Shown here: positions 1 to 51,483 of the stretch, piece after piece | Layout of the letters: every line of letters starts with the position of its first letter | How positions within the stretch are numbered: the first letter of the stretch is position 1 | NCBI GenBank assembly: GCA_016927245.1 | Contig: JAFGNA010000013.1 | Coordinates: 1 to 51,483 of the forward strand | Source of the DNA: Candidatus Woesearchaeota archaeon | GTDB taxonomy: Archaea; Nanobdellota; Nanobdellia; Woesearchaeales; WJKR01 | Direction: 5' to 3' | DNA length: 51,483 nt | Made by a program: the position numbers and the translations under genes | Notes under the pieces: model-generated | Told to the model about the DNA's origin: nothing | Databases searched by the model: none | Seen by the model: the letters and a program-made list of their open reading frames with translations, nothing else

Positions 1-84
1 GAGCTCGATGCTGAGGTGCGCCGCGAACGGCATCCCAGGCCTGCTCATCCCATAGAGGTGCGGGGGTGGAAGCGGGGGTGGCAT
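1..84 (-). CDS. Partial N-terminus of an unidentified protein
   Basis: A minus-strand reading frame opens with ATG at 84 and runs off the window after 28 codons. The visible peptide is proline-rich (MPPPLPPPHLYGM at its start). A TATA-like element lies on the minus strand at about 107-119, some 28 bases upstream of the ATG, which fits the leaderless arrangement seen at many genes here. The plus strand of the same stretch is also open from base 1 to a TAA at 112-114 and could instead be the tail of an upstream gene. I favour the minus strand because of the promoter. No function can be given. Confidence 0.4.
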   Translation of the reverse strand, partial: MPPPLPPPHLYGMSRPGMPFAAHLSIEL

Positions 85-106
85 GTTTTCTTCCGAGAAT
101 ACCCCC

Positions 107-178
107 TAATATAAAAACTATGGACTTCCGGTGCATGCCCGAACGTGCATCTCCAGTCCATATCACTTATAAATAGCT
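107..178. promoter_or_regulatory. Divergent promoter with inverted repeat
   Basis: A plus-strand TATA box (CTTATAAATA, 166-175) sits about 27 bases before the GTG of the ABC ATPase gene, and a minus-strand TATA (107-119) serves the partial gene at 84. Between them TATGGACT (119-126) is repeated inverted as AGTCCATA (155-162), and GTGCAT occurs twice inside (131-136, 145-150). This looks like an operator controlling both directions. The inference rests on sequence symmetry only. Confidence 0.45.
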
Positions 179-197
179 GTTTTTCTTTTCCTGCCCT

Positions 198-896
198 GTG
201 AACCAACACGAAGTCCTGCTGCGGTTGAAGAATGTCTCCAAGGTTTACCAGATGGGCGAGGTGGAGGTCCCTGCGCTCAAAGAGGTCTCGGTGGATATCA
301 TGAGCGGTGACTTCGTCGCGGTCATCGGTGCCTCCGGCTCGGGGAAGAGCACGATGATGAACCTGCTGGGCTGCTTGGATTTGCCGACGAGCGGCAGGAT
401 ATTCCTTAAGGGGAAGGATATCACGAGGATGCCGGAATCAGACCTGGCGACGCTGCGAGGCGGCACTATCGGGTTCATCTTCCAGCAGTACCACCTCATC
501 CCTTCTATCACCGCTTTCGAGAACGTCGCTCTCCCACTGGAATTCCTCGAGTATGGCGACGCCGAGACGACCGTCAAGGTGAAGCGTCTCTTCTCCCTCG
601 TCGGCCTCAACAGCAAGATGAACAACCTGCCGACACAGCTCTCCGGCGGCGAGCAGCAACGAGTTTCCATCGCACGCTCGCTCGCAGCCGACCCTGAAGT
701 GATACTCGCCGATGAGCCGACCGGTGCGTTGGACAGCGTCACGGGCAGGAACATCCTCGAACTCCTCCACAAGCTCTGGAAAGAGGAGGGGAAGACGGTC
801 ATCGTAGTCTCGCACGACCTTCGCTTGGCGAAGTACGCACGCACGATTATCGAGCTCAAGGACGGACGCATCAAGGACGTCCGCAGAAGGAGGTGA
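198..896 (+). CDS. ABC transporter ATP-binding protein, MacB/LolD type
   Basis: 232 residues, the full length of a stand-alone MacB/LolD-class ATPase. It has a Walker A (GASGSGKS, residues 44-51), Q-loop (FIFQQYH), signature LSGGEQQR, Walker B followed by ADEPTGALDS, and the switch His in VSHD. It would hydrolyse ATP on the cytoplasmic face to drive the FtsX-type permease encoded at 2239. The start is GTG about 27 bases from a TATA box, hence probably leaderless. The next gene begins seven bases after the stop, and its ribosome-binding site GGAGGTGA overlaps this gene's end, so the three genes form one operon. Substrate is unknown; the family exports peptides, lipids or antibiotics, or acts in envelope stress. 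Confidence 0.95.
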   Translation: MNQHEVLLRLKNVSKVYQMGEVEVPALKEVSVDIMSGDFVAVIGASGSGKSTMMNLLGCLDLPTSGRIFLKGKDITRMPESDLATLRGGTIGFIFQQYHLIPSITAFENVALPLEFLEYGDAETTVKVKRLFSLVGLNSKMNNLPTQLSGGEQQRVSIARSLAADPEVILADEPTGALDSVTGRNILELLHKLWKEEGKTVIVVSHDLRLAKYARTIIELKDGRIKDVRRRR

Positions 897-903
897 AGAG
901 AAC

Positions 904-2220
904 GTGAAGAAGCTATTGCTCTATGCGTTGGTGGCGGCCATACTGGTCTCTATCGTCTTAGCGGCCGATACGCCGTTGCTGAGCATCAACCTGGTCAACC
1001 AAGACCCAGACCCCTCCCTTGCAGGTAACGTCGTCGAGCTCCGCTTCGGCATCGAGAACATCGGCGGTGCCGCCGCGGAAGACGTCACCATACAAGTAGT
1101 GCCTTCCTACCCTTTCTCGCTGGTGGAAGGAGAGGAAGCGGAGAGGAGTGTTGGGTCATTGCAGGCCTACCAGCAGGGCGACGACATCCGCATCGTTCGG
1201 TACAAGGTCCTGGTGGATAAGGACGCCACCGCTGGCAGCTATGAACTCAAAGTGCGCTACAACGAGGGAGGATCGACCACTACTACCCAGAAGAGCGTCT
1301 GGGTCGAGGTGAGCAGCAGCGACAGAGCGGAGATCATCTGTATCGACAAGGTCGAACTCATCCCTGGTAAGATCGCTCCACTCACCTTCACGATAAAGAA
1401 CGTCGGCTCGGCGCCCCTCCGCGAGCTCGTGTTCAGGTGGGAGAACGAGGAAGACATCATCCTGCCCGTCGGCTCCGACAACACCCGCTACATCAAGTAC
1501 CTCGCCGTCGACGATGAGGTCTCGTTGTCTTTCGATGCCATGGCGAGCGCCGTCGCCGACCCGGATCTGTACACGCTCGACTTGGCGCTGGAGTACGACG
1601 ACCCGTTGACGGGTGAGGAGACGACCGTCGAGACCAAAGCCGGCATTTACGTGGGCGGCTCCACTGATTTCGACGTGGCGTACTCTGACGAGTCAGGTGG
1701 GGAGTACTCGTTCTCCATCGCGAACATCGGCACGGTCTCAGCAAGCTCGGTTACCGTCCGTATCCCCTCGCAGGAAGGCTGGTCTGTCACTGGCTCTGAC
1801 TCTGCTATTATCGGCAACCTGAACACCGGTGACTACACCGTGGTGAGCTTCGCCCTCTCTCGCACCCGTAGACAGGCTGATGTGCTGCTCGTCGACATCA
1901 TCTACACAGACTCCAATGGCAACCGCGTGACCGTCAATAAAGAGATCTCCCTGAACGCCGGCGTCGGTCTTGTGCCAGGCAACGTTTCCGCTGACGGCGA
2001 TGACTACGAATTCTCCGTGGGCATGCCTGGCGCCATGCGTGGCGGTTTCCAGCGGCAGAGTCCCTTGCAGCAGTTCTGGCAGAGCGCGAAGTGGCTGGTC
2101 TTCATCGTCTTGGTCGTCGTCATCGCCTTCTTCCTTCGCAGGAAGTACAAGCGCGAGAAGCTTGAGGACCCTGACTACACGGTGAAGCAGTTGTTCGGCC
2201 TGGAGAAGAGGAAGCGATGA
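904..2220 (+). CDS. Membrane-anchored exoprotein with NEW3/CARDB-like repeats (COG1361-like)
   Basis: 438 residues. It has an N-terminal signal peptide (about 1-20), then a long extracellular region with at least two beta-sandwich modules. Their typical phrases, such as FGIENIGGAAAEDVTI and FTIKNVGSAPLREL, are those of NEW3/CARDB-like domains in archaeal surface proteins. One membrane helix (about 393-412) and a basic cytoplasmic tail follow. The gene lies between the ATPase and the permease of a MacB-type transporter, the position a MacA adaptor gene occupies in bacteria, so it may be the extracellular partner of the pump. Start is GTG preceded by GGAGGTGA. The adaptor role is inferred from gene order, not sequence similarity to MacA. 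Confidence 0.8.
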   Translation: MKKLLLYALVAAILVSIVLAADTPLLSINLVNQDPDPSLAGNVVELRFGIENIGGAAAEDVTIQVVPSYPFSLVEGEEAERSVGSLQAYQQGDDIRIVRYKVLVDKDATAGSYELKVRYNEGGSTTTTQKSVWVEVSSSDRAEIICIDKVELIPGKIAPLTFTIKNVGSAPLRELVFRWENEEDIILPVGSDNTRYIKYLAVDDEVSLSFDAMASAVADPDLYTLDLALEYDDPLTGEETTVETKAGIYVGGSTDFDVAYSDESGGEYSFSIANIGTVSASSVTVRIPSQEGWSVTGSDSAIIGNLNTGDYTVVSFALSRTRRQADVLLVDIIYTDSNGNRVTVNKEISLNAGVGLVPGNVSADGDDYEFSVGMPGAMRGGFQRQSPLQQFWQSAKWLVFIVLVVVIAFFLRRKYKREKLEDPDYTVKQLFGLEKRKR

Positions 2221-2238
2221 GTCCGGGGTTGCTGGTTG

Positions 2239-3483
2239 ATGAAGTTCTCCAAAGCTTTTAGGCAAGCCCTGAACATGGTCTTGCACAGCCGGTTGCGTAG
2301 CTGGCTGACCATCCTCGGCATCGTTATCGGTGTGGCTGCGGTCATCGCTATTGTGAGCATGAGCCAGGAATTGGAGCGGGACGTCACCGGTCAATTCGAC
2401 AGCCTCGGAGCAGACCTCTTGACCTTGACGGCTGGCTCTTCCCGAGCCGCAGGCTTCAGCCCGGGTCGCCCTGGCGGCTTCCCGGGTGGTGCGACCTCGT
2501 CGGAGGAAGATATAGTCCTTGGTGCTTCGGACGTGCAGGTCCTGAAGGGCATCCCTGACATCATCACCATTAACACCCAGATTAGCGGTAGCGCCGACCT
2601 GTATTACGTCGCCGAACGGGGATCCGTTCGCATCACTGGTGTGGATGAGGATACTTGGTCGCGAGTCGCGAACATCGACCTCGCTAATGGTCGCACGCTC
2701 GGCCCGGCAGACACGAACGTCATCGTCATCGGCGGCCGCATCGCTGACGGCTTTTTTGATAAGCGTCTCGGTATCAACCAAGCCGTCACGATCGAGGGTC
2801 GATTGTTCCGTATCGTCGGCATCATTGATGACCAGAGCACGTCCGTGTATATGCCTCTTGACGCCGCCTATGGTGTGCTAGAGGATAAGGAGAAGGGTGT
2901 GTATGACACTATCATACTGCGGGTGAAGGACGAGGACCGCATCGACGAGATTATTAACGAGGTTGAGAAGCGGCTGCGCCTGTCACGTCATGTCACTGAG
3001 AAAGAAATGGACTTCACCATCTCGTCTAACCAAGAGGCCCAGAAGCAGCGCTCTGAGATGATGGGCTCGATGACGACATTCTTGACTGCCATAGCGGCTG
3101 TCGCCTTGCTCGTCGGCGCCGTCGGCGTCATGAACTCAATGTTCACTTCCGTGCTGGAGAAGACCAAGGAGATAGGCATCATGAAGGCAATAGGCGCTCG
3201 TAACGGTGACATCCTGAAGATATTCCTTATGAATGCGGCTCTCATCGGCCTGATTGGCGGTATCCTCGGCATTATCCTCGGCATCCTGCTCTCAGGATTC
3301 CTGCCTTATCTAATGGGTGAGACTGCTGGCATGATGAGGATGTTCGGCAGCGGTGGGACCACCAGCGCGAAGGTAATACTGCTGGGCATCGGCATGTCCG
3401 TAGTCCTCGGCGTGCTGTCAGGATTAGTCCCTGCTTGGAAGGCTTCCCGGCTGAAGCCAGTGGACGCGTTGCGGTATGAGTGA
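2239..3483 (+). CDS. ABC transporter permease, MacB/FtsX family
   Basis: 414 residues. The start is taken as ATG at 2239; the TTG just before it is less likely. It shows the MacB layout: one N-terminal membrane helix (about 20-40), a large extracellular MacB-PCD domain (about 45-270), then three C-terminal helices with the FtsX signature. The segment VLEKTKEIGIMKAIGARNGD and the closing PAWKASRLKPVDALRYE are both hallmarks of the family. A Gly/Pro-rich stretch (about 70-85) in the extracellular domain looks like a linker. It is last in the three-gene operon with the ATPase and the COG1361-like protein, and would form the membrane part of an exporter or mechanotransmission complex. Confidence 0.95.
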   Translation: MKFSKAFRQALNMVLHSRLRSWLTILGIVIGVAAVIAIVSMSQELERDVTGQFDSLGADLLTLTAGSSRAAGFSPGRPGGFPGGATSSEEDIVLGASDVQVLKGIPDIITINTQISGSADLYYVAERGSVRITGVDEDTWSRVANIDLANGRTLGPADTNVIVIGGRIADGFFDKRLGINQAVTIEGRLFRIVGIIDDQSTSVYMPLDAAYGVLEDKEKGVYDTIILRVKDEDRIDEIINEVEKRLRLSRHVTEKEMDFTISSNQEAQKQRSEMMGSMTTFLTAIAAVALLVGAVGVMNSMFTSVLEKTKEIGIMKAIGARNGDILKIFLMNAALIGLIGGILGIILGILLSGFLPYLMGETAGMMRMFGSGGTTSAKVILLGIGMSVVLGVLSGLVPAWKASRLKPVDALRYE

Positions 3484-3589
3484 GAAGATGGATTCATGAT
3501 GTACATGTCATCTTCTTTGAACTTATAAACAATGGTTGTTGCTTGTTGAGGATGGCCTGGTTCTTCCAGGAATAAGGAGGTAATGACGT

Positions 3590-4012
3590 ATGAAGAAACA
3601 GCAGATATTTGTGTTGGGGTTCTCCCTGCTCGCCGTCGCGGGTCTGGTCGCGTCCTTAGGAGTGGTCAGCGCGTACCGCGGCGACCCGTCCATGCAGGGG
3701 CCGAACTGTGATGAGGGGGCGCATGAGCTCTTGGAAGAGGCGTTCGATAGCCTTGACTACGAGGCCTGGGCTTCTTTGATGGAAGGAAAGGGCCGTGGCG
3801 CCCGTGTTCTGGAACTAGTGGGTGAGGAGGACTTCGTCTTGTTCGTTGAGGCGCATGAGGCTGTCGAGGATGGTGACTTCGCGCTCGCTGAGCAACTCCG
3901 AGCGCAACTCGGCCTGAACGACGGCCGAGGGCCTCGTGACGGCACCGGTTACGGGGGCCGAGGCGTTGGTCGTGGCGTACACGGCGTCCAGGGCTGTCGC
4001 AACGCAGAGTGA
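3590..4012 (+). CDS. Small secreted protein with Gly/Arg-rich tail
   Basis: 140 residues. It has a signal peptide (about 1-29, hydrophobic core followed by VSA), a helical acidic middle, and a C-terminal tail rich in Gly and Arg from about residue 112. The middle contains DYEAWASLMEGKGR and a later segment of the type EEDFVLFVEAHEAVEDGDFALA, patterns I associate with uncharacterised small exported proteins of archaea. The ribosome-binding site AAGGAGGT stands 7-8 bases before the ATG, and a TATA-like element (CTTATAAACA) lies near 3519-3528, so the mRNA has a leader of about 40 bases. Two Cys (one mid-protein, one in the tail) could form a disulphide. Function unknown. Confidence 0.8.
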   Translation: MKKQQIFVLGFSLLAVAGLVASLGVVSAYRGDPSMQGPNCDEGAHELLEEAFDSLDYEAWASLMEGKGRGARVLELVGEEDFVLFVEAHEAVEDGDFALAEQLRAQLGLNDGRGPRDGTGYGGRGVGRGVHGVQGCRNAE

Positions 4013-4021
4013 ACGAAATAA

Positions 4022-4038
4022 TTCTTTCTTTTTTTTCT
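4022..4038. terminator. T-rich transcription terminator between convergent genes
   Basis: An almost pure T run (interrupted by single C) follows the stop of the secreted-protein gene and faces the end of the convergent small acidic gene. Archaeal RNA polymerase terminates at such T tracts without needing a hairpin. Confidence 0.5.
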
Positions 4039-4060
4039 CGTTTAGGAATCGCTGCGCGGT

Positions 4061-4210
4061 TTAGGCGCCCTCGTAGCCGCGCATGAACGCTTCCTCTTCT
4101 GGGTCGAGGCTGTCTGACTCGACGAGCTTCTCGCGCGCCTCGTCGTTGTAAATGTCCCATTCCTCTTCCTCATGGAGGGGGCGTTCGCGCGTCTCTTCAT
4201 CTCTTCTCAT
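4061..4210 (-). CDS. Small acidic protein, 49 residues
   Basis: The frame is open further upstream (to 4315), but the upstream part has no protein-like character. The ATG at 4210 begins a coherent, very acidic peptide (MRRDEETRE, many Glu/Asp, ending SDSLDPEEEAFMRGYEGA). The last segment, EEEAFMRGYE, looks like a conserved tail that I associate with short archaeal proteins. No membrane segment and no Cys. It stands alone between the secreted-protein gene and the PerM-like gene. Function unknown; confidence in the start is moderate. Confidence 0.6.
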   Translation of the reverse strand: MRRDEETRERPLHEEEEWDIYNDEAREKLVESDSLDPEEEAFMRGYEGA

Positions 4211-4335
4211 ATCAGCCTTCGCCTCATGCGTATGGCGAATGAACCTTGTTTCATAAATGTTGTTGTGGTGGAGGACCGCAATGCCTATAAGCGCTACTTT
4301 CGATGAGTGGGTCATTCAAAAACTTTTTTTTGTTT

Positions 4336-5343
4336 TTAGTCCAGGTATTCTTCCTTGAACATCTTGATCGTGAGGAGGAACGAGCTGATGATGATGGGGC
4401 CGATGATGACGCCGATGATGCCGAACACGGCGAGCCCCATGAATATCCCTAGTAATGAGACGACTTGGTTGATGCGTCCTATCTTGCGGTTGAGGTACGG
4501 CCGGAGCAGGTTGTCGACGTATGCGATGAGTAATCCTCCTGCGGCGATGATGATGGCGGGGGCGATGTGCCCTTGCGCGAGCTTGATGATGGCCACAGGG
4601 ACCCAGATGAGCGCCGGCCCCACGATGGGAATGAAGCTGAGGAACGCTCCTAGCAACCCCCAGAACACCGCTGCTCGTATGCCGAAGATGACGAAGAGGA
4701 TGGCGAGGAGGAATCCTTGGAGGAGAGCCATGAGCCCTGAGGTGATGAGCGTCGCGTTCGTGATGCGCTTGAAATCCTCGAGGAGCTTCTCCGCGTTCTT
4801 CTTGCTGAACGGGATGAGGTCGCGCGCTCCCTTCTTGAGCTTCTGTTCGTCCTCGATAAGGATGAAGTAGAGGAGGAAGTACGTGATGGCCAATGCGATG
4901 GCGCTCCTCGTGATGTTGCTGAAGCTGCTGATGAGCGCGTTCGCGATGAACTCCGCTATCCTCGGCACCTGGTCGCTGAGCGTCCCGACGAGGTCTATCC
5001 ATGGCAGCTTGGCGTTGAGGTCGTCCACCGCGTCGGTGATGACCTGTGGGTCTGAGAGTGTCCCTGAGAGCTGGCTCGCCGCGGCGCTGATGAGCAGGAA
5101 GGAGGGGATGACGACGACGAGGACGGAGGCGATGATGGTGATGAGCGCTGCCCCTTTGCGCCCGAGGAACGTCTTGTCGCGCAGGAACGTGTTCAGTTTC
5201 CTGAACAGGACGTAGAGGATGGCGACGCCGAAGAACGCGCCGATGTATTGCCAAAGCCCCTTGATGATGATGAAGAGGAGGATGAGCGTGCTTGCCGCCG
5301 CGAAGATCATCTGTATTCGCCGCTTGTTGACAGGACTCGCCAT
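4336..5343 (-). CDS. AI-2E family (PerM/UPF0118) transporter-like membrane protein
   Basis: 335 residues with about seven or eight membrane helices: two at the N-terminus (about 13-45), one near 60-85, a soluble amphipathic middle, then a cluster from about 150 to the end. The C-terminal half carries family features such as GLLGAFLSFIPIVGPALIW and a late PxxxRKIGRINQVVSLLG segment. Members export small molecules, act as Na+/H+ antiporters, or are uncharacterised, so a substrate should not be assigned. A minus-strand TATA (about 5363-5374) lies 20-25 bases upstream of the ATG, so the gene is probably leaderless and monocistronic. Confidence 0.9.
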   Translation of the reverse strand: MASPVNKRRIQMIFAAASTLILLFIIIKGLWQYIGAFFGVAILYVLFRKLNTFLRDKTFLGRKGAALITIIASVLVVVIPSFLLISAAASQLSGTLSDPQVITDAVDDLNAKLPWIDLVGTLSDQVPRIAEFIANALISSFSNITRSAIALAITYFLLYFILIEDEQKLKKGARDLIPFSKKNAEKLLEDFKRITNATLITSGLMALLQGFLLAILFVIFGIRAAVFWGLLGAFLSFIPIVGPALIWVPVAIIKLAQGHIAPAIIIAAGGLLIAYVDNLLRPYLNRKIGRINQVVSLLGIFMGLAVFGIIGVIIGPIIISSFLLTIKMFKEEYLD

Positions 5344-5490
5344 TGGGTGTGAGAACTCATGGTGCTATATAAAACCTGCGTGGTCCTCTCGGGAAGGGGC
5401 GCTAGGGCTCTCTATTGCTGGTGATGCGCGTGGTCCTCGTGGGCGCTCCTCAGGGAAAAAAAGGACAGGAGAAGGGTTTCGTCGGCATGT

Positions 5491-5616
5491 TCATGAGGCT
5501 TGCCCTACCTCGCTGTCCCAGACGTGGATGCCTCGCTCCTCTATCTCCCAGGTTGAGAGCTCGTCCACTTGTTCTGGGTGCAAGAGGTTGCCGAAGCTAT
5601 CTTCGAACAGCAGCAT
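5491..5616 (-). CDS. 41-residue protein downstream of hsp20
   Basis: A short frame with ATG at 5616 and TGA at 5491-5493, preceded by the strong ribosome-binding site AAAGGAGGTGG at optimal spacing. It starts 16 bases after the hsp20 stop on the same strand, so the two are almost certainly co-transcribed. The peptide begins MLLFEDSFGNLLHPEQVDEL and is acidic, with two Trp and no membrane segment. Coding status is supported by the ribosome-binding site, operon position and unbiased protein-like composition. I do not recognise a family. A partner or client adaptor of the small heat-shock protein is one possibility. Confidence 0.7.
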   Translation of the reverse strand: MLLFEDSFGNLLHPEQVDELSTWEIEERGIHVWDSEVGQAS

Positions 5617-5632
5617 TCGTACCACCTCCTTT

Positions 5633-6088
5633 TCATTCTATGAGTATCTGCTTGCCTTTCCTGACTGCTTTCTTGGGCATGCGCAGCTCGAGCACGCCGT
5701 CCTTGTAGTTGGCTTTGATCTTGTCAGCGTCGATGCTCGGCGTGGCAATCTTGCGGTAGAAGCCTGCGCACCTGCGTTCCATCCTGATAGTGCCTTTCTT
5801 CTCTTCTTTCTTCTCTTCTTGGTGCTCTACCTTGACTTCGACGCCGTCGTCCGTGGCGTTCACCTGGATGTCCTTCTTGTTCACGCCTGGCAGTTCTATC
5901 TTGGCGATGACTTCCTTGTCCGTCTCTTCCAGGTCGGTCAGCGCGTGCCGGTATTGCGTTGCCGGCAGCTGCTTGGTGTTGTCTGGCAGCAGTCCTGTGG
6001 TGTACCAGGGTTCTCGGTTGAAGAACCCTGTGAACATCTCGTCCATCTGTTCTTGGAATGCTCGCATCTCATCCCATAGCGTTCTCAT
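5633..6088 (-). CDS. hsp20: Small heat-shock protein, Hsp20/alpha-crystallin family
   Basis: 151 residues from ATG at 6088. This start is preferred over the GTG at 6097 because GGGGTGAT lies 5 bases before the ATG but overlaps the GTG. The N-terminal 45 residues are helical and aromatic. The alpha-crystallin domain (about 50-140) contains the typical TDKEVIAKIELPGVNKKDI strand pair and the terminal motif GVLELRMPKKA. The IxI-type tail is represented by KQILIE. It would form oligomers that hold unfolding proteins in the cytoplasm. A TATA box (about 6136-6146) precedes it by the usual distance. The gene is divergent from an HTH regulator and followed by a 41-residue frame. Confidence 0.95.
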   Translation of the reverse strand: MRTLWDEMRAFQEQMDEMFTGFFNREPWYTTGLLPDNTKQLPATQYRHALTDLEETDKEVIAKIELPGVNKKDIQVNATDDGVEVKVEHQEEKKEEKKGTIRMERRCAGFYRKIATPSIDADKIKANYKDGVLELRMPKKAVRKGKQILIE

Positions 6089-6107
6089 GCGTATCACCCC
6101 TTTTTGA

Positions 6108-6196
6108 TTTTGATGGGTATGGGAAGCAAAGGAAATATTTAAACATTTCTATTTTTTTGAATACATTTCATAATTTATAGGAAGATTTATATACTT
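6108..6196. promoter_or_regulatory. Divergent promoter of hsp20 and its HTH neighbour
   Basis: The AT-rich spacer holds a minus-strand TATA for hsp20 (GTTTAAATAT on the minus strand, about 6136-6146) and a plus-strand TATA for the regulator (ATTTATATA, about 6185-6193). The two core promoters are about 45 bases apart, close enough for one bound regulator to control both. No clear inverted repeat is visible. Confidence 0.6.
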
Positions 6197-6216
6197 TTAT
6201 GTTCTTACCTCGCTCC

Positions 6217-6615
6217 ATGGCCGACCTCATCCTCAACAAACTCGCCAAGCCGGCACGACAAGACCTCGACGACGACATTGCCTGGCTCTGCGACAGCCTC
6301 GGACTCTGCAACGCGCGAGACACGCACAGCATGAGCGTCCAAGTCTTCAAACTCATCCTCCAAAAAGGCGGCGAGGAGCTCACTCCAGAGATGATCGCCA
6401 AGCAACTCAACATCGAGCACCAACGAGCCCTCTACCACATCCGCTCGCTCATCAAAGCAGGCATCCTCATCCGCGACAAGAAACACATCGAGCTCCGAGA
6501 AGGCAGCATGACGAGGATCATCGACGAGCTCCAAGAAGACGCGAACAAGATATTCGCGAGCATGCGCACAATCGCAGGGGACGTGGACGAAGAACTCGGC
6601 CTCGAGAACAGATAA
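6217..6615 (+). CDS. Winged-helix transcriptional regulator
   Basis: 132 residues from ATG at 6217, chosen because a TATA box at 6185-6193 puts the transcription start at the codon; an in-frame ATG at 6199 is too close to the TATA. The centre (about 45-95) is a winged helix-turn-helix: LTPEMIAKQLNIEHQRALYH forms the helix-turn-helix and the hydrophobic segment LIKAGILIRDKKHI the wing. The C-terminal 35 residues are helical and probably dimerise. Two Cys near the start (LCDSLGLCN) could bind metal or sense redox state. Divergent pairing with hsp20 suggests it controls heat-shock expression; that is inference. Confidence 0.8.
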   Translation: MADLILNKLAKPARQDLDDDIAWLCDSLGLCNARDTHSMSVQVFKLILQKGGEELTPEMIAKQLNIEHQRALYHIRSLIKAGILIRDKKHIELREGSMTRIIDELQEDANKIFASMRTIAGDVDEELGLENR

Positions 6616-6657
6616 ACAAAAAAAGAGCTTTTCTCCCCGGAGAGAACATTCTCGTTA

Positions 6658-7488
6658 TCAGGCGCCCACGATCAAGCCCGGGTTCACCAACAAGATGATG
6701 CCGAGGAGGAGCATGATGGCCCCGCCGATGAACTTGATGAGCGCCATGGTCGACTTCTCGACCTGCTTCCCCTTGAACGTGTAGCCCAGCACGGTGATGA
6801 TGACGATGAGGGGCAGCACGTAGACGAGGTTGTAGAGCAAGATGTACTTGTAGTACGCGAGGCCGGTGAGCGCCATGCCGGTCAACACGCCGGTGTAGAT
6901 GATAGGGAACCCGGCGGTGCACGGCAGCTCGACCAATGACGCGAAGACCGCCAGGACTATCGACGCGCCTATCAATGCGGGTATGGAGCCGCTCTTGACC
7001 ACGTCCGCGACGTGCCGTATCCTCTTCTTCAAGGGGCCGACGTGCTTGTCCTGCACCATCAGCGTTATCCCTTTCCGGTAGAAGAAGTACTCCTTGCAGT
7101 TGATGAGCCCCGCTACTATGGCGAGGACGCCGATGCCGATGCGTAACGGGTCGATGAAGCCGATGTACTTGAAGACGTTCAGCCACGCGACCATGAACAA
7201 GAAGTAGAACACGTACACGACACCAATAAAACTAAACCCGATGGCGTAGATCTTCTTCCGCGAGTGAGACTCGGAGAGCACCAATGACAAGAGGAGGGTG
7301 AGGACGAACAGGTTGCACGGGTTGAACCCGTCGATGATGGCGATGAGGAACGTGAACAAGGGGAGCGGCATGCTGAGCCCCATCTCTTTCAGCGCTTCCG
7401 GGGAGACGTTCTTCGTGAGGAAGTACGCCGCGACGAGGACGACGACAGCGATGCCCAGGACCACGTACTTCTTGCTCTTCTCTTCCAT
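6658..7488 (-). CDS. CcdA/DsbD-like transmembrane thiol-redox protein
   Basis: 276 residues with about seven membrane helices. It carries the two Cys expected of a CcdA electron carrier: one in DGFNPCNLFVLTLLLSL of the first core helix, one in VELPCTAGFPIIYTG of the fourth. CcdA proteins move electrons from cytoplasmic thioredoxin across the membrane to extracytoplasmic thiol proteins. The upstream neighbour at 7493-7951 is an exported thioredoxin-like lipoprotein, the natural partner, and ends four bases before this gene starts. An extra N-terminal helix (about 8-25) precedes the CcdA core. Confidence 0.85.
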   Translation of the reverse strand: MEEKSKKYVVLGIAVVVLVAAYFLTKNVSPEALKEMGLSMPLPLFTFLIAIIDGFNPCNLFVLTLLLSLVLSESHSRKKIYAIGFSFIGVVYVFYFLFMVAWLNVFKYIGFIDPLRIGIGVLAIVAGLINCKEYFFYRKGITLMVQDKHVGPLKKRIRHVADVVKSGSIPALIGASIVLAVFASLVELPCTAGFPIIYTGVLTGMALTGLAYYKYILLYNLVYVLPLIVIITVLGYTFKGKQVEKSTMALIKFIGGAIMLLLGIILLVNPGLIVGA

Positions 7489-7492
7489 GGTA

Positions 7493-7951
7493 TCAGTTCA
7501 CCTCGAGGAATTCATCAAGCAACTGTTGGTACCCTTCTTTTTGCCGTGCGCCGATGACGTACGTGCACCCGAAGATGAACGTCGGCGTGTACTGTATCTG
7601 CAAGCCGTACGACTCCATCCGCTCCCGTTGCTCCTTCACGCTCACGTCCAGGATGGTCGGCGTTATTCCTTTCTCCTCGCACGCTTCCTGGAAGACGGGC
7701 ATGGTGGCCTTGCAGTGGCCGCAGTACGCCGACTCAATCATGATCACCTCGTCCTGCAGGCCGCGCAGCGCGCACTCCTGCGCCGAGAACTCGCCGTCCG
7801 CGTCGATGACCTTCACAGAGAGGTCATCGCTCCCGTTCACGCTCGTGTTGCCGTCGATGGGATCGCCAGGGGCGCACCCGCCGCACAGGAATAGGAGGGC
7901 GAGGACCGCGACCGGCAGGGTATTGGCAGGATTCATTCTTCCCTTGACCAT
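7493..7951 (-). CDS. Exported thioredoxin-like lipoprotein
   Basis: 152 residues. The N-terminal hydrophobic segment ends in a lipobox-like LFLCGGC (about residues 20-26), so the protein is probably membrane-tethered outside the cell. The thioredoxin fold has the active site AYCGHC (CxxC about residues 77-80) and the cis-Pro in QYTPTFIFG, followed by an extra Cys. A minus-strand TATA at about 7976-7985 is 27-30 bases from the ATG, fitting a leaderless start; the in-frame ATG at 7936 is possible. With the CcdA-like protein it would form a disulphide exchange pathway for secreted proteins. Confidence 0.85.
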   Translation of the reverse strand: MVKGRMNPANTLPVAVLALLFLCGGCAPGDPIDGNTSVNGSDDLSVKVIDADGEFSAQECALRGLQDEVIMIESAYCGHCKATMPVFQEACEEKGITPTILDVSVKEQRERMESYGLQIQYTPTFIFGCTYVIGARQKEGYQQLLDEFLEVN

Positions 7952-8023
7952 ATGGGTGACGGTGGCAGCAACGGTTTATAAATATTTGTTTCAGAAACTG
8001 AAACGAGGGGTTGCCTGTTCTTC

Positions 8024-8890
8024 CTAGAGCCCTAATGCGAGGAGTGTTCCTCCAATGATGAGTCCGAAGAGGAAGTTGTAGAGCTTGATCTTGAGGGCGT
8101 CGTCGAGCGAGAATCCGAGGATTGGCAGTAGTCCGTGGCCGTCTTGGACGATGGAGTTCGTGAGGAGGATAGAGAAGGGGATGAGCCCTTGTGTGTACAT
8201 GATGATGAGGAAGACGTTCGGTCCTGAGACGGGGAGGACGCCGATGAGCGCCGCTATGAGGAGCACTACTGCTAGTTCTGATCCTCGGAAGAGTGCTTGT
8301 TCGTTCAGGTTTGTCCCGACGAGTCCTATGAGGAAGAGCGCTGCGAATATCCAGAGGAATATCTGCCAGAGGTGTTTCTTGATGATATGCTGGTACACGT
8401 GTTCTCTAAGGAAGTGGCGTGGCTTCTTCTCTTTTGGTCCATGATGCGTGATCTTGCACTTCTCGCAAATTGTCCATTGGTAGCGCTTCTTAAGTTTGTC
8501 CGCGATGAATCCGCCGATGATGCCGAGGACGAAGAGCGAGGCGAGGATGAGGAGGAGCGGCCCCCAGGGTAATTCTCCTGTGAAGGCCAAGGAGAGCATG
8601 ATGAACGCTTCGTCGCCGCTCGTCGCTATCATCGTGGCGATAATACCGCCGAATCCCATGAGGCCGCTCATGTAGAGCGTGTCTGCGGCGAACGTGCCGA
8701 TGCATCCTGGGATGCTGCCGAGTAGTGAGGCGATGGTGTAGCCTTTTAGGTCTTGCTTGGACACGAGCCTGTTGAGCTTGTCCTGGTACTTGAGGACGAG
8801 GAGTTCCACGGCGACCATGAGCGTGAAGATGATAAGGATTATCTTCATGCTTCCTTTCAGGCTGTCAATGAGGATTGGTGCGAGGTTCAT
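8024..8890 (-). CDS. Putative heavy-metal/manganese exporter, ArsP_2-like (10TM) family
   Basis: 288 residues with eight to ten hydrophobic helices. The segment LGSIPGCIGTFAADTLYMSG and the following MIATSGDEAFIML, and a matching second-half copy (LIGVLPVSGPNVFLIIMYTQ then NSIVQDGHGLLP), are the internally repeated motifs I know from the putative 10TM heavy-metal exporter family PF11449. A cytoplasmic loop has CEKC and several His (about 140-165), a possible metal sensor. The start codon overlaps the stop of the MinD-like gene upstream by four bases, so the two are translationally coupled. Substrate is not established; manganese has been proposed for relatives. Confidence 0.75.
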   Translation of the reverse strand: MNLAPILIDSLKGSMKIILIIFTLMVAVELLVLKYQDKLNRLVSKQDLKGYTIASLLGSIPGCIGTFAADTLYMSGLMGFGGIIATMIATSGDEAFIMLSLAFTGELPWGPLLLILASLFVLGIIGGFIADKLKKRYQWTICEKCKITHHGPKEKKPRHFLREHVYQHIIKKHLWQIFLWIFAALFLIGLVGTNLNEQALFRGSELAVVLLIAALIGVLPVSGPNVFLIIMYTQGLIPFSILLTNSIVQDGHGLLPILGFSLDDALKIKLYNFLFGLIIGGTLLALGL

Positions 8891-9660
8891 GCGTTTATCC
8901 TTCGTGCCGCTTCTTTGCAGATGTTGTCGAGGTCGTCTTGTCTTGGTATCATTTTTTGTTCTAGTGCTCGACGTATATTATTGTTGAAAATGATGCTACC
9001 GAGGTAGTTCTTGCCCGCTATGTTTTGTATCTCTTGCGTTATTGCCGTGTTCGTGTCTGCGTAGTTGGTGATGATGCTGTGCTCTTTCTGTTTTTCCCTG
9101 ACGATACTGAGCAGTTTTTGGAGGTCTTGGAGTCCTAGCGGACTCGCTTCGGTGATGAGGATGGCGTGATCCGCCTTGCTGATCGCGGTGAGGACAGGGT
9201 AGCCCGTTCCCGGGGCGGTGTCGAGTATGGTGACGCTCTGCTCGTCTTTCGTCCTTGGTTGCTTGTTGATGACGCTCTCGACCACTTTTCCAGAGCCAGT
9301 CTTGCCTTTGGCGATGTCTCCTGAGATGACGTCGATGGTGTAATCTGCGTGTGGCGGTTGGTAGTCATTCTTTATGTTGACGGTTCCTCGCTTCTCGAGG
9401 GTGATGGGGATTTCTTCGCCGTTGCAAATCACAATAGGATTGTCGCAGCGCTTGTACTTGTTGGGGAGGGGGAATATCTTGACGTCGTGGGTTTCGTCCC
9501 ATTCTTTGATGCCGAGCCATGCGGCGACGTTCGGGGCGTTGACGTCCGCGTCGATAATGGTGACGTGCTTGCCGTTCCTTGCGAGGTGGTCTGCGAGCGC
9601 GACGCTGATTGTTGTTTTTCCTACTCCTCCTTTTGCGGAGATGATGGCGATGGTTTTCAT
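8887..9660 (-). CDS. MinD/ParA superfamily P-loop ATPase
   Basis: 257 residues. It has the deviant Walker A of SIMIBI ATPases (KGGVGKT near residues 10-16), Walker A' (DADVNAPN), Walker B-like strand VTILDTAPGTG, and a base-recognition strand (ILITEASPLG). It lacks the ferredoxin insert (CxxCxxC) of the MinD proteins that assemble Fe-S cofactors, and has one lone Cys pair around CDNPIVIC. Its stop overlaps the start of the metal-exporter-like gene (ATGA), so the ATPase probably acts with that membrane protein or regulates it. It is divergent from an HxlR regulator. Partner and precise role are unknown. Confidence 0.85.
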   Translation of the reverse strand: MKTIAIISAKGGVGKTTISVALADHLARNGKHVTIIDADVNAPNVAAWLGIKEWDETHDVKIFPLPNKYKRCDNPIVICNGEEIPITLEKRGTVNIKNDYQPPHADYTIDVISGDIAKGKTGSGKVVESVINKQPRTKDEQSVTILDTAPGTGYPVLTAISKADHAILITEASPLGLQDLQKLLSIVREKQKEHSIITNYADTNTAITQEIQNIAGKNYLGSIIFNNNIRRALEQKMIPRQDDLDNICKEAARRINA

Positions 9661-9738
9661 AGGGTGATGCCTCGTATTTTTTTGGTGACCTGGTATAAAA
9701 GGTATACTTTATATATTTGTGGTATCCTCCTTGACACC
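9661..9738. promoter_or_regulatory. Divergent promoter with GGTAT repeats (minD-like / hxlR-like)
   Basis: GGTATA (9692-9697), GGTATAC (9701-9707) and GGTATCC (9721-9727) are spaced through the region, with a plus-strand TATA (TTTATATAT, 9708-9716) about 27 bases before the GTG at 9739. A minus-strand TATA for the ATPase gene is around 9693-9703. The repeats overlap both core promoters and are candidate binding sites for the HxlR protein encoded here. Confidence 0.5.
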
Positions 9739-10080
9739 GTGAATAGCTGCGTCATCTATGAGACCATGAACATCATCGGCAAGAAGTGGTCGTTGCTCAT
9801 CATCTTCGAGCTGCACCGCCACGGCCCCTCCTCGTTCAACGAGTTGAAACGGCAGGTGAAATACATCACGCCGAAAATGCTCTCAAGAAGGCTTGACGAG
9901 CTGGAAGAGGACGGACTGGTGGAGCGTCGCGTCTTGGACAAGCCCCTACGCACCACCCTCTCGCTCACCCCTGCGGGGAAAGACTTCGTGCGTATCCTCA
10001 AAGCGATCAAGAACTGGTCGCTGCAATGGTCTCCTGGAGGCCATGACTGCGTAGAAGACTGTAGGGACTGCTCGTTCTAG
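9739..10080 (+). CDS. HxlR-family winged-helix regulator
   Basis: 113 residues from GTG at 9739. The frame is open far upstream, but the HxlR fold begins here and a TATA box lies 27 bases before the GTG. Family hallmarks are MNIIGKKWSLLIIFEL (residues 10-25), PKMLSRRLDELEEDGLVERR as recognition helix and wing entry, and YxLTxxGK in the form SLTPAGKDF. A Cys at position 4 sits where redox-sensing HxlR members have their reactive Cys, and the tail has three more (CVEDCRDC). It is divergent from the MinD-like and exporter genes, so it may regulate them in response to metal or thiol stress. Confidence 0.9.
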   Translation: MNSCVIYETMNIIGKKWSLLIIFELHRHGPSSFNELKRQVKYITPKMLSRRLDELEEDGLVERRVLDKPLRTTLSLTPAGKDFVRILKAIKNWSLQWSPGGHDCVEDCRDCSF

Positions 10081-10172
10081 GAAAGAATTAGTATGAGATC
10101 GTGAATGTCTCGTGGAACTATTTCGATCGCCCACGGCGAACATTTATAACTGCTGGTGTGTTTGCCTAGTGC

Positions 10173-10676
10173 ATGCTCATTGCTGAATGGGAAGACCCGA
10201 ACGATGGCCGCGTACGGTTCACGTTTTTCGAGCCCAACACGTTCGAGGACTTCACCCCCATCGCGCAGAGTTACGGGTTATGCTTCGGTGCTGACGGGAA
10301 ACTTGTGATTGGCAGGTGCGAGGGAGTGCACAGGCACAATTGGATCCTCCCGGGCGGACGGGTAGAACCAGATGAGCATCCCCTGCAGACGTTGCATCGC
10401 GAGGTTGATGAAGAACTCTCTATCACGCTGAAAACGGTCGGTTTTATCGGCGTACAAAAAGTGGAGTATCTCGACATTGACAAAGAGCCGGTGTATCAGT
10501 TGCGATTCGCAGCGATCATCGACGAGGTAAAACAGTTAACGCCAGATCCTGATACTGGCAAGCTTTGGGAACGACGATTCATCGATCCGGAATCGTTCTT
10601 GGAGTACCTGCCCTGGGGCGCTATCGGGAAGCGATTGGTGCACTTGGCGAAGAGCTTTTTTGAAAAGAATGACTGA
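10173..10676 (+). CDS. NUDIX hydrolase
   Basis: 167 residues. The Nudix box runs from GGRVEPDE to REVDEELSI (about residues 61-83), keeping the catalytic REVDEE and the preceding Glu; the last Gly of the consensus is Ser. The upstream strand HRHNWILPGG is typical. Such enzymes cleave nucleoside diphosphates linked to another group; the substrate cannot be told. The Glu-rich C-terminal part has RRFIDPESFLEYLPWG. A TATA box (TTTATAA, about 10143-10149) is about 27 bases before the ATG, so the mRNA is probably leaderless. It stands alone. Confidence 0.9.
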   Translation: MLIAEWEDPNDGRVRFTFFEPNTFEDFTPIAQSYGLCFGADGKLVIGRCEGVHRHNWILPGGRVEPDEHPLQTLHREVDEELSITLKTVGFIGVQKVEYLDIDKEPVYQLRFAAIIDEVKQLTPDPDTGKLWERRFIDPESFLEYLPWGAIGKRLVHLAKSFFEKND

Positions 10677-10820
10677 TATGGGAGGCCGACCAGGTTGCAG
10701 GACGAAGTGGGCTGTGAGGACGAGCCGGAAGCTTGATAGGTTTTCTCGAAGCTATGGGATGATAACATTTTAATACTTGCTTTTGTTCTTCCCCTTCTTG
10801 TAACAGGGGGTGATGCGACG

Positions 10821-11228
10821 ATGAAACACGCATACATGGTATTATTGGTGCTCGTAGTGGTATTCGTGGCGGGGTGCACATCAACGCCGGCAGGCCAGGC
10901 CATCAAGGATGTGGACGGCGAGGCCCGCACCGTCGTGAAGACGGACGAGGGCGCCGTCGAGGTCACGGCCAAGGAAGGGAGTGCTGGTTGGTGCCAGGAA
11001 GGCGCTGAGTGGACGATGACTTCTGCCGCTGAGGGCGCGAACGCTCAGTGGATCGTTGACCGGCTCGAGAAGAGCGGCGAGTACGCCGGTTATTGCCACG
11101 TCATCTACAAGGCAACCTCGCCTGATGGTGACCTCCGCATGGACTACTGGTTTGATGAGAGCGGCGAGAACGGCTATTACGAGATGGACGTCGGCGGGCA
11201 GAAGATCAAGCAGGAATGGCACGGATGA
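10821..11228 (+). CDS. Small lipoprotein
   Basis: 135 residues. The signal segment ends in a lipobox, VAGC (Cys at residue 19), then STPAGQAI. The mature part is acidic, with one Cys pair (about residues 58 and 91), and ends in beta-like WFDESGENGYYEMDVGG. The ribosome-binding site GGGGTGAT stands 8 bases before the ATG. It has the look of the short exported lipoproteins found beside other archaeal surface genes. No family recognised. Confidence 0.75.
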   Translation: MKHAYMVLLVLVVVFVAGCTSTPAGQAIKDVDGEARTVVKTDEGAVEVTAKEGSAGWCQEGAEWTMTSAAEGANAQWIVDRLEKSGEYAGYCHVIYKATSPDGDLRMDYWFDESGENGYYEMDVGGQKIKQEWHG

Positions 11229-11297
11229 TTCAGGCCTCCCATGGTCGTTGTGACCAAATCCAATGGTTTATATAACCCTTGGTCTTCTGCACGCCTC

Positions 11298-12107
11298 ATG
11301 AAGCTGTTGATGAAGTTATTGGTGGCGCTCTCATTCCTGGCCGTGGTCGTCATCAATGGTTTGGCCAACATGCTGCCCATCAACGGCGTCACCACGGGCG
11401 GCGTGTCCGACTCTTATCCTAACCTCTTCACGCCTGCCGGTCTCACGTTCTCGATATGGGGTCTCATCTACCTCTTGCTTGCGGGGTTCGTCCTGTTCTC
11501 TCTTGGTGTTTTTGGGAAGAAGAGGTCTGCCGCTGCCGACAAGGTCGCTTGGCCCTTTATCATCTCGTCATTGGCGAACATCGCTTGGCTGTTCTCGTGG
11601 CACTATGGCCTTATCTGGCTCTCGGTCGTGTTCATGCTCTGCTTACTTGTTTCTCTGATTGTTATCGCGACGAGGCTGCGCTCCTTGCGGCTCTCTCCTG
11701 CAGAAAGATGGCTGGTGCGACTGCCGTTCAGCGTGTACTTCGGCTGGATAACTGTTGCTACCATTGCGAACATCACTGTCTTCCTCGTCAGCATCGGCTG
11801 GGGTGGCTTTGGTCTTTCCGAAGCGTTCTGGACCGTGCTCGTCTTGGTGGTGGGCGCGCTCATCGGCCTGTGGCGTTCCTATGTTGATAGAGACGTCGCT
11901 TACCTTCTTGTCTTTGTCTGGGCGTACACTGGCATCTTGGTCAGGCACCTTAGCCCGTCAGGGTTCGCTGGTGAGTATGGGGGTGTCATAGTGACGCTCA
12001 TCGTCTGCTTGGGCGTCTTCGTTCTTATGGTGGGTTATCTGGCGTATCGGTCGTGGGTGCGGCGTACCGCTCATTCTGAGAAGAGACGACCGAAAAAGAA
12101 GAAGTGA
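11298..12107 (+). CDS. TspO/MBR-related tryptophan-rich membrane protein
   Basis: 269 residues from ATG at 11298; a TATA box (TTTATATAA, 11265-11273) is about 28 bases upstream, so the longer frame from 11241 is rejected. It has about eight membrane helices. The first half resembles the tryptophan-rich sensory (TspO) fold: the N-terminal NxLP segment (NMLPINGVTTG), PAGLTFSIWGLIYLLLAG, and the Asn/Trp-rich ANIAWLFSWHYGLIW. Longer relatives of this size are annotated as TspO-like. TspO proteins bind tetrapyrroles and lipids and mediate stress responses. The C-terminus is a basic tail (RRPKKKK). The role here is not known. Confidence 0.75.
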   Translation: MKLLMKLLVALSFLAVVVINGLANMLPINGVTTGGVSDSYPNLFTPAGLTFSIWGLIYLLLAGFVLFSLGVFGKKRSAAADKVAWPFIISSLANIAWLFSWHYGLIWLSVVFMLCLLVSLIVIATRLRSLRLSPAERWLVRLPFSVYFGWITVATIANITVFLVSIGWGGFGLSEAFWTVLVLVVGALIGLWRSYVDRDVAYLLVFVWAYTGILVRHLSPSGFAGEYGGVIVTLIVCLGVFVLMVGYLAYRSWVRRTAHSEKRRPKKKK

Positions 12108-12108
12108 C

Positions 12109-12233
12109 TATGAGCCTGTGAGGCCTTTAACCCAAATAATTCTTTTTAATTAACTTTTTTTATGATAACATAGTTAATTTTAGATACTTTTTGTGGTTTT
12201 ATTTGTACCTGATAAGGTTATGAGCTTGTGAGA
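12109..12233. repeat. Two degenerate copies of the tRNA-Arg 3'-end-like repeat
   Basis: TATGAGCCTGTGAGG at 12109-12123 and TATGAGCTTGTGAGA at 12219-12233 resemble TATGAGCCCGGGAGG at the tRNA-Arg (25829-25843), with two and four differences. The spacer is AT-rich and carries a further inverted repeat, AATTAACT (12148-12155) with AGTTAATT (12172-12179). They may be decayed attachment sites at the left edge of the Fic insertion; given the mismatches this is weak. Confidence 0.3.
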
Positions 12234-12242
12234 ATAAGGTCT

Positions 12243-12284
12243 AGGTGACCACAAAATAAGAAAAGTTTAAATATGTGGTCACCT
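12243..12284. promoter_or_regulatory. 42-bp inverted repeat enclosing the fic TATA box
   Basis: AGGTGACCACA (12243-12253) and its perfect inverse TGTGGTCACCT (12274-12284) flank a 20-base AT-rich spacer that contains the TATA box (GTTTAAATAT, 12264-12273) of the fic gene. A protein bound to the arms would cover the promoter. An almost identical structure follows the gene at 13241-13282. Confidence 0.65.
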
Positions 12285-12295
12285 TATTGTATTGT

Positions 12296-13213
12296 ATGTT
12301 CCTCGAGAAGAGAAAATCCGGGAAGAGCATAAAATATTATGTAGTGTATTCTTTTAGGGATGAGCATAATAAAGTCATCAAACTGAGGCGTTATCTCGGC
12401 ACAAATCTTTCTGAAAAACAGTTGGAGAAGCTCTCAAAAAGGGCTGAGGAACTTCTTGAGGAGCAAGCCAAGGGGTTCAAGACAGATGTTTTCAATTTTT
12501 CTTTGACCAATAAACAGCTACAATCACTCAATAAATTTGATGAACAAATCAAAGTCTTTCATCTCAGTGAGCAACAATGGCGACAATTTACAGAAGCATT
12601 TGTCTATAATACCAATGCGATCGAAGGATCGGCTGTTTTGCCAGATGAAGTCCCTATCATCCTTAAGAGTAAAGAGGCAAAAGATGATGAGGAACGAGAA
12701 ACAAAAGGTGTTGCGAAAGCGATCGATTTCATACGTTCGACAAAGCAGGATGTTTCGGTGAGCCTCATTCTGAAATTGCATCAACTCTGTTTCGAAGGGT
12801 CGAAATCGTTTGCTGGGAAATTGCGGGATGTGGAAGTCGTCATTCGAGGAAGAGGCGGTGAGATAATCCATCGAGGATCACCTGCAATTGCTGTAGAAAA
12901 AGAGCTGAAAGAACTAGCTGCTTGGTATAAGAAGAACAAGCAGAAGTTCAAACCACTGGTCTTGGCTGCTATTATGCACAACCAATTTGAAGACATCCAC
13001 CCTTTTCAGGACGGTAATGGTCGCGTTGGACGATTATTGCTGAATTATGTGTTGTTACAGCACAATTACCCGCCAATAAACATTCTTTTTGAAGACAGAG
13101 CAGAATATTACTCTACGCTGCAAGAATACCAGAAGAACGACAAATTACGGCCGACGATGCAATTCTTGATAAAACAATATAAGAAAACGCTCAAGCAGGT
13201 GCGCAAAAAGTGA
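12296..13213 (+). CDS. Fic-domain protein (class II, with inhibitory motif)
   Basis: 305 residues from ATG at 12296, chosen because a TATA box lies about 27 bases upstream; an ATG at 12275 is too close. The Fic core motif is HPFQDGNGRVGR (His235 catalytic), which in this family transfers AMP or another nucleotide to a protein hydroxyl. The preceding inhibitory helix TNAIEG (residues 106-111) matches the class II (S/T)xxxE(G/N) consensus and would keep the enzyme autoinhibited. About 60 N-terminal basic, coiled residues come first. The gene is much AT-richer than its neighbours and bracketed by inverted repeats, pointing to transfer. No antitoxin gene is adjacent, as expected when the inhibitor is intramolecular. 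Confidence 0.92.
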   Translation: MFLEKRKSGKSIKYYVVYSFRDEHNKVIKLRRYLGTNLSEKQLEKLSKRAEELLEEQAKGFKTDVFNFSLTNKQLQSLNKFDEQIKVFHLSEQQWRQFTEAFVYNTNAIEGSAVLPDEVPIILKSKEAKDDEERETKGVAKAIDFIRSTKQDVSVSLILKLHQLCFEGSKSFAGKLRDVEVVIRGRGGEIIHRGSPAIAVEKELKELAAWYKKNKQKFKPLVLAAIMHNQFEDIHPFQDGNGRVGRLLLNYVLLQHNYPPINILFEDRAEYYSTLQEYQKNDKLRPTMQFLIKQYKKTLKQVRKK

Positions 13214-13223
13214 CTTTTTGGCA

Positions 13224-13242
13224 CTAGAATCAAAGATTCTAG
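13224..13242. terminator. Hairpin after fic
   Basis: CTAGAATC and GATTCTAG form a perfect 8-bp stem around an AAA loop, 10 bases past the fic stop. It partly abuts the following 42-bp inverted repeat. It is a probable RNA 3'-end structure. Confidence 0.5.
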
Positions 13243-13282
13243 GTGACTACAAAAACTGAAAAAAAATGATTTGTGGTCACCT
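13241..13282. repeat. Second 42-bp inverted repeat, downstream of fic
   Basis: AGGTGACTACA (13241-13251) and TGTGGTCACCT (13272-13282) repeat the arms found upstream of fic with one base change and exactly the same total length (42) and spacer (20). The paired structures bracket the fic gene, resembling termini of a mobile unit or two binding sites for one regulator. Confidence 0.65.
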
Positions 13283-13294
13283 AACGAAAAGTGG

Positions 13295-13310
13295 TATGAG
13301 CCCGGGAGCC
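13295..13310. repeat. tRNA-Arg 3'-end-like repeat, copy 1 (possible att site)
   Basis: TATGAGCCCGGGAGCC is identical to 20183-20198. Its first 14 bases equal 25829-25842, which is the 3' end of tRNA-Arg (TCG) plus two flanking bases. It lies between fic and the AspRS gene and marks the left edge of the AspRS/S66 cluster. Confidence 0.6.
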
Positions 13311-13339
13311 AACTTCCGACGAGATTTATAAATAGTTCT

Positions 13340-14644
13340 TTATGGTTCTAGTCTTTTCACATCTCTTGGGAACAAACTGGCGTATTTGATGTTGTCGAGT
13401 CCTAGTGCTTTTGCGGTGGTTCTTTCCAGTCCTATGCCCATGCCGCCGTGCGGTGGCATGCCGTACTTGAATGCGTCGAGGTATTTTTCTAGCCCTTTAT
13501 CAGTGAGGCCGAATATTCTTAGATTGCTCAGAAGTTGTTCATAATCATGTATTCGTTGCCCGCCGGTAGTTATTTCTAATCCTCTGTAGATGAGGTCGAA
13601 GCCTTCAGTAATCTCGGGGTTGCCTGGTGTAGGCATCGTGTAGAATGGTCGTTTCTTTGTTGGATAATTGGTGATGAATATGAAGTCGGAGCCGTGTTCT
13701 TCTTGAGCATATTTTGTGAGTAGTCTTTCGGCTTTCGGGTCGATGTCTCCCTCTTCTCTGTTTTTGTAGCCGTATTTTGATTTGATGATGTCAATGCCTT
13801 CATTGAGGGCTAATCGTGGGGTTTCTTTTGGTACATTGATGCTTGTTTTGAAGTATTGTTGTATCTCATCACCATGCTCTTCATTAATTTTTCCTAGGAT
13901 GTATTGCATCATTGATTCTTCCAGGTCCATGAGTTCTGTGTACGAGTCGATGAAACCCATTTCCATGTCTAGGCTGATGTATTCGTTGATGTGTCTTGAG
14001 GTGTTGTGTTTTTCTGCTCTGAAAACAGGTCCTATTTCGAAAACTCTTTCGAGGCCTGATCCTACCATTATTTGCTTGTAGAGCTGCGGGCTTTGTGCGA
14101 GGAATGCGTCTCTTCCGAAGTAGTCTATCTTGAACATGTTCGCTCCGCCTTCAGCTATTTGCGGTACTATTTTCGGTGAGAATATTTGGGTGAATCCTTC
14201 GCTTCTCATGTATTCTGAGAAGTGTTTGGCGATATCGGCCTGTATTTTGAATAGGGCGTTGTTTTTTGGGTTTCTTACGGAGAGTACTCGATGGTTGAAT
14301 TCTTGGTCTGGGTTGTTTTGTGCCTTTGTACTGATTGGTAGTGGGTAGTCTTCTTTCGGGCTGGTGAGTACTTGGTGGTCTGTTGCTTGGAATTCCACTC
14401 CCGGTATGCCGCTTTTCACGCCTGATGTTGTTGGGGTTCCTGTGAACGATACGATGTCATATTTCTTTATGTCGAGCGTTTTCCCTTCTGGGTTGTCGAT
14501 GACTACTTGTATTGGTGAGGTCCGGTCTCTTACTTCTAAGAATGCTATTTTTCCTTTGTCTCGGATGTTGTGCACCCATCCGTATATCTGTTGTCCCTCT
14601 TCGTTGATTGTTGTTGTTAGTTCCTTGATGAGTGTGCGTTTCAT
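13340..14644 (-). CDS. aspS: Aspartyl-tRNA synthetase, archaeal type
   Basis: 434 residues, the usual length of an archaeal AspRS. The N-terminal OB fold (about 1-105) binds the anticodon. The class II core follows, with motif 1 around EGFTQIFSPKIV, flipping loop EGGANMF, motif 2 FRAEKHNTSRHINEYISLDM, Asp-binding GLEITTGGQRIHDY, and motif 3 GIGLERTTAKALGLDN followed by SLFPRDVKRLEP. The OB fold has His in GWVH (His25); as I recall the archaeal work, His here goes with non-discriminating enzymes that charge both tRNA-Asp and tRNA-Asn. A minus-strand TATA near 14662-14674 fits a leaderless ATG. It is less GC-rich than the core genes and divergent from the AspRS-like cluster. Confidence 0.93.
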   Translation of the reverse strand: MKRTLIKELTTTINEEGQQIYGWVHNIRDKGKIAFLEVRDRTSPIQVVIDNPEGKTLDIKKYDIVSFTGTPTTSGVKSGIPGVEFQATDHQVLTSPKEDYPLPISTKAQNNPDQEFNHRVLSVRNPKNNALFKIQADIAKHFSEYMRSEGFTQIFSPKIVPQIAEGGANMFKIDYFGRDAFLAQSPQLYKQIMVGSGLERVFEIGPVFRAEKHNTSRHINEYISLDMEMGFIDSYTELMDLEESMMQYILGKINEEHGDEIQQYFKTSINVPKETPRLALNEGIDIIKSKYGYKNREEGDIDPKAERLLTKYAQEEHGSDFIFITNYPTKKRPFYTMPTPGNPEITEGFDLIYRGLEITTGGQRIHDYEQLLSNLRIFGLTDKGLEKYLDAFKYGMPPHGGMGIGLERTTAKALGLDNIKYASLFPRDVKRLEP

Positions 14645-14793
14645 GCGCTACTTGCGAGTGGATTTATTTTAAAAAAATGTTGGTGACAGGAGCGTTGTTT
14701 TTCCGGTTTTTTTCCGATTTTGTGTCCGTTGGCCGAAATTTTTTTTGTTATCAGGTAGTAATTAACTTAAATAAAAAATTTTTTTTGTGTCTT

Positions 14794-15930
14794 ATGTTAG
14801 GGCCGTACACCGCAGAAGATGATGGCGTCATAGGATATAAGGGAAACCGCGTTTTCCCGAAAAATGAATCCATTGACAACTATGTCTTCACGGAGAGAGA
14901 AATGGCACAAAGGCATAACTCGATAGCGAATGATGGCCTTTGGGGGCACGTAGCGAACATCAATCATCAAATAGCGCAATCGACCATCCGCTACTTCAAC
15001 GAGCAGGGGGCGCTCTTCACGCTCTTGCCGCTGACCACAAGGATGATATCTTCACCAGGGGCGTTCTACGGACGAGAAGCCCTGGACTATACTACTGATA
15101 CTGCGCCTATAACTCTTGATTGGTTCGACCTCGGCCGAAAGGCGTTCCTTGCCGAATCTTCCCAGATATACCTTGAACTAGCACTCATGCAACAAGGGGT
15201 AGATCAGGTATATGCCATATACAACTCTTTCAGGAAAGAAGAGGCCGACACAACACATCTCTCAGAATTCCACCACATTGAATATGAAGGGAAGATATCG
15301 CAGCAAAGGAACGAGCAACATGTGTTGGGGCTGACGAAAAACATTATCAATGATGTCTTGAACAAACAAGAACCTTCGCTTGCCTACTTCTTGGACCAAC
15401 GTGATCTCAAAGAACTGCAGGCGCTGGGAGAAAACATCGAGAGAACACCTGTCATCACTTTGCAAGAGGCCCTGCAAACGCTCTACTTGGAGACGAAAGA
15501 CGACAAATATAGGCCATTCACGCTGGAACACTTCCGTTCGTGGGAAGAAGTGAAGCTTACGGAGATTTATGGCACTCTTATCGGTGTAAACGAGTTCCCT
15601 TTGCTAGAAGTGCCGTTCTACCATGCCGTGGTTGATGGCAAGGAACCTGCTGTTGCTGACAATACCGATTTTATCTGGCCAGGATACAGGGAATATGTCG
15701 GCAGCGGCCAAAGAATAAGAGGTGTTGATGAGCTCTCGCAGAAAGCGGACATATTTAACCTCCCAAAAGAAGACTATGCGCCCTACCTGCAATCAAGGAT
15801 GTTTGATACGTACCGGCAAACAGCCGGTTTTGGCATGGGTTGGGAAAGATTGCTCCAAGGGCTGCTCAAGATGCCGACTATTTGGTCTGCCTCCGCATTC
15901 CCGCGAGGCCATACAACGCTTAAGCCGTGA
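14794..15930 (+). CDS. AspRS/AsnRS-like class II synthetase paralogue lacking the anticodon domain
   Basis: 378 residues from ATG at 14794; a TATA-like ACTTAAATAAAA (14766-14777) precedes it by about 25 bases. It aligns with the catalytic core of AspRS/AsnRS but has no OB fold, only about 50 residues before the core. Motif 2 is FRKEEADTTHLSEFHHIEYE, where the RHxxE of the true enzyme has become THLSE. The amino-acid site GSGQRIRGVDEL and motif 3 GFGMGWERLLQGLLKM are intact, so it can probably still make an adenylate. Without an anticodon domain it is unlikely to charge tRNA normally. Known relatives with this build include archaeal AsnRS-like asparagine synthetase. It is first in a run of four overlapping or abutting genes. 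Confidence 0.85.
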   Translation: MLGPYTAEDDGVIGYKGNRVFPKNESIDNYVFTEREMAQRHNSIANDGLWGHVANINHQIAQSTIRYFNEQGALFTLLPLTTRMISSPGAFYGREALDYTTDTAPITLDWFDLGRKAFLAESSQIYLELALMQQGVDQVYAIYNSFRKEEADTTHLSEFHHIEYEGKISQQRNEQHVLGLTKNIINDVLNKQEPSLAYFLDQRDLKELQALGENIERTPVITLQEALQTLYLETKDDKYRPFTLEHFRSWEEVKLTEIYGTLIGVNEFPLLEVPFYHAVVDGKEPAVADNTDFIWPGYREYVGSGQRIRGVDELSQKADIFNLPKEDYAPYLQSRMFDTYRQTAGFGMGWERLLQGLLKMPTIWSASAFPRGHTTLKP

Positions 15931-16931
15931 TTAAGATGATTCCTCCAAGAAAGGTATCGGGTAGACGAGTGATAGGGCTGGTGGCGCCTTCCCTGCCGGG
16001 AAAGGTCATCGATGGACGGCAGTTCCGGAGAGGTGTCGACCGACTTCGGCAACTAGGCTACGAAACGATAGTGGGGGAAGCTTGTCTCGATCGTCCGTAT
16101 GATCTGGGTGCGTCAATCGCTGCTCGCGCACGTGATATCAACAGGTTCTTCGAGGATGATCAAATAGATGCTATCATGGGGGTTATTGGAGGCTATAATG
16201 CTAACGAAGTGCTTCCTCATATCGATTATGGGCTTGTCGTGAAAAATCCCAAACCATTCTTTGGATATAGTGATCTTTCAGCAATTAATCTCTCGTTGCT
16301 CTCTCAGGCGGACCAGATGAGTTACTCGGGTTCGATGCTCGTGTCTTTTTGTCCCAAACAATTGGCTTCCATAACAATAGATGGTTTCTTGCAAGCGATA
16401 AAAGGGGTGAATCTGACGGATGAATGGAAGGCTCCTGCGAGTTACGCTTATGACGATTGGTTCAGAGAAGACGTTCCTGTTAGGGAGTGGCACGCTTCAG
16501 AAGGTATCTATGTCATCAATGAAGGGGTGACGGAAGGGACGATTATACCGACCAACCTGGACACCCTTCTTTCGCTCGTAGGGACTAATTATCTGCCGTC
16601 GCTTCAAGGAGTTGTACTCTTGTTAGAAGAAAACATTCAGGCTACGAATAACCTGTTCAGAAGGAACTTCGCCCAACTGGCGCAGACGGGTATTATGGAC
16701 GGGCTTAATGCCTTGGTCATGGGGAGGTTTCCAGGTCCGCAACGAGAAAACAAAGACGCGCTCACCGAAGTGCTGCATCATTATCTCCCCGCAAAAGAGT
16801 ATCCTGTCATCACGAACGTCAACTATGGCCATACCGATCCGAGCAGCACATTCCTAGTGGGGGGTACTGCCACTATCAATACGTACGATCGAAAGTTCAC
16901 GATCGCGAGACCAGAGGTTGAACGACAATGA
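15927..16931 (+). CDS. S66 serine peptidase, MccF-like (copy A)
   Basis: 334 residues. The GTG start overlaps the stop of the previous gene by four bases (GTGA); ATG at 15936 is the alternative. S66 triad candidates are Ser115 in FFGYSDLSA, Glu234 in VLLLEEN, and His302 in NYGHTDP. The order and spacing match LD-carboxypeptidase/MccF proteins. Features of the MccF branch are the Trp-containing loop before the Glu (DDWFREDVPVREWHASEG) and NEGVTEGTIIPTNLDTLLSL. There is no signal peptide, so it acts in the cytoplasm. Archaea have no bacterial murein, so cleavage of an amide in a nucleotide-peptide or small metabolite, as MccF does with microcin C, is the better hypothesis. Confidence 0.85.
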   Translation: MIKMIPPRKVSGRRVIGLVAPSLPGKVIDGRQFRRGVDRLRQLGYETIVGEACLDRPYDLGASIAARARDINRFFEDDQIDAIMGVIGGYNANEVLPHIDYGLVVKNPKPFFGYSDLSAINLSLLSQADQMSYSGSMLVSFCPKQLASITIDGFLQAIKGVNLTDEWKAPASYAYDDWFREDVPVREWHASEGIYVINEGVTEGTIIPTNLDTLLSLVGTNYLPSLQGVVLLLEENIQATNNLFRRNFAQLAQTGIMDGLNALVMGRFPGPQRENKDALTEVLHHYLPAKEYPVITNVNYGHTDPSSTFLVGGTATINTYDRKFTIARPEVERQ

Positions 16932-17761
16932 GTCATGACGATGAAGTGTTGGCTTATTTTGCGGACAAAGCGGAAGGTTACGACTTGGTGGAACATCAAC
17001 ACTATTGGCGATTATCTGATGAACTGCTCTGGCACCTATTGACAAAAGATGTCCTCGCGCAATTCAATGATGATTTCTCCTTCCTCGATGCGGGCGGAGG
17101 AACTGGCAGGTGGAGCATGAGATTATTGGATTCGTACAGCAAAGCTACAGGCACTATCTATGACCTTTCTCCTGAAATGCTCGAGCAGGCGAAGAAAAAA
17201 GTTAATGGTGATAGGGCTGGACGGCTACAGATAATCAATGGTGACATTACAGACATGTTTGGCGTGCCGGACGAGCAATTCGATGTCACTTATAATTTTC
17301 ATAACGTATTGGGTTTCGTGGATGGCCCTGAACGAGCACTTGCGGAGATGGGCCGTGTGACCAGGAAAGGCGGTTATGTGGTCTCGGTTGTTCCGAACAA
17401 GTATCACCTCGTGTTTTTTAATCTGCAACAAGGGAATGTTGAAGAAGCGGAAAAAGCCGCTTTGAACAATATGGGTCGTTTCACCCAGGACATGCCTGCT
17501 ATACGCTTGTTCACGCCGCATTCTCTTAGCCGATTATATGGTCGTGTTGGCTTGGAAGCTGTTTTTGTGAAAGGGTTTCCAGTAACCATTTACCCTGGCT
17601 ATCAGGAAACGAGGATATCGGGCGATACCGCTTCTCTAAAGGATATCTTGTCAGGTGAAGAAAGCTATGGTCGGATTTTAGCGATTGAAAAAAACCTTGT
17701 TGAGTATGCGGATGCTGCTGCCCGAGGAAACAATTTATTGATGGTCGGGAAGAAATCGTGA
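16928..17761 (+). CDS. SAM-dependent methyltransferase (class I)
   Basis: 277 residues; the ATG overlaps the stop of the S66 gene (ATGA). The Rossmann core shows motif I FLDAGGGTGRWSMRLL (about 51-66), the acidic end of strand 2 in TIYDLSPEMLEQA, motif III-like INGDITDM, and motif IV FDVTYNFHNVLGFVDGPERA, as in ubiquinone/menaquinone-type (Methyltransf_11/25) enzymes. The C-terminal 130 residues are a substrate lid. The methyl acceptor is unknown; sitting between two synthetase-like/peptidase pairs suggests it acts on the same small molecule, or blocks its action. Confidence 0.88.
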   Translation: MSHDDEVLAYFADKAEGYDLVEHQHYWRLSDELLWHLLTKDVLAQFNDDFSFLDAGGGTGRWSMRLLDSYSKATGTIYDLSPEMLEQAKKKVNGDRAGRLQIINGDITDMFGVPDEQFDVTYNFHNVLGFVDGPERALAEMGRVTRKGGYVVSVVPNKYHLVFFNLQQGNVEEAEKAALNNMGRFTQDMPAIRLFTPHSLSRLYGRVGLEAVFVKGFPVTIYPGYQETRISGDTASLKDILSGEESYGRILAIEKNLVEYADAAARGNNLLMVGKKS

Positions 17762-17773
17762 TTGGTGTTAGTG

Positions 17774-19027
17774 ATGGCTATAGATGATATAATAAGAGTT
17801 GATGGGGGATCTCAATCAATGATTGGAAGGATAGCATCAATTAGAAAAATGGGGAAGAATCTTGCTTTTGTGCAACTGGAGAACCATCATGGTGCCTTGC
17901 AGGCGGTGGTTGTCAATCCGCGTGCGTATGGCTTGAATAAAGGGTCGGTGATTCGCGTATCCGGGACTGTTGTCAAGAACGATGATGTTACCTCAGGAAC
18001 GCCTGGTTACGAGTTGCAAGCAGATGTCGTGGAGTTGTTGTCGAAGAACCATGATAAGTATAACAATCCGAATGATGTCCTGCTGGATAAGAGTTCGCAA
18101 ATTGATCGACGACACCTCTACTTACGTAATCCTTCTGTAAGGAATATCTTTGAGGCGAAATCTTTGTTTATGAAAACTTGTCGTAGTGTGCTTGATTATT
18201 ATGGTTTCTTAGAGGTGCAGTCGCCTACCGTGGTCGGCGAATCGGTTGAAGGGCCGGTGACCGCATTCGGAGTTGATTATTATGGGAAAGATGCTTTTCT
18301 TACTTTGAGTAATATGCTCTATCATGAGATGCTCATGGCGGGTGATTTTGAGAAAGTTTATGAGATGAGGACCTTGTTTCGGCAAGACAAGTCAAAAACT
18401 TCCGTGCACCTTAGCGAATTTACCATCCTTGATTACACTGCTGCTAATCATTCTCGAAATGACCTTATGGGAATCACTGAAGAGATTGTTCAAGCTTCAG
18501 CGAGTCAACTGCAAAGAAAAGGTTTTTCACTTGGCGTCGAGCCGAAGACTCCTTTTCCTGTGGTAACTTATTCTGAAGTGATAGGTTATCTTAACGAACA
18601 GGGTGCGGATATCGTTTGGGGGTCGACGCATCAGTTGCCCAAGCAGTATTCTTCTCTTTTGGAAAGGCGCTTTCCGAGCTTTTTTTGGCTGATAGACCAA
18701 CCTGAAGCTTCCAAAGCGTTCTTCACCAGCGCCCGGGAGGAGGATGGCCGCATGGTTTGTAATGATTTCCAGTTGTGGTACGCGAAGAATACCAACTTGG
18801 CGGATGGCTCGGAACGGGTGGTCGAAAAGGAGGATGTTATTGCTAAGATGGTCGATCGCGGGATGGACCCAAGGCATTTCTCGCATTATTTGAGTTCATT
18901 GGATGGTCTTTATCCTAATGCGGGGGTCGGGTTGGGGGTCGAGCGAACGTTCATGACTCTTATGGGGTTGGATAACATCAAGGATGTCATGCTTTTCCCG
19001 AGGAACATGAAGACGTTGTATCCTTGA
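17774..19027 (+). CDS. AspRS-like class II synthetase paralogue with OB fold
   Basis: 417 residues from ATG at 17774, which has GGTG six bases upstream; TTG 17762 and GTG 17765/17771 are alternatives. The OB fold (about 1-95) starts MIGRIASIRKMGKNLAFVQL, with Ala where AspRS has His or Trp. The core keeps motif 1 (GFLEVQSPTVV), flipping-loop analogue ESVEGPVTAF, motif 2 FRQDKSKTSVHLSEFTILDY (SRHxxE altered to SVHLSE), and motif 3 GVGLGVERTFMTLMGLDNIK. The Asp-pocket segment GLExTTGGQRI is replaced by TNLADGSERV. It thus folds like AspRS but probably uses another amino acid or has another job. It abuts the methyltransferase gene. Confidence 0.85.
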   Translation: MAIDDIIRVDGGSQSMIGRIASIRKMGKNLAFVQLENHHGALQAVVVNPRAYGLNKGSVIRVSGTVVKNDDVTSGTPGYELQADVVELLSKNHDKYNNPNDVLLDKSSQIDRRHLYLRNPSVRNIFEAKSLFMKTCRSVLDYYGFLEVQSPTVVGESVEGPVTAFGVDYYGKDAFLTLSNMLYHEMLMAGDFEKVYEMRTLFRQDKSKTSVHLSEFTILDYTAANHSRNDLMGITEEIVQASASQLQRKGFSLGVEPKTPFPVVTYSEVIGYLNEQGADIVWGSTHQLPKQYSSLLERRFPSFFWLIDQPEASKAFFTSAREEDGRMVCNDFQLWYAKNTNLADGSERVVEKEDVIAKMVDRGMDPRHFSHYLSSLDGLYPNAGVGLGVERTFMTLMGLDNIKDVMLFPRNMKTLYP

Positions 19028-19069
19028 GCGGAGGAAAATATATTTAAACAGTGTGTTTGTAAAGGTTGA

Positions 19070-20104
19070 ATGAAGATGGTGGTTTATCCGGAAAGGCTTG
19101 TCAAGGGTGACACGATAGCGTTTGTCTCTCCTTCTGGCGCGCTCGGTGCTCTTTGTCCGCACCGGCTGGAACAAGCGAAGGCTTTCCTTGAGAAGCAAGG
19201 CTTTCATGTCGAGGAGTACCTGACGACAAGGGCTAAGAGGGGCTTCTCTACGGGCACGCCGCAAGAACGGGTCGCTGATTTGCATGCTGCGTTCAAGGAT
19301 GAGCGGGTGAAAGGGATTGTCTGTACGATAGGGGGGTTGGCTGCCAATGAGTTGTTGCCGCTCATCGATTATGACCTGATCAAGGCCAATCCTAAGATAT
19401 TCTGCGGCTATTCTGATATTACCCATCTGCATAGCGCTTTTTTGAGAAAAGCGGGTCTCGTCACGTTTTATGGGCCTTCTGCGATGAATCAGTTCGGTGA
19501 GTTTCCTGAGCCTTTGTCTTACACGTGGGAGCACTTCAAGAAAGCGACGATGAGTGTCGGGCCGGTAGGGCGGGTGTTACCTTCCGATGAGTGGACTGAT
19601 GAGATCCTTGACTGGTTCACGAAAGCTGATCAGGCCAGGCCGAGGAAGCTTCGCAAGAATGAGGGTTTCTCTTGGTTCGGAAGCGGTAAGGCAAAAGCCC
19701 CTATTGTCGGTGGTTGCTTGAACTCCTTGCACAAGCTCAAAGGGACGCCTTTTGCGCCTGAGTATGATGGGAGAATAGTCTTCTTTGAGACTTCTGAGGG
19801 GGAGGATTTCAGGAGGGGGGTGCCCCTAGGGGTTGTTGATTCGCAACTTGTCGATCTGGTGAATGCGGGCGTCTTTAAGAAAGTGAAAGGTGTTATCGTC
19901 GGAAGGCCTTTTGGATACGGTAGTGAAGAGCACGAACAGTTCATCGACGTTGTGAAGAAGAGGTTGGCTCCTTTGGATATCCCTTTGCTCATGAACTTCA
20001 ACATAGGCCACTGCGATCCTATCATGAGCATCCCTCTCGGCACGGTTGTTTCTATGGATGCCGATAATAAAGAATTGCTGTTTGTTGAGCCAGGGGTGCA
20101 CTGA
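19070..20104 (+). CDS. S66 serine peptidase, MccF-like (copy B)
   Basis: 344 residues, about the length of E. coli MccF. Triad candidates are Ser115 (CGYSDITH), Glu240 (VFFETSEG) and His314 (IGHCDP). The loop PSDEWTDEILDWFTKA (Trp175, Trp182), and the later NEGFSWFGSGKAKAPIVGGC, are typical of MccF-like members, where a Trp stacks on the nucleobase of the substrate. No signal peptide. It has its own TATA (ATATATTTAAACA, about 19036-19048) 25-30 bases before the ATG, so it can be expressed apart from the upstream genes. It differs enough from copy A for the pair to be ancient paralogues rather than a recent duplication. Confidence 0.9.
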   Translation: MKMVVYPERLVKGDTIAFVSPSGALGALCPHRLEQAKAFLEKQGFHVEEYLTTRAKRGFSTGTPQERVADLHAAFKDERVKGIVCTIGGLAANELLPLIDYDLIKANPKIFCGYSDITHLHSAFLRKAGLVTFYGPSAMNQFGEFPEPLSYTWEHFKKATMSVGPVGRVLPSDEWTDEILDWFTKADQARPRKLRKNEGFSWFGSGKAKAPIVGGCLNSLHKLKGTPFAPEYDGRIVFFETSEGEDFRRGVPLGVVDSQLVDLVNAGVFKKVKGVIVGRPFGYGSEEHEQFIDVVKKRLAPLDIPLLMNFNIGHCDPIMSIPLGTVVSMDADNKELLFVEPGVH

Positions 20105-20182
20105 GTTCTTGACATAAACCAGTTTTTCTGCGCAAAACCTTTTACGAACAATAGTAATCCCAGAAATGTGACATGAATGTAA

Positions 20183-20198
20183 TATGAGCCCGGGAGCC
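20183..20198. repeat. tRNA-Arg 3'-end-like repeat, copy 2 (possible att site)
   Basis: TATGAGCCCGGGAGCC, identical to 13295-13310; 14 bases equal the tRNA-Arg end at 25829-25842. It falls between the second S66 gene and the strongly AT-rich block. The 220-base gap around it (20105-20324) shows no other gene. Confidence 0.6.
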
Positions 20199-20324
20199 CA
20201 CATGTCTCTTTTGGACGTCTTTTGGACTCCGTTATGCGCGTTGTAATACTTTTTCCGAGGTTTTGTGTTGGTTGCGTGTTGTTTTGGGAATATGACACTT
20301 TTCCTATGATTAAAAAACATTAAG

Positions 20325-21295
20325 CTATTTCTTCTTGTATACCCACATGTCTGAAATTCCTTTTTTTGGAAGCAATCTATAGCTAATGTCTTCGATTCCA
20401 GTTATTGATTTGTATAATAGAAAATCTGCTATGACTTTTGGTTTTTGTTTAAAAACATAATCCCAGTCTATTTTTGTCCGTTCCATCTCTCTTGTTGTTT
20501 TAAATTCCTTTTTTGTTTCATCCAAATGCCTTAAATCCAAAAAAATTCTTCTATATATTTTGAAATGCTCTCTTAGTGAAATATATGGTTGATAAAATGC
20601 CATTGCATCGTATCGAGTTCTTATTGTTCCCGGGCCATATTTTGTATGGATGAAGTTAGGCATAAATGTATCATCACATACATCTTTTTGAGCTGGTATT
20701 TCATATAAATCCTTATTTCTTATCATGAAAGCTCTTCCATGAAAGTAAATTTTTGATTTTTTTTCAAATTCTTTCGAAACGTTCTCTTGGGGAAATGCAT
20801 CAACATATGATTTAAATTCAGAAACATCATTGACAGATATTTCTGATTCTGGATGTAGAGCTCTGACGTGTAATATGTCAAAAAGAACTGATTGCCAAAC
20901 CGATAACGACTCAGATCTTTTTGGTACGGGCCAAGATCCTGCAACTATTAAAGAAGGATTTTTTTTATTTCGTCATATAATTTTTCAGAACAATTTTCTT
21001 CTAAGGTTACATCAGCATCAACAAATAGTAAAGGAACATCTTTCTCAACATGATTCGTTATTGCTTTTTGAGCAAATGAAATGCCTTTCTTGCTATGGAT
21101 AATACTAATATTTAGTCTGGCATATTTTTTTCTTGATTCGCTAATCTTCTCTTCTGTTTTATCGGTACAACCATTGAGACAAATTATTGTTTCTAAATTA
21201 CCTTTTATTTTTTGTTGATTAAGAGATTCAAGACAAGTCTCGATGGTGTTTTCCTCATTATATGCTGCAATTCCAAAGTAAAGATTGGGTTTCAT
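20325..21295 (-). pseudogene. Family 2 glycosyltransferase with a homopolymer frameshift
   Basis: The N-terminal 115 codons (from ATG 21295) encode a GT-A start: FGIAAYNEENTIETCLESLN and the DxD-type LFVDADVTLEEN. The frame then stops just after a run of eight A (plus-strand T 20959-20966). Adding one base restores an open frame (NPSLIVAGSWPVPKRSES onwards) that continues without a stop to 20325. So one gene of about 320 residues is split by a single-base deletion in a homopolymer. It could be a sequencing error, a recent mutation or a slippage site. The start overlaps the previous stop (TAATG). It would transfer sugar from a nucleotide donor; the acceptor is unknown. Confidence 0.8.
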
Positions 21296-22179
21296 TAGTA
21301 CATCACAGTTTTTGCATAGGTGTCTTTACCGGTTTTTTTTAGCATTCTTGACTCTTTTAGTGACTTTAATGCCTCGTCTCTTCGTCCGAGTGCTTTAAGA
21401 GCCATTGCCTTATCATAATGGGCTTCGGCATAATGAGGATCGATTTCTATGGCTACCAAATGATCATTCAGAGCATTCTGAAAATCTTTTTTAATAAAAT
21501 AACCAAATCCTCTGTTATTAATGGCTAATGAAGATTGTGGCATTAGTTCGATAGCTTGATTAAATGCAATAATCATTTCATCAAATTCATTGAGGTAGAG
21601 GTGAGCATTACCCTTATTTCTCCACCCTTCGCCAAATTGTTCGTTTATAGAAATTGCTCTATTAAAATCAGCTAATGCATCCTTAAAGTTATTTAAATAC
21701 TTTAAACAGCGACCTCTAAGATTATATGCTTCAACAAAATTTTTATTTTTTTCGATTGCTTGAGTAAAAAAGTTTACTGCTAAATCTGGTTTTTCTCTAA
21801 GGAGTAGACTGTGTCCTTTATTGTATGATAATCTTGCAGGGAACCCATTGATATCAACATCTTTATCAAATAGTTCAACAAACGTTTTTTTAAATTCTTC
21901 AACCTTGACTTTATAAATTGGAAACTCGCCCATGTTACAAAAGATATAATCGGCAATATTTTCGTTTGTTGCTCTGCCTACAATATCATCAAGATATGAA
22001 TTTGAAAGTTCATCAGTTATTTTGTTTAATTCACGCATTGGATTAGTGTGATCAATTCCTGCCACGAAGCCATTCTTCAATTCACCATTAATAATAACTT
22101 CAACGAAATATTTGTCTATTTTGGTTTCTCTTGAGCCATGTTGTGCCTCAAAGTTACTTAGAAATCCCATTTTTGCCAT
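21295..22179 (-). CDS. Degenerate PTPS/QueD-like domain fused to TPR repeats
   Basis: 294 residues. Residues about 24-95 read like 6-pyruvoyl-tetrahydropterin synthase/QueD: YFVEVIINGELKNGFVAGID, then ITDELSNSYLDDIVGRATNE and IADYIF, matching the G-E-L ... ELDHxYLND ... PTxENIAxYI pattern. The zinc motif HGH is missing (KIDKYF instead) and LDHxYLND is LSNSYLDD, so catalysis is probably lost; only His14 remains. From about 118 to 285 there are five TPR units (for example PDLAVNFFTQAIEKNKNFVE). The start overlaps the upstream stop (TAATG). A scaffold that binds a pterin-like ligand and partners of this operon is one idea. Confidence 0.7.
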   Translation of the reverse strand: MAKMGFLSNFEAQHGSRETKIDKYFVEVIINGELKNGFVAGIDHTNPMRELNKITDELSNSYLDDIVGRATNENIADYIFCNMGEFPIYKVKVEEFKKTFVELFDKDVDINGFPARLSYNKGHSLLLREKPDLAVNFFTQAIEKNKNFVEAYNLRGRCLKYLNNFKDALADFNRAISINEQFGEGWRNKGNAHLYLNEFDEMIIAFNQAIELMPQSSLAINNRGFGYFIKKDFQNALNDHLVAIEIDPHYAEAHYDKAMALKALGRRDEALKSLKESRMLKKTGKDTYAKTVMY

Positions 22180-23303
22180 TATTGGATCACCTTAGCAATG
22201 TCTCCAAAATTGCTTGAGATTTGTTCTAATCGTTTGTTAATTATTTCAGAGGAAACTTTATTTTCTAGTTTTGCTGATTTTGCTCTAGGATGTTCTGAAT
22301 AAGCAAAACACGTGAAAAAATCGAATCGTGCCTGTTCAAGTAATTGAAGTGTTTGGTGGAAATCGTCCTTTGTTTCTCCTGGAAAACCAACCATTATATG
22401 AGTCCCTATATCAAAATCAAATTTTTTCATCAGATTCATTGATTGAATAATATTCTCTCTAGAATATTTTCTGTTCATTAATTCAAGGATTTTGTTACTT
22501 CCTGATTGGATGGGGAAAGTAATTCCCCCAATTCTTTTGTTTTGGTTTGCTTTCTGAAATATTTTTTCATAATTATTTAAATCATTAATAAGCCAGCTGA
22601 TTCCAAAATCATGGATAAATAATTTGAAATGACCTTCCGATGAGATTATTTTATTTAGAAGAGTTGAGAAGTTAGTTTTATTATCAATTCCATACGCACC
22701 TGTATCTCCCGCCATCAGCATAATTGTTGGTTCTTTTTTATCAATTGCATAATCAACTTTTTGAAGAATACTTTCAATGGAATCGCTTTTTAATTTACCT
22801 GTTGCTTCTTTAATCATGCAATAGGAACAGTCATTCAGGCAACCCTCAGATATTCTTATCTTATAACCATTTTTTGCCTTTTCAAAGCGGTTTCTTGCAT
22901 AATTAGTTGACTTTTCAATTTGTTTTCTTTTTAGGAAAGCTTTTGTTGGATAGGGAATCTCCCCCATTCTTTTTTTAGGAGCGAATATTTTATCTAATGA
23001 TTCTACAGATCGAGGAGAGAAAGAGTAAAAAACATTAAACTCGTTTATTTTTTCAGGACTTATTTTGGGGAGGCAACCACCTACTAGTATTTTTGCATAG
23101 GGATTTTTCTGTTGCAATTCTGAAATTTCGCGAAGTGATTTTTCCTCATTGTACTGATCTACACCACAAGTAATAACACAAAGATAGTCTGCATCCTCGG
23201 GATGATTAGTGATGTGTATATCGTTGTCCTTAAAATAGTTGATTATCCTCTGAGCATCCAAATCTCTTTGCTCACAACCAGTAGAACTAACATACGCTTT
23301 CAT
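22179..23303 (-). CDS. Radical SAM methylthiotransferase (MiaB/CDKAL1-like) without TRAM domain
   Basis: 374 residues. The N-terminal UPF0004 domain has its three cluster Cys (STGCEQ, VITCGVD, GGCLPK), and the radical SAM core has EGCLNDCSYCM (Cx3Cx2C) for the second cluster. Later MTTase blocks are present: FPIQSGSNKILELMNRKY and IMVGFPGETKDDFHQTL. Usual family members end in a TRAM RNA-binding domain; here the protein stops before one. A complete TRAM-bearing member is encoded at 37391. Loss of TRAM suggests a substrate other than bulk tRNA, or an RNA or protein delivered by a partner. It overlaps its neighbours by one base at both ends. Confidence 0.88.
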   Translation of the reverse strand: MKAYVSSTGCEQRDLDAQRIINYFKDNDIHITNHPEDADYLCVITCGVDQYNEEKSLREISELQQKNPYAKILVGGCLPKISPEKINEFNVFYSFSPRSVESLDKIFAPKKRMGEIPYPTKAFLKRKQIEKSTNYARNRFEKAKNGYKIRISEGCLNDCSYCMIKEATGKLKSDSIESILQKVDYAIDKKEPTIMLMAGDTGAYGIDNKTNFSTLLNKIISSEGHFKLFIHDFGISWLINDLNNYEKIFQKANQNKRIGGITFPIQSGSNKILELMNRKYSRENIIQSMNLMKKFDFDIGTHIMVGFPGETKDDFHQTLQLLEQARFDFFTCFAYSEHPRAKSAKLENKVSSEIINKRLEQISSNFGDIAKVIQ

Positions 23304-24448
23304 TATGTTAAATCTCCCCTATGAACTTCCCAATCAATGGTGCTTCTCATACTTACGGGAAATATTGTGTTGACATAAGGGTGCTCTTGGAATAACTTTG
23401 ACTCTGCGTATGCTATCTCCAAGATTTGTTCTTCTGAGGGTTGAGGATGTTTACTCAAAACAGATATCGGGTCTGCATGAAAAATATTTGATGCGATACC
23501 TATCCCCTTTTGAAGAAAATATTCGTGACCCTCTATGCTACTTTGTGGATGTTCAAGACCCCAAACTAATCCACAATACACATTAAAATTCCCGAAAACA
23601 TCTTTTGCAGCATCAAGTGCGTCAACCCATTTATCATAACCATACAGTGCGTGTTTGCCAGGACATATTTCTTTGAATTTTTGACGATTATATACTTCTA
23701 TGTTAAAAGCTATTGAAGTAACGCCTGCTTCTTTATACTCTTCTAATAATTTGAAATCATTGGGTGGATGAGCCAATAAATGGGTGGGAATCTTATCTTC
23801 TAATGATTCATACATCCATGTCAGTGGTTTGATGACTTTTTCTCTAGTTATTTGGTCGTTTTCTGGTGTTCCTGCTGTTATGGAAATAAGAGGTATGTCT
23901 CTCCATAGGGTCTTTTCAAAAATGTTTGTTGCTTCGCGAATATTATCTTCAGAGAATTCGGATACCATATATTTTCCGACAGTGCTTCGTGTATTTTTCA
24001 TAGAACAAAACCCACATGCTTTTCCTTCTGGGAAATAAAAGCATTCGGGATAAAGAAAAAAACCTGGAGTGTCAGATCCTGCAACCGCAATTATTGACTC
24101 CGTGGGAGTGCCATCTGATAACTTCTTATCAAAATATGCAGGTCTTTCTGGTAAAGTAATCTCCTGAATAAACGTGTTATTGTTATACAATTGAATAACG
24201 TCATCATCATATTTAAGATTCCACGGCGAACCCTCTCGTCTTAATAGCGCGCTTATTATGTTGTGACCTAATTCTAGAACTTGAGGAAATTTGTTTTTCT
24301 GCGTGACATTTCTGCTGGTCTTTCCATAAACAAATTGATTATCATAAAATGGTTCCTTTATTTTAGTAAAAAGATCGATTTCGAAATCGATTCCTTGAGC
24401 GAGCAAAGATGTTTTTAATTCAATTGTAGCTTTTCTATCCAAAACCAT
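23303..24448 (-). CDS. Radical SAM protein with unusual Cx8CxxC cluster motif
   Basis: 381 residues. A Cys triad is seen in PECFYFPEGKACGFCSM: Cys136, Cys145, Cys148, spacing Cx8Cx2C instead of Cx3Cx2C. Aromatic-Cys (GFC) at the third position, SITAGTPENDQ as a GGE-like strand, and IAFNIEVYNRQKFKEICPGK with VYCGLVWGLEHPQ support a radical SAM barrel. Downstream lies the methylthiotransferase gene, overlapping by one base (TAATG), so this starts a four-gene operon. A minus-strand TATA (about 24474-24485) precedes the ATG. The N-terminal 110 residues are not recognised. Substrate unknown. Confidence 0.75.
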   Translation of the reverse strand: MVLDRKATIELKTSLLAQGIDFEIDLFTKIKEPFYDNQFVYGKTSRNVTQKNKFPQVLELGHNIISALLRREGSPWNLKYDDDVIQLYNNNTFIQEITLPERPAYFDKKLSDGTPTESIIAVAGSDTPGFFLYPECFYFPEGKACGFCSMKNTRSTVGKYMVSEFSEDNIREATNIFEKTLWRDIPLISITAGTPENDQITREKVIKPLTWMYESLEDKIPTHLLAHPPNDFKLLEEYKEAGVTSIAFNIEVYNRQKFKEICPGKHALYGYDKWVDALDAAKDVFGNFNVYCGLVWGLEHPQSSIEGHEYFLQKGIGIASNIFHADPISVLSKHPQPSEEQILEIAYAESKLFQEHPYVNTIFPVSMRSTIDWEVHRGDLT

Positions 24449-24529
24449 ATTTTAATCACTACTAGGAAATAGTATCTATTTATAATGGTTTCGCGAACAT
24501 TTTTAAAAAATACTATTGTTCTTATCGTT

Positions 24530-25117
24530 GTGAAACAAAAATTTGCCGTTGATCTCGATGAAACTCTTGCACATACAAATATTCTTTGGGCTGACCATCA
24601 TATTAAATATTATGGAAATCCAGAAAAGTTGAATGCGAATGAAATAGTGAGAAAGTATTCCTTTGTTAAAAACGTCCCTTACTGGCAGTTCGCAGAAGCC
24701 TCAAAATGGGTAGAGTCCCATATTAACTCCAGTGACGCCAAACTTGAAATTCCAGTCATTAAGCAAGCTAAAGAGAACATTCAATACATTCCCATTGCTT
24801 GCTATTTAACAAACAGACCTTTCAGCACTATTCAAGGAACAAAAGAGTGGTTGTCCTTACATAACTTTCCTAAGAGGCCCGTACTCTCAGCAAATAAGGG
24901 TCTGGAGTGGAAAGCTCAACAGTTAGAGCGATTTTATCCCTATATATCAGGAATAATAGATGATAATGTGGAAATAACTAACTATCTTTCAGAACAATAT
25001 GAAGGTAAAATTATACTTTATTCAAACCAAGAAAATATGGCTACTCATTTAGATGTTGTTGTATGTCCTACTTGGAATGATATTGCTATTGAAGTTCAAA
25101 GATTGATCAGAGAATAA
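24530..25117 (+). CDS. HAD-like hydrolase (5'-nucleotidase-like)
   Basis: 195 residues from GTG at 24530; ATG at 24485 would add 15 residues of no HAD character, and a TATA-like TTTTAAAAAATACT (24501-24514) sits about 25 bases before the GTG. The catalytic strand is FAVDLDETLAH (nucleophile and acid Asp). Motif II Thr lies in ACYLTNRPFS, and motif IV acid pair in GIIDDNVEI. The layout resembles deoxynucleotidase-type HAD proteins. It is divergent from the radical SAM operon and overlaps the end of the convergent kinase gene by 22 bases. Confidence 0.75.
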   Translation: MKQKFAVDLDETLAHTNILWADHHIKYYGNPEKLNANEIVRKYSFVKNVPYWQFAEASKWVESHINSSDAKLEIPVIKQAKENIQYIPIACYLTNRPFSTIQGTKEWLSLHNFPKRPVLSANKGLEWKAQQLERFYPYISGIIDDNVEITNYLSEQYEGKIILYSNQENMATHLDVVVCPTWNDIAIEVQRLIRE

Positions 25118-25572
25118 ATTTCTTCAACAACGTCTTCTTTTCTTTTATTTGCTGTTTGTATGTTTATGCCTTCTTTGACTGATGAGGTCATGTTGAATAC
25201 TTGCGTTATTGCCTCTGTAGACATTGGTTTTCTTCTCTGGTTATTTCTTTGCTGGCAAAGGTCTATGCTGGCTAATAATGTGAATATTTGGATGTGTTCA
25301 CATTGTTTTTTTAAGTGGGAAATCTGTTCTTGTCTATAAAAACAGCCATCTATGATGATGACGTTGTTATCCTTTGCTTGTTGCATGATGATTTCATTAG
25401 CTCTAATGAAATTTTCTGCTGAAATACCATTGCCTTCAATAGTGTCTAGTTTGTGTTTTTCTAAAACTTGATCCATCGAGTAATAGTTCGCATTAAGTTT
25501 CTTGGCTAATATTTTTGCTATAGTACTTTTTCCCACTCCTGCAGGACCTCTAATAACAATGCAATAAACCAT
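25096..25572 (-). CDS. Small P-loop kinase (AAA_33-like)
   Basis: 158 residues. Walker A GPAGVGKS (9-16) follows the initial strand MVYCIVIR; the second strand holds VIIIDGCFYRQEQ, and an Arg-rich lid (CQQRNNQRRKPMS) closes the site. The size and motifs fit small nucleotide, nucleoside or metabolite kinases (AAA_33, Zeta/adenylylsulfate-kinase-like). The phosphate acceptor is unknown. It is last in the AT-rich block before the tRNA-Arg gene. Confidence 0.8.
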   Translation of the reverse strand: MVYCIVIRGPAGVGKSTIAKILAKKLNANYYSMDQVLEKHKLDTIEGNGISAENFIRANEIIMQQAKDNNVIIIDGCFYRQEQISHLKKQCEHIQIFTLLASIDLCQQRNNQRRKPMSTEAITQVFNMTSSVKEGINIQTANKRKEDVVEEIYSLINL

Positions 25573-25830
25573 TTATAGATATAATGCTTCTTTATTTATT
25601 AATATTCCTGCTATGGCATAGAAGATCGTTGTTTTATAAACAAACCTTCTTTGCTTGAGTTTGCTAGTTCTACTGACACACTTTGCTGATACATGTTTAG
25701 TTTTATTTTTTGACAGAGAATATGAAGATTCCAACACATGTCCTTATTAGGTAAAAGGACACCAGTAGGCTCATATACCCTCAAAAAGAGCTTTAGAAGG
25801 CTTGTATCTTTAGAATTATGAGAAAAAGTA
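25573..25830. other. AT-rich spacer between kinase and tRNA-Arg
   Basis: A minus-strand frame runs from the tRNA gene into this spacer and ends at 25611 (about 60 codons beyond the tRNA). Its product has no recognised similarity. In SSV-type integration the integrase gene overlaps the tRNA in just this way, so a remnant is conceivable, but the peptide shows no recombinase motif. Otherwise I see nothing in the spacer. Confidence 0.3.
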
Positions 25831-25843
25831 TGAGCCCGGGAGG
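25829..25843. repeat. tRNA-Arg 3'-end repeat, copy 3 (presumed original att site)
   Basis: TATGAGCCCGGGAGG is the acceptor/T-stem end of tRNA-Arg (TCG) plus two bases beyond it. Fourteen bases match the copies at 13295 and 20183. The tRNA end is the usual target of archaeal integrating elements. Confidence 0.6.
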
Positions 25844-25948
25844 ATTCGAACCCCCGATCTTCCGGTTTCCTGCGAAATCCGATGTTCTTTCGAACTTTTC
25901 GGATATTCACCGAAGCCGGATGTTCTATCCAGACTAAACTACGGGCCC
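25831..25948 (-). tRNA. tRNA-Arg (anticodon TCG) with a 43-base intron
   Basis: On the minus strand GGGCCCG pairs with CGGGCTC (one G-U), discriminator A, CCA not encoded. The D stem is GTTT/GAAC; the anticodon stem TCCGG/CCGGA encloses the loop C-T-TCG-G-A, giving anticodon TCG. T stem GGGGG/CCTCC holds loop TTCGAAT. Between positions 37 and 38 an extra segment of about 43 bases forms its own helix, the canonical archaeal intron site cut by the splicing endonuclease. A minus-strand TATA (about 25972-25984) is in the right place. The 3' end carries the repeat found at 13295 and 20183. Confidence 0.92.
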
Positions 25949-25983
25949 TTGTTTGTCAAGAACGAGAACATCCTTTATAAATA

Positions 25984-26322
25984 TTATCTTCTTTTCCGCA
26001 GCCCTTCCCACAGGAACAACCCGCCGATGACGAGCACGGGCAGGGAGACGATGAGGAAGCTGATGATCTCGCGGTACGTGTCGAACCAGAAGGTGAACAC
26101 GACGCCCAACAAGAGGAATGCGCCGCCACCCCACGTCGGCCTCTTCCACGCCCACACCAACACGCCAAGAAGCACGAGCGCGGGTAAGAGGTGCATGCCG
26201 AGCGCGAGGAGCAGCTCCCAGCCCTCGTACGCGCCGAACACATCCAAGGAGAACAAGCTGATGAAGATGATGAACAAGGCACCAAGCCCGCGTGGAAAAT
26301 AGTACTGCCAGTCCCGCACCAT
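25984..26322 (-). CDS. Small four-helix membrane protein
   Basis: 112 residues from ATG at 26322, preferred because GGAGG lies five bases upstream; ATG at 26340 is the alternative. Four membrane helices occupy most of the protein: about 10-26, 34-56, 63-80 and 85-103, with a short basic tail. The first helix is preceded by MVRDWQYYFPRGLG. Stand-alone, convergent with nothing, and sharing a bidirectional promoter with the second tRNA-Arg. Function unknown. Confidence 0.75.
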   Translation of the reverse strand: MVRDWQYYFPRGLGALFIIFISLFSLDVFGAYEGWELLLALGMHLLPALVLLGVLVWAWKRPTWGGGAFLLLGVVFTFWFDTYREIISFLIVSLPVLVIGGLFLWEGLRKRR

Positions 26323-26342
26323 GTCCTCCTCCAAGGGCATAC

Positions 26343-26356
26343 CTTTATTTATACCT
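26343..26356. promoter_or_regulatory. Bidirectional TATA box
   Basis: CTTTATTTATACC reads as a TATA element both ways. On the plus strand it lies about 30 bases before tRNA-Arg (CCG); on the minus strand GGTATAAATAAAG serves the membrane-protein gene starting at 26322. Confidence 0.55.
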
Positions 26357-26380
26357 ATCCCTGCCCTGGCCAACGATAAA

Positions 26381-26454
26381 GACCTCGTCGTCTAGTCTGG
26401 ACAGGATAGGGGCCTCCGGAGCCCCAGGCCCGGGTTCGAATCCCGGCGAGGTCG
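26381..26454 (+). tRNA. tRNA-Arg (anticodon CCG)
   Basis: Acceptor GACCTCG pairs with CGAGGTC, discriminator G, no encoded CCA. D stem GTCT with GGAT; anticodon stem GGGGC/GCCCC around C-T-CCG-G-A gives anticodon CCG (Arg). T stem CCGGG/CCCGG with loop TTCGAAT. No intron, unlike its neighbour at 25831. The TATA box at 26343-26356 fits. Confidence 0.96.
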
Positions 26455-26537
26455 TCAACAAAGGCATAGGTTTAAAACCAGGCCATCTCCTCATCCGCCA
26501 CTATTAGGCAAGGGCTTATCCCCTGGAAGTGAAACAC

Positions 26538-26903
26538 ATGCAGGAACGCGTCGACGCCCTTGCCAGCTCGCTCTCCGACCACTGCCTCGCCTGCGAGTCC
26601 TCATGCTGCCGCACCGGCCGCATCCTCCTCCAACCAAAGGACGAGCCGCTCTTCAAGAACAAGAACGTGCGCGCCGACGGCCTCGTCATCGTAGAACTCG
26701 CCGGCGGGTGCGAACACCTCAGCAACGGGAGGTGCGCCATCTACGAAAACAGGCCGGACGTGTGCCGCCACTACCCCTTGTTCCTGCGCCACAAGACGTT
26801 GTTCGTGGCGGAGTCATGCCCCGCGGTCAAGCAAGGATTATTGGATAAAGAATTAGCGTCCCTGCAACGGGACTTCCCGGAACTCAGGGTGATCCGGCAG
26901 TGA
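26538..26903 (+). CDS. YkgJ-family zinc/iron-cluster-binding protein
   Basis: 121 residues from ATG at 26538, with GGAAGTG upstream; GTG 26529 would add three residues. Typical Cys pattern: CLACESSCC near the start, GGCEHLSNGRCAIYENRPDVC with RHYPL in the middle, and SCPAV late. This is the CxxCxxxCC...C...C...C layout of the YkgJ (UPF0153) family, believed to bind zinc or iron-sulfur. Molecular role is not known. A TATA-like AGGTTTAAAAC lies near 26468-26478. Confidence 0.85.
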   Translation: MQERVDALASSLSDHCLACESSCCRTGRILLQPKDEPLFKNKNVRADGLVIVELAGGCEHLSNGRCAIYENRPDVCRHYPLFLRHKTLFVAESCPAVKQGLLDKELASLQRDFPELRVIRQ

Positions 26904-26905
26904 GT

Positions 26906-27202
26906 CTACACGCGTTCCAGCACGATGTCCATCGTGCTGACACGGACGTCCTTGCCCTCCTCGTTCGTGAACCCTTCAGAGTCAATGCTGACGTGACGCA
27001 CGCGAATCTCTCCCTTCAAGAACCGCTTGCACGACACCTCAGCGACGTCCACCGCTCGCGAGATGAACTTCCCCCGCGCCTTGACCGACACTTCAGAAGC
27101 GTTCTTCGTCGTGAACTGCACCACCACGCTCGTGACGTAGTTCATGAACGGCTTATTGCCGATGTAGATGACGTTGTCGCCCCTCGTCGTCCCTTCAGTC
27201 AC
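26906..27202 (-). CDS. albA: Alba, DNA/RNA-binding chromatin protein
   Basis: 98 residues. GTG at 27202 is preferred: GGGGAGG stands seven bases before it, while the TTG at 27208 is too close. Family landmarks: NVIYIGNKPFMNYVTSVVVQ at the start, KARGKFISRAVDVAEV (lysine and arginine that contact nucleic acid), and IRVRHVSIDSEGF. Alba dimers coat archaeal DNA and RNA, and lysine acetylation tunes the binding. It is downstream of eS17 with a 39-base gap in one operon. Confidence 0.95.
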   Translation of the reverse strand: MTEGTTRGDNVIYIGNKPFMNYVTSVVVQFTTKNASEVSVKARGKFISRAVDVAEVSCKRFLKGEIRVRHVSIDSEGFTNEEGKDVRVSTMDIVLERV

Positions 27203-27241
27203 CGCCAAGCCTCCCCTAGGAGCCGGGAAACGAGCGCGTCC

Positions 27242-27433
27242 TTACTGCCGCTCCTTCTTCCTCTTCCTCGCCAAGTAACCAGCGATCGCGTTCCGCATCT
27301 TCTTGCTCCTGATAACGGCCACCTCGGCGAGCTTCGCCTTGTTCTCACCGAAATCACCGGTGAACGCGTCAGGGTTGGCCTCCAAGAGGTCCCGGGTCTT
27401 CGCCTTGATAAGCTTCGTCTTGATACGCCCCAT
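27242..27433 (-). CDS. rps17e: Ribosomal protein eS17
   Basis: 63 residues from ATG at 27433, the standard archaeal length. The start MGRIKTKLIKAKTRDLLEA is diagnostic of S17e; the tail is basic (ARKRKKERQ). A minus-strand TATA (TTTATAAAAA, about 27457-27466) lies 25-30 bases upstream, so the mRNA is near-leaderless. It is part of the small subunit, with Alba downstream. Confidence 0.95.
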   Translation of the reverse strand: MGRIKTKLIKAKTRDLLEANPDAFTGDFGENKAKLAEVAVIRSKKMRNAIAGYLARKRKKERQ

Positions 27434-27516
27434 GCGTCGTGGGAAAACACGACCCTTTTTATAAAGGTTGCGGCTGGGGACAAATGATTTAAACAACCCC
27501 TTATTCCCCCGCAAGC

Positions 27517-28116
27517 ATGCGGTACGACCTTTCTTACGCGGGCAAGAAGCTCAAGCTCAAGCTCTCCGGCGACGACCTCTCCCCTCACGAGCTGCGACGA
27601 GTGCTGGACTCCGCGCATCGCATGGAGCAATCGCTCAGCGAAGCAGACCTCCGCGCCAAGGTGGTCCGCCAGCTCAAGAAGGAGATACTCCAGGACGACC
27701 ACCTGGAAGAAGCGTTCGCCCCTGGCTGGTGGGACATCCCGCAAGACCTCCTCAAAGGCAAGGAGTCAGGCCGGTTCATCACCATGGAAGCAGACCTCAA
27801 CCCGGCATTGCTGTACGAGAAGACCTCGTTCTCTCTCAAGACGGTCATCACCGACCGGGGCAAGCAGCTCGTCCTCGACCGAGAGCAGCTCAGGCGAGCA
27901 TTGCAACGGCTCAGCATCAACGACCGGCTCGCCGCCACGAACGCCGTGCTCGTACGGGTCAAGGGCGTGGCTGCCAAGGACGTCAGGGCCGAGCTTGAGG
28001 ACTACCTGCGGAAGCACGTCCAGGTCGACCGGTTCGCTTTCCTCTATGACCACAAGGAATACGGCGACCGCGCATCGCTAGAGCTCGTCCTGTTCGGCGA
28101 CTTCCCTGTCGAGTAA
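27517..28116 (+). CDS. Conserved-looking hypothetical protein, 199 residues
   Basis: The ATG follows a TATA-like GATTTAAACA (27487-27496) by the usual distance and is divergent from eS17. The protein is soluble, with charged helical segments (SPHELRRVLDSAHRMEQSL, AELEDYLRKHVQ) and a central aromatic stretch AFAPGWWDIPQDLL. No catalytic motif, Cys pair or membrane helix is seen. I do not recognise it. It ends three bases from the end of the convergent argS gene. Confidence 0.7.
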   Translation: MRYDLSYAGKKLKLKLSGDDLSPHELRRVLDSAHRMEQSLSEADLRAKVVRQLKKEILQDDHLEEAFAPGWWDIPQDLLKGKESGRFITMEADLNPALLYEKTSFSLKTVITDRGKQLVLDREQLRRALQRLSINDRLAATNAVLVRVKGVAAKDVRAELEDYLRKHVQVDRFAFLYDHKEYGDRASLELVLFGDFPVE

Positions 28117-28119
28117 TGA

Positions 28120-29799
28120 TCACATCTCCTCTAAGGAGGGGATGCCGAGCAATTCCAACACCCTGCCGATCGCCTCGCGCGCCTTGTACGCCAGGAGCAG
28201 GCGGGCCTTCTTCACGTCCGCCGCTTCCTTGAGGATGTGGTACGCGTGGTAGTACGTGTTCACCGCTTGCGAGACGTCCAGCGCGTACCGCGCGATGAGC
28301 GCGGGCCGGTACTTCTCAGCCGCTTCCTGCACGACATCCTGCTCCTGCGCGAGGAGCTTGATGAGGACTTGTTCCTCCTCCGCACAGAGCACTGAGAAGT
28401 CGACGCGCTCCGTGATCTTCCTGCCGTGCTTCCTGATGATGGATGATAAGCGGGCATAGGTGTACTGCACGTACGGCCCCGTCTCGCCCTCGAAGTCTAA
28501 TGATTTCTTGATGTCGAAGACGATCCGCTTGCTCGGCTCCTGCGCGAGCATGGGGAACTTTAGCGCTGCCAACGCCACCGCCTTCGCCCCTTTTGCCTGC
28601 TTCTTCTCGTCCCAGTCCTCGTGCCGCAGCTTGACCTCGTGCAACGCGTGGTCCAAGACGTCCGCGTACAGGTCATCGAACAGGACGACCTTGCCCTCGC
28701 GGCTGCTCATCTTGCCTGAGGAGAGCATCACTAACCCGTAAGAGAGGTGGTGGCACTTCTTGGCCTGGCGGAACCCGTCCTTCTCGAGTAATTTGAACAA
28801 CTGCTGGAAATGCAGTTCTTGCTCCGCGCCGACGACGTACACGCTCCGCTCGATATCGTACTCGTTGAACTTCCTCTCCGCTAATGCCAAGTCCTTCGCC
28901 AAGTACGGCGTGGTGCCGTCCTGCTTCCTGATGATGACCACGTGCAGCCCTTCCTCCTCGAGGTCTGCTATCAACGCGCCCTCCGACTCCCGCACGATGC
29001 CCTTCTCCTGCAGCCGGGCCACGATGCGCGGCACGTCCTTGATCACCTCTGAGTCATAGAACTGGGCGTCGAACGGGAGCATGCCGAGCTGGGAGAAGAT
29101 GCGGTGCCAGTCATCCAGGGACCACTGCCTCGTCTCCCGCCATAACTCTGCGACCTCCTTGTCATCATCGGCCTCGAGGTGCCGTAACACCTCATCAGCG
29201 CCTTGCTTGGCCTCCTCGTCCTCCGCCGCTCGGCGAGCGCCTTCGCGGTACAGCTCGGCGAGCCACGTCAGCCGTTTCTCAGCCGGCGGCTCACCCCCCC
29301 GCCGCAGCAACGCCCACAAGCACTTCGCGACGTGCGCCCCGGTGTCGTTGATGTAGTACGCGTTCACCACGGGGAAACCTGCGGCTCGCATGATGCGCAC
29401 CAATGAGTCTCCTAAGGAGAGGTTGCGGAGGTGGCCGATGTGCACTTCCTTGTGCGTGTTGCCGTTGCTGTGCTCGACCATGACGCGCTCCTTCCGCTTG
29501 ACGACGCCGTTCCTCTTGGTCAGCACGGCCTCGGCCACCATTGATTTGTTGAGGAAGAAGTTGAGGTATGGTCCTGCGCTGATGACCACGTCGATGGGGA
29601 GTTCCTGCTTGACCTGCTGGGCGAGCTCTTGGGCTACCAGGGCTGGCGCTTTCTTCAACTCCTTCGCTAAGGAGAAGCATGGGTACGCGAGGTCTCCGAG
29701 CTTGGGATCAGGAGGGGCCTCGAGCAAGGAGAGCGTCTCTGCGATGTTCCTCTTCGCCGCCTTGCTGATGAGCCGGGCGACCTCTTCGGCGAACAGCAT
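28120..29799 (-). CDS. argS: Arginyl-tRNA synthetase
   Basis: 559 residues, in the usual size range. The class I signature is VHIGHLRNLSLGDSLVRI, and the KMSKS loop reads KMSSREG. The N-terminal Add-1-like domain (about 1-85) binds the D loop, and the C-terminal helical domain with DALRBD features (ARLSSIIRKHGRK, SQAVNTYYHAYHIL) binds the anticodon stem. A minus-strand TATA (about 29822-29831) lies about 25 bases before the ATG. It charges the two tRNA-Arg genes located 1.6-2.3 kb away. Confidence 0.97.
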   Translation of the reverse strand: MLFAEEVARLISKAAKRNIAETLSLLEAPPDPKLGDLAYPCFSLAKELKKAPALVAQELAQQVKQELPIDVVISAGPYLNFFLNKSMVAEAVLTKRNGVVKRKERVMVEHSNGNTHKEVHIGHLRNLSLGDSLVRIMRAAGFPVVNAYYINDTGAHVAKCLWALLRRGGEPPAEKRLTWLAELYREGARRAAEDEEAKQGADEVLRHLEADDDKEVAELWRETRQWSLDDWHRIFSQLGMLPFDAQFYDSEVIKDVPRIVARLQEKGIVRESEGALIADLEEEGLHVVIIRKQDGTTPYLAKDLALAERKFNEYDIERSVYVVGAEQELHFQQLFKLLEKDGFRQAKKCHHLSYGLVMLSSGKMSSREGKVVLFDDLYADVLDHALHEVKLRHEDWDEKKQAKGAKAVALAALKFPMLAQEPSKRIVFDIKKSLDFEGETGPYVQYTYARLSSIIRKHGRKITERVDFSVLCAEEEQVLIKLLAQEQDVVQEAAEKYRPALIARYALDVSQAVNTYYHAYHILKEAADVKKARLLLAYKAREAIGRVLELLGIPSLEEM

Positions 29800-29832
29800 G
29801 GGCCTCCCTCAAAGAGCGGGGCTATTTAAGCC

Positions 29833-30288
29833 TTACCCCTGCTGCTCGGTAGGATTCTCAGCAGGGGGCATTTCCTTCTCCGTGGGCTTCCCTTCTTCTC
29901 GCGAGGCTTCCGCCGCTTCCTCCTCCTCGCCGCCCAGCGGCTTCTTCCCTGCTTTGAGCACCTTGAGGTTGACCTGGGCGGTGTTCTCGAACACGGTGTT
30001 CCCCGCGACGGTCTTGCGGAGCCGCAAGCCCTTGCGGTTCGTGCGCATCCCCACGCCTTTCGTGGTCAGGATCTTCTTGCGGGCGGTTCCTTGCACGTCC
30101 TTGCGCATCGGGAAGCCGCTGCTGTCGCTGCCCCCCGTCACCTCGAACTCGTACCCGTCGAACCCTGCTTGTTTTCCAGAAACCTTGTCCCCTATCTTCT
30201 TCCCGATAAGGGCGCTTGCCTTGTCGTCGTCCAGCTCGAACTGCTGGGTCTTGCCGTCCTTGCCGCCGATGTTCGCCTTCAATGCCAT
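29833..30288 (-). CDS. rps6e: Ribosomal protein eS6
   Basis: 151 residues from ATG at 30288, which has GAGGATGA upstream. The core follows the archaeal S6e pattern: ASALIGKKIGDKVSG, GYEFEVTGGSDSSGFPMRKD and a KGLRLRKTVAGN stretch. After about residue 118 comes a Glu/Pro-rich tail (GGEEEEAAEASREEG and on), longer than in most relatives. The tail may be an adaptation to contact other factors; it is low complexity. Confidence 0.95.
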   Translation of the reverse strand: MALKANIGGKDGKTQQFELDDDKASALIGKKIGDKVSGKQAGFDGYEFEVTGGSDSSGFPMRKDVQGTARKKILTTKGVGMRTNRKGLRLRKTVAGNTVFENTAQVNLKVLKAGKKPLGGEEEEAAEASREEGKPTEKEMPPAENPTEQQG

Positions 30289-30423
30289 CGTGTCATCCTC
30301 CGAGCAACCTCCCATCAAACCGTGGGCGCTCAGCACGGCGCGGGAGAACCACCCCTCTTTTTTAAAGGTATGCCTTGGTGCAGGAGGAAAACCTTTATAT
30401 GCTCCCCGCACTTCTCTTTTTAA

Positions 30424-31395
30424 ATGAACTTCCAGTCCCTCCCCTTCATCGAGGACCAGCAGACGCTCCTGGACAGCGCGTTCGCCAAAGCCAAAAAACG
30501 AGCCGACCAACTCCTCGCCAGCAAGACGAGGAAGACCAACGACGTCCTCCTCCAGAAGAAGATCGCGCACGAGAAGATCACCACGGTCAAGAACGAGCTG
30601 TCAAAGCATCTCCAACGAATCATCGACGCCTACCCTGACTTCAACAACTTGCCAGAGTTCTACGACCAACTCCTCAAGACCAGGATAGACGCCGACACGA
30701 CACGCATCAGCCTGGGACGAGTGCAAGGCGTCGCTGAGCAGCTCGGAAAACTCGCAGGCGAGCTCCAAGCGAGCATCCGCCGATCCCACGAGGCAGAGAC
30801 CGCCAGGAAGACCACCGAGTCATTCTACGGGCGCGCGAGCAGCATGCTACGCCAACTCAAGAAACCCTTCGCGGAGATAGAACGAGCACGGCGGTTCATG
30901 ACCACCTTCCCCGACCTCAAGGACGGCATGCTCACCGTCGCCCTCGCAGGGTTCCCCAACGTGGGCAAGAGCACCCTGCTCGCCAAGATGACCGCGTCCA
31001 AGCCGAAGATCGCGAGCTACGCGTTCACGACCAAGACGCTCAACATCGGCTACTACAAGCAAGGCTACGAGGACGTGCAGGTCGTCGACACGCCCGGCAC
31101 CCTCGCCCGGTTCGAGAAGATGAACGCCATCGAGCAACAAGCATACCTCTGCCTCAAGTACGCCGCGCACGTCATCGTCATGGTGCTGGACCCGACTGAC
31201 GACACCTACCCGCTCGAAGAGCAGGAGCGGCTCCTCGCACAGGTCAAGGAGCACGACAAGCCCGTCATCACCTACCTCTCAAAGACGGACATCGCCGACC
31301 GGGGAATCGTGGAAACACTCAAGGGGAAGCACGGCGCCACCACGTCACCGGAAGAGCTCAAGGAAGCCATTGGGAACGCTTTTGCTTCACTTTGA
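30424..31395 (+). CDS. NOG1-family GTPase
   Basis: 323 residues. A helical N-terminal domain (about 1-160) is followed by a G domain with G1 GFPNVGKST, G3 DTPGTLARF and G4-like SKTD. The order and the short C-terminus match archaeal NOG1/Obg-like GTPases that act in assembly of the large ribosomal subunit. A TATA (CTTTATATG, about 30391-30399) lies 25-30 bases before the ATG, so a leaderless start is expected. The end overlaps the convergent radical SAM gene by nine bases. Confidence 0.95.
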   Translation: MNFQSLPFIEDQQTLLDSAFAKAKKRADQLLASKTRKTNDVLLQKKIAHEKITTVKNELSKHLQRIIDAYPDFNNLPEFYDQLLKTRIDADTTRISLGRVQGVAEQLGKLAGELQASIRRSHEAETARKTTESFYGRASSMLRQLKKPFAEIERARRFMTTFPDLKDGMLTVALAGFPNVGKSTLLAKMTASKPKIASYAFTTKTLNIGYYKQGYEDVQVVDTPGTLARFEKMNAIEQQAYLCLKYAAHVIVMVLDPTDDTYPLEEQERLLAQVKEHDKPVITYLSKTDIADRGIVETLKGKHGATTSPEELKEAIGNAFASL

Positions 31396-32472
31396 AGGCC
31401 TTTGTGTCCCGAGCAATTCATAGATGCATTGCGTGTTCCCTTCTCGCATCACCCAGCACCCCCCGAAGCAGTCGAGCCGGTTCGCGCACCGGCGGCATCG
31501 CTCATCATCCTTTATCGCTGCCCGTGCACGATACTTCTTGAACCCGTTCTTCCATAGCTGGAGGAAGGGCTGCTCGAGGACTGATCCTTCTCTGAACCGC
31601 TCCTTGTCAGGCATTTCAGGGCATCCTCGTACGTGCCCGTCCGTGCCGATGCAACAAGCGGTGAAACCGACAGGGCAAGGGAGCGGCTCATTCCTGACCA
31701 GGCGCTCATAGGGTCCGAGGAACGGCAGGTTCTCCCCTATGAGGATGCGCGGCCGCTGCTTGCGGTGCCGTGCCGTCCATTCGAGCAGCCACCGAAGCTT
31801 TTCCTCCTTGAGCAAGAGCTTGTTGTCCTCTGCCCTCCCGATAGGCATGGTGATGCAGATACGCCAGGTCTTCACCCCGAGATCGCGCAACAGTTGCCTG
31901 AGCCCATCAAGTTCTCCGATGTTCGTCGTCGTCACGGTGGTCGCGACGGAGACGATGGGGAACCCTGCTGCTTGGAGCCGTTTGATGCCTCGCACCGCCC
32001 GTTGGAAGCTCTGCGGGTTTCCGCGGATCTTGTTGTGCGTCCGTTCGAGCCCGTCGAGGCTTACTTGGAACGAGGAGACGCGCGCCTCCTTGAGCTTCCT
32101 GACATTGCCCTCGGTGAGCAAGTACCCGTTCGTGGCTATGCCTGTCTTGATGCCTTTCTCTCTCGCGTAGCCGAGAATGCCTATGAGGTCTCCTCGCAGG
32201 AGCGGTTCCCCGCCGGTCACGGCGAAAAAAGGCGTCTTGATGGCGGCGAGCTGGTCGATGACATCCTTCACTTGCTCCGTGGTGAGCTCTTCCGAGTACT
32301 CCTCTTTCGTGGCGCCGCAGTGCTCGCAGCGAAGATTGCACCTCCTAGTCGCGTCCCAGATGACATACTTCGGAGGGTACACCTTGTCAAGCTTCTTGAT
32401 GGCGCTGTTGAAGTCCTCGTAGAAGACGCTGTTCCTGAACTTGCCGAACTGGTACCTGAGCTTACGAAGCAT
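31387..32472 (-). CDS. Radical SAM/SPASM protein
   Basis: 361 residues from ATG at 32472. The cluster motif is TRRCNLRCEHC (Cys45, Cys49, Cys52), followed by FFAVTGGEPLLRGDL and a SAM-binding strand. The C-terminal SPASM region has CPVGFTACCIG, GCPEMP, CRRCANRLDCFGGC, giving enough Cys for two auxiliary clusters. Relatives mature peptides (PqqE, sactisynthases) or modify haem. A small membrane protein with a repeated Tyr/Pro tail is encoded just upstream (14-base gap) and may be its substrate or partner. Overlaps convergent NOG1 by nine bases. Confidence 0.88.
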   Translation of the reverse strand: MLRKLRYQFGKFRNSVFYEDFNSAIKKLDKVYPPKYVIWDATRRCNLRCEHCGATKEEYSEELTTEQVKDVIDQLAAIKTPFFAVTGGEPLLRGDLIGILGYAREKGIKTGIATNGYLLTEGNVRKLKEARVSSFQVSLDGLERTHNKIRGNPQSFQRAVRGIKRLQAAGFPIVSVATTVTTTNIGELDGLRQLLRDLGVKTWRICITMPIGRAEDNKLLLKEEKLRWLLEWTARHRKQRPRILIGENLPFLGPYERLVRNEPLPCPVGFTACCIGTDGHVRGCPEMPDKERFREGSVLEQPFLQLWKNGFKKYRARAAIKDDERCRRCANRLDCFGGCWVMREGNTQCIYELLGTQRPSK

Positions 32473-32485
32473 GGGGAACCAACAA

Positions 32486-32722
32486 CTAGCTGACCGGCGG
32501 CATCGGCCCGTAATCCACCATCGGCCCTGGCCCATACGCGACCATCGGGGACGCTGCTCCTTTGAACGCCAGGTAGAACGCGATTGCTGGTATGACGAAG
32601 CAGAGCCCGATGGCGAGCCAGAGGAAAAGCCTCCTTTTCGTCCTCGCGTACTTGATGAAGCAAGAGACGCCTCCTGCTATGGATGCAAGGCCTGCGACGA
32701 TGAGGGTGATGAACAGCAACAC
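32486..32722 (-). CDS. Small membrane protein with PMVxYGP repeats
   Basis: 78 residues, start taken as GTG at 32722; a TTG at 32734 is possible, but a minus-strand TATA (about 32746-32756) places the transcript start near 32725. Two membrane helices (about 3-22 and 33-55) precede an exposed tail SPMVAYGPGPMVDYGPMPPV in which PMVxYGP recurs. It precedes a radical SAM/SPASM gene by 13 bases. It could be a RiPP-like substrate of that enzyme or an anchor for it; the sequence alone does not decide. Confidence 0.65.
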   Translation of the reverse strand: MLLFITLIVAGLASIAGGVSCFIKYARTKRRLFLWLAIGLCFVIPAIAFYLAFKGAASPMVAYGPGPMVDYGPMPPVS

Positions 32723-32771
32723 GCACCGCCACAAGAGGAATTATTATTTAAATGTTTCGTTGAGTGCGAAC

Positions 32772-33878
32772 TCATCGTTTTTTCGCGCGCTTCTCCTGAG
32801 AGTTCTTCACCTTCCACCGCTGCCCGTACTGCCGCGGCCTCGCCTGCACTATTGTGCGTATCGGGAACGGGATCTCGATGCCGTGCTCGTACAAGTCCTT
32901 GTACACCTGGGTGAGCACCTCATCCCTGATGCTCCACAGCTTCTTGTAATCATTGATGTAGAAGTACAACTCGAAATCGATGCTGCTCTCCCCCAAGGAC
33001 ACGAACCTGACCAGCCGCTTCGGCATCTTCAGGATGTCGGGGTGGTGCTGCAACGATCCGTGCAACACCTCCTTCACGCGCAACGGGTCTGAGCCGTACG
33101 CCACCGACACCGGTATCTTGATGCGCGTCGTCGGCGTGGGCTGGGCCAAGTTGATGATCTTGGAGTTGGAGAGCTGCCCGTTCGGGATGATGATGGCCTC
33201 CTGGTCGAAGTTCTTGATCTTCGTGCTGCGCAGGTTGATCTCCATGACCTCGCCGATATCCCCATCCTCGATCTGTATCAAGTCGCCCTTCCGGAAAGAG
33301 TTGTCCATGATGAGGCTGATGCCGCCGAAGATGTTCCCGAGCGTCTGCTGGAACGCGAAGCCCAGGATCACGGACACCACGCCGAGGGATGTCAGCACGG
33401 TCGGGATGTCCACTGCCCAGACCTGCAACGAGAGCACGATGCCGAGGAGGGAGAGCACGAGCGTGATGACGCTCTTCATCAACGGCAACACCTCTGAGTG
33501 GAACTCCGCGCCCTTCTCCTGGCTCATCTTCGCGCTCCAATGCTCGAGTATGATGCACCCGATGCGGATGAGCAGGTACGTCAAGACGACGATGAAGCCC
33601 GTCAGCAAGGCGTTGCTGAGCCCTTCTCGGCCGATGATGATGTTCCGCACCACTAACTCCACGCCGACCAGGGCGACGATGATGATAGCAGGGGTCTCGA
33701 TCACCGCCAGCAACTTCTGGTTGTACGTCTTGGCGCGCTTGTGGTACAGCTTGATCAAGCCCTCGATGACGTGGATGAGGGTCCGGGCGAGGATGATCGT
33801 GACGGCCAGGATGACCGCCGCGTACAACCACTGGTTGCCCATGACCACGTCCCGCACAAAGAACCACTCACCTCCCAT
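32772..33878 (-). CDS. MscS-type mechanosensitive channel
   Basis: 368 residues from ATG at 33878, about 25 bases below a TATA (minus strand, about 33899-33908); a GTG or ATG slightly inside is possible. Four or five helices (about 14-160) precede the MscS pore helix and beta domain, seen in VSVILGFAFQQTLGNIFGGI, then FRKGDLIQIEDGDIGEVMEI and IIIPNGQLSNSKIINL. The cytoplasmic alpha/beta domain follows, ending in a basic tail. It would open under membrane tension to release solutes. A CCTCCC/GGGAGG hairpin overlaps its start codon. Confidence 0.93.
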   Translation of the reverse strand: MGGEWFFVRDVVMGNQWLYAAVILAVTIILARTLIHVIEGLIKLYHKRAKTYNQKLLAVIETPAIIIVALVGVELVVRNIIIGREGLSNALLTGFIVVLTYLLIRIGCIILEHWSAKMSQEKGAEFHSEVLPLMKSVITLVLSLLGIVLSLQVWAVDIPTVLTSLGVVSVILGFAFQQTLGNIFGGISLIMDNSFRKGDLIQIEDGDIGEVMEINLRSTKIKNFDQEAIIIPNGQLSNSKIINLAQPTPTTRIKIPVSVAYGSDPLRVKEVLHGSLQHHPDILKMPKRLVRFVSLGESSIDFELYFYINDYKKLWSIRDEVLTQVYKDLYEHGIEIPFPIRTIVQARPRQYGQRWKVKNSQEKRAKKR

Positions 33879-33933
33879 AAGGGAGGAAAGAACACCGCGT
33901 TTATAAAAAGCTTTTGCTTGCGCGCAGAACGCG

Positions 33934-34467
33934 TCACTTCGCCTTCTCCGGCTCGATGACCTCGATGGAACAACTGCACGGCAACTTGTTCTTCGCACGC
34001 ACCAACGCTGCCTTGGCCTCCTTGACGTGCTGCTTGTTCACGCAGACCTCGAACAACGGCTGCCCCTCCTTCACCCTGGCGGCGAGGCCGACGACCTTGC
34101 CAAAAGAACGAGCCATGCCCGTGCTCATACGGTCGGCGCCGGCGCCGGCGGCCAACGGGTTGTTGCGGAGGATGTGATGCGGGTACACGCGGATGAGCAA
34201 CCGGAAATTAATCCTGCCCAGCTTCTTCTCCAAGTAGCGGTTGCTGCTCTGACGAGCGGATTCGAGCGCGTTGTGGCGTACCTGGAGGTCCTGCTTGCTC
34301 CGCAACAGCAAGGTATGGGTGAACTCCTGCTTGAGATCGCCCATGTTGTACTTGACGATCTTGCTGTTCGGCACGCTACGGACGAAGTTCTTCTTGCGAT
34401 ACTTGGACTTCCGCGTGTACGGCCGCTCCAACCGCCGCCACGTGACCGCCCTGAGGAGTTTCGCCAT
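33934..34467 (-). CDS. rpl10e: Ribosomal protein uL16 (L10e)
   Basis: 177 residues, the archaeal L10e length. Typical landmarks are RPYTRKSKYRKKNFVRSVPN at the start, RVYPHHILRNN, and the loop GADRMSTGMARSFGKVVGLA that reaches the peptidyl-transferase centre. It is part of the large subunit near the A site. The ROK kinase gene lies just upstream on the same strand with a 23-base gap, so the two may be co-transcribed. Confidence 0.96.
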   Translation of the reverse strand: MAKLLRAVTWRRLERPYTRKSKYRKKNFVRSVPNSKIVKYNMGDLKQEFTHTLLLRSKQDLQVRHNALESARQSSNRYLEKKLGRINFRLLIRVYPHHILRNNPLAAGAGADRMSTGMARSFGKVVGLAARVKEGQPLFEVCVNKQHVKEAKAALVRAKNKLPCSCSIEVIEPEKAK

Positions 34468-34490
34468 GATTCGCGAGAATAACAGGCTCT

Positions 34491-35345
34491 TTAAAAACCT
34501 TTCCGTCGTCCGCCCAAGGCGAGGAGCGCTGCGCCGAGGCACCCAGAACTATCCCCTAACGCGTTCCTCACCACCTTGCACGACGCCACGCCATGCCCTC
34601 GCAAGTACTCGTTGATGCCCTTGATGACCGGCGCGTTGGACACCCCGCCGCCCAGCACGACCACCTCGGGGTCGTACGCCTTGACCAGGATGAGGCACAA
34701 CCACCCCAGCGCCTCGACCGTCTCCTCAACGGTCTTCCGCGCCGTCAAGGAACGCTTCTCGAACACCCGCTCAGCCGACTCCCTCGTCCCGCCATGACGA
34801 TAATACCTCCTCACGATGCCAGGACCGGCGGCGAAGGACTCGATGTCGCCGTCGAGGTACGGGATGTGCCCCACCTCCCCCGCGCCGTTCGAGAAGCCAC
34901 GGTACAACCCGCCGTCGATGACCACGCCCGCGCCGATACCCGTGCCGACGACCAGGCCGACGACGTGACGCTTCCCCTCAGCAGCGCCCGCCCGCTGCTC
35001 GGCCAACGCGAAGCAGTTCGCGTCGTTCTCGACCACGAGCGGGTGCTTGACGTGGCGGTGCAACAACTGCCGCAACGGCTGGCCTTCCAACCCGGGAAGG
35101 TTCGGGCACTCGCGCAACAACCCGTCACCGCTGATATGCCCTGGGAAGCTGACGCCGACCCTGAGGTCCTCACGCCTCGTCAGCTTCCGCACCATGAGGC
35201 CTACGCGCCCCAACACGGCTTCACGCCCCTCATCAGCCAATGTCAGCATGCGACGACGCTTGCGCACGACGCCCTCATCATCCACCAAGACGCCAGCGAT
35301 CTTCGTCCCGCCGACGTCGACGCCGACGGCGAACCCACCTCTCAT
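34491..35345 (-). CDS. ROK-family sugar kinase
   Basis: 284 residues. The phosphate loop is GVDVGGTKIAGVLVD; the sugar-binding ENDANCFAL and GTGIGAGVVIDG follow, with HIPYLDGD where ROK proteins have their HxxE-like site. The Cys-rich zinc motif (CxCGxxGC) is missing; the corresponding stretch reads DIESFAAGPGIVRRY. Probable activity is hexose or amino-sugar phosphorylation, fitting the PGI/PMI gene upstream. A TATA (minus strand, about 35369-35378) is 25-30 bases from the ATG. Confidence 0.9.
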   Translation of the reverse strand: MRGGFAVGVDVGGTKIAGVLVDDEGVVRKRRRMLTLADEGREAVLGRVGLMVRKLTRREDLRVGVSFPGHISGDGLLRECPNLPGLEGQPLRQLLHRHVKHPLVVENDANCFALAEQRAGAAEGKRHVVGLVVGTGIGAGVVIDGGLYRGFSNGAGEVGHIPYLDGDIESFAAGPGIVRRYYRHGGTRESAERVFEKRSLTARKTVEETVEALGWLCLILVKAYDPEVVVLGGGVSNAPVIKGINEYLRGHGVASCKVVRNALGDSSGCLGAALLALGGRRKGF

Positions 35346-35378
35346 GCACGCGCTAAAAGAACGCTCATATATAAATTT

Positions 35379-36071
35379 TTAGGGGAACCGCGCCTGCCCC
35401 TCGACCAGGCACGCCCGCACGCCGACCTGCTCATAGATGACCGCAGGGATGCCGATGCCCACCACGGTGATGTCGCCGCACGCCCTCCTCGCACCTTCCT
35501 CCAAGAACGCCTTCTTCGGCGCTGCCAGCGACAGCGTCGCCTCCGCCTGCACGTGCGCGTCGTACACCTCGCCCGTGTCGCAATGCACCCCTGTGGGGAG
35601 GTCGCACGCGAACGATCGCTTCCCCTGAACGCCGAGGACGATGCTCCTCACGGCGCCTCGCGGCTCGCCGTCCTGGCCGCACCCTAACAAGCAGTCGACG
35701 ACGACGTCGTACGGCGTGAACGAGAACCCTTCCTCCCAGACGTGCACCGGGACGCGCAGCACGTCCAGCATCTTAAGCCCTCGCGCCGTCACCGCTGACC
35801 GAGCCGCGCCGCTGAGCAAGACGCTCACCCCGTACCCCTTGTTCGCGAGGTGACGAGCGGCTGACAAGCCGTCACCTCCATTGTTCCCCGGCCCGCACAT
35901 GAACAGCAAGGTTTCCTCTCGACGAACCCGTTCCTCGAGGAAGCGCGCCAGTTCCAGGCCTGAGCGCTCCGCCAACAACTCCTCTGGGAAACCAGCAGTT
36001 GCCGCCGTGACGTCCAGGTTCCGCAACTGTTCGCAGGTCATCGCCGTCAATGCCACAAACGACCACCTCAT
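35379..36071 (-). CDS. nnrE: NAD(P)HX epimerase domain protein (YjeF N-terminal)
   Basis: 230 residues, an N-terminal-only YjeF protein. It has the Rossmann signature GPGNNGGDGLSAARHL and the catalytic Asp region in CDLPTGVHCDTGEV, plus EERSGLEL-like N-terminal helix (AERSGLELARFL). It interconverts R and S forms of damaged hydrated NAD(P)H; the dehydratase partner NnrD is not in this window. The ATG overlaps the stop of the isomerase gene (ATGA); ATG at 36041 is an alternative start. Nearby sugar genes suggest a small metabolic operon. Confidence 0.9.
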   Translation of the reverse strand: MRWSFVALTAMTCEQLRNLDVTAATAGFPEELLAERSGLELARFLEERVRREETLLFMCGPGNNGGDGLSAARHLANKGYGVSVLLSGAARSAVTARGLKMLDVLRVPVHVWEEGFSFTPYDVVVDCLLGCGQDGEPRGAVRSIVLGVQGKRSFACDLPTGVHCDTGEVYDAHVQAEATLSLAAPKKAFLEEGARRACGDITVVGIGIPAVIYEQVGVRACLVEGQARFP

Positions 36072-37126
36072 ATCAAGAACGGCCCGAGGTCTCGCTTGAA
36101 CCGCTCGATCAGCTCCACAGGGGTCGGGTCGGTCCCGTACCGCAACGCGAGGAAGAAGCTCGTCAAGTCGCCGAGGTAGATCGTGGTGAACACTTGTTTC
36201 AGCAACGGCCCTTTGATGTTGATCTCCGTGACCGAGACTCCCTTCTGCTGCAGGACGTCCTTGGCAAGCGCTATCCGCTTCGCGACGCGGCGGTGCTCCT
36301 TGTCGGTGGAGAGGAAGAACGCGTGGTACGCGCCGGCGCGGTTCTCAAAGGACAAGAGCTCGTTGTGGTTCATCTCCGAGAACGCGTGGCAGAACGAGGT
36401 GGTCTTCGCGTTCTCGTTGAACTGCGTCTTCCACCGGTAAGCCACGGGGTAGAACGATTGGTCCGCGTAGATGAGCGGCGTCTTCCCATAGCACTTCCCC
36501 GACAACTCAGCCGCCTTGGCGGAGACGTCTTGCCGCCGCAACGCCGCTGCCAGCTCATCGACCTCCTGGGCGTAGCTCTTCACCACGCCAGCGTTCTCCA
36601 ACACGCGGAGCAAGGGGAAGAAGAGGTACGCCACCGCCATGCGCGGCTGCAAGTCCTTGGGCAGCTTGAGGTGCTGGTGACGGTTCACCTTGGCCAGCTC
36701 CTCCAACTTGCCACCGCTGCTGACGAGCAAGACCTGGCACCCCTTCCGCGCAGCGGTCTTGTACGTGCTGAGCGTCTCCTCGGTGTTGCCAGAGTACGAC
36801 ACCGCGATGAGGAGCGTGTCGCCATCAACGGTCTTCGGCGCGTCGTACCCCTTCGCGGTCTCCACCACGACCTTGGTGTCATTATCGTAATCGACGAGCT
36901 CCTTCAAGAGGTCGCCCGCAATCCCGGAACCGCCCATCCCCGCGACCACGACCCTGCTGAACGACCGCGCAGGCCTCACGCCCTCGCCCAGCCGGTACCC
37001 CGCCCTGATGTGGTCAGGCATGGCCTTGATGGTCCTGTACGCGCCCTCCCGGTCATACTGCCAGTACTCATCAGGAAAGACCTTCTGCTTCTCCTCTTGC
37101 CCTTCAACGACCGGTTCCTCGCTCAT
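36068..37126 (-). CDS. Bifunctional phosphoglucose/phosphomannose isomerase
   Basis: 352 residues. Two SIS domains: the first has VVVAGMGGSGIAGDLLKEL and LIAVSYSGNTEETLSTYK (substrate phosphate site). The second carries FNENAKTTSFCHAFSEMNHN with the catalytic Glu and His of archaeal PGI/PMI. It links glucose-6-P, fructose-6-P and mannose-6-P. A minus-strand promoter with CATTATA-like sequence lies near 37168-37180. The downstream nnrE and, after a gap, ROK kinase genes point to a sugar-phosphate cluster. Confidence 0.93.
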   Translation of the reverse strand: MSEEPVVEGQEEKQKVFPDEYWQYDREGAYRTIKAMPDHIRAGYRLGEGVRPARSFSRVVVAGMGGSGIAGDLLKELVDYDNDTKVVVETAKGYDAPKTVDGDTLLIAVSYSGNTEETLSTYKTAARKGCQVLLVSSGGKLEELAKVNRHQHLKLPKDLQPRMAVAYLFFPLLRVLENAGVVKSYAQEVDELAAALRRQDVSAKAAELSGKCYGKTPLIYADQSFYPVAYRWKTQFNENAKTTSFCHAFSEMNHNELLSFENRAGAYHAFFLSTDKEHRRVAKRIALAKDVLQQKGVSVTEINIKGPLLKQVFTTIYLGDLTSFFLALRYGTDPTPVELIERFKRDLGPFLI

Positions 37127-37390
37127 ACGCCACCACCCATGATATAATGATGCGGTGCAAGAGGACGCGGTAGCTTATAATGGTTTTGGTCCTCCCGGGA
37201 TCGTAGAACGTCTTTTTCTGGCCGCGACCTTGGCATCCCAGCTCCTCTTCGCCTAATCGAAAAGACACGCCTCATGTACAAGTGAATCGTTTCGTGGCAC
37301 CACCCTCACCAACTCAATGCTCATGCCCAGACCGTTTCCACAAACCCAGTCCTCCTCAACGTATAAAAAGCCGCCCGCACCACTAATCCC
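37127..37390. promoter_or_regulatory. Divergent intergenic region
   Basis: 264 bases between the PGI/PMI gene and the methylthiotransferase. A plus-strand TATA (GTATAAAAA, about 37361-37369) lies 25-30 bases before the ATG at 37391, and a minus-strand TATA near 37168-37180 serves the isomerase. I see no gene in the remainder. Confidence 0.5.
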
Positions 37391-38644
37391 ATGGCGAACG
37401 TCCACGTCCGCACCTACGGCTGCACCCTGAACCGGTCTGACTCAGAAGCCATAGCAGGCGTGCTCACGAAGAGCGGCCACCATCTCGTCGCCGAGGAAGA
37501 AGCGGACATCATCGTCATCAACTCCTGCACGGTCAAGAGCGGCCCGGAACAACGATTGTTCCACCAGATCAGGAACGCGAAGAAGCCAATAGTGGTCGCG
37601 GGCTGCGTCCCGCAAGCGGACCCGCACAACCCGCACCTCAAGGACGTCAGCGTCATCGGCCCCAAAGCGTTGTCGCGAGCGGCGTACGCGGTCGAGCAAA
37701 CCCTTCTCGGCGTCAAGGTCACCATCCTCGATGAAGAGGACGAGGACCGCAACGCCCTCCCCGTCATCAGGCAAGCAGCGCACGTCGGCATCGTCCCCCT
37801 CAGCGCTGGCTGCCTCGGCAACTGCACCTACTGCAAGACCAAGCACGCCCGCGGCCGCCTCCAATCCTACCCGCAGGAGCGCATCGAGCAGCAGTGCCGC
37901 CGGCTCATCAACGACGGCGCGCAGGAGCTCTGGCTGACCAGCCAGGACGCCGCCGCGTACGGCCTGGACATCGGCACTGACATCACCTCGTTGCTCGAGC
38001 GACTCCTCCGCCTACCAGGAGACCACCGCGTACGCCTCGGCATGGCCAACCCGCGATTCCTCCTCCCCCAGCTGGAGCGGTTCGCACGCTTGTTCCGCGA
38101 CGAGCGACTCTTCCGCTTCGTCCACCTCCCCGTGCAGTCAGGCAGCGACAAGGTCCTCGAGGACATGCGGCGAGGCTACACCGCCGAGCAGTTCGCGCGC
38201 ATCGCCATCACCCTCAAGCGGGCGGTCCCCGACATCACCATCGCCACGGACATCATCGTCGGCTACCCTACCGAGACAGAGGAGGACTTCCAGAGCACCG
38301 CGCGCCTCATAGAGGAGCTCGAACTCCCCGTGGTCAACGTGTCCAAGTTCTATCCTCGGCCCGGCACGCTCGCCGCCGCCCTGCCACTCCTCCCCACCAG
38401 GAAGGTCAAGGAGCGGTCCACCAGGCTCAAGCGGGTGTGCGAGGCCGTCGCGCGGCGGCGCAACGAGTCCTTCATCGGCAAGGAGCTCAGCGTCCTCATC
38501 GACGAGCAAGGCAAGCAAGGCACCCTCATCGGCAGGGCCGACAACTACCTCCAGGTCATCCTCCCCAGGGGCGCGGGCAAGCCCGGCGAGCGCGTCACCG
38601 TCACGCCCTCAGCGGCCGGAACCTTTGACGTACGGGCGTTCTGA
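37391..38644 (+). CDS. tRNA threonylcarbamoyladenosine methylthiotransferase (MtaB/CDKAL1 type)
   Basis: 417 residues. UPF0004 Cys are in TYGCTLNR, NSCTVKSG and VAGCVPQ; the radical SAM motif is SAGCLGNCTYC (Cx3Cx2C). Then come FVHLPVQSGSDKVLEDMRR, DIIVGYPTETEEDFQ, and a C-terminal TRAM domain (about 355-417, from VARRRNESFIGKELSVLI). It adds a methylthio group to t6A37 of tRNAs reading ANN codons. Leaderless start inferred from the TATA box. It is the GC-rich, complete counterpart of the TRAM-less gene at 22179. Confidence 0.94.
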   Translation: MANVHVRTYGCTLNRSDSEAIAGVLTKSGHHLVAEEEADIIVINSCTVKSGPEQRLFHQIRNAKKPIVVAGCVPQADPHNPHLKDVSVIGPKALSRAAYAVEQTLLGVKVTILDEEDEDRNALPVIRQAAHVGIVPLSAGCLGNCTYCKTKHARGRLQSYPQERIEQQCRRLINDGAQELWLTSQDAAAYGLDIGTDITSLLERLLRLPGDHRVRLGMANPRFLLPQLERFARLFRDERLFRFVHLPVQSGSDKVLEDMRRGYTAEQFARIAITLKRAVPDITIATDIIVGYPTETEEDFQSTARLIEELELPVVNVSKFYPRPGTLAAALPLLPTRKVKERSTRLKRVCEAVARRRNESFIGKELSVLIDEQGKQGTLIGRADNYLQVILPRGAGKPGERVTVTPSAAGTFDVRAF

Positions 38645-38718
38645 CCGCTCCCGCGACCGACCCAAACCTTTTTAAACAACTTCTGCTTCCCCGGACGCCA
38701 ACAAGAGAGGAAGGACCC

Positions 38719-39135
38719 GTGCCTTCGGCGCGACACCCACTTCTGACAGAACGCCGTGTCGCGCCCGGACGCACCGCGCACAAGCGGAAAATGGCATCGC
38801 AGCCCAAGCACAAACCGTTGTTACCCACGCTCAAGGAGAAGAAACGCTACCTGCTCTACCAGCTCCACGCGCAAGCCACGACCGGGACGAGCGCTGGCAA
38901 GCAGCTCGAGAGAAGGCTCAACGCCACGCTCGGCGTGTTCGACGCCGCGGCCGCAGGGCTCCTCACCATCACGTACGACGGCCACAAGAAGCGCGGCATC
39001 ATCAAGACGAGCAACGACGCCGCCGGCAAGGTGCGCGCGGCCATGCTCCTCATCGACGAGCTCGACGGCCAACCGTTGATGGCGCAACCCTTGCTCACGA
39101 CGGGCATACTCCAGAAAGCGAAACAAGCAATGTGA
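38719..39135 (+). CDS. rnp2: RNase P protein component 2 (Pop5 homologue)
   Basis: 138 residues from GTG at 38719, which has GAGAGGAAGG upstream and lies about 45 bases from a TATA (TTTTTAAAC, about 38668-38676). ATG at 38791 would give the usual compact Pop5 (114 residues) starting MASQPKHKP; the extra Arg-rich 24 residues are unusual. The core LLPTLKEKKRYLLYQL and GLLTITYDGHKKRGIIK match Pop5. It helps RNase P RNA process tRNA 5' ends. It heads the archaeal superoperon that continues with psmA, SBDS and the exosome. Confidence 0.88.
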   Translation: MPSARHPLLTERRVAPGRTAHKRKMASQPKHKPLLPTLKEKKRYLLYQLHAQATTGTSAGKQLERRLNATLGVFDAAAAGLLTITYDGHKKRGIIKTSNDAAGKVRAAMLLIDELDGQPLMAQPLLTTGILQKAKQAM

Positions 39136-39147
39136 GGGAACCACCAA

Positions 39148-39864
39148 ATGCAACCGATGCAACACCAAATGATGGGCTACGACCGGGCCATCACCATGTT
39201 CAGCCCGGACGGCAGGCTCCTCCAAGTCGAATACGCGAAGAAGACCGTCAGGCTGGGGAACACGGCCATCGGCATGGTCTGCAAGGACGGCGTCCTCCTC
39301 GTCACGGACAAGCGCATCGTGGACAAGCTCGTCGTCCCCGAAGCCATCGAGAAAGTCTTCCAGATAGACGACCACGTCATGGCGACCGCCGCGGGCATCA
39401 TCAGCGACGCCCGCGTCCTCATCGAGCGCAGCCAGATAAAGGCGCAGCAGCACAAGGTCACGTACGACTCGCCCATCGACGTGCTCAGCATCGTCAAGGA
39501 CACGTGCAACCTCAAGCAACTCACCACCCAATCAGGAGGGTTCCGCCCGTTCGGCGTCAGCCTCCTCATCGCAGGCGTCGACGAGGACGGCATGAAGCTC
39601 TTCGAGACCGACCCGACAGGCATCTTCTACCAGTACAAGGCCACCGCGATCGGCGAGGGCGAGCCGGAAGTGGAGGAGATACTCCACAAGGAATACAAGG
39701 AATCGCTCACCATCGAGGAAGGACTCAAGCTCGCCGTCAAGGCCCTGAAGAAAGTGCTCGACGCCAACTTCGAAGCGGACCGCATCGACGCCGCGCACAT
39801 CAGGAAGGACGATCCCAAGATGCGCAAGGTGCCCAAGGAGCAGCTCGCCAAGATCCTCAAGTGA
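39148..39864 (+). CDS. psmA: Proteasome alpha subunit
   Basis: 238 residues. The N-terminal gate region has GYDRAITMFSPDGRLLQVEY, the alpha-subunit signature, followed by GVLLVTDKRI and the outer-ring contacts. Seven such subunits form each outer ring and gate entry to the proteolytic chamber. The start ATG at 39148 has alternatives at 39157, 39169 and 39172. It lies 12 bases after the Pop5 gene. Confidence 0.96.
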   Translation: MQPMQHQMMGYDRAITMFSPDGRLLQVEYAKKTVRLGNTAIGMVCKDGVLLVTDKRIVDKLVVPEAIEKVFQIDDHVMATAAGIISDARVLIERSQIKAQQHKVTYDSPIDVLSIVKDTCNLKQLTTQSGGFRPFGVSLLIAGVDEDGMKLFETDPTGIFYQYKATAIGEGEPEVEEILHKEYKESLTIEEGLKLAVKALKKVLDANFEADRIDAAHIRKDDPKMRKVPKEQLAKILK

Positions 39865-39874
39865 GGCGGACACG

Positions 39875-40591
39875 ATGAGACCGACCAAGACCTATGACCA
39901 GGAACGGGCGCAGTTCAACCTGGCACGCCTCCGCAAGGCAGGCGTCGAGTACGAGATCGTCATCGACCCTGACAAGGCCATCGCGTACAAGGAAGGGGAA
40001 AAGGTCGACCTCGAGGAAGTCCTCTTGGCAGAGGACGTGTTCTTCGACGCCAAGAAGGGCGAGCACGCCTCCGAGGAGCGCATGCAGGAAGTGTTCGGCA
40101 CCGCCGACCCCCTCGTCATAGCGGCGCTCATCCTCAAGGAGGGGGAGATACAGCTCACCGCGGAGCACCGCGCCAAGGTGCGCGAGAACAAGCGGAAACG
40201 GCTGGTGCAGCTCATCGCTCGCAACGCGTGCGACCCGAAGACCAAGCTCCCTCACCCCTTGGCGAGGATCGAGCACGCCATGGAGGAGGCGAAGGTGCGC
40301 GTCGACGAGTTCAAGAAGCCGGAAGACCAGGTGCAGGACGTTATCAAGCAACTGCGCGTGGTCCTCCCCATCAGCGTCGAGCTCCGCGTCGCGGGCGTGC
40401 ACATACCAGCGGTCCACGCGGGCAAGGCGTACGGCGCCGTGCAAGGGTTCGGCAAGGTGCGGAAGGAGGAGTGGTTGAACGACGGCAGCTGGAAAGCAGA
40501 GCTCGAGCTCCCCGCAGGCCTCGTGAACGAGCTCATCGACAAGCTCAACAACATGACTCACGGGTCGACAACAGTCGACATCATCAAATGA
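39875..40591 (+). CDS. SBDS ribosome maturation protein
   Basis: 238 residues with the three SBDS domains: FYSH-like N-terminus (QFNLARLRKAGVEYEIVIDP), central helical bundle (ENKRKRLVQLIARNACDP), and a ferredoxin-like C-terminus (LPISVELRVAGVHIPA, then GSWKAELELPAGLVNELI). With elongation factor EF-2-like GTPase it releases aIF6 from the large subunit. Ten bases downstream of psmA. Confidence 0.95.
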   Translation: MRPTKTYDQERAQFNLARLRKAGVEYEIVIDPDKAIAYKEGEKVDLEEVLLAEDVFFDAKKGEHASEERMQEVFGTADPLVIAALILKEGEIQLTAEHRAKVRENKRKRLVQLIARNACDPKTKLPHPLARIEHAMEEAKVRVDEFKKPEDQVQDVIKQLRVVLPISVELRVAGVHIPAVHAGKAYGAVQGFGKVRKEEWLNDGSWKAELELPAGLVNELIDKLNNMTHGSTTVDIIK

Positions 40592-40625
40592 TTTAACAAA
40601 TGAAACGACAAGGTGAAACAGCAAC

Positions 40626-41486
40626 ATGGAATTACAAGTGAAAGACAGGGACGTCGTGGTGCCCGGGCAAGTAGTCGCGACCGGCATGGAATACCTCCCA
40701 TCGACGGGGACGTACCGGCTCGGCGACGACATCAGGGCGAACAGGCTCGGACTCATGAAGATAGAAGGGAAAGTCCTCAAGACCATCCCCCTCGCGGGCG
40801 TGTACCTGCCGCAGAAGAACGACGTCGTCATCGGCAAGGTCATCGACATCCTGATGAGCGGCTGGCGGCTCGCCCTCAACAGCCCTTACAGCGCCGTGCT
40901 GCAAGTCAAGGACGCGACGTTCGACTTCATAGCGAAAGGGGCTGACCTGACCAAGTACTTCGACCTCGAAGACCACGTCGTGGCAAAGGTCATCCAGGTC
41001 ACGAGCCAGAACCTCGTGGACGTGACGTGCAAGGGGCCGGGGCTCAAGAAGCTTACCGGCGGGCGCATCATCAAGGTGTGCCCGCACAAGGTGCCCCGCA
41101 TCATCGGCACGAAAGGCAGCATGGTCGGCATGATCAAGAAGGCTACTGGCTGCAAGATCATCATCGGGCAGAACGGCGTCATATGGATGGAAGGGGCGCC
41201 TGACAAGGAATACGTCGCCGTGGAGACGATACGGCTCATCGAGGAGCTCGCGCACACCACCGGCCTGACCGAGCGGGTCAAGCAGCACCTCGTCGAACGG
41301 ACCGGCGTCGATGCGGCATCGCTGGAGCACGTGGAGCAAGAAGAGGAATTCGGCGGCTCTCCCGACGACCGGCCGAGGCGTTATCCTCGAGAGGAGGGAC
41401 GACCGGAGAGGGGTCCACCGAGAGGAAGCAGCAACGATCGTAGGCGCAGGCCCTACCCTGCGCGGCCCAGGAGAGGTGAGCAGTAA
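40626..41486 (+). CDS. rrp4: Exosome RNA-binding subunit Rrp4
   Basis: 286 residues; AGGTGA precedes the ATG by about eight bases. The N-terminal domain (VVVPGQVVATGMEYLPSTGT), S1 domain (about 65-140) and KH domain (PHKVPRIIGTKGSMVGMIKK, GQNGVIWMEG) form the standard Rrp4. After about residue 235 it gains an Arg/Gly/Pro-rich tail (RYPREEGRPERGPPRG and onward), an RNA-binding extension. It caps the Rrp41/42 ring and guides RNA. The stop overlaps the rrp41 start by one base. Confidence 0.95.
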   Translation: MELQVKDRDVVVPGQVVATGMEYLPSTGTYRLGDDIRANRLGLMKIEGKVLKTIPLAGVYLPQKNDVVIGKVIDILMSGWRLALNSPYSAVLQVKDATFDFIAKGADLTKYFDLEDHVVAKVIQVTSQNLVDVTCKGPGLKKLTGGRIIKVCPHKVPRIIGTKGSMVGMIKKATGCKIIIGQNGVIWMEGAPDKEYVAVETIRLIEELAHTTGLTERVKQHLVERTGVDAASLEHVEQEEEFGGSPDDRPRRYPREEGRPERGPPRGSSNDRRRRPYPARPRRGEQ

Positions 41487-42208
41487 TGGCGTATGAGCGA
41501 CGACACGACGGCCGGGCGGCTGACGAGCCGAGGAAGATCACCGCGAAAGCGGGCGTCATCAAGAAGGCTGACGGCTCAGGCTACTTCAAGATAGGGGACA
41601 CGGCGGCTTATGCGGCGGTGTACGGCCCGCAGGAATGCCACCCCGCGTGGATGCGCAACCCCAAACGAGGCATCCTCCGCTGCACGTACAGCATGATGCC
41701 CTTCTCAGGGGACGGCGAGCGCGTGAGGCCCGGGCCTTCCCGGAGGAGCAAGGAGATCAGCATGGTCACCGAGAAGGCGTTGCTCCCCGTCCTCGACCTG
41801 GATGATTACCCCAACGCCGTGGTCGACGTGTTCATCGAGCTCCCTGAGACTGACGCGGGGAGCAGGTGCGCGGGCATCTGCGCCGCGGCCATCGCGTTGG
41901 CGGACGCCGGCATCACCATGAAGGACGTGGTGCCCGCGGTGAGCGTCGGGCAGGTGGAAGGGACCCTTGTCGTCGATCTTGATGGCGAGGAAGAGCACAT
42001 GGACGAGAACGCCGCGGCGGACATCCCCGTCGCGTGCATCCCGAGCACTGGCGAGATCACCCTCCTCCAGATGGACGGCGTCATGGAGCCCGAGAAGCTC
42101 CTCAGGGCGCTGGACATGGTCAGGCCGGCCCTCGACCGCATTGCCGAGGCGCAGAGGAACGCTATCAAGGAGCGGTACGCCCACAGCGCAGGGGGTGGTG
42201 CCGCATGA
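41486..42208 (+). CDS. rrp41: Exosome catalytic subunit Rrp41
   Basis: 240 residues of RNase PH fold. Phosphorolytic features include RPGPSRRSKEISMVTEKAL (RNA-binding Arg), and ELPETDAGSRCAGICAA with the GSR phosphate site, and VDLDGEEEHMDENAAAD containing the catalytic acidic residues. It degrades RNA 3' to 5' with phosphate. It pairs with Rrp42, whose gene starts within its stop codon. Confidence 0.95.
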   Translation: MAYERRHDGRAADEPRKITAKAGVIKKADGSGYFKIGDTAAYAAVYGPQECHPAWMRNPKRGILRCTYSMMPFSGDGERVRPGPSRRSKEISMVTEKALLPVLDLDDYPNAVVDVFIELPETDAGSRCAGICAAAIALADAGITMKDVVPAVSVGQVEGTLVVDLDGEEEHMDENAAADIPVACIPSTGEITLLQMDGVMEPEKLLRALDMVRPALDRIAEAQRNAIKERYAHSAGGGAA

Positions 42209-43017
42209 CCAAGGTTCCTTTGGTGATGAGCCAGGACCGGAAGCAGCACCTCATCAAGTCGCTTGAGGCAGGGGTGCGCATCGATGGCCGCAAGAAGGAC
42301 GAGTTCCGCCCCTTGTCGATCGAGCTCGGCGTGTCCAGCACTGCTGAGGGATCGGCCCTCGTCCGCGCGGGCGACTCATCAGTCATCGCAGGCGTCAAGA
42401 TGGGATTGGGCAAGCCGTACCCTGACACCCCTGACAGCGGCGTGCTCATGGTCAACGCGGAGCTCCTCCCCCTCTCAAACCCTGAGTTCGAGTCAGGGCC
42501 GCCGGGCATCGAGTCCATAGAGATCGCGCGCGTCATCGACCGCGGCATCCGTGAGAGCCACGCGTTCGACGCCAAGTCGTTGTGCGTGGAGCCTGGCGAG
42601 AGCGTGTGGATGGTCCAGTGCGACGTCATGCCGATCAACTTCGACGGCAACCTCATCGACCTCGGCGGCCTCGCGGCCTTGGCGGCGCTGCTTGACGCGC
42701 GGTTCCCTATGGTCGGCGGGGACGGCACGGTGGATTATCATGAGAGGACTGATAGGAAGCTGGAGCTCGAACAACTCCCTGTCCCTGTCACCGTGGGCAA
42801 GATCGGCAAGCACTTGCTGGTCGACCCGACGCAGGAGGAGGAGTCAGCGCTCGACGCGCGCCTCACGCTGACCATGCTCGCGAACGGCGACTTGTGCGCC
42901 TTGCAGAAGGGCGGGGATGAGCCTTTGACCAGGGATGACATCAAGGCTATGGTCTCGCTCGCTGGCGAGAAGGGCAAGGAGCTCCGCGCGAAGCTGCTCG
43001 AGGTGACCGGGCGATGA
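42205..43017 (+). CDS. rrp42: Exosome subunit Rrp42
   Basis: 270 residues; the ATG overlaps the rrp41 stop (ATGA), with GGGGGTGGTG upstream. The frame is open further upstream inside rrp41, but that part is a shadow. RNase PH-type fold with [15 protein letters not shown], and the family's [19 protein letters not shown]. Rrp42 is catalytically inactive but completes the hexameric ring and the RNA channel. Confidence 0.95.
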
Positions 43018-43259
43018 GCGCGGCGAAAACCATACGGCAGGACGAGGAGGGGCGGTTCACTAAGTATGAGCGCGCGCGTATCATCGGCAGCCGCGCGTTG
43101 CAGATTAGCATGGGCGCGCCGTTCCTCGTCAAGCTGACGAAGAAGCAGCTCGAGGAGATCGAGTATAACCCGGTCAAGATTGCCAAGCTCGAGTTCGAGA
43201 AGGGCGTCATCCCCATCACGGTGAAGCGCGTCCTGCCGCATGAGCGGGAGTCGTTCTAG
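43014..43259 (+). CDS. rpoK: RNA polymerase subunit K (Rpb6/omega)
   Basis: 81 residues; ATG overlaps the rrp42 stop. [20 protein letters not shown] is the Rpb6/omega signature that clamps the largest subunit. An acidic N-terminus and [16 protein letters not shown] at the end complete the archaeal form. In many archaea this place in the superoperon holds L37Ae and rpoP; here it is rpoK, coupling transcription and RNA decay genes. Confidence 0.95.
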
Positions 43260-43298
43260 AAACTTTTTTATTGTTGTTCCTTTTCCTTCTTTCTTGTC

Positions 43299-43631
43299 AT
43301 GGTCTCTTGGCAGGCGCTCGAGGACTTGTTCTCGCGGTCGCACACGCTCATGCTCTTGGAACGGTTCGTGGATCGCTACGCCGTCCCTGCGGGGAGGAAT
43401 ATCGACTTCTCGGCCATGGCTCGGGCCCGTGATGACTTCTCTCACCTCTGCGAGGTGTTCGAGCAGGACTTGCGCCTCGGTGATGATTGCGGGCTTGCTG
43501 CTTATTGCGGCGATCACGAGTCGGTCTTGCGATCGGCGGTGTGGAGGCTGGTCGGCAGGGATGATGTCCTCGCTGTCAAGGGGCTTCTCGTCACCGCTGA
43601 GGAGAAGGAAAGGGCTGCTTCGTGGGATTAG
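43299..43631 (+). CDS. Hypothetical protein, 110 residues
   Basis: Soluble, mostly helical: MVSWQALEDLFSRSHTLML, a central CEVFEQDLRLGDDCGLAAYC with three Cys, and a charged tail. No recognised domain. A TATA-like stretch (about 43260-43270) places the ATG in leaderless position. It overlaps the end of the convergent thioredoxin-like gene by four bases. Confidence 0.6.
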   Translation: MVSWQALEDLFSRSHTLMLLERFVDRYAVPAGRNIDFSAMARARDDFSHLCEVFEQDLRLGDDCGLAAYCGDHESVLRSAVWRLVGRDDVLAVKGLLVTAEEKERAASWD

Positions 43632-44152
43632 CGCTTCCACTTGATGCTGCAGCCCATGGGCGGCACTCGTTCCTTTGGCGGCTTGCTCCCCGCGAGGGCC
43701 GCGTCGATGGCCTCTCTGAGGTGCTGTTCCATGACGAGGTCTTCTTCTTTCCAGTTGTCGTCGATGGCTCCTTCGTACACGAGCTTCCGCTCTTTGCCGA
43801 ACACGAACGCGTGCGGCGTGCACTCCGCTTGGAACGCCTTCGCCACTTCTTGCGTCTCGTCGTGTAGGTAGGGGAACGGGAACCCTTTGATGCCGTGCGC
43901 TTCCTGCATCGCCTTGTAGCTGTCTTCAGGGTAGTGGCGGGAATCGTTGCTGTTGATGAGGATGAACTGCGCCTTTCCCTTGTAGTCGTCCGCCAATGCT
44001 TTGAGGCGGTCTTCGTAGGCCTGGGCGTAGGGGCAGTGGTTGCACGTGAACACGATGACGAGCGCGTCCGCGTCGAAGAAGTCTTTGAGCTCGTACGTGT
44101 TGCCGTCGATGTTCTTCAGGTTGAACTGTGGTGCTTCGTTGCCGATATCCAT
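43628..44152 (-). CDS. Thioredoxin-fold (redoxin) protein
   Basis: 174 residues. FTCNHCPYAQAYEDRL has the active CxxC (CNHC) of a redoxin/TlpA-like family, with NSNDSRHYPEDSYKAM and ECTPHAFVFGKERKLVY (Cys before cis-Pro) following. No signal peptide, so cytoplasmic. Family members reduce peroxides or disulphides. The MDIGNEAPQFNLKNIDG start is typical of AhpC/TSA-like redoxins. It is separated from the membrane regulator upstream by four bases. Confidence 0.9.
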   Translation of the reverse strand: MDIGNEAPQFNLKNIDGNTYELKDFFDADALVIVFTCNHCPYAQAYEDRLKALADDYKGKAQFILINSNDSRHYPEDSYKAMQEAHGIKGFPFPYLHDETQEVAKAFQAECTPHAFVFGKERKLVYEGAIDDNWKEEDLVMEQHLREAIDAALAGSKPPKERVPPMGCSIKWKR

Positions 44153-44156
44153 TTGG

Positions 44157-44816
44157 TCATCCCACCTTTTTCTTGTATATGATGATGTTGCCTCGTCCCT
44201 TCTTGATCTTCGTGATGGCCCCTTTGTTCTCTAGCTCTGTGAGGACGAGGCTTATCTTCGCTTCTGAGTGCGGGAACGATTTGCGCACCTCTTTCTGCGT
44301 GGTGCGCCGGTGCTTCTTGAGGTAGGCGACGAGTTGCGCTTCTAGCTCGTCTTCTTCTTCCGCGGGCCTCGCTCGCCGTTCCTTCTTCCTCTGCTGGTGG
44401 AGGTACGCCGCCGCGGCGACGGTGAGGATGAGTATGACGGCCAGGATGAGGGGGGATGCTCGTTCCCGCGGTAGGAGTTCTTTCAGGTCTAGGTCTGGCT
44501 CTTCGAACTCTGGGAGCTGCCGGAACAGTATGAGGTCGTGCGTGAATGTCCCTGTCGCCGGCGCGTCGAACTCTACTTGGTCTTGCTCGGCCATGCCTTG
44601 CTCGGTCGCCTTGTTCACGGTGAGCAGGTAGTGCCCTGCGGGGACGTCTAACGAGTAGGTGCCGTCCTTGGCTACTATTGTCTGTTCGGGCGTCGTGTTG
44701 ATCTTGATCACGGCGCCGGGCACTGGTCGCAGGCTGTAGTCGTAGACGGTGCCGGTGATGGTCGCCGCCGCGCTGAGGGGGATGAGCAGGAGGAGGAGGA
44801 ACGGCCAGGGCTTCAT
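44157..44816 (-). CDS. Membrane-anchored winged-helix protein with Ig-like domain
   Basis: 219 residues. Signal peptide (1-18), then a carboxypeptidase-regulatory-like beta domain (TITGTVYDYSLRPVPGAVIK, DGTYSLDVPAGHYLLTV), a membrane helix (about 122-140), and a cytoplasmic winged HTH (AYLKKHRRTTQKEVRKSF, then SLVLTELENKGAITKIKKG). It could sense a surface signal and alter transcription directly. The downstream redoxin gene, four bases away, may be its target or its operon partner. Confidence 0.85.
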   Translation of the reverse strand: MKPWPFLLLLLIPLSAAATITGTVYDYSLRPVPGAVIKINTTPEQTIVAKDGTYSLDVPAGHYLLTVNKATEQGMAEQDQVEFDAPATGTFTHDLILFRQLPEFEEPDLDLKELLPRERASPLILAVILILTVAAAAYLHQQRKKERRARPAEEEDELEAQLVAYLKKHRRTTQKEVRKSFPHSEAKISLVLTELENKGAITKIKKGRGNIIIYKKKVG

Positions 44817-45015
44817 GGGGCTTGCCAGACGCGCCGTTCCTTTAAAAAACTTTGCTTCGTTGCGGTATTGCTTCGTAAAGCTTTAGCGGCATGATATCAT
44901 TGTTTTCAGGCGTTGTTCGCCGTTGTTTTTTGCTCGCAGAGAAAGTATATTTATAAATTAGGTTTTTTTGTCTTGGCCTTATGCGTGCTCTCACGCACGT
45001 CGGAGGTTTTGCGGT

Positions 45016-46353
45016 ATGAAACGAGTATATGCGTTAATGGCGTTGATGATATTGCTGGTCGGCGCGCTGCCCGCGGCGCTGGCGGATGACGACGAGGAGT
45101 ACCAGGGGCGAGGCGTGGCCGTGGCCAAGCTCCGCGCGGAGCACCGCGAGAAGCTGCAACAACTTGACCAAGGGTACCAGGAGCGGCTGTCGCAGCTCCG
45201 GTACGAGCACGTGCGGAAGGTCGCCGGGCTCGAGGAGGGGCAGCTCCTGAACGCGGCGGGCCTCTCTGATGAGGAGTTCGAGAAGCTGGCCTTGCTGGAC
45301 CGCTCGCGGCTGCGCGAGTACGCCGATAAGGAGCCTGCTGAGCTCCGGGAGGCTTTGCAACGCGTCACTGTCAAGCGCGTGGCGCGCGAGGACGCTTTCA
45401 GGAAGCGCGTCTTGTCTGAGAGCGAGGCTGAGGGGGCGCGCAACCGTTACGAGCACGCCGCTCGCAACTACGAGCAGGCAAAGCGGTTGTTCGAGGAGCG
45501 CAAGCGCTCATGGGAGGACGCCGTCACTGCTGGCAACGAGACCGCTGCCGTCGCGTACGCGAAGGAGTACCTCGGCCACGCCGCTGACATGGTCATCCAG
45601 TCGTTGGAGAAGGTCAGGGCCGGCATAGAGGGCGATGACGACCTCACCGATGAGGAGGTCGAGGAGGCGCTCGAGGAGATTGATGAGAAGATAGCCGAGA
45701 TGGAGGCCGCGAAGGAGTCCTTGGAGGCTGCTGAGACCAAGGAAGAGGTCAAGGCTGCTGGCGAGGGCATCCTCGCCGCTTGGGAAGGGATGCGCCTCCG
45801 GCTCAAGGTGCACGCCGAGCTCGTCGTCAGGACGCAGGTCGGTGACGTCCTGAGCAGGAGCGAGGCCTTGGAGCGGCACCTCGAGCGCGTGCTCGCGGAG
45901 ATGGAGGATGAGGGTGTGGACGTCGAGGACCTTGATGAGAAGCTCGACGACTTCAGCGCTCTTATCGGCAGCGCTCGTGACAAGCTCTCATCGTCACAGG
46001 TCTTGTTCGCGCAGGCGAAGGAGGACGGTGACCGTGACGCCCTCGATGAAGCCAAGGAGCTCGCTCGCGACGCCCATGACGACCTCAAGGAGGCGCATAG
46101 CATCCTCATGGTGATCGTCCGCGAGGTCAAGGCCGAGGGCTACGACGTCGAGGATGATGGCGAGTACGTCGAGGTCGTCGAGGTGGACGATGATGAGCAG
46201 GTGGTGTGCTGCATGGCCGCGACTGCCGAGTGCATGGCCTGCGCTGAGGGCGTCAGTGTCGAGGAGTTCTGCGAGGGCAACCCTGGTGTTGATGGTTGCG
46301 AGGATTACGACGACGATGATGGCGTTGACGACGCCGGAGAGGAAGACTCATGA
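45016..46353 (+). CDS. Secreted coiled-coil protein with Cys-rich acidic tail
   Basis: 445 residues. Signal peptide (1-23), then about 350 residues of long acidic/basic helices (EDAFRKRVLSESEAEGARNR, LEEIDEKIAEMEAAKESL) predicted as coiled coil. The tail has seven Cys between about 396 and 432 (VVCCMAATAECMACAEG) and ends in an Asp-rich run. CGGAGGT stands nine bases before the ATG, and a TATA (TATTTATAAAT, about 44947-44957) lies upstream, so there is a 5' leader. It may span or crosslink cell-surface layers. Confidence 0.8.
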   Translation: MKRVYALMALMILLVGALPAALADDDEEYQGRGVAVAKLRAEHREKLQQLDQGYQERLSQLRYEHVRKVAGLEEGQLLNAAGLSDEEFEKLALLDRSRLREYADKEPAELREALQRVTVKRVAREDAFRKRVLSESEAEGARNRYEHAARNYEQAKRLFEERKRSWEDAVTAGNETAAVAYAKEYLGHAADMVIQSLEKVRAGIEGDDDLTDEEVEEALEEIDEKIAEMEAAKESLEAAETKEEVKAAGEGILAAWEGMRLRLKVHAELVVRTQVGDVLSRSEALERHLERVLAEMEDEGVDVEDLDEKLDDFSALIGSARDKLSSSQVLFAQAKEDGDRDALDEAKELARDAHDDLKEAHSILMVIVREVKAEGYDVEDDGEYVEVVEVDDDEQVVCCMAATAECMACAEGVSVEEFCEGNPGVDGCEDYDDDDGVDDAGEEDS

Positions 46354-46453
46354 TCCGCTTACCGAGGCTTGTGGCATTGCCTAGGAGCGCGGTGCAGAAG
46401 CGTAAAGCATATATAGGGGGACCGCTCGTGTTGCGACCAGAGGTGACCTGAAC

Positions 46454-46678
46454 GTGCGTTACGCCATCATCGCGTTGTTGGCCTTGTCCTTGCTGGTTGT
46501 CGGCTGCTCGTCCGATGAGGAAGCGGCCCCGAACGACCTCCCCCCGCCTCCTCCGCCTCCTCCGCCTATTGGTGGGGGTGGCGATGACGTGACGGGAGGG
46601 GTGGTCGCCGACGTCGAGGAACCCGTTGATGAGGGCCTTGACCGGGCCTTGGACGGCATCGACCTGGACGGCTGGTGA
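46454..46678 (+). CDS. Small lipoprotein with polyproline and glycine runs
   Basis: 74 residues from GTG at 46454, with AGAGGTGAC upstream. The lipobox is VVGC (about residue 18), then SSDEEAAP, a run of nine Pro, a run of four Gly, and an acidic tail ending in DLDGW. It is the third such small surface lipoprotein in the window and probably a cell-envelope spacer. Function unknown. Confidence 0.7.
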   Translation: MRYAIIALLALSLLVVGCSSDEEAAPNDLPPPPPPPPPIGGGGDDVTGGVVADVEEPVDEGLDRALDGIDLDGW

Positions 46679-46691
46679 GAGCAAGCCTCGA

Positions 46692-46720
46692 TTTTTTTTC
46701 TTTTTTTTTCTTTTTTCCTT
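46692..46720 (+). terminator. T-tract terminator
   Basis: Three runs of T, six to nine long, separated by single C follow the lipoprotein gene. This is a strong archaeal-type terminator ahead of the rtcA promoter. Confidence 0.65.
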
Positions 46721-46765
46721 TGAATGAACAACCATTAAATAGGACCGCTCTTTCTCTTCGTCCTC

Positions 46766-47830
46766 ATGGCAAGTCGTATCGTCCGTATCGATGGCTCTCA
46801 CGGCGAGGGTGGCGGCGCCATGCTCCGGCAAGCGCTCGGGTTCAGCATGCTCCTTCACCAACCGTTCGTCATGGACGGCATCCGCGTGGGGCGGGAGCGG
46901 CCCGGGCTGTCCCCGCAGCACCTCGCCGCGGTGAACGCTGCTCATCGGTGCTGCAACGCTCAGGTCAAGGGCAACTGGGCAGGGTCTACCTCGTTGTCCT
47001 TCGCTCCCGGCCCGCTCTCCACGACGAGGCTGGACGTCGATATCGGCACGGCCGGTAGCGTCACCCTCTTCCTCCAATCGTTCCTCCTCCCGTCCTTGTT
47101 CAGCGGCAAGGAGTTTAGGATACGCGTCAGGGGCGGTACTGATGTGAGGTGGAGCGTCCCCGTGGATTATTTCATCCGCGTACTCCTCCCTCAGCTGAGG
47201 AAGTACGCCGACGTCGACCTCCGGCTCATCAGGCGGGGGTTCTATCCTAAGGGCGGCGGCGAGGTCTTGTTCACGTGCAAGGGCAAGCGCTCGCTCGGCG
47301 AGGATCACCCCCGGGTCAGCCTTCTCGAGCGGGGGGAGGTGTTCAAGGTGGGCGGCGCTAGTTACGCCTCGGCGTTCCTCCAGCCGTCGATGGTGGCTGA
47401 GCGGCAGGCAGAGGCTGCTAGGCTCTCCCTCTCCCGGCTCGGCGTCGCTGTTGACCTCCAGCAGTCCTACGCCGCCTCCGCTTCTCCTGGCAGCGGCGTC
47501 TCGCTCTGGGCGGTGTGCGGCGGCGAGGAGGGGTTGGACCCGCTCAATCCTGTCGTGCTCGGCGCCTCTTCGCTCGGCGAGCGGCAGCTCCGCGCAGAGG
47601 CTGTTGGTGAGGAGGCGGCCGCTGCTCTCATGGCCGTGGTCGCGAGCGGCGCCGCGTGCGATGAGCACCTCGCTGACCAGCTCGTCCCGGTCATGGCCTT
47701 GGCTGGCGGCGCGCTCCGCACCTGTCGCGTCACCCCTCACCTGCGCAGCAATGTCTACGTCGCGGAACGGTTCTTGGACGAGCGGTTCGTGATCGATGAG
47801 GATGAAGGGGTGGTTAGGCGGGGCGTTTGA
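46766..47830 (+). CDS. rtcA: RNA 3'-terminal phosphate cyclase
   Basis: 354 residues. The RtcA signature RIDGSHGEGGGAMLRQALGF opens the protein; RGFYPKGGGEV is the second family block. The catalytic His lies in CDEHLADQL, which takes AMP during conversion of 3'-phosphate to 2',3'-cyclic phosphate. A TATA-like CATTAAATAG (about 46732-46741) lies 25-30 bases before the ATG. RtcB, its usual metabolic partner in RNA repair, is not in the window. Confidence 0.93.
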   Translation: MASRIVRIDGSHGEGGGAMLRQALGFSMLLHQPFVMDGIRVGRERPGLSPQHLAAVNAAHRCCNAQVKGNWAGSTSLSFAPGPLSTTRLDVDIGTAGSVTLFLQSFLLPSLFSGKEFRIRVRGGTDVRWSVPVDYFIRVLLPQLRKYADVDLRLIRRGFYPKGGGEVLFTCKGKRSLGEDHPRVSLLERGEVFKVGGASYASAFLQPSMVAERQAEAARLSLSRLGVAVDLQQSYAASASPGSGVSLWAVCGGEEGLDPLNPVVLGASSLGERQLRAEAVGEEAAAALMAVVASGAACDEHLADQLVPVMALAGGALRTCRVTPHLRSNVYVAERFLDERFVIDEDEGVVRRGV

Positions 47831-47843
47831 TCGTCGTCGCTCG

Positions 47844-49697
47844 TCAGTGGTCGAGCATGGCGAGGTGGATGCTGGCGTATAATTCCCTGATGGCGTCGTA
47901 GAGGATGTCTTTTTCTTCCTGGGTGAGTTTTTCCTGCTCGAACAATGATTTGAGCTCGTTGTACGCCTCGGTCGCTCGCCGGAAGTCCTTTGCTTCTGCT
48001 GCCCGGTTGCACTCGCCGATCTTCGCGAAGAGGAGCGCGTGCTTCTTGCGCAGGTCAGGCTTGGGGACTTCCTTGAATGGGATGTGGTCTGTGCGGACTT
48101 CTTTGAGGCGTGACTTGAGGTATTCTTGGAACGCCTCGTTGTCGATGTCCTGCTTCATCCGCTCGATGTGTTTCCGTTGCTCGTTGACGTCTTGGTCGAT
48201 GGTGAGTATCTTGTCGATGGTTTCCTGGACGAGTTGTTCTCGTCGCACCATGCCTTGCTCGTACGCTTCCTTGTCGGCGGCGAACGCTCGTTCTCGTCGC
48301 CGCACCTCTGCTTCTCGCTTGTCGAACATCGCTTGTATCTCTTCTGTCCGCGCTTCCTTGTCCGCTATCTCCGCTTCTAGTGCTTTCTTTCGTTCGAGGA
48401 ATTCGAGCTCGAGCCTTCTCATCCTTTCTTGTTTCTCCCGGAGCGCTTCTTCTTGCTTCCTGGACGTTGATGCCAGCTCTTCTTCTCGTCGCTTGAGCTC
48501 TTCGACGACTCGCCGTTGCTCCTCGAGGAACGATTCTTGCTTTTCTTCTTGCTGCGCCACTCTTTCTTCTCGTTCTCGGAGCTCGTCGCCGACCGTTTCT
48601 TGTTGTTGCTCGAGCCGTCGCTCTTCTAGCGCTAGTTGTTCCTTGATGCGTTCGAGCTCTTCTCGTTCCCGTGAGAGCTCGTCCTCTTTCTTGACGAGCA
48701 CTTCCGCTTCTTCTTCGTTGACGCGCCGTTCCTGCTCGATGCGATCGGTGATCTTGTTGTCGTACGCGCTGATGTCTTGCGCGAGCCTTGATTGCAATTG
48801 GATGGGGTTGAGCGTGCCTGCCTTTGCCGCTTTTGCCGCGAGTTCCTTGATCCAGGCGAGGAGGTCTTCTTTCTTGTTCGTCTTGACGTCCTCGTAGGTG
48901 TTTTCGTCGAGCAGTTCCAGGGCTGCGAAGAGTTCTTCCAGCGAGGCCGGCGTCTTCTCGTTCTTGAGCGTGATGACGTTCCTGATGGTCTTGGTCGTGA
49001 GCTTCCGGCGGTCCTTGGTCTTCACCGCTTCTTGGAGCGCTTCCATTGATTTCCGGTGCTCTTCTTGCAGCGCGGCGAACCGCTCCGCCGGTCCTTCCTT
49101 GTCCACGACCCTCGGTTCTTCGCGCGCCTTCTTGAGGTGCGGCCTCAGCGTCGCTTCGATGATGTTGATCGCTGCTCGCTGGTCCTGGGCTTCTTTGAGC
49201 TTGGCGGCGAGGTCGTCGTCGAACAGGTGCGTTCTTGCCCAGTGAGCGACGTCGCCGTCGGCTTGGTGGCGGGCGTATTCCTCAGCGGTCATCTGCTTCA
49301 CGACTTTGAGGAGGTCTGAGAGCGTGATGGCGCGCTTGCCGCCGAGCACGGTGAATATCGGTTTCGGCCGGTCGTGCCGCTCGCCGGCGAGCCGGTCCAG
49401 GGAGTCTTCGAGGTCTTTAGTGTTGGGTGGTTCTTCTTCTGGTTCTTCCGTCCCTGCTGTCTCTTTTGGTGGTGTCGGCGCCGCTTCTTCTTCCAGGTCT
49501 TCCGTCCCTGCTGTCTCTTTTGGTGGTGTCGGCGCCGCTTCTTCTTCTTGTCCGGTCGCCGCGATTTCCTTTGGCGGCGCGGGCGCCTCTTCGTCCGTTC
49601 CTTCTTCGGGCGGCTCAGGGGATGGTTTTTGCGAGCGTTCCTCTTCCTCTTCTCGCTCTAGAATCACCGGGGGACTGATGTCCTTGTCTCTCGCCAT
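47844..49697 (-). CDS. Large coiled-coil protein with repetitive acidic N-terminus
   Basis: 617 residues from ATG at 49697; the frame is open further but the upstream part reads through the promoter. The N-terminal 110 residues are Pro/Glu/Thr-rich with two near-identical repeats (EEEAAPTPPKETAGTE). A globular part (about 120-290) precedes about 260 residues of coiled coil of the EEEAEVLVKKEDELSREREE kind. The end is a helical module (CNRAAEAKDFRRATEAYNEL). No membrane segment or ATPase motif, so it is cytoplasmic and structural. Its neighbour on the other strand is a smaller coiled-coil protein. Confidence 0.85.
   Translation of the reverse strand: MARDKDISPPVILEREEEEERSQKPSPEPPEEGTDEEAPAPPKEIAATGQEEEAAPTPPKETAGTEDLEEEAAPTPPKETAGTEEPEEEPPNTKDLEDSLDRLAGERHDRPKPIFTVLGGKRAITLSDLLKVVKQMTAEEYARHQADGDVAHWARTHLFDDDLAAKLKEAQDQRAAINIIEATLRPHLKKAREEPRVVDKEGPAERFAALQEEHRKSMEALQEAVKTKDRRKLTTKTIRNVITLKNEKTPASLEELFAALELLDENTYEDVKTNKKEDLLAWIKELAAKAAKAGTLNPIQLQSRLAQDISAYDNKITDRIEQERRVNEEEAEVLVKKEDELSREREELERIKEQLALEERRLEQQQETVGDELREREERVAQQEEKQESFLEEQRRVVEELKRREEELASTSRKQEEALREKQERMRRLELEFLERKKALEAEIADKEARTEEIQAMFDKREAEVRRRERAFAADKEAYEQGMVRREQLVQETIDKILTIDQDVNEQRKHIERMKQDIDNEAFQEYLKSRLKEVRTDHIPFKEVPKPDLRKKHALLFAKIGECNRAAEAKDFRRATEAYNELKSLFEQEKLTQEEKDILYDAIRELYASIHLAMLDH
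49444..49550. repeat. Tandem repeat of about 54 bases inside the coiled-coil gene
   Basis: Two almost identical copies (49444-49497 and about 49498-49550), with TCTTCCGTCCCTGCTGTCTC at the start of each, encode the duplicated PPKETAGTE unit. In-frame expansion by recombination or slippage is likely. Confidence 0.75.
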
Positions 49698-49851
49698 GCT
49701 CGACCTCTTCTTTTTTTCTCCCCTGCGGCGCAGGGACGACCCGCCCGCCCTGCTCATCCCAAGGGCGCGTCCATATAAAAATGTTTTGTTCCTCGTCCTC
49801 ATTTCTGCGGAGGACAAGTTTTTTATACTCCGCTTGGCATGCGTTCCTCTC

Positions 49852-50223
49852 ATGGATGATGACCGGCTAGCGGTGATGGCGCAGCTCTCCGCGCAGGTGC
49901 GGCAGAGCGCTCGTCGTCTCGCCAGGCTGGAGAACGACGCTACCGAGGCTGAGGTCTTGTTCAATGATTCCGCGGGCCGCCAGTCGTCGTTCAACGAACG
50001 ATTCTCCTCAGAGGTCGCCGTCCTGGCGAGATCGGTGGGTGATGCTCATCGCTCGGTGGAGTCGTTGACCAGGGATTTGGGCCGGGTCTCGCTGCGCTTC
50101 CGGGAGCTGGTCAAGCGTGACGTCTTGGAAGAGGTGGAGCGCAAGGCTGCTGCTTGGCCGTTGGAGTACTACATCACCCGGGAGGAGTTCTCGAGATTGC
50201 TGCGCCGATCGTTCACTCCTTGA
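49852..50223 (+). CDS. Small coiled-coil protein, 123 residues
   Basis: ATG at 49852 lies about 28 bases after TTTTTTATAC (about 49820-49828), so it is leaderless; the open frame upstream is a shadow of the coiled-coil gene. The protein is almost wholly helical (MAQLSAQVRQSARRLARLEN, SVGDAHRSVESLTRDL), ending in a compact YITREEFSRLLRRSF. It is divergent from the 617-residue coiled-coil gene, suggesting the two work together. It overlaps the convergent DUF1385 gene by eleven bases. Confidence 0.7.
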   Translation: MDDDRLAVMAQLSAQVRQSARRLARLENDATEAEVLFNDSAGRQSSFNERFSSEVAVLARSVGDAHRSVESLTRDLGRVSLRFRELVKRDVLEEVERKAAAWPLEYYITREEFSRLLRRSFTP

Positions 50224-51097
50224 CCGCTGCTTCCAGGCTCTTGATGGCTACCGCTGCTTGCTCGGCGTCGGGTTCCCTCGTGGTGAGCCGTTGCAGGAGC
50301 ATGCCGGGGGCGAGGAGCGCTTTCACCACTGGCTTCTCGTAGTGCTTGCCCCCGAGCTTGATGAGCTCGTAGCTCACCCCTGCGATGAGGGGAAGGAAGA
50401 GTATGCGTAGGCCGAGCTTCGCCCAGAACCCTGTCTTGAGTGGTATGAGGAGGTAGAACAGCACGCTGATGAAGAACACGAAGAGGATGAACGTGGTGCC
50501 GCACCGCGGGTGGAACCGGCTGCTGGCGAGCACGTTGCGCACCGTGAGCTTCTTCCTAGACTCGTAGCAGTTGATGCTCTTGTGCTCCGAGCCGTGGTAT
50601 TGGAAGAGTCGGTGCACGTCCTTCATCTGCCCGATCACCCAGATGTACCCGACGAGCAGGGCTACTTTGATGAGGCCGTCGGCGAGGTTGAATGAGAAGT
50701 TGCCCGTCCCGGTTCGTTCTTGGAATATGGTGGCGAGGAAGAGGGGGAGGAGTTTGAACAGTGCGAGCGAGAGGACGATGGCGAACGCGATGGTGAGGAT
50801 GAGCTCCCACGTGCTGAACTCTTCTTCTTCTCCTAGCGCTTGGTTGCTGCTCCAGATCATGGCGCGCATCCCGATGACCATGATCTCGACGAGGATGACC
50901 ATGCCCCTGATGAGCGGCCACCCTAAGGGTTTCCACCGCTTGGTCCAGCTCCGGTACTGTTCCTCCTTGACCTCGATGCGCTTGTCAGGGGTGCGGACCG
51001 CGATGGTGACGCGGTCGCCGTTGCGCATCATGACGCCTTCCATGACTGCTTGTCCGCCGACGGCGAGCGATTCTTGCGGGGCGTGACGCTTGGCCAT
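50213..51097 (-). CDS. DUF1385 family membrane protein
   Basis: 294 residues. The start has GGQAVMEGVMMRNGDRVTIA, the DUF1385 hallmark; the body has four or five helices and the conserved FQYHGSEHKSINCYE and SSRFHPRCGTTFILFVF, with His and Cys suited to metal binding. Such proteins are membrane-bound and often annotated as predicted metal-dependent enzymes; the reaction is unknown. The C-terminal 40 residues are soluble. Confidence 0.92.
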   Translation of the reverse strand: MAKRHAPQESLAVGGQAVMEGVMMRNGDRVTIAVRTPDKRIEVKEEQYRSWTKRWKPLGWPLIRGMVILVEIMVIGMRAMIWSSNQALGEEEEFSTWELILTIAFAIVLSLALFKLLPLFLATIFQERTGTGNFSFNLADGLIKVALLVGYIWVIGQMKDVHRLFQYHGSEHKSINCYESRKKLTVRNVLASSRFHPRCGTTFILFVFFISVLFYLLIPLKTGFWAKLGLRILFLPLIAGVSYELIKLGGKHYEKPVVKALLAPGMLLQRLTTREPDAEQAAVAIKSLEAAVKE

Positions 51098-51184
51098 GGC
51101 GCCGATGAAACCATCCTTGTTTTAAAAGGTTTTTCTTCTGGGGAAAAAGACAATTATTTAAAGGAGGACTGTGCTGGTGGTTGT

Positions 51185-51483
51185 ATGAGAGTGGTGGTGG
51201 GCTTGCTCGTCGCGGTGGTGGTGGTCTTCGGCGCGTTCTCCGCGCTCGGCCTCGGCCCGCCGCCGCCCCCCCTCCCTCCTATCAGCCCTGACGCGTGCGA
51301 GGAAGGGCTTACCCGGTCCACGGGCGAGGTGGGCTTGTGCAGCGGTAACGTCGAGGTGTGCGTGGATGGTGTGTGGGTTGACAGCCCTGACAACTACGCC
51401 CCGCAGCCCGAGGTGTGTGATGGCGAGGACAATGATTGTGATGGCCTCGTCGACCAGGCTGATCCCAGCTACGTCGCGCTGCC
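51185..51483 (+). CDS. MopE-like surface protein, N-terminal part (cut by window end)
   Basis: A TATA-like AATTATTTAAA (about 51152-51162) is 25-30 bases from the ATG. The signal peptide (about 1-24) is followed by a Pro-rich linker, then CEEGLTRSTGEVGLCSG and EVCDGEDNDCDGLVDQ, the latter a MopE-type putative metal-binding repeat. The gene continues past 51483. It probably codes for a long extracellular repeat protein. Confidence 0.85.
   Translation, partial: MRVVVGLLVAVVVVFGAFSALGLGPPPPPLPPISPDACEEGLTRSTGEVGLCSGNVEVCVDGVWVDSPDNYAPQPEVCDGEDNDCDGLVDQADPSYVAL

Follow-up and report, generated by a model that had tools for sequence, protein, structure and literature searches.

To our knowledge, aminoacyl-nucleotide poisons are so far known only from bacteria, and the described systems closest to the locus reported here are those of microcin C (mccABCDEF) and agrocin 84 (agn, on plasmid pAgK84 of Agrobacterium radiobacter K84). 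MccF, a peptidase of family S66, cleaves the Asp–nucleotide bond of processed microcin C within the producer; S51 enzymes (MccG type) and HIT enzymes (MccH type) are the other two microcin C immunity enzymes. In the agrocin 84 system, AgnA is a truncated AsnRS (PMC4392301), and AgnB2 is a LeuRS that serves self-immunity (PMC5059758). No description of archaeal or of modular agrocin-like clusters was found in the open-access literature. The 51,483-nucleotide stretch of woesearchaeal DNA analyzed here (the window) contains a six-gene cassette that probably makes, and gives self-immunity to, an Asp-type aminoacyl-nucleotide inhibitor of AspRS resembling agrocin 84 and microcin C.

The cassette comprises an AspRS gene on the minus strand (the second aspS, 13340–14644) and five genes on the plus strand: A1 (14794–15930), a stand-alone class II adenylating enzyme of the AsnRS/AgnA type without an anticodon-binding domain (OB fold), whose ORF extends over 14632–15930 with ATG 14794 as the likely start; S66a (15927–16931), a serine peptidase of the MccF superfamily with GYSD and GH motifs; MT (16928–17761), assigned by Pfam as a class I SAM-dependent methyltransferase; A2 (17774–19027), a degenerate AspRS paralogue with an OB fold, starting at ATG 17774, with TTG 17762 also possible; and S66b (19070–20104), an MccF-type peptidase related to AgnC5, with orthologues beside A1 elsewhere. 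A1 and S66a overlap by 4 nt, as do S66a and MT, and MT abuts A2. The ORF check, Pfam and NCBIfam bore out the gene list, coordinates and compact arrangement given in the initial annotation. PADLOC matched no defence model on the cluster, reporting only generic methyltransferase similarity; its sole match was a Fic gene neighbouring the cluster.

The left boundary carries the sequence TATGAGCCCGGGAG at 13295–13308, a duplicate of a tRNA 3′ end lying within a 26-nt imperfect copy (13288–13313), and the right boundary carries the same 14-nt direct repeat at 20183–20196. Both match the 3′ end of an intron-containing tRNA gene on the minus strand (25831–25948; Rfam tRNA, 51.8 bits; found by ARAGORN with introns, its anticodon call being doubtful), the presumed integration anchor. 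The repeat occurs in three exact copies in the window, with 5 matches at ≤2 mismatches against 0.38 expected. A GC breakpoint falls at the left repeat, and at the right repeat GC drops from 0.468 to 0.336. Three modules of unequal GC are bounded by tRNA 3′-end copies, one of them being exactly the six-gene cluster. The best reading of the region from 13.3 to 20.2 kb would be a horizontally acquired, tRNA-anchored cassette without an integrase. Duplicated tRNA 3′ ends were also looked for at the other A1 loci, where none flanks the cluster. A1 was absent from plasmids at E ≤ 1e-40, from phage records and from IMG/VR contigs, and no virus or plasmid carrier was thus shown.

A1 had been described as an AspRS-like protein without an OB fold; the lack of the OB fold was confirmed, whereas the lineage, as judged from sequence, is that of AsnRS/AgnA and not AspRS-like. 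AgnA matches A1 in tblastn at E 2e-14 (26.6% identity), and A1 falls into one clade with AgnA-like proteins with support of 100/99 in a tree built without archaeal asparagine synthetases, AsnRS forming a separate clade. Class II motifs 2 and 3 are intact, and the predicted structure, of moderate confidence (pLDDT 79), confirms the fold only and does not inform on the substrate. Among characterized proteins, AsnRSs come closest to A1, its pocket is of the AsnRS type, it shares the fold and catalytic motifs with archaeal asparagine synthetase (AS-AR) and AsnRS, and its bacterial relatives are annotated as asparagine synthetase A. A1 might accordingly be an AS-AR-type asparagine synthetase or a moonlighting AsnRS with unrelated neighbours, a role in asparagine metabolism that we regard as very improbable: the best curated asparagine synthetase A model (NF005055) gives 86.6 bits against a cut-off of 389, the AsnRS model gives 137 against 414, the same genome has its own AsnRS elsewhere, and A1 is patchily distributed and persistently linked to MccF-type enzymes and synthetase paralogues. 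The possibility raised initially, that the two paralogues are an ordinary asparagine synthetase and AsnRS, failed on these NCBIfam cut-offs, below which both proteins fall.

Within the phylum, A1 is an accessory gene found in 10 of 371 genomes, and in 8 of these 10 an S66 peptidase lies within about 6 kb of it. S66 is present in 9/10 of the genomes with A1 and in 53/333 of the others (Fisher p about 1e-6, with two samples treated as one), and the adjacency in 8 genomes has a p of about 3e-13 on a rough model; the linkage is far from chance. The co-occurrence in archaea that the initial annotation proposed to search for was found, A1, S66, the SAM enzyme and a synthetase paralogue being linked not only in DPANN archaea but also in haloarchaea and a number of bacteria; the other initial refuting condition, a lack of conserved linkage in relatives, failed accordingly. 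A1 is the best conserved gene across all 24 loci, and the 23 further ones often contain hydrolases of the MccF, MccG or MccH type, SAM enzymes and a degenerate synthetase paralogue. An S51 enzyme occurs at locus L017, and HIT enzymes occur at L014, L021, L019 and L028. Orthologues of MT adjoin A1 in L012, L014 and L018. The SAM enzymes at A1 loci often belong to the AgnB1/MccD family, those of 13 loci being matched by both AgnB1 and MccD; MT itself resembles this family weakly, in the Rossmann core only, and its predicted structure (pLDDT 73, moderate confidence) again confirms only the fold and leaves the substrate uninformed. AgnC4 was suspected as a match to the amidohydrolase-like partners seen at some A1 loci, and no match was found.

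The canonical archaeal-type AspRS encoded at 13340–14644 is intact, with active-site motifs present and a score of 530 bits on NF003483 (cut-off 353). The initial annotation had asked for a second aspS in the genome, and there is one: the housekeeping AspRS is bacterial-type and encoded on another contig (C22:30393–32084, 735 bits), with 27–33% identity to the cluster enzyme. The latter is therefore an additional copy, and one that differs in evolutionary type. We propose that this copy may be the resistant form of the target. Among solved structures, the best relatives of S66a are Lmo1638 (178 bits) and MccF (105 bits); S66b scores about 171 bits to MccF versus about 60 to muramoyltetrapeptide carboxypeptidases, which marks it as an MccF-type peptidase, putatively for immunity, of the kind also found in agrocin 84-type clusters. 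The pair of S66 peptidases and the additional AspRS, which differs in type from the housekeeping enzyme, can all be understood as defensive, the cassette contains no exporter, and S66 and S51 genes that confer resistance on their own are known (PMC9239234). These points agree with an island that only guards against aspartyl-nucleotide antibiotics from other organisms, with A1, MT and A2 inactivating the compound, a reading that we consider unlikely: A1, the gene best conserved at these loci, groups with a producer gene, agnA, and is tied to SAM enzymes and synthetase paralogues, an association shared with the agrocin cluster and its plasmid relatives. Given the grouping of A1 with AgnA from the agrocin 84 cluster, biosynthesis plus immunity appears more likely than immunity alone. 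The original suggestion of immunity to, or synthesis of, an aspartyl- or asparaginyl-adenylate-like compound is thereby supported; synthesis itself, like the product, its chemistry and the resistance, is what we infer.

A2 is related to AspRS and differs from it at residues of the active site. It scores 250 bits on the curated AspRS model, versus the cut-off of 353, and thus is not a canonical AspRS; pocket and motif-2 residues are changed from QLYKQ to MLYHE, FRAE to FRQD, TSRH to TSVH and LEITTGGQR to TNLADGSER, and its catalytic competence seems doubtful. It is absent from 320 other genomes of the phylum and was seen in this genome only. The type of the degenerate paralogue varies across A1 loci (Asp, Pro, Lys, Ala and Leu), Asp being one of several amino-acid variants of this kind of cluster, and at several loci (e.g., L019, L021, L026 and L027) no such gene was recognized. 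Where checked, the intact synthetase of the paralogue's type is a second copy, for Asp here and for Pro in L012 and L014, an archaeal-type ProRS being present in both of these genomes as well; two bacterial plasmids carry an intact AlaRS together with a degenerate Ala-type paralogue. These intact second synthetases of the same type (Asp, Pro), and the loci where one of the two other types of microcin C immunity enzyme stands in for S66, would be left unexplained if the product, an aminoacyl-nucleotide or a peptide-like compound, had a use other than as an antibiotic (as a signal, an osmolyte, a cofactor, or a modification of protein or tRNA) and S66 recycled it. Synthetase paralogues do have many non-translational roles (PMC9437257), and amidohydrolase, radical SAM or glycosyltransferase partners occur at some A1 loci, yet such a product is in our judgment decidedly unlikely.

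In the predicted mechanism of the biosynthetic cassette, the class II active site of A1 would couple a nucleoside monophosphate to the nitrogen of an amide, giving an N-acyl phosphoramidate like the one in TM84 of agrocin 84. A2, rather than charging tRNA, would supply or transfer an acyl group of the aspartyl type, and the SAM enzyme would decorate the product. S66a and S66b would act in the producer cell as MccF does, cleaving the Asp–nucleotide bond, and the divergent archaeal-type AspRS would keep translation running. In relatives, Pro-, Lys-, Ala- or Leu-RS-like proteins occupy the A2 slot, which would thus determine the amino acid and, through it, the target. The A1–AgnA homology and joint clade, the S66 linkage, the elements shared with pAgK84, the pairing of an intact second copy with a degenerate paralogue of one type, and the island signature all argue for this reading at the sequence level, as do the MccG/MccH-type hydrolases and MccD/AgnB1-family SAM enzymes at A1 loci. 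Against it count the single case on which the Asp version rests, with A2 in one genome, the low A1–AgnA identity, together with a tree built without archaeal asparagine synthetases, the weak resemblance of MT to the AgnB1/MccD family, the A1 loci at which no synthetase-like paralogue was recognized, the doubtful catalytic competence of A2, and the lack of genes for export, delivery, regulation, a precursor peptide or nucleoside tailoring in the cassette. We see an even balance for and against the broader proposal of a modular class of synthetase-targeting nucleotide antibiotics that crosses the domain boundary and occurs in DPANN archaea, in which a constant AgnA-type ligase and SAM enzyme are joined by a swappable paralogue that fixes the amino acid and with it the target and, for self-immunity, by a second intact synthetase of the paralogue's type but of the other domain's lineage and MccF/MccG/MccH-type hydrolases, here in an integrase-less, tRNA-anchored unit. 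If true, archaea of very small size use aminoacyl-nucleotide poisons as chemical weapons, and a genomic code (a synthetase paralogue plus a second synthetase) predicts the target of each compound. Such systems would then be a source of novel synthetase inhibitors, of resistance synthetases and of hydrolases, and a test case, relevant to AgnA too, for how class II synthetases that lack tRNA-binding domains might form unusual nucleotide conjugates.

The cassette is worth comparing with the known systems gene by gene. pAgK84 holds the same elements, namely agnA, a SAM enzyme, the resistant LeuRS gene agnB2 and the MccF-like agnC5. A1 corresponds to the AgnA-type truncated AsnRS without an anticodon domain, with an adjacent SAM enzyme; the aspS of different type corresponds to AgnB2, the additional intact synthetase that matches the target and serves self-immunity; and the S66 peptidases correspond to AgnC5, in a likewise mobile location. 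However, the target of agrocin 84 is LeuRS and its host bacterial, whereas AspRS is the predicted target here and the host archaeal; agn lacks a degenerate synthetase paralogue such as A2, and the SAM enzyme of the cassette appears to belong to another subgroup. In the agn gene comparison, AgnC1–C4, C6, D1, D3, E1, E2, F and G had no convincing homologue in the cassette, which is therefore without counterparts of the nucleoside-sugar and nucleoside/pentanamide tailoring genes and the AgnG exporter gene; genes for export, delivery, regulation or nucleoside tailoring, or for a precursor peptide, were not found in it. With microcin C, the cassette shares MccF-type S66 peptidases and AspRS as the predicted target, and its relatives additionally carry enzymes of the S51 and HIT types as well as a SAM enzyme related to MccD. 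The microcin C ligase is MccB, a ThiF-type adenylyltransferase with no match in the window, whereas the ligase role here is proposed for a synthetase-like protein; an MFS transporter is likewise absent from the cassette, and no precursor peptide was seen. Finally, plasmid clusters of Xenorhabdus bovienii, Peribacillus psychrosaccharolyticus and Exiguobacterium sp. Helios combine an AsnA-like protein, a SAM enzyme, an intact synthetase and a synthetase-like paralogue, with S66 in two of the three; these are of the Leu and Ala types, and MFS exporters are present in them.

ORF and family searches confirmed the six genes of the initial annotation in place and family: an AspRS gene of canonical archaeal type (13340-14644, minus strand; 530 bits) and, on the plus strand, the stand-alone synthetase A1 (14794-15930, ATG 14794 being the most plausible start), the peptidase S66a (15927-16931), the SAM-dependent methyltransferase MT (16928-17761), the degenerate AspRS paralogue A2 (17774-19027), and a second peptidase, S66b (19070-20104). 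A1 lacks an OB fold, as described earlier, but its supposed likeness to AspRS did not hold, the best curated match being AsnRS (137 bits versus a cut-off of 414); its class II motifs are conserved, as is a QxYLE segment of the AsnRS type, and its predicted structure has an AsnRS-like catalytic fold, the best matches being AsnRS structures, including Asn-adenylate-analogue complexes. A2 is an AspRS relative that carries the OB fold (250 bits versus a cut-off of 353) and retains motif 3, with the AspRS pattern lost elsewhere (QLYKQ to MLYHE, FRAE to FRQD, TSRH to TSVH, LEITTGGQR to TNLADGSER). The altered positions contact Asp, ATP, and magnesium in AspRS structures, so that in A2 the substrate or the reaction is probably a changed one. 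Both S66a and S66b retain the GYSD and GH motifs, and S66b matches MccF at ~171 bits versus ~60 bits for solved muramoyltetrapeptide carboxypeptidases.

The source genome (DPANN, 1.1 Mb, 24 contigs) has six PF00152 loci, among them a LysRS and, on contig C22, an AsnRS and a bacterial-type AspRS (735 bits); the second aspS for which a check had been proposed is thus present. Since bacterial-type AspRS is the rule in the order (52 of 60 genomes), a clear archaeal type occurring in only seven and both types together in three, the source genome included, the aspS of the window is an accessory second copy, opposite in type to the housekeeping one, with 27-33% identity between the two enzymes. Evolutionarily distinct resistant synthetase copies are known in antibiotic producers (PMC9437257).

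TATGAGCCCGGGAG is present in exact form at 13295, 20183, and 25829 and in decayed form at 12109 (0.38 matches expected by chance at up to two mismatches), and the copy at 25829 is overlapped by the 3' end of an intron-containing tRNA gene (25831-25948, minus strand). ARAGORN missed this gene in its default run and called it SeC(tca) with introns allowed; on inspection by eye its anticodon appears to be TCG (Arg). GC content shifts at every repeat (0.557, 0.386, 0.468, 0.336, 0.610), 12109-25842 comprising three successive modules (0.386, 0.468, and 0.336 versus 0.56-0.61 outside) with tRNA 3'-end copies between them. A tandem array of islands integrated at the 3' end of a tRNA would be expected to look like this, and one of these islands is exactly the reported cluster; no integrase was recognised in the modules. 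The first contains a Fic-domain protein alone (12275-13213), resembling the PADLOC SoFic/PDC-S04 models, and another A1 locus, L031, has a Fic gene ~3 kb from A1. The second low-GC island (20183-25828) encodes a glycosyltransferase fragment, a TPR protein, and two radical SAM proteins, one of them MiaB-like.

A1 is related to AgnA of the agrocin 84 plasmid pAgK84 (26.6% identity, E 2e-14), itself a truncated AsnRS (PMC4392301). In a maximum-likelihood tree built without archaeal asparagine synthetases, A1 and AgnA-like proteins form one clade (100/99), which joins AsnRS with support (98/96) to the exclusion of AspRS and LysRS; their common motif 2 pattern, FRxExxDxxHL, is shorter than that of AsnRS by one residue. 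On pAgK84, agnA is followed by a SAM enzyme, here labelled AgnB1, and agnB2, with the MccF-like agnC5 downstream. AgnB1 matches SAM enzymes of A1 loci at up to 258 bits, versus 89 bits for MccD with the same family, and AgnC5 and MccF both match S66b at 170 bits. Two further plasmids encode AgnA-like sequences: that of Pantoea agglomerans an annotated GNAT acetyltransferase with an AsnRS/AgnA-like region (L086:8353-9948), possibly a single-gene variant, and that of Streptomyces sp. NBC_00829 (L087) an AgnA-like protein within a nonribosomal peptide cluster that also includes a P450.

Scanning for A1 recovered 24 loci, from DPANN archaea and haloarchaea and also from a small number of bacterial bins, with identities of 52-63% and one exception at 39%. 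A1 is rare and patchy in the phylum sample (10/371 genomes), occurs in 2/294 Halobacteria, and was found in the Patescibacteria sample only in the genome already known to have it; A2 had no match in any other of 321 genomes searched. The linkage sought in relatives is conserved: S66, present in 62/343 genomes of the phylum sample, occurs in nine of the ten A1 genomes and within ~6 kb of A1 in eight, the adjoining copy being the sole S66 in several.

A SAM enzyme accompanies A1, belonging to the AgnB1/MccD-matched family at 13 loci; that of L090 and L091 is of the same family, judged from the visible sequence, and the family of the window MT lies beside A1 at L012, L014, and L018. The hydrolase partner is S66 at some loci, S51 at L017, and HIT, the family of MccH, at L014, L021, L019, and L028. 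Each of these three types has a member known to confer immunity to microcin C: MccF, MccG, and MccH, the last termed a phosphoramidase (PMC9239234). The position corresponding to A2 is ProRS-like at most loci, LysRS-like at L010, L011, and L091, weakly AlaRS-like at L090, and LeuRS-like at L030. Gene order is A1, S66a, MT, A2, S66b with the divergent AspRS in the window, A1, MT, ProRS-like, S66 at L018, and A1, MT, intact ProRS, ProRS-like, S66 at L012. At L012 and L014 the intact ProRS is of bacterial type, with an archaeal-type ProRS elsewhere in those genomes, mirroring the window AspRS. A different hydrolase set is seen in a Patescibacteria bin (L021:200-2674), where the genes directly after A1 encode a HIT protein and an Asparaginase_2 protein of the isoaspartyl peptidase family. 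A PLP-dependent Orn/Arg-type decarboxylase, reminiscent of the decarboxylase domain of MccE, adjoins A1 at L016:1986-3080 and L026:6664-7869, and in a Zixibacteria bin a weak MccB-like (ThiF-type) match (L022:17590-18417, minus strand) is separated from A1 by ~6 kb.

The observed anatomy, homology, duplication, and linkage are most simply accounted for by an aminoacyl-nucleotide system resembling agrocin 84 and microcin C, in which Asp would be the acyl part and for which we infer the chemistry, product, toxicity, and resistance. A1 would conjugate the nucleotide, A2 would select the amino acid, MT would decorate the product, S66a and S66b would detoxify it inside the cell, and the second AspRS would be the resistant target. 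The earlier idea of a cluster for an Asp- or Asn-adenylate-like compound is supported and extended, through the A1-AgnA clade, the second aspS, and the linkage. Because exporter, tailoring, and delivery genes are missing, the island may instead serve immunity alone, or its product may be something other than an antibiotic. Agrocin-type tailoring and export genes, and a microcin C-type MccB with precursor peptide, were not found in the cluster, and it is therefore assigned to neither family. In agrocin 84, TM84 mimics Leu-AMP as a stable N-acyl phosphoramidate (PMC4307249) and AgnB2 is a self-immunity LeuRS (PMC5059758), and plasmids of Xenorhabdus, Peribacillus, and Exiguobacterium repeat this theme with synthetases for Leu or Ala. 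The proposed aminoacyl-nucleotide cluster of the window is of the agrocin 84/microcin C kind, in a new form that is archaeal and modular.

What the first reader, a model, noticed from the sequence alone, without database searches (positions are those of the whole stretch)
20325..24448. Operon of unusual radical SAM, TRAM-less methylthiotransferase, degenerate PTPS-TPR fusion and glycosyltransferase
Four minus-strand genes each overlap by one base in TAATG, so they are translated together. The set has no housekeeping equivalent I know. A divergent HAD-like protein and a small kinase stand beside it. Low GC suggests transfer. A pathway that thiomethylates and glycosylates a small molecule, peptide or RNA is plausible.
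Basis: partly seen in the sequence, partly recalled or inferred. Interest (0 to 1): 0.68.

Follow-up and report, generated by a model that had tools for sequence, protein, structure and literature searches.

The report
Mobile archaeal cassette with unknown pathway
A six-gene set with two radical-SAM enzymes and a sugar-transfer enzyme recurs in unrelated tiny archaea, and in three of four copies it sits between repeats (at two tRNA genes and a toxin gene) like a mobile cassette, so it probably makes an undescribed small molecule that has spread by gene transfer.

Summary
The four-gene operon is real, but its last gene, a family 2 glycosyltransferase, is broken in this genome by a one-base frameshift in an A8 run. 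The flanking kinase recurs in two of them, the HAD phosphatase in one. The N-terminal domain of the TPR protein is a true but catalytically dead PTPS/QueD homologue, absent from the Micrarchaeota copy. The main new result lies outside the stated coordinates: the cluster fills a 5.6-kb, integrase-free, low-GC cassette bounded by exact 14-bp copies of the 3' end of an intron-containing tRNA gene. The G310 copy is bounded the same way at another tRNA gene, the G792 copy at the 3' end of a vapC gene. Two further cassettes sit in tandem in the window. Mobility and linkage are well supported. Function is inferred: most likely tailoring of a small molecule, since there is no room for a precursor peptide and related radical-SAM genes neighbour nucleotide kinases, NUDIX and glycosyltransferase genes. 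The substrate is unknown.

The parts
20183..25842 (.). integrase-free cassette (5.6 kb) bounded by exact copies of the tRNA 3' end
   Evidence: TATGAGCCCGGGAG at 20183-20196 and 25829-25842; GC steps at both ends
25831..25948 (-). intron-containing tRNA gene, probably tRNA-Arg(UCG) (anticodon inferred by hand); its 3' end is the attachment sequence
   Evidence: Rfam tRNA 51.8 bits
25829..25842 (.). attachment repeat (tRNA 3' end)
20183..20196 (.). attachment repeat, distal end of this cassette
13295..13308 (.). attachment repeat, distal end of the second tandem cassette
12109..12122 (.). degenerate attachment repeat (2 mismatches) where host GC resumes
25096..25572 (-). P-loop kinase (AAA_33/AAA_18/CPT-like), conserved member of the cluster
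24485..25117 (+). HAD-type phosphatase with DxDxT, convergent with the kinase; homologue in the G792 cassette
23303..24448 (-). radical SAM enzyme, Cx8CxxC, NF045502
22179..23303 (-). methylthiotransferase-like radical SAM enzyme with three UPF0004 cysteines, no TRAM
21295..22179 (-). degenerate PTPS/QueD domain (about residues 1-112) fused to TPR repeats
20325..21295 (-). family 2 glycosyltransferase, broken by a one-base frameshift at the A8 run 20959-20966

Best explanation
It is the cargo of a small mobile cassette that inserted at the 3' end of a tRNA gene and has no integrase of its own. The cargo is a six-gene pathway: a translationally coupled operon (radical SAM, TRAM-less methylthiotransferase, PTPS-like/TPR protein, family 2 glycosyltransferase) plus a convergent kinase and HAD phosphatase pair. 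Shown: linkage in four genomes, tandem insertion, flanking repeats, absence of integrase, loss of the PTPS catalytic and zinc residues. Inferred: the pathway tailors a host-supplied small molecule, probably sugar- or nucleoside-like. In this model the kinase activates or tags it by phosphorylation and the HAD enzyme removes the phosphate, the Cx8CxxC enzyme does one radical step, the methylthiotransferase replaces a C-H by C-SCH3, and the glycosyltransferase adds a sugar. The TPR protein serves as a non-catalytic scaffold or substrate holder in place of the missing TRAM domain; its dead PTPS domain is an optional addition.
For: Same gene order in G310, G792 and a Micrarchaeota contig; kinase in G310 and G792, HAD in G792. 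Window repeats with genome-wide control: exact 14-mer 4 times in 1.1 Mb, 3 of them here; reversed control 0. GC steps at the repeats. G310 set lies between the tRNA-Gln 3' end and a 16-bp copy of it. G792 set lies between 31-bp repeats (29/31) at a vapC 3' end, spacing 5651 against 5646 in the window. No tyrosine recombinase in the window; those of this genome are on other contigs. Cassettes leave almost no room for a precursor-peptide gene. Distant relatives of the radical SAM gene neighbour thymidylate-kinase-like and family 2 glycosyltransferase genes in G477, G726, G866 and probably G035 (glycosyltransferase call weak there), and NUDIX in G035 and an Agrobacterium plasmid. G310 also carries inositol-dehydrogenase-like, class III aminotransferase and GNAT genes. 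PTPS loses HxH, Cys and LDH.
Against: No substrate or product is shown. The kinase and HAD have weak matches to polynucleotide kinase families and the kinase to L-seryl-tRNA kinase, which would fit RNA. TPR scaffolds often bind proteins. Only four close copies, one cut off at its contig end and one with a broken glycosyltransferase. The Micrarchaeota copy has no adjacent kinase or HAD of this type and no demonstrable repeats. The broken gene could mean that the pathway is decaying here.
Confidence: 0.5

Rival explanations
1. The cluster modifies an RNA or protein of the host (tRNA, rRNA, ribosomal protein): the methylthiotransferase acts as MiaB or RimO do, with the TPR/PTPS protein replacing TRAM as the substrate-binding part, and the kinase/HAD pair acts on RNA ends.
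For: Methylthiotransferases characterised so far act on tRNA or ribosomal protein S12 (own knowledge). Weak matches of kinase and HAD to polynucleotide kinase families and of the kinase to L-seryl-tRNA kinase. No precursor peptide in the cassettes.
Against: TRAM, the nucleic-acid binding domain, is missing in all four copies. Scores lie far below every MiaB, MtaB and RimO equivalog cut-off. Sporadic mobile distribution fits accessory metabolism better than core RNA maturation. Linked glycosyltransferase, aminotransferase and inositol-dehydrogenase genes are unusual for RNA modification.
Confidence: 0.22
2. The cassette is a defence or antagonism module: its product, or a modification it makes, blocks viruses or competitors.
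For: Mobile cargo cassettes at tRNA genes commonly carry defence genes (own knowledge). The tandem neighbours hold a Fic protein that matches PADLOC candidate defence families and S66 peptidases with extra AspRS/AsnRS genes, a combination known from microcin C immunity (own knowledge).
Against: None of the radical SAM, PTPS-TPR, glycosyltransferase or HAD proteins matches a PADLOC family; only weak hits for the kinase and the methylthiotransferase. No toxin or sensor is apparent.
Confidence: 0.18
3. A peptide (RiPP) pathway: the radical SAM enzymes and glycosyltransferase modify a ribosomal peptide encoded elsewhere.
For: A distant relative (G726) has a SPASM-type radical SAM and a short PqqD-like protein beside it (read by eye); the glycosyltransferase matches SunS weakly.
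Against: No gap in the G792 cassette is large enough for a conserved precursor gene. No leader-binding (RRE/PqqD) or SPASM domain in the window proteins.
Confidence: 0.08

Closest known systems
MiaB/RimO methylthiotransferases (TIGR00089)
   Same: UPF0004 domain with its three cysteines, CxxxCxxC radical SAM core
   Different: no TRAM; below the subfamily cut-off (243.6 against 251 bits) and far below all equivalog cut-offs; separate clade from the housekeeping archaeal copies
NF045502 variant radical SAM family (near TIGR04043 MSMEG_0568)
   Same: 330 bits, full length; Cx8CxxC
   Different: genomic setting: not with the nitrilase cluster; close copies are tied to methylthiotransferase, TPR protein and glycosyltransferase
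PTPS/QueD (PF01242)
   Same: homology, E 6e-9 to a solved archaeal PTPS homologue
   Different: zinc and catalytic residues lost; fused to TPR; absent in one copy
Cis-mobilizable elements (CIMEs) and other integrase-less tRNA islands
   Same: tandem segments bounded by attachment repeats at a tRNA 3' end, no integrase; CIMEs are discussed in PMC7563491 and PMC5704250, tRNA islands in PMC4383910 (found by search, not read in full)
   Different: in DPANN archaea; biosynthetic cargo; same cargo at three different target sites; transfer machinery not identified

Membership tests
MiaB/RimO methylthiotransferase | UPF0004 domain with three conserved cysteines plus CxxxCxxC | tested here: met
   cysteines 10, 46, 77/78 and 155/156, 159/160, 162/163 invariant in four copies
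MiaB/RimO methylthiotransferase | C-terminal TRAM domain | tested here: not met
   protein ends before TRAM; no Pfam TRAM match
MiaB/RimO methylthiotransferase | score over an equivalog cut-off | tested here: not met
   best equivalog-type scores 159-189 bits against cut-offs of 315-357
PTPS/QueD enzyme | zinc histidines, catalytic Cys and LDH motif | tested here: not met
   HxH and Cys gone, LDH replaced by LSN, LEG or LSG
PTPS/QueD enzyme | sequence homology to the fold | tested here: met
   E 6e-9; G792 over cut-off
NF045502 variant radical SAM | score over curated cut-off | tested here: met
   330.4 against 125 bits
MSMEG_0568/nitrilase cluster | TIGR04043 cut-off and linked nitrilase | tested here: not met
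   70.8 against 303.7 bits; no nitrilase seen in four loci
Integrase-less tRNA island (CIME-like) | direct repeats of the tRNA 3' end bounding the segment | tested here: met
   (window and G310; in G792 the target is a vapC 3' end)
Integrase-less tRNA island (CIME-like) | no recombinase inside | tested here: met
   no PF00589 match on the window contig or on the G310 and G792 cassette contigs
Integrase-less tRNA island (CIME-like) | excision and mobilisation in trans | not testable with these tools
   needs reads or experiments
RiPP cluster | precursor peptide gene | tested here: not met
   no room inside the G792 cassette; distant genes not searched

The most novel reading that the evidence does not exclude
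A mobile family of integrase-free biosynthetic cassettes in DPANN archaea moves a complete, undescribed pathway between phyla. Its methylthiotransferase uses a TPR/dead-PTPS adaptor in place of TRAM to thiomethylate a free small molecule, which would be a new substrate class for this enzyme family.
Probability: 0.3. Interest if true: 0.8.

Novelty: new variant of a known kind. Interest (0 to 1): 0.6.

Why it matters
Very little is known about specialised metabolism or mobile elements of DPANN archaea, which live on other archaea with minimal genomes. A pathway that such cells gain and lose as a cassette is a candidate for chemical interaction with their hosts. It also gives a testable case of a methylthiotransferase freed from its RNA-binding domain, and of tandem cargo cassettes without integrases at archaeal tRNA genes.

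Tried and rejected
Viral origin: three viral-contig scans found no relative, and phage records gave only one distant hit. PHROGs gave only weak glycosyltransferase, kinase and HAD matches. Gfo/Idh gene in G792: only the first about 20 residues resemble that of G310, by eye; tblastn found no hit at 1e-3, so it is not counted. Literature search for the gene combination gave nothing. Fold search with the radical SAM model places it among biotin synthase, lipoyl synthase, PylB and HydE (TM 0.42-0.46), too loose to name a reaction. Fold search with the PTPS-TPR model was swamped by TPR hits. Synteny with the only held genus mate failed: the contig was 3.3 kb. ARAGORN in intron mode called the window tRNA SeC(tca); rejected because the exon structure fits a seven-base loop CUUCGGA; the anticodon stays an inference.

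Full report
Observation. Three minus-strand ORFs (24448-23303, 23303-22179, 22179-21295) and the start of a fourth (21295) are chained by single-base TAATG overlaps. The proteins are a radical SAM enzyme (NF045502, 330 bits), a methylthiotransferase-like enzyme without TRAM, a PTPS-like domain fused to TPR repeats, and a family 2 glycosyltransferase. The fourth gene is frameshifted: its N-terminal 115 aa and the following 212 codons lie in different frames, yet the two halves are 53% and 57% identical to the intact G310 protein. The break is in an A8 run at 20959-20966, which is absent at that place in G310 and G792. Even conservation on both sides means a very recent mutation, a sequencing error or slippage, not old decay.

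Linkage elsewhere. A relative of the PTPS-TPR protein, matched over its whole length, appeared in one of 371 sampled genomes of the phylum besides the window's own (G310, 48%), next to the methylthiotransferase and the rest of the set. A genome-collection scan gave a Micrarchaeota contig with radical SAM, methylthiotransferase, TPR protein without PTPS, and glycosyltransferase. An order-wide search gave G792. Close radical SAM copies occur in 3 of 353 genomes of the order and in 1 of 245 sampled genomes of the Micrarchaeota phylum. Pairwise identities are 54-65% for the radical SAM and 44-50% for the methylthiotransferase, no lower for the other phylum than within the order, while the housekeeping ArgRS is 46-50% within the order. 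This fits transfer as a unit. The kinase (40-50%) recurs in G310 and G792, and the HAD protein (34%) in G792; the convergent kinase/HAD pair is inverted between the window and G792.

Cassette. A covariance search found an intron-containing tRNA gene at 25831-25948. Its 3' end, TATGAGCCCGGGAG, recurs exactly at 20183 and 13295 and with two mismatches at 12109 (0.38 matches expected by chance at two mismatches). In the whole genome the exact 14-mer occurs four times, three of them here, and the reversed control pattern never. GC changes in steps at these repeats: host about 0.55, then about 0.40 (12.1-13.3 kb), about 0.47 (13.3-20.2 kb), about 0.33 (20.2-25.8 kb), host again. So three cassettes lie in tandem, and the finding fills the one nearest the tRNA gene. 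In G310 the set lies between the 3' end of a tRNA-Gln gene with an intron (7076-7175) and a 16-bp copy at 14919. In G792 it lies between 31-bp repeats, 29/31 identical, one of which is the 3' end of a vapC-like gene. No tyrosine recombinase lies on any of these contigs, although each genome has some elsewhere. The Micrarchaeota contig ends inside the glycosyltransferase, so its flanks cannot be judged.

Anatomy. The radical SAM model (pLDDT 85) has a beta-rich N-terminal part and a barrel nearest to biotin synthase, lipoyl synthase, PylB and HydE. Methylthiotransferases of the operon form one clade, 100/100, apart from seven housekeeping copies. The PTPS domain aligns with solved PTPS/QueD proteins but lacks HxH, the cysteine and LDH, and the Micrarchaeota protein lacks the domain altogether, so it cannot be essential. 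The PTPS-TPR model is confident (pLDDT 91.6). The G792 cassette has no intergenic gap for a conserved precursor gene.

Function. Distant relatives of the radical SAM enzyme are repeatedly beside thymidylate-kinase-like and family 2 glycosyltransferase genes, once with NUDIX in G035 and once with NUDIX and GalE on an Agrobacterium plasmid. G310 adds inositol-dehydrogenase-like, aminotransferase and GNAT genes inside its repeats. This company points to small, phosphorylated, sugar-like or nucleoside-like substrates. That is an inference from neighbourhood and family, not a demonstration; the RNA/protein rival keeps about one chance in five. The neighbour set of distant relatives was chosen from search hits, not sampled at random, and two of them (G806, G094) lack kinase and glycosyltransferase.

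Verdict. Operon, linkage and repeat-bounded cassette: about 0.9. Small-molecule tailoring: about 0.5. Enzyme steps and substrate: open.

Noticed in passing
window 13295-20183: Second tandem cassette: AspRS (13340-14644), AsnRS-like (14632-15930), S66 peptidase of the LD-carboxypeptidase/MccF kind (15927-16931), methyltransferase (16928-17761), second AspRS/AsnRS-like (17762-19027), second S66 peptidase (19070-20104). Extra AspRS plus MccF-like peptidases recall microcin C immunity (own knowledge). Not linked to the radical SAM set in the other three loci.
   Followed up: partly
window 12109-13295: Third tandem segment with a Fic protein (12275-13213) that matches SoFic and PADLOC candidate families.
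   Followed up: partly
L115 7749-11844 (G000:C6): Two one-mismatch copies of the attachment 14-mer bound a 4.1-kb, GC 0.30-0.33 segment with a kinase-like/nucleotidyltransferase protein and two NUDIX proteins: probably another cassette of the same genome, with no tRNA detected there.
   Followed up: partly
L114 8467 (G000:C10:43466): Fourth exact copy of the attachment 14-mer, next to a tRNA-3'-end-like stretch and a short LAGLIDADG-like ORF.
   Followed up: partly
L078 1-7467 (Lachnospiraceae G400:C90): Partial close radical SAM gene at a contig end, downstream of another radical SAM and a GT1-like gene, with a tyrosine recombinase and tRNA-Thr nearby; the last residues look like a foreign join.
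   Followed up: partly
L094 563-829 (G726): The tRNA-Ser 3' end is repeated at 811-829, just before a kinase, glycosyltransferase, radical SAM, SPASM-like radical SAM and PqqD-like cluster.
   Followed up: partly
L080 2746-5622 and L096 4185-7069: Distant radical SAM relatives followed by an about 350-aa protein (no Pfam match for the one in L096) and a CYTH-like protein, in two genomes.
   Followed up: no
L075, L077 (Lachnospiraceae G554, G641): Distant radical SAM relatives beside nitrogenase-like and ABC transporter genes (read by eye).
   Followed up: no
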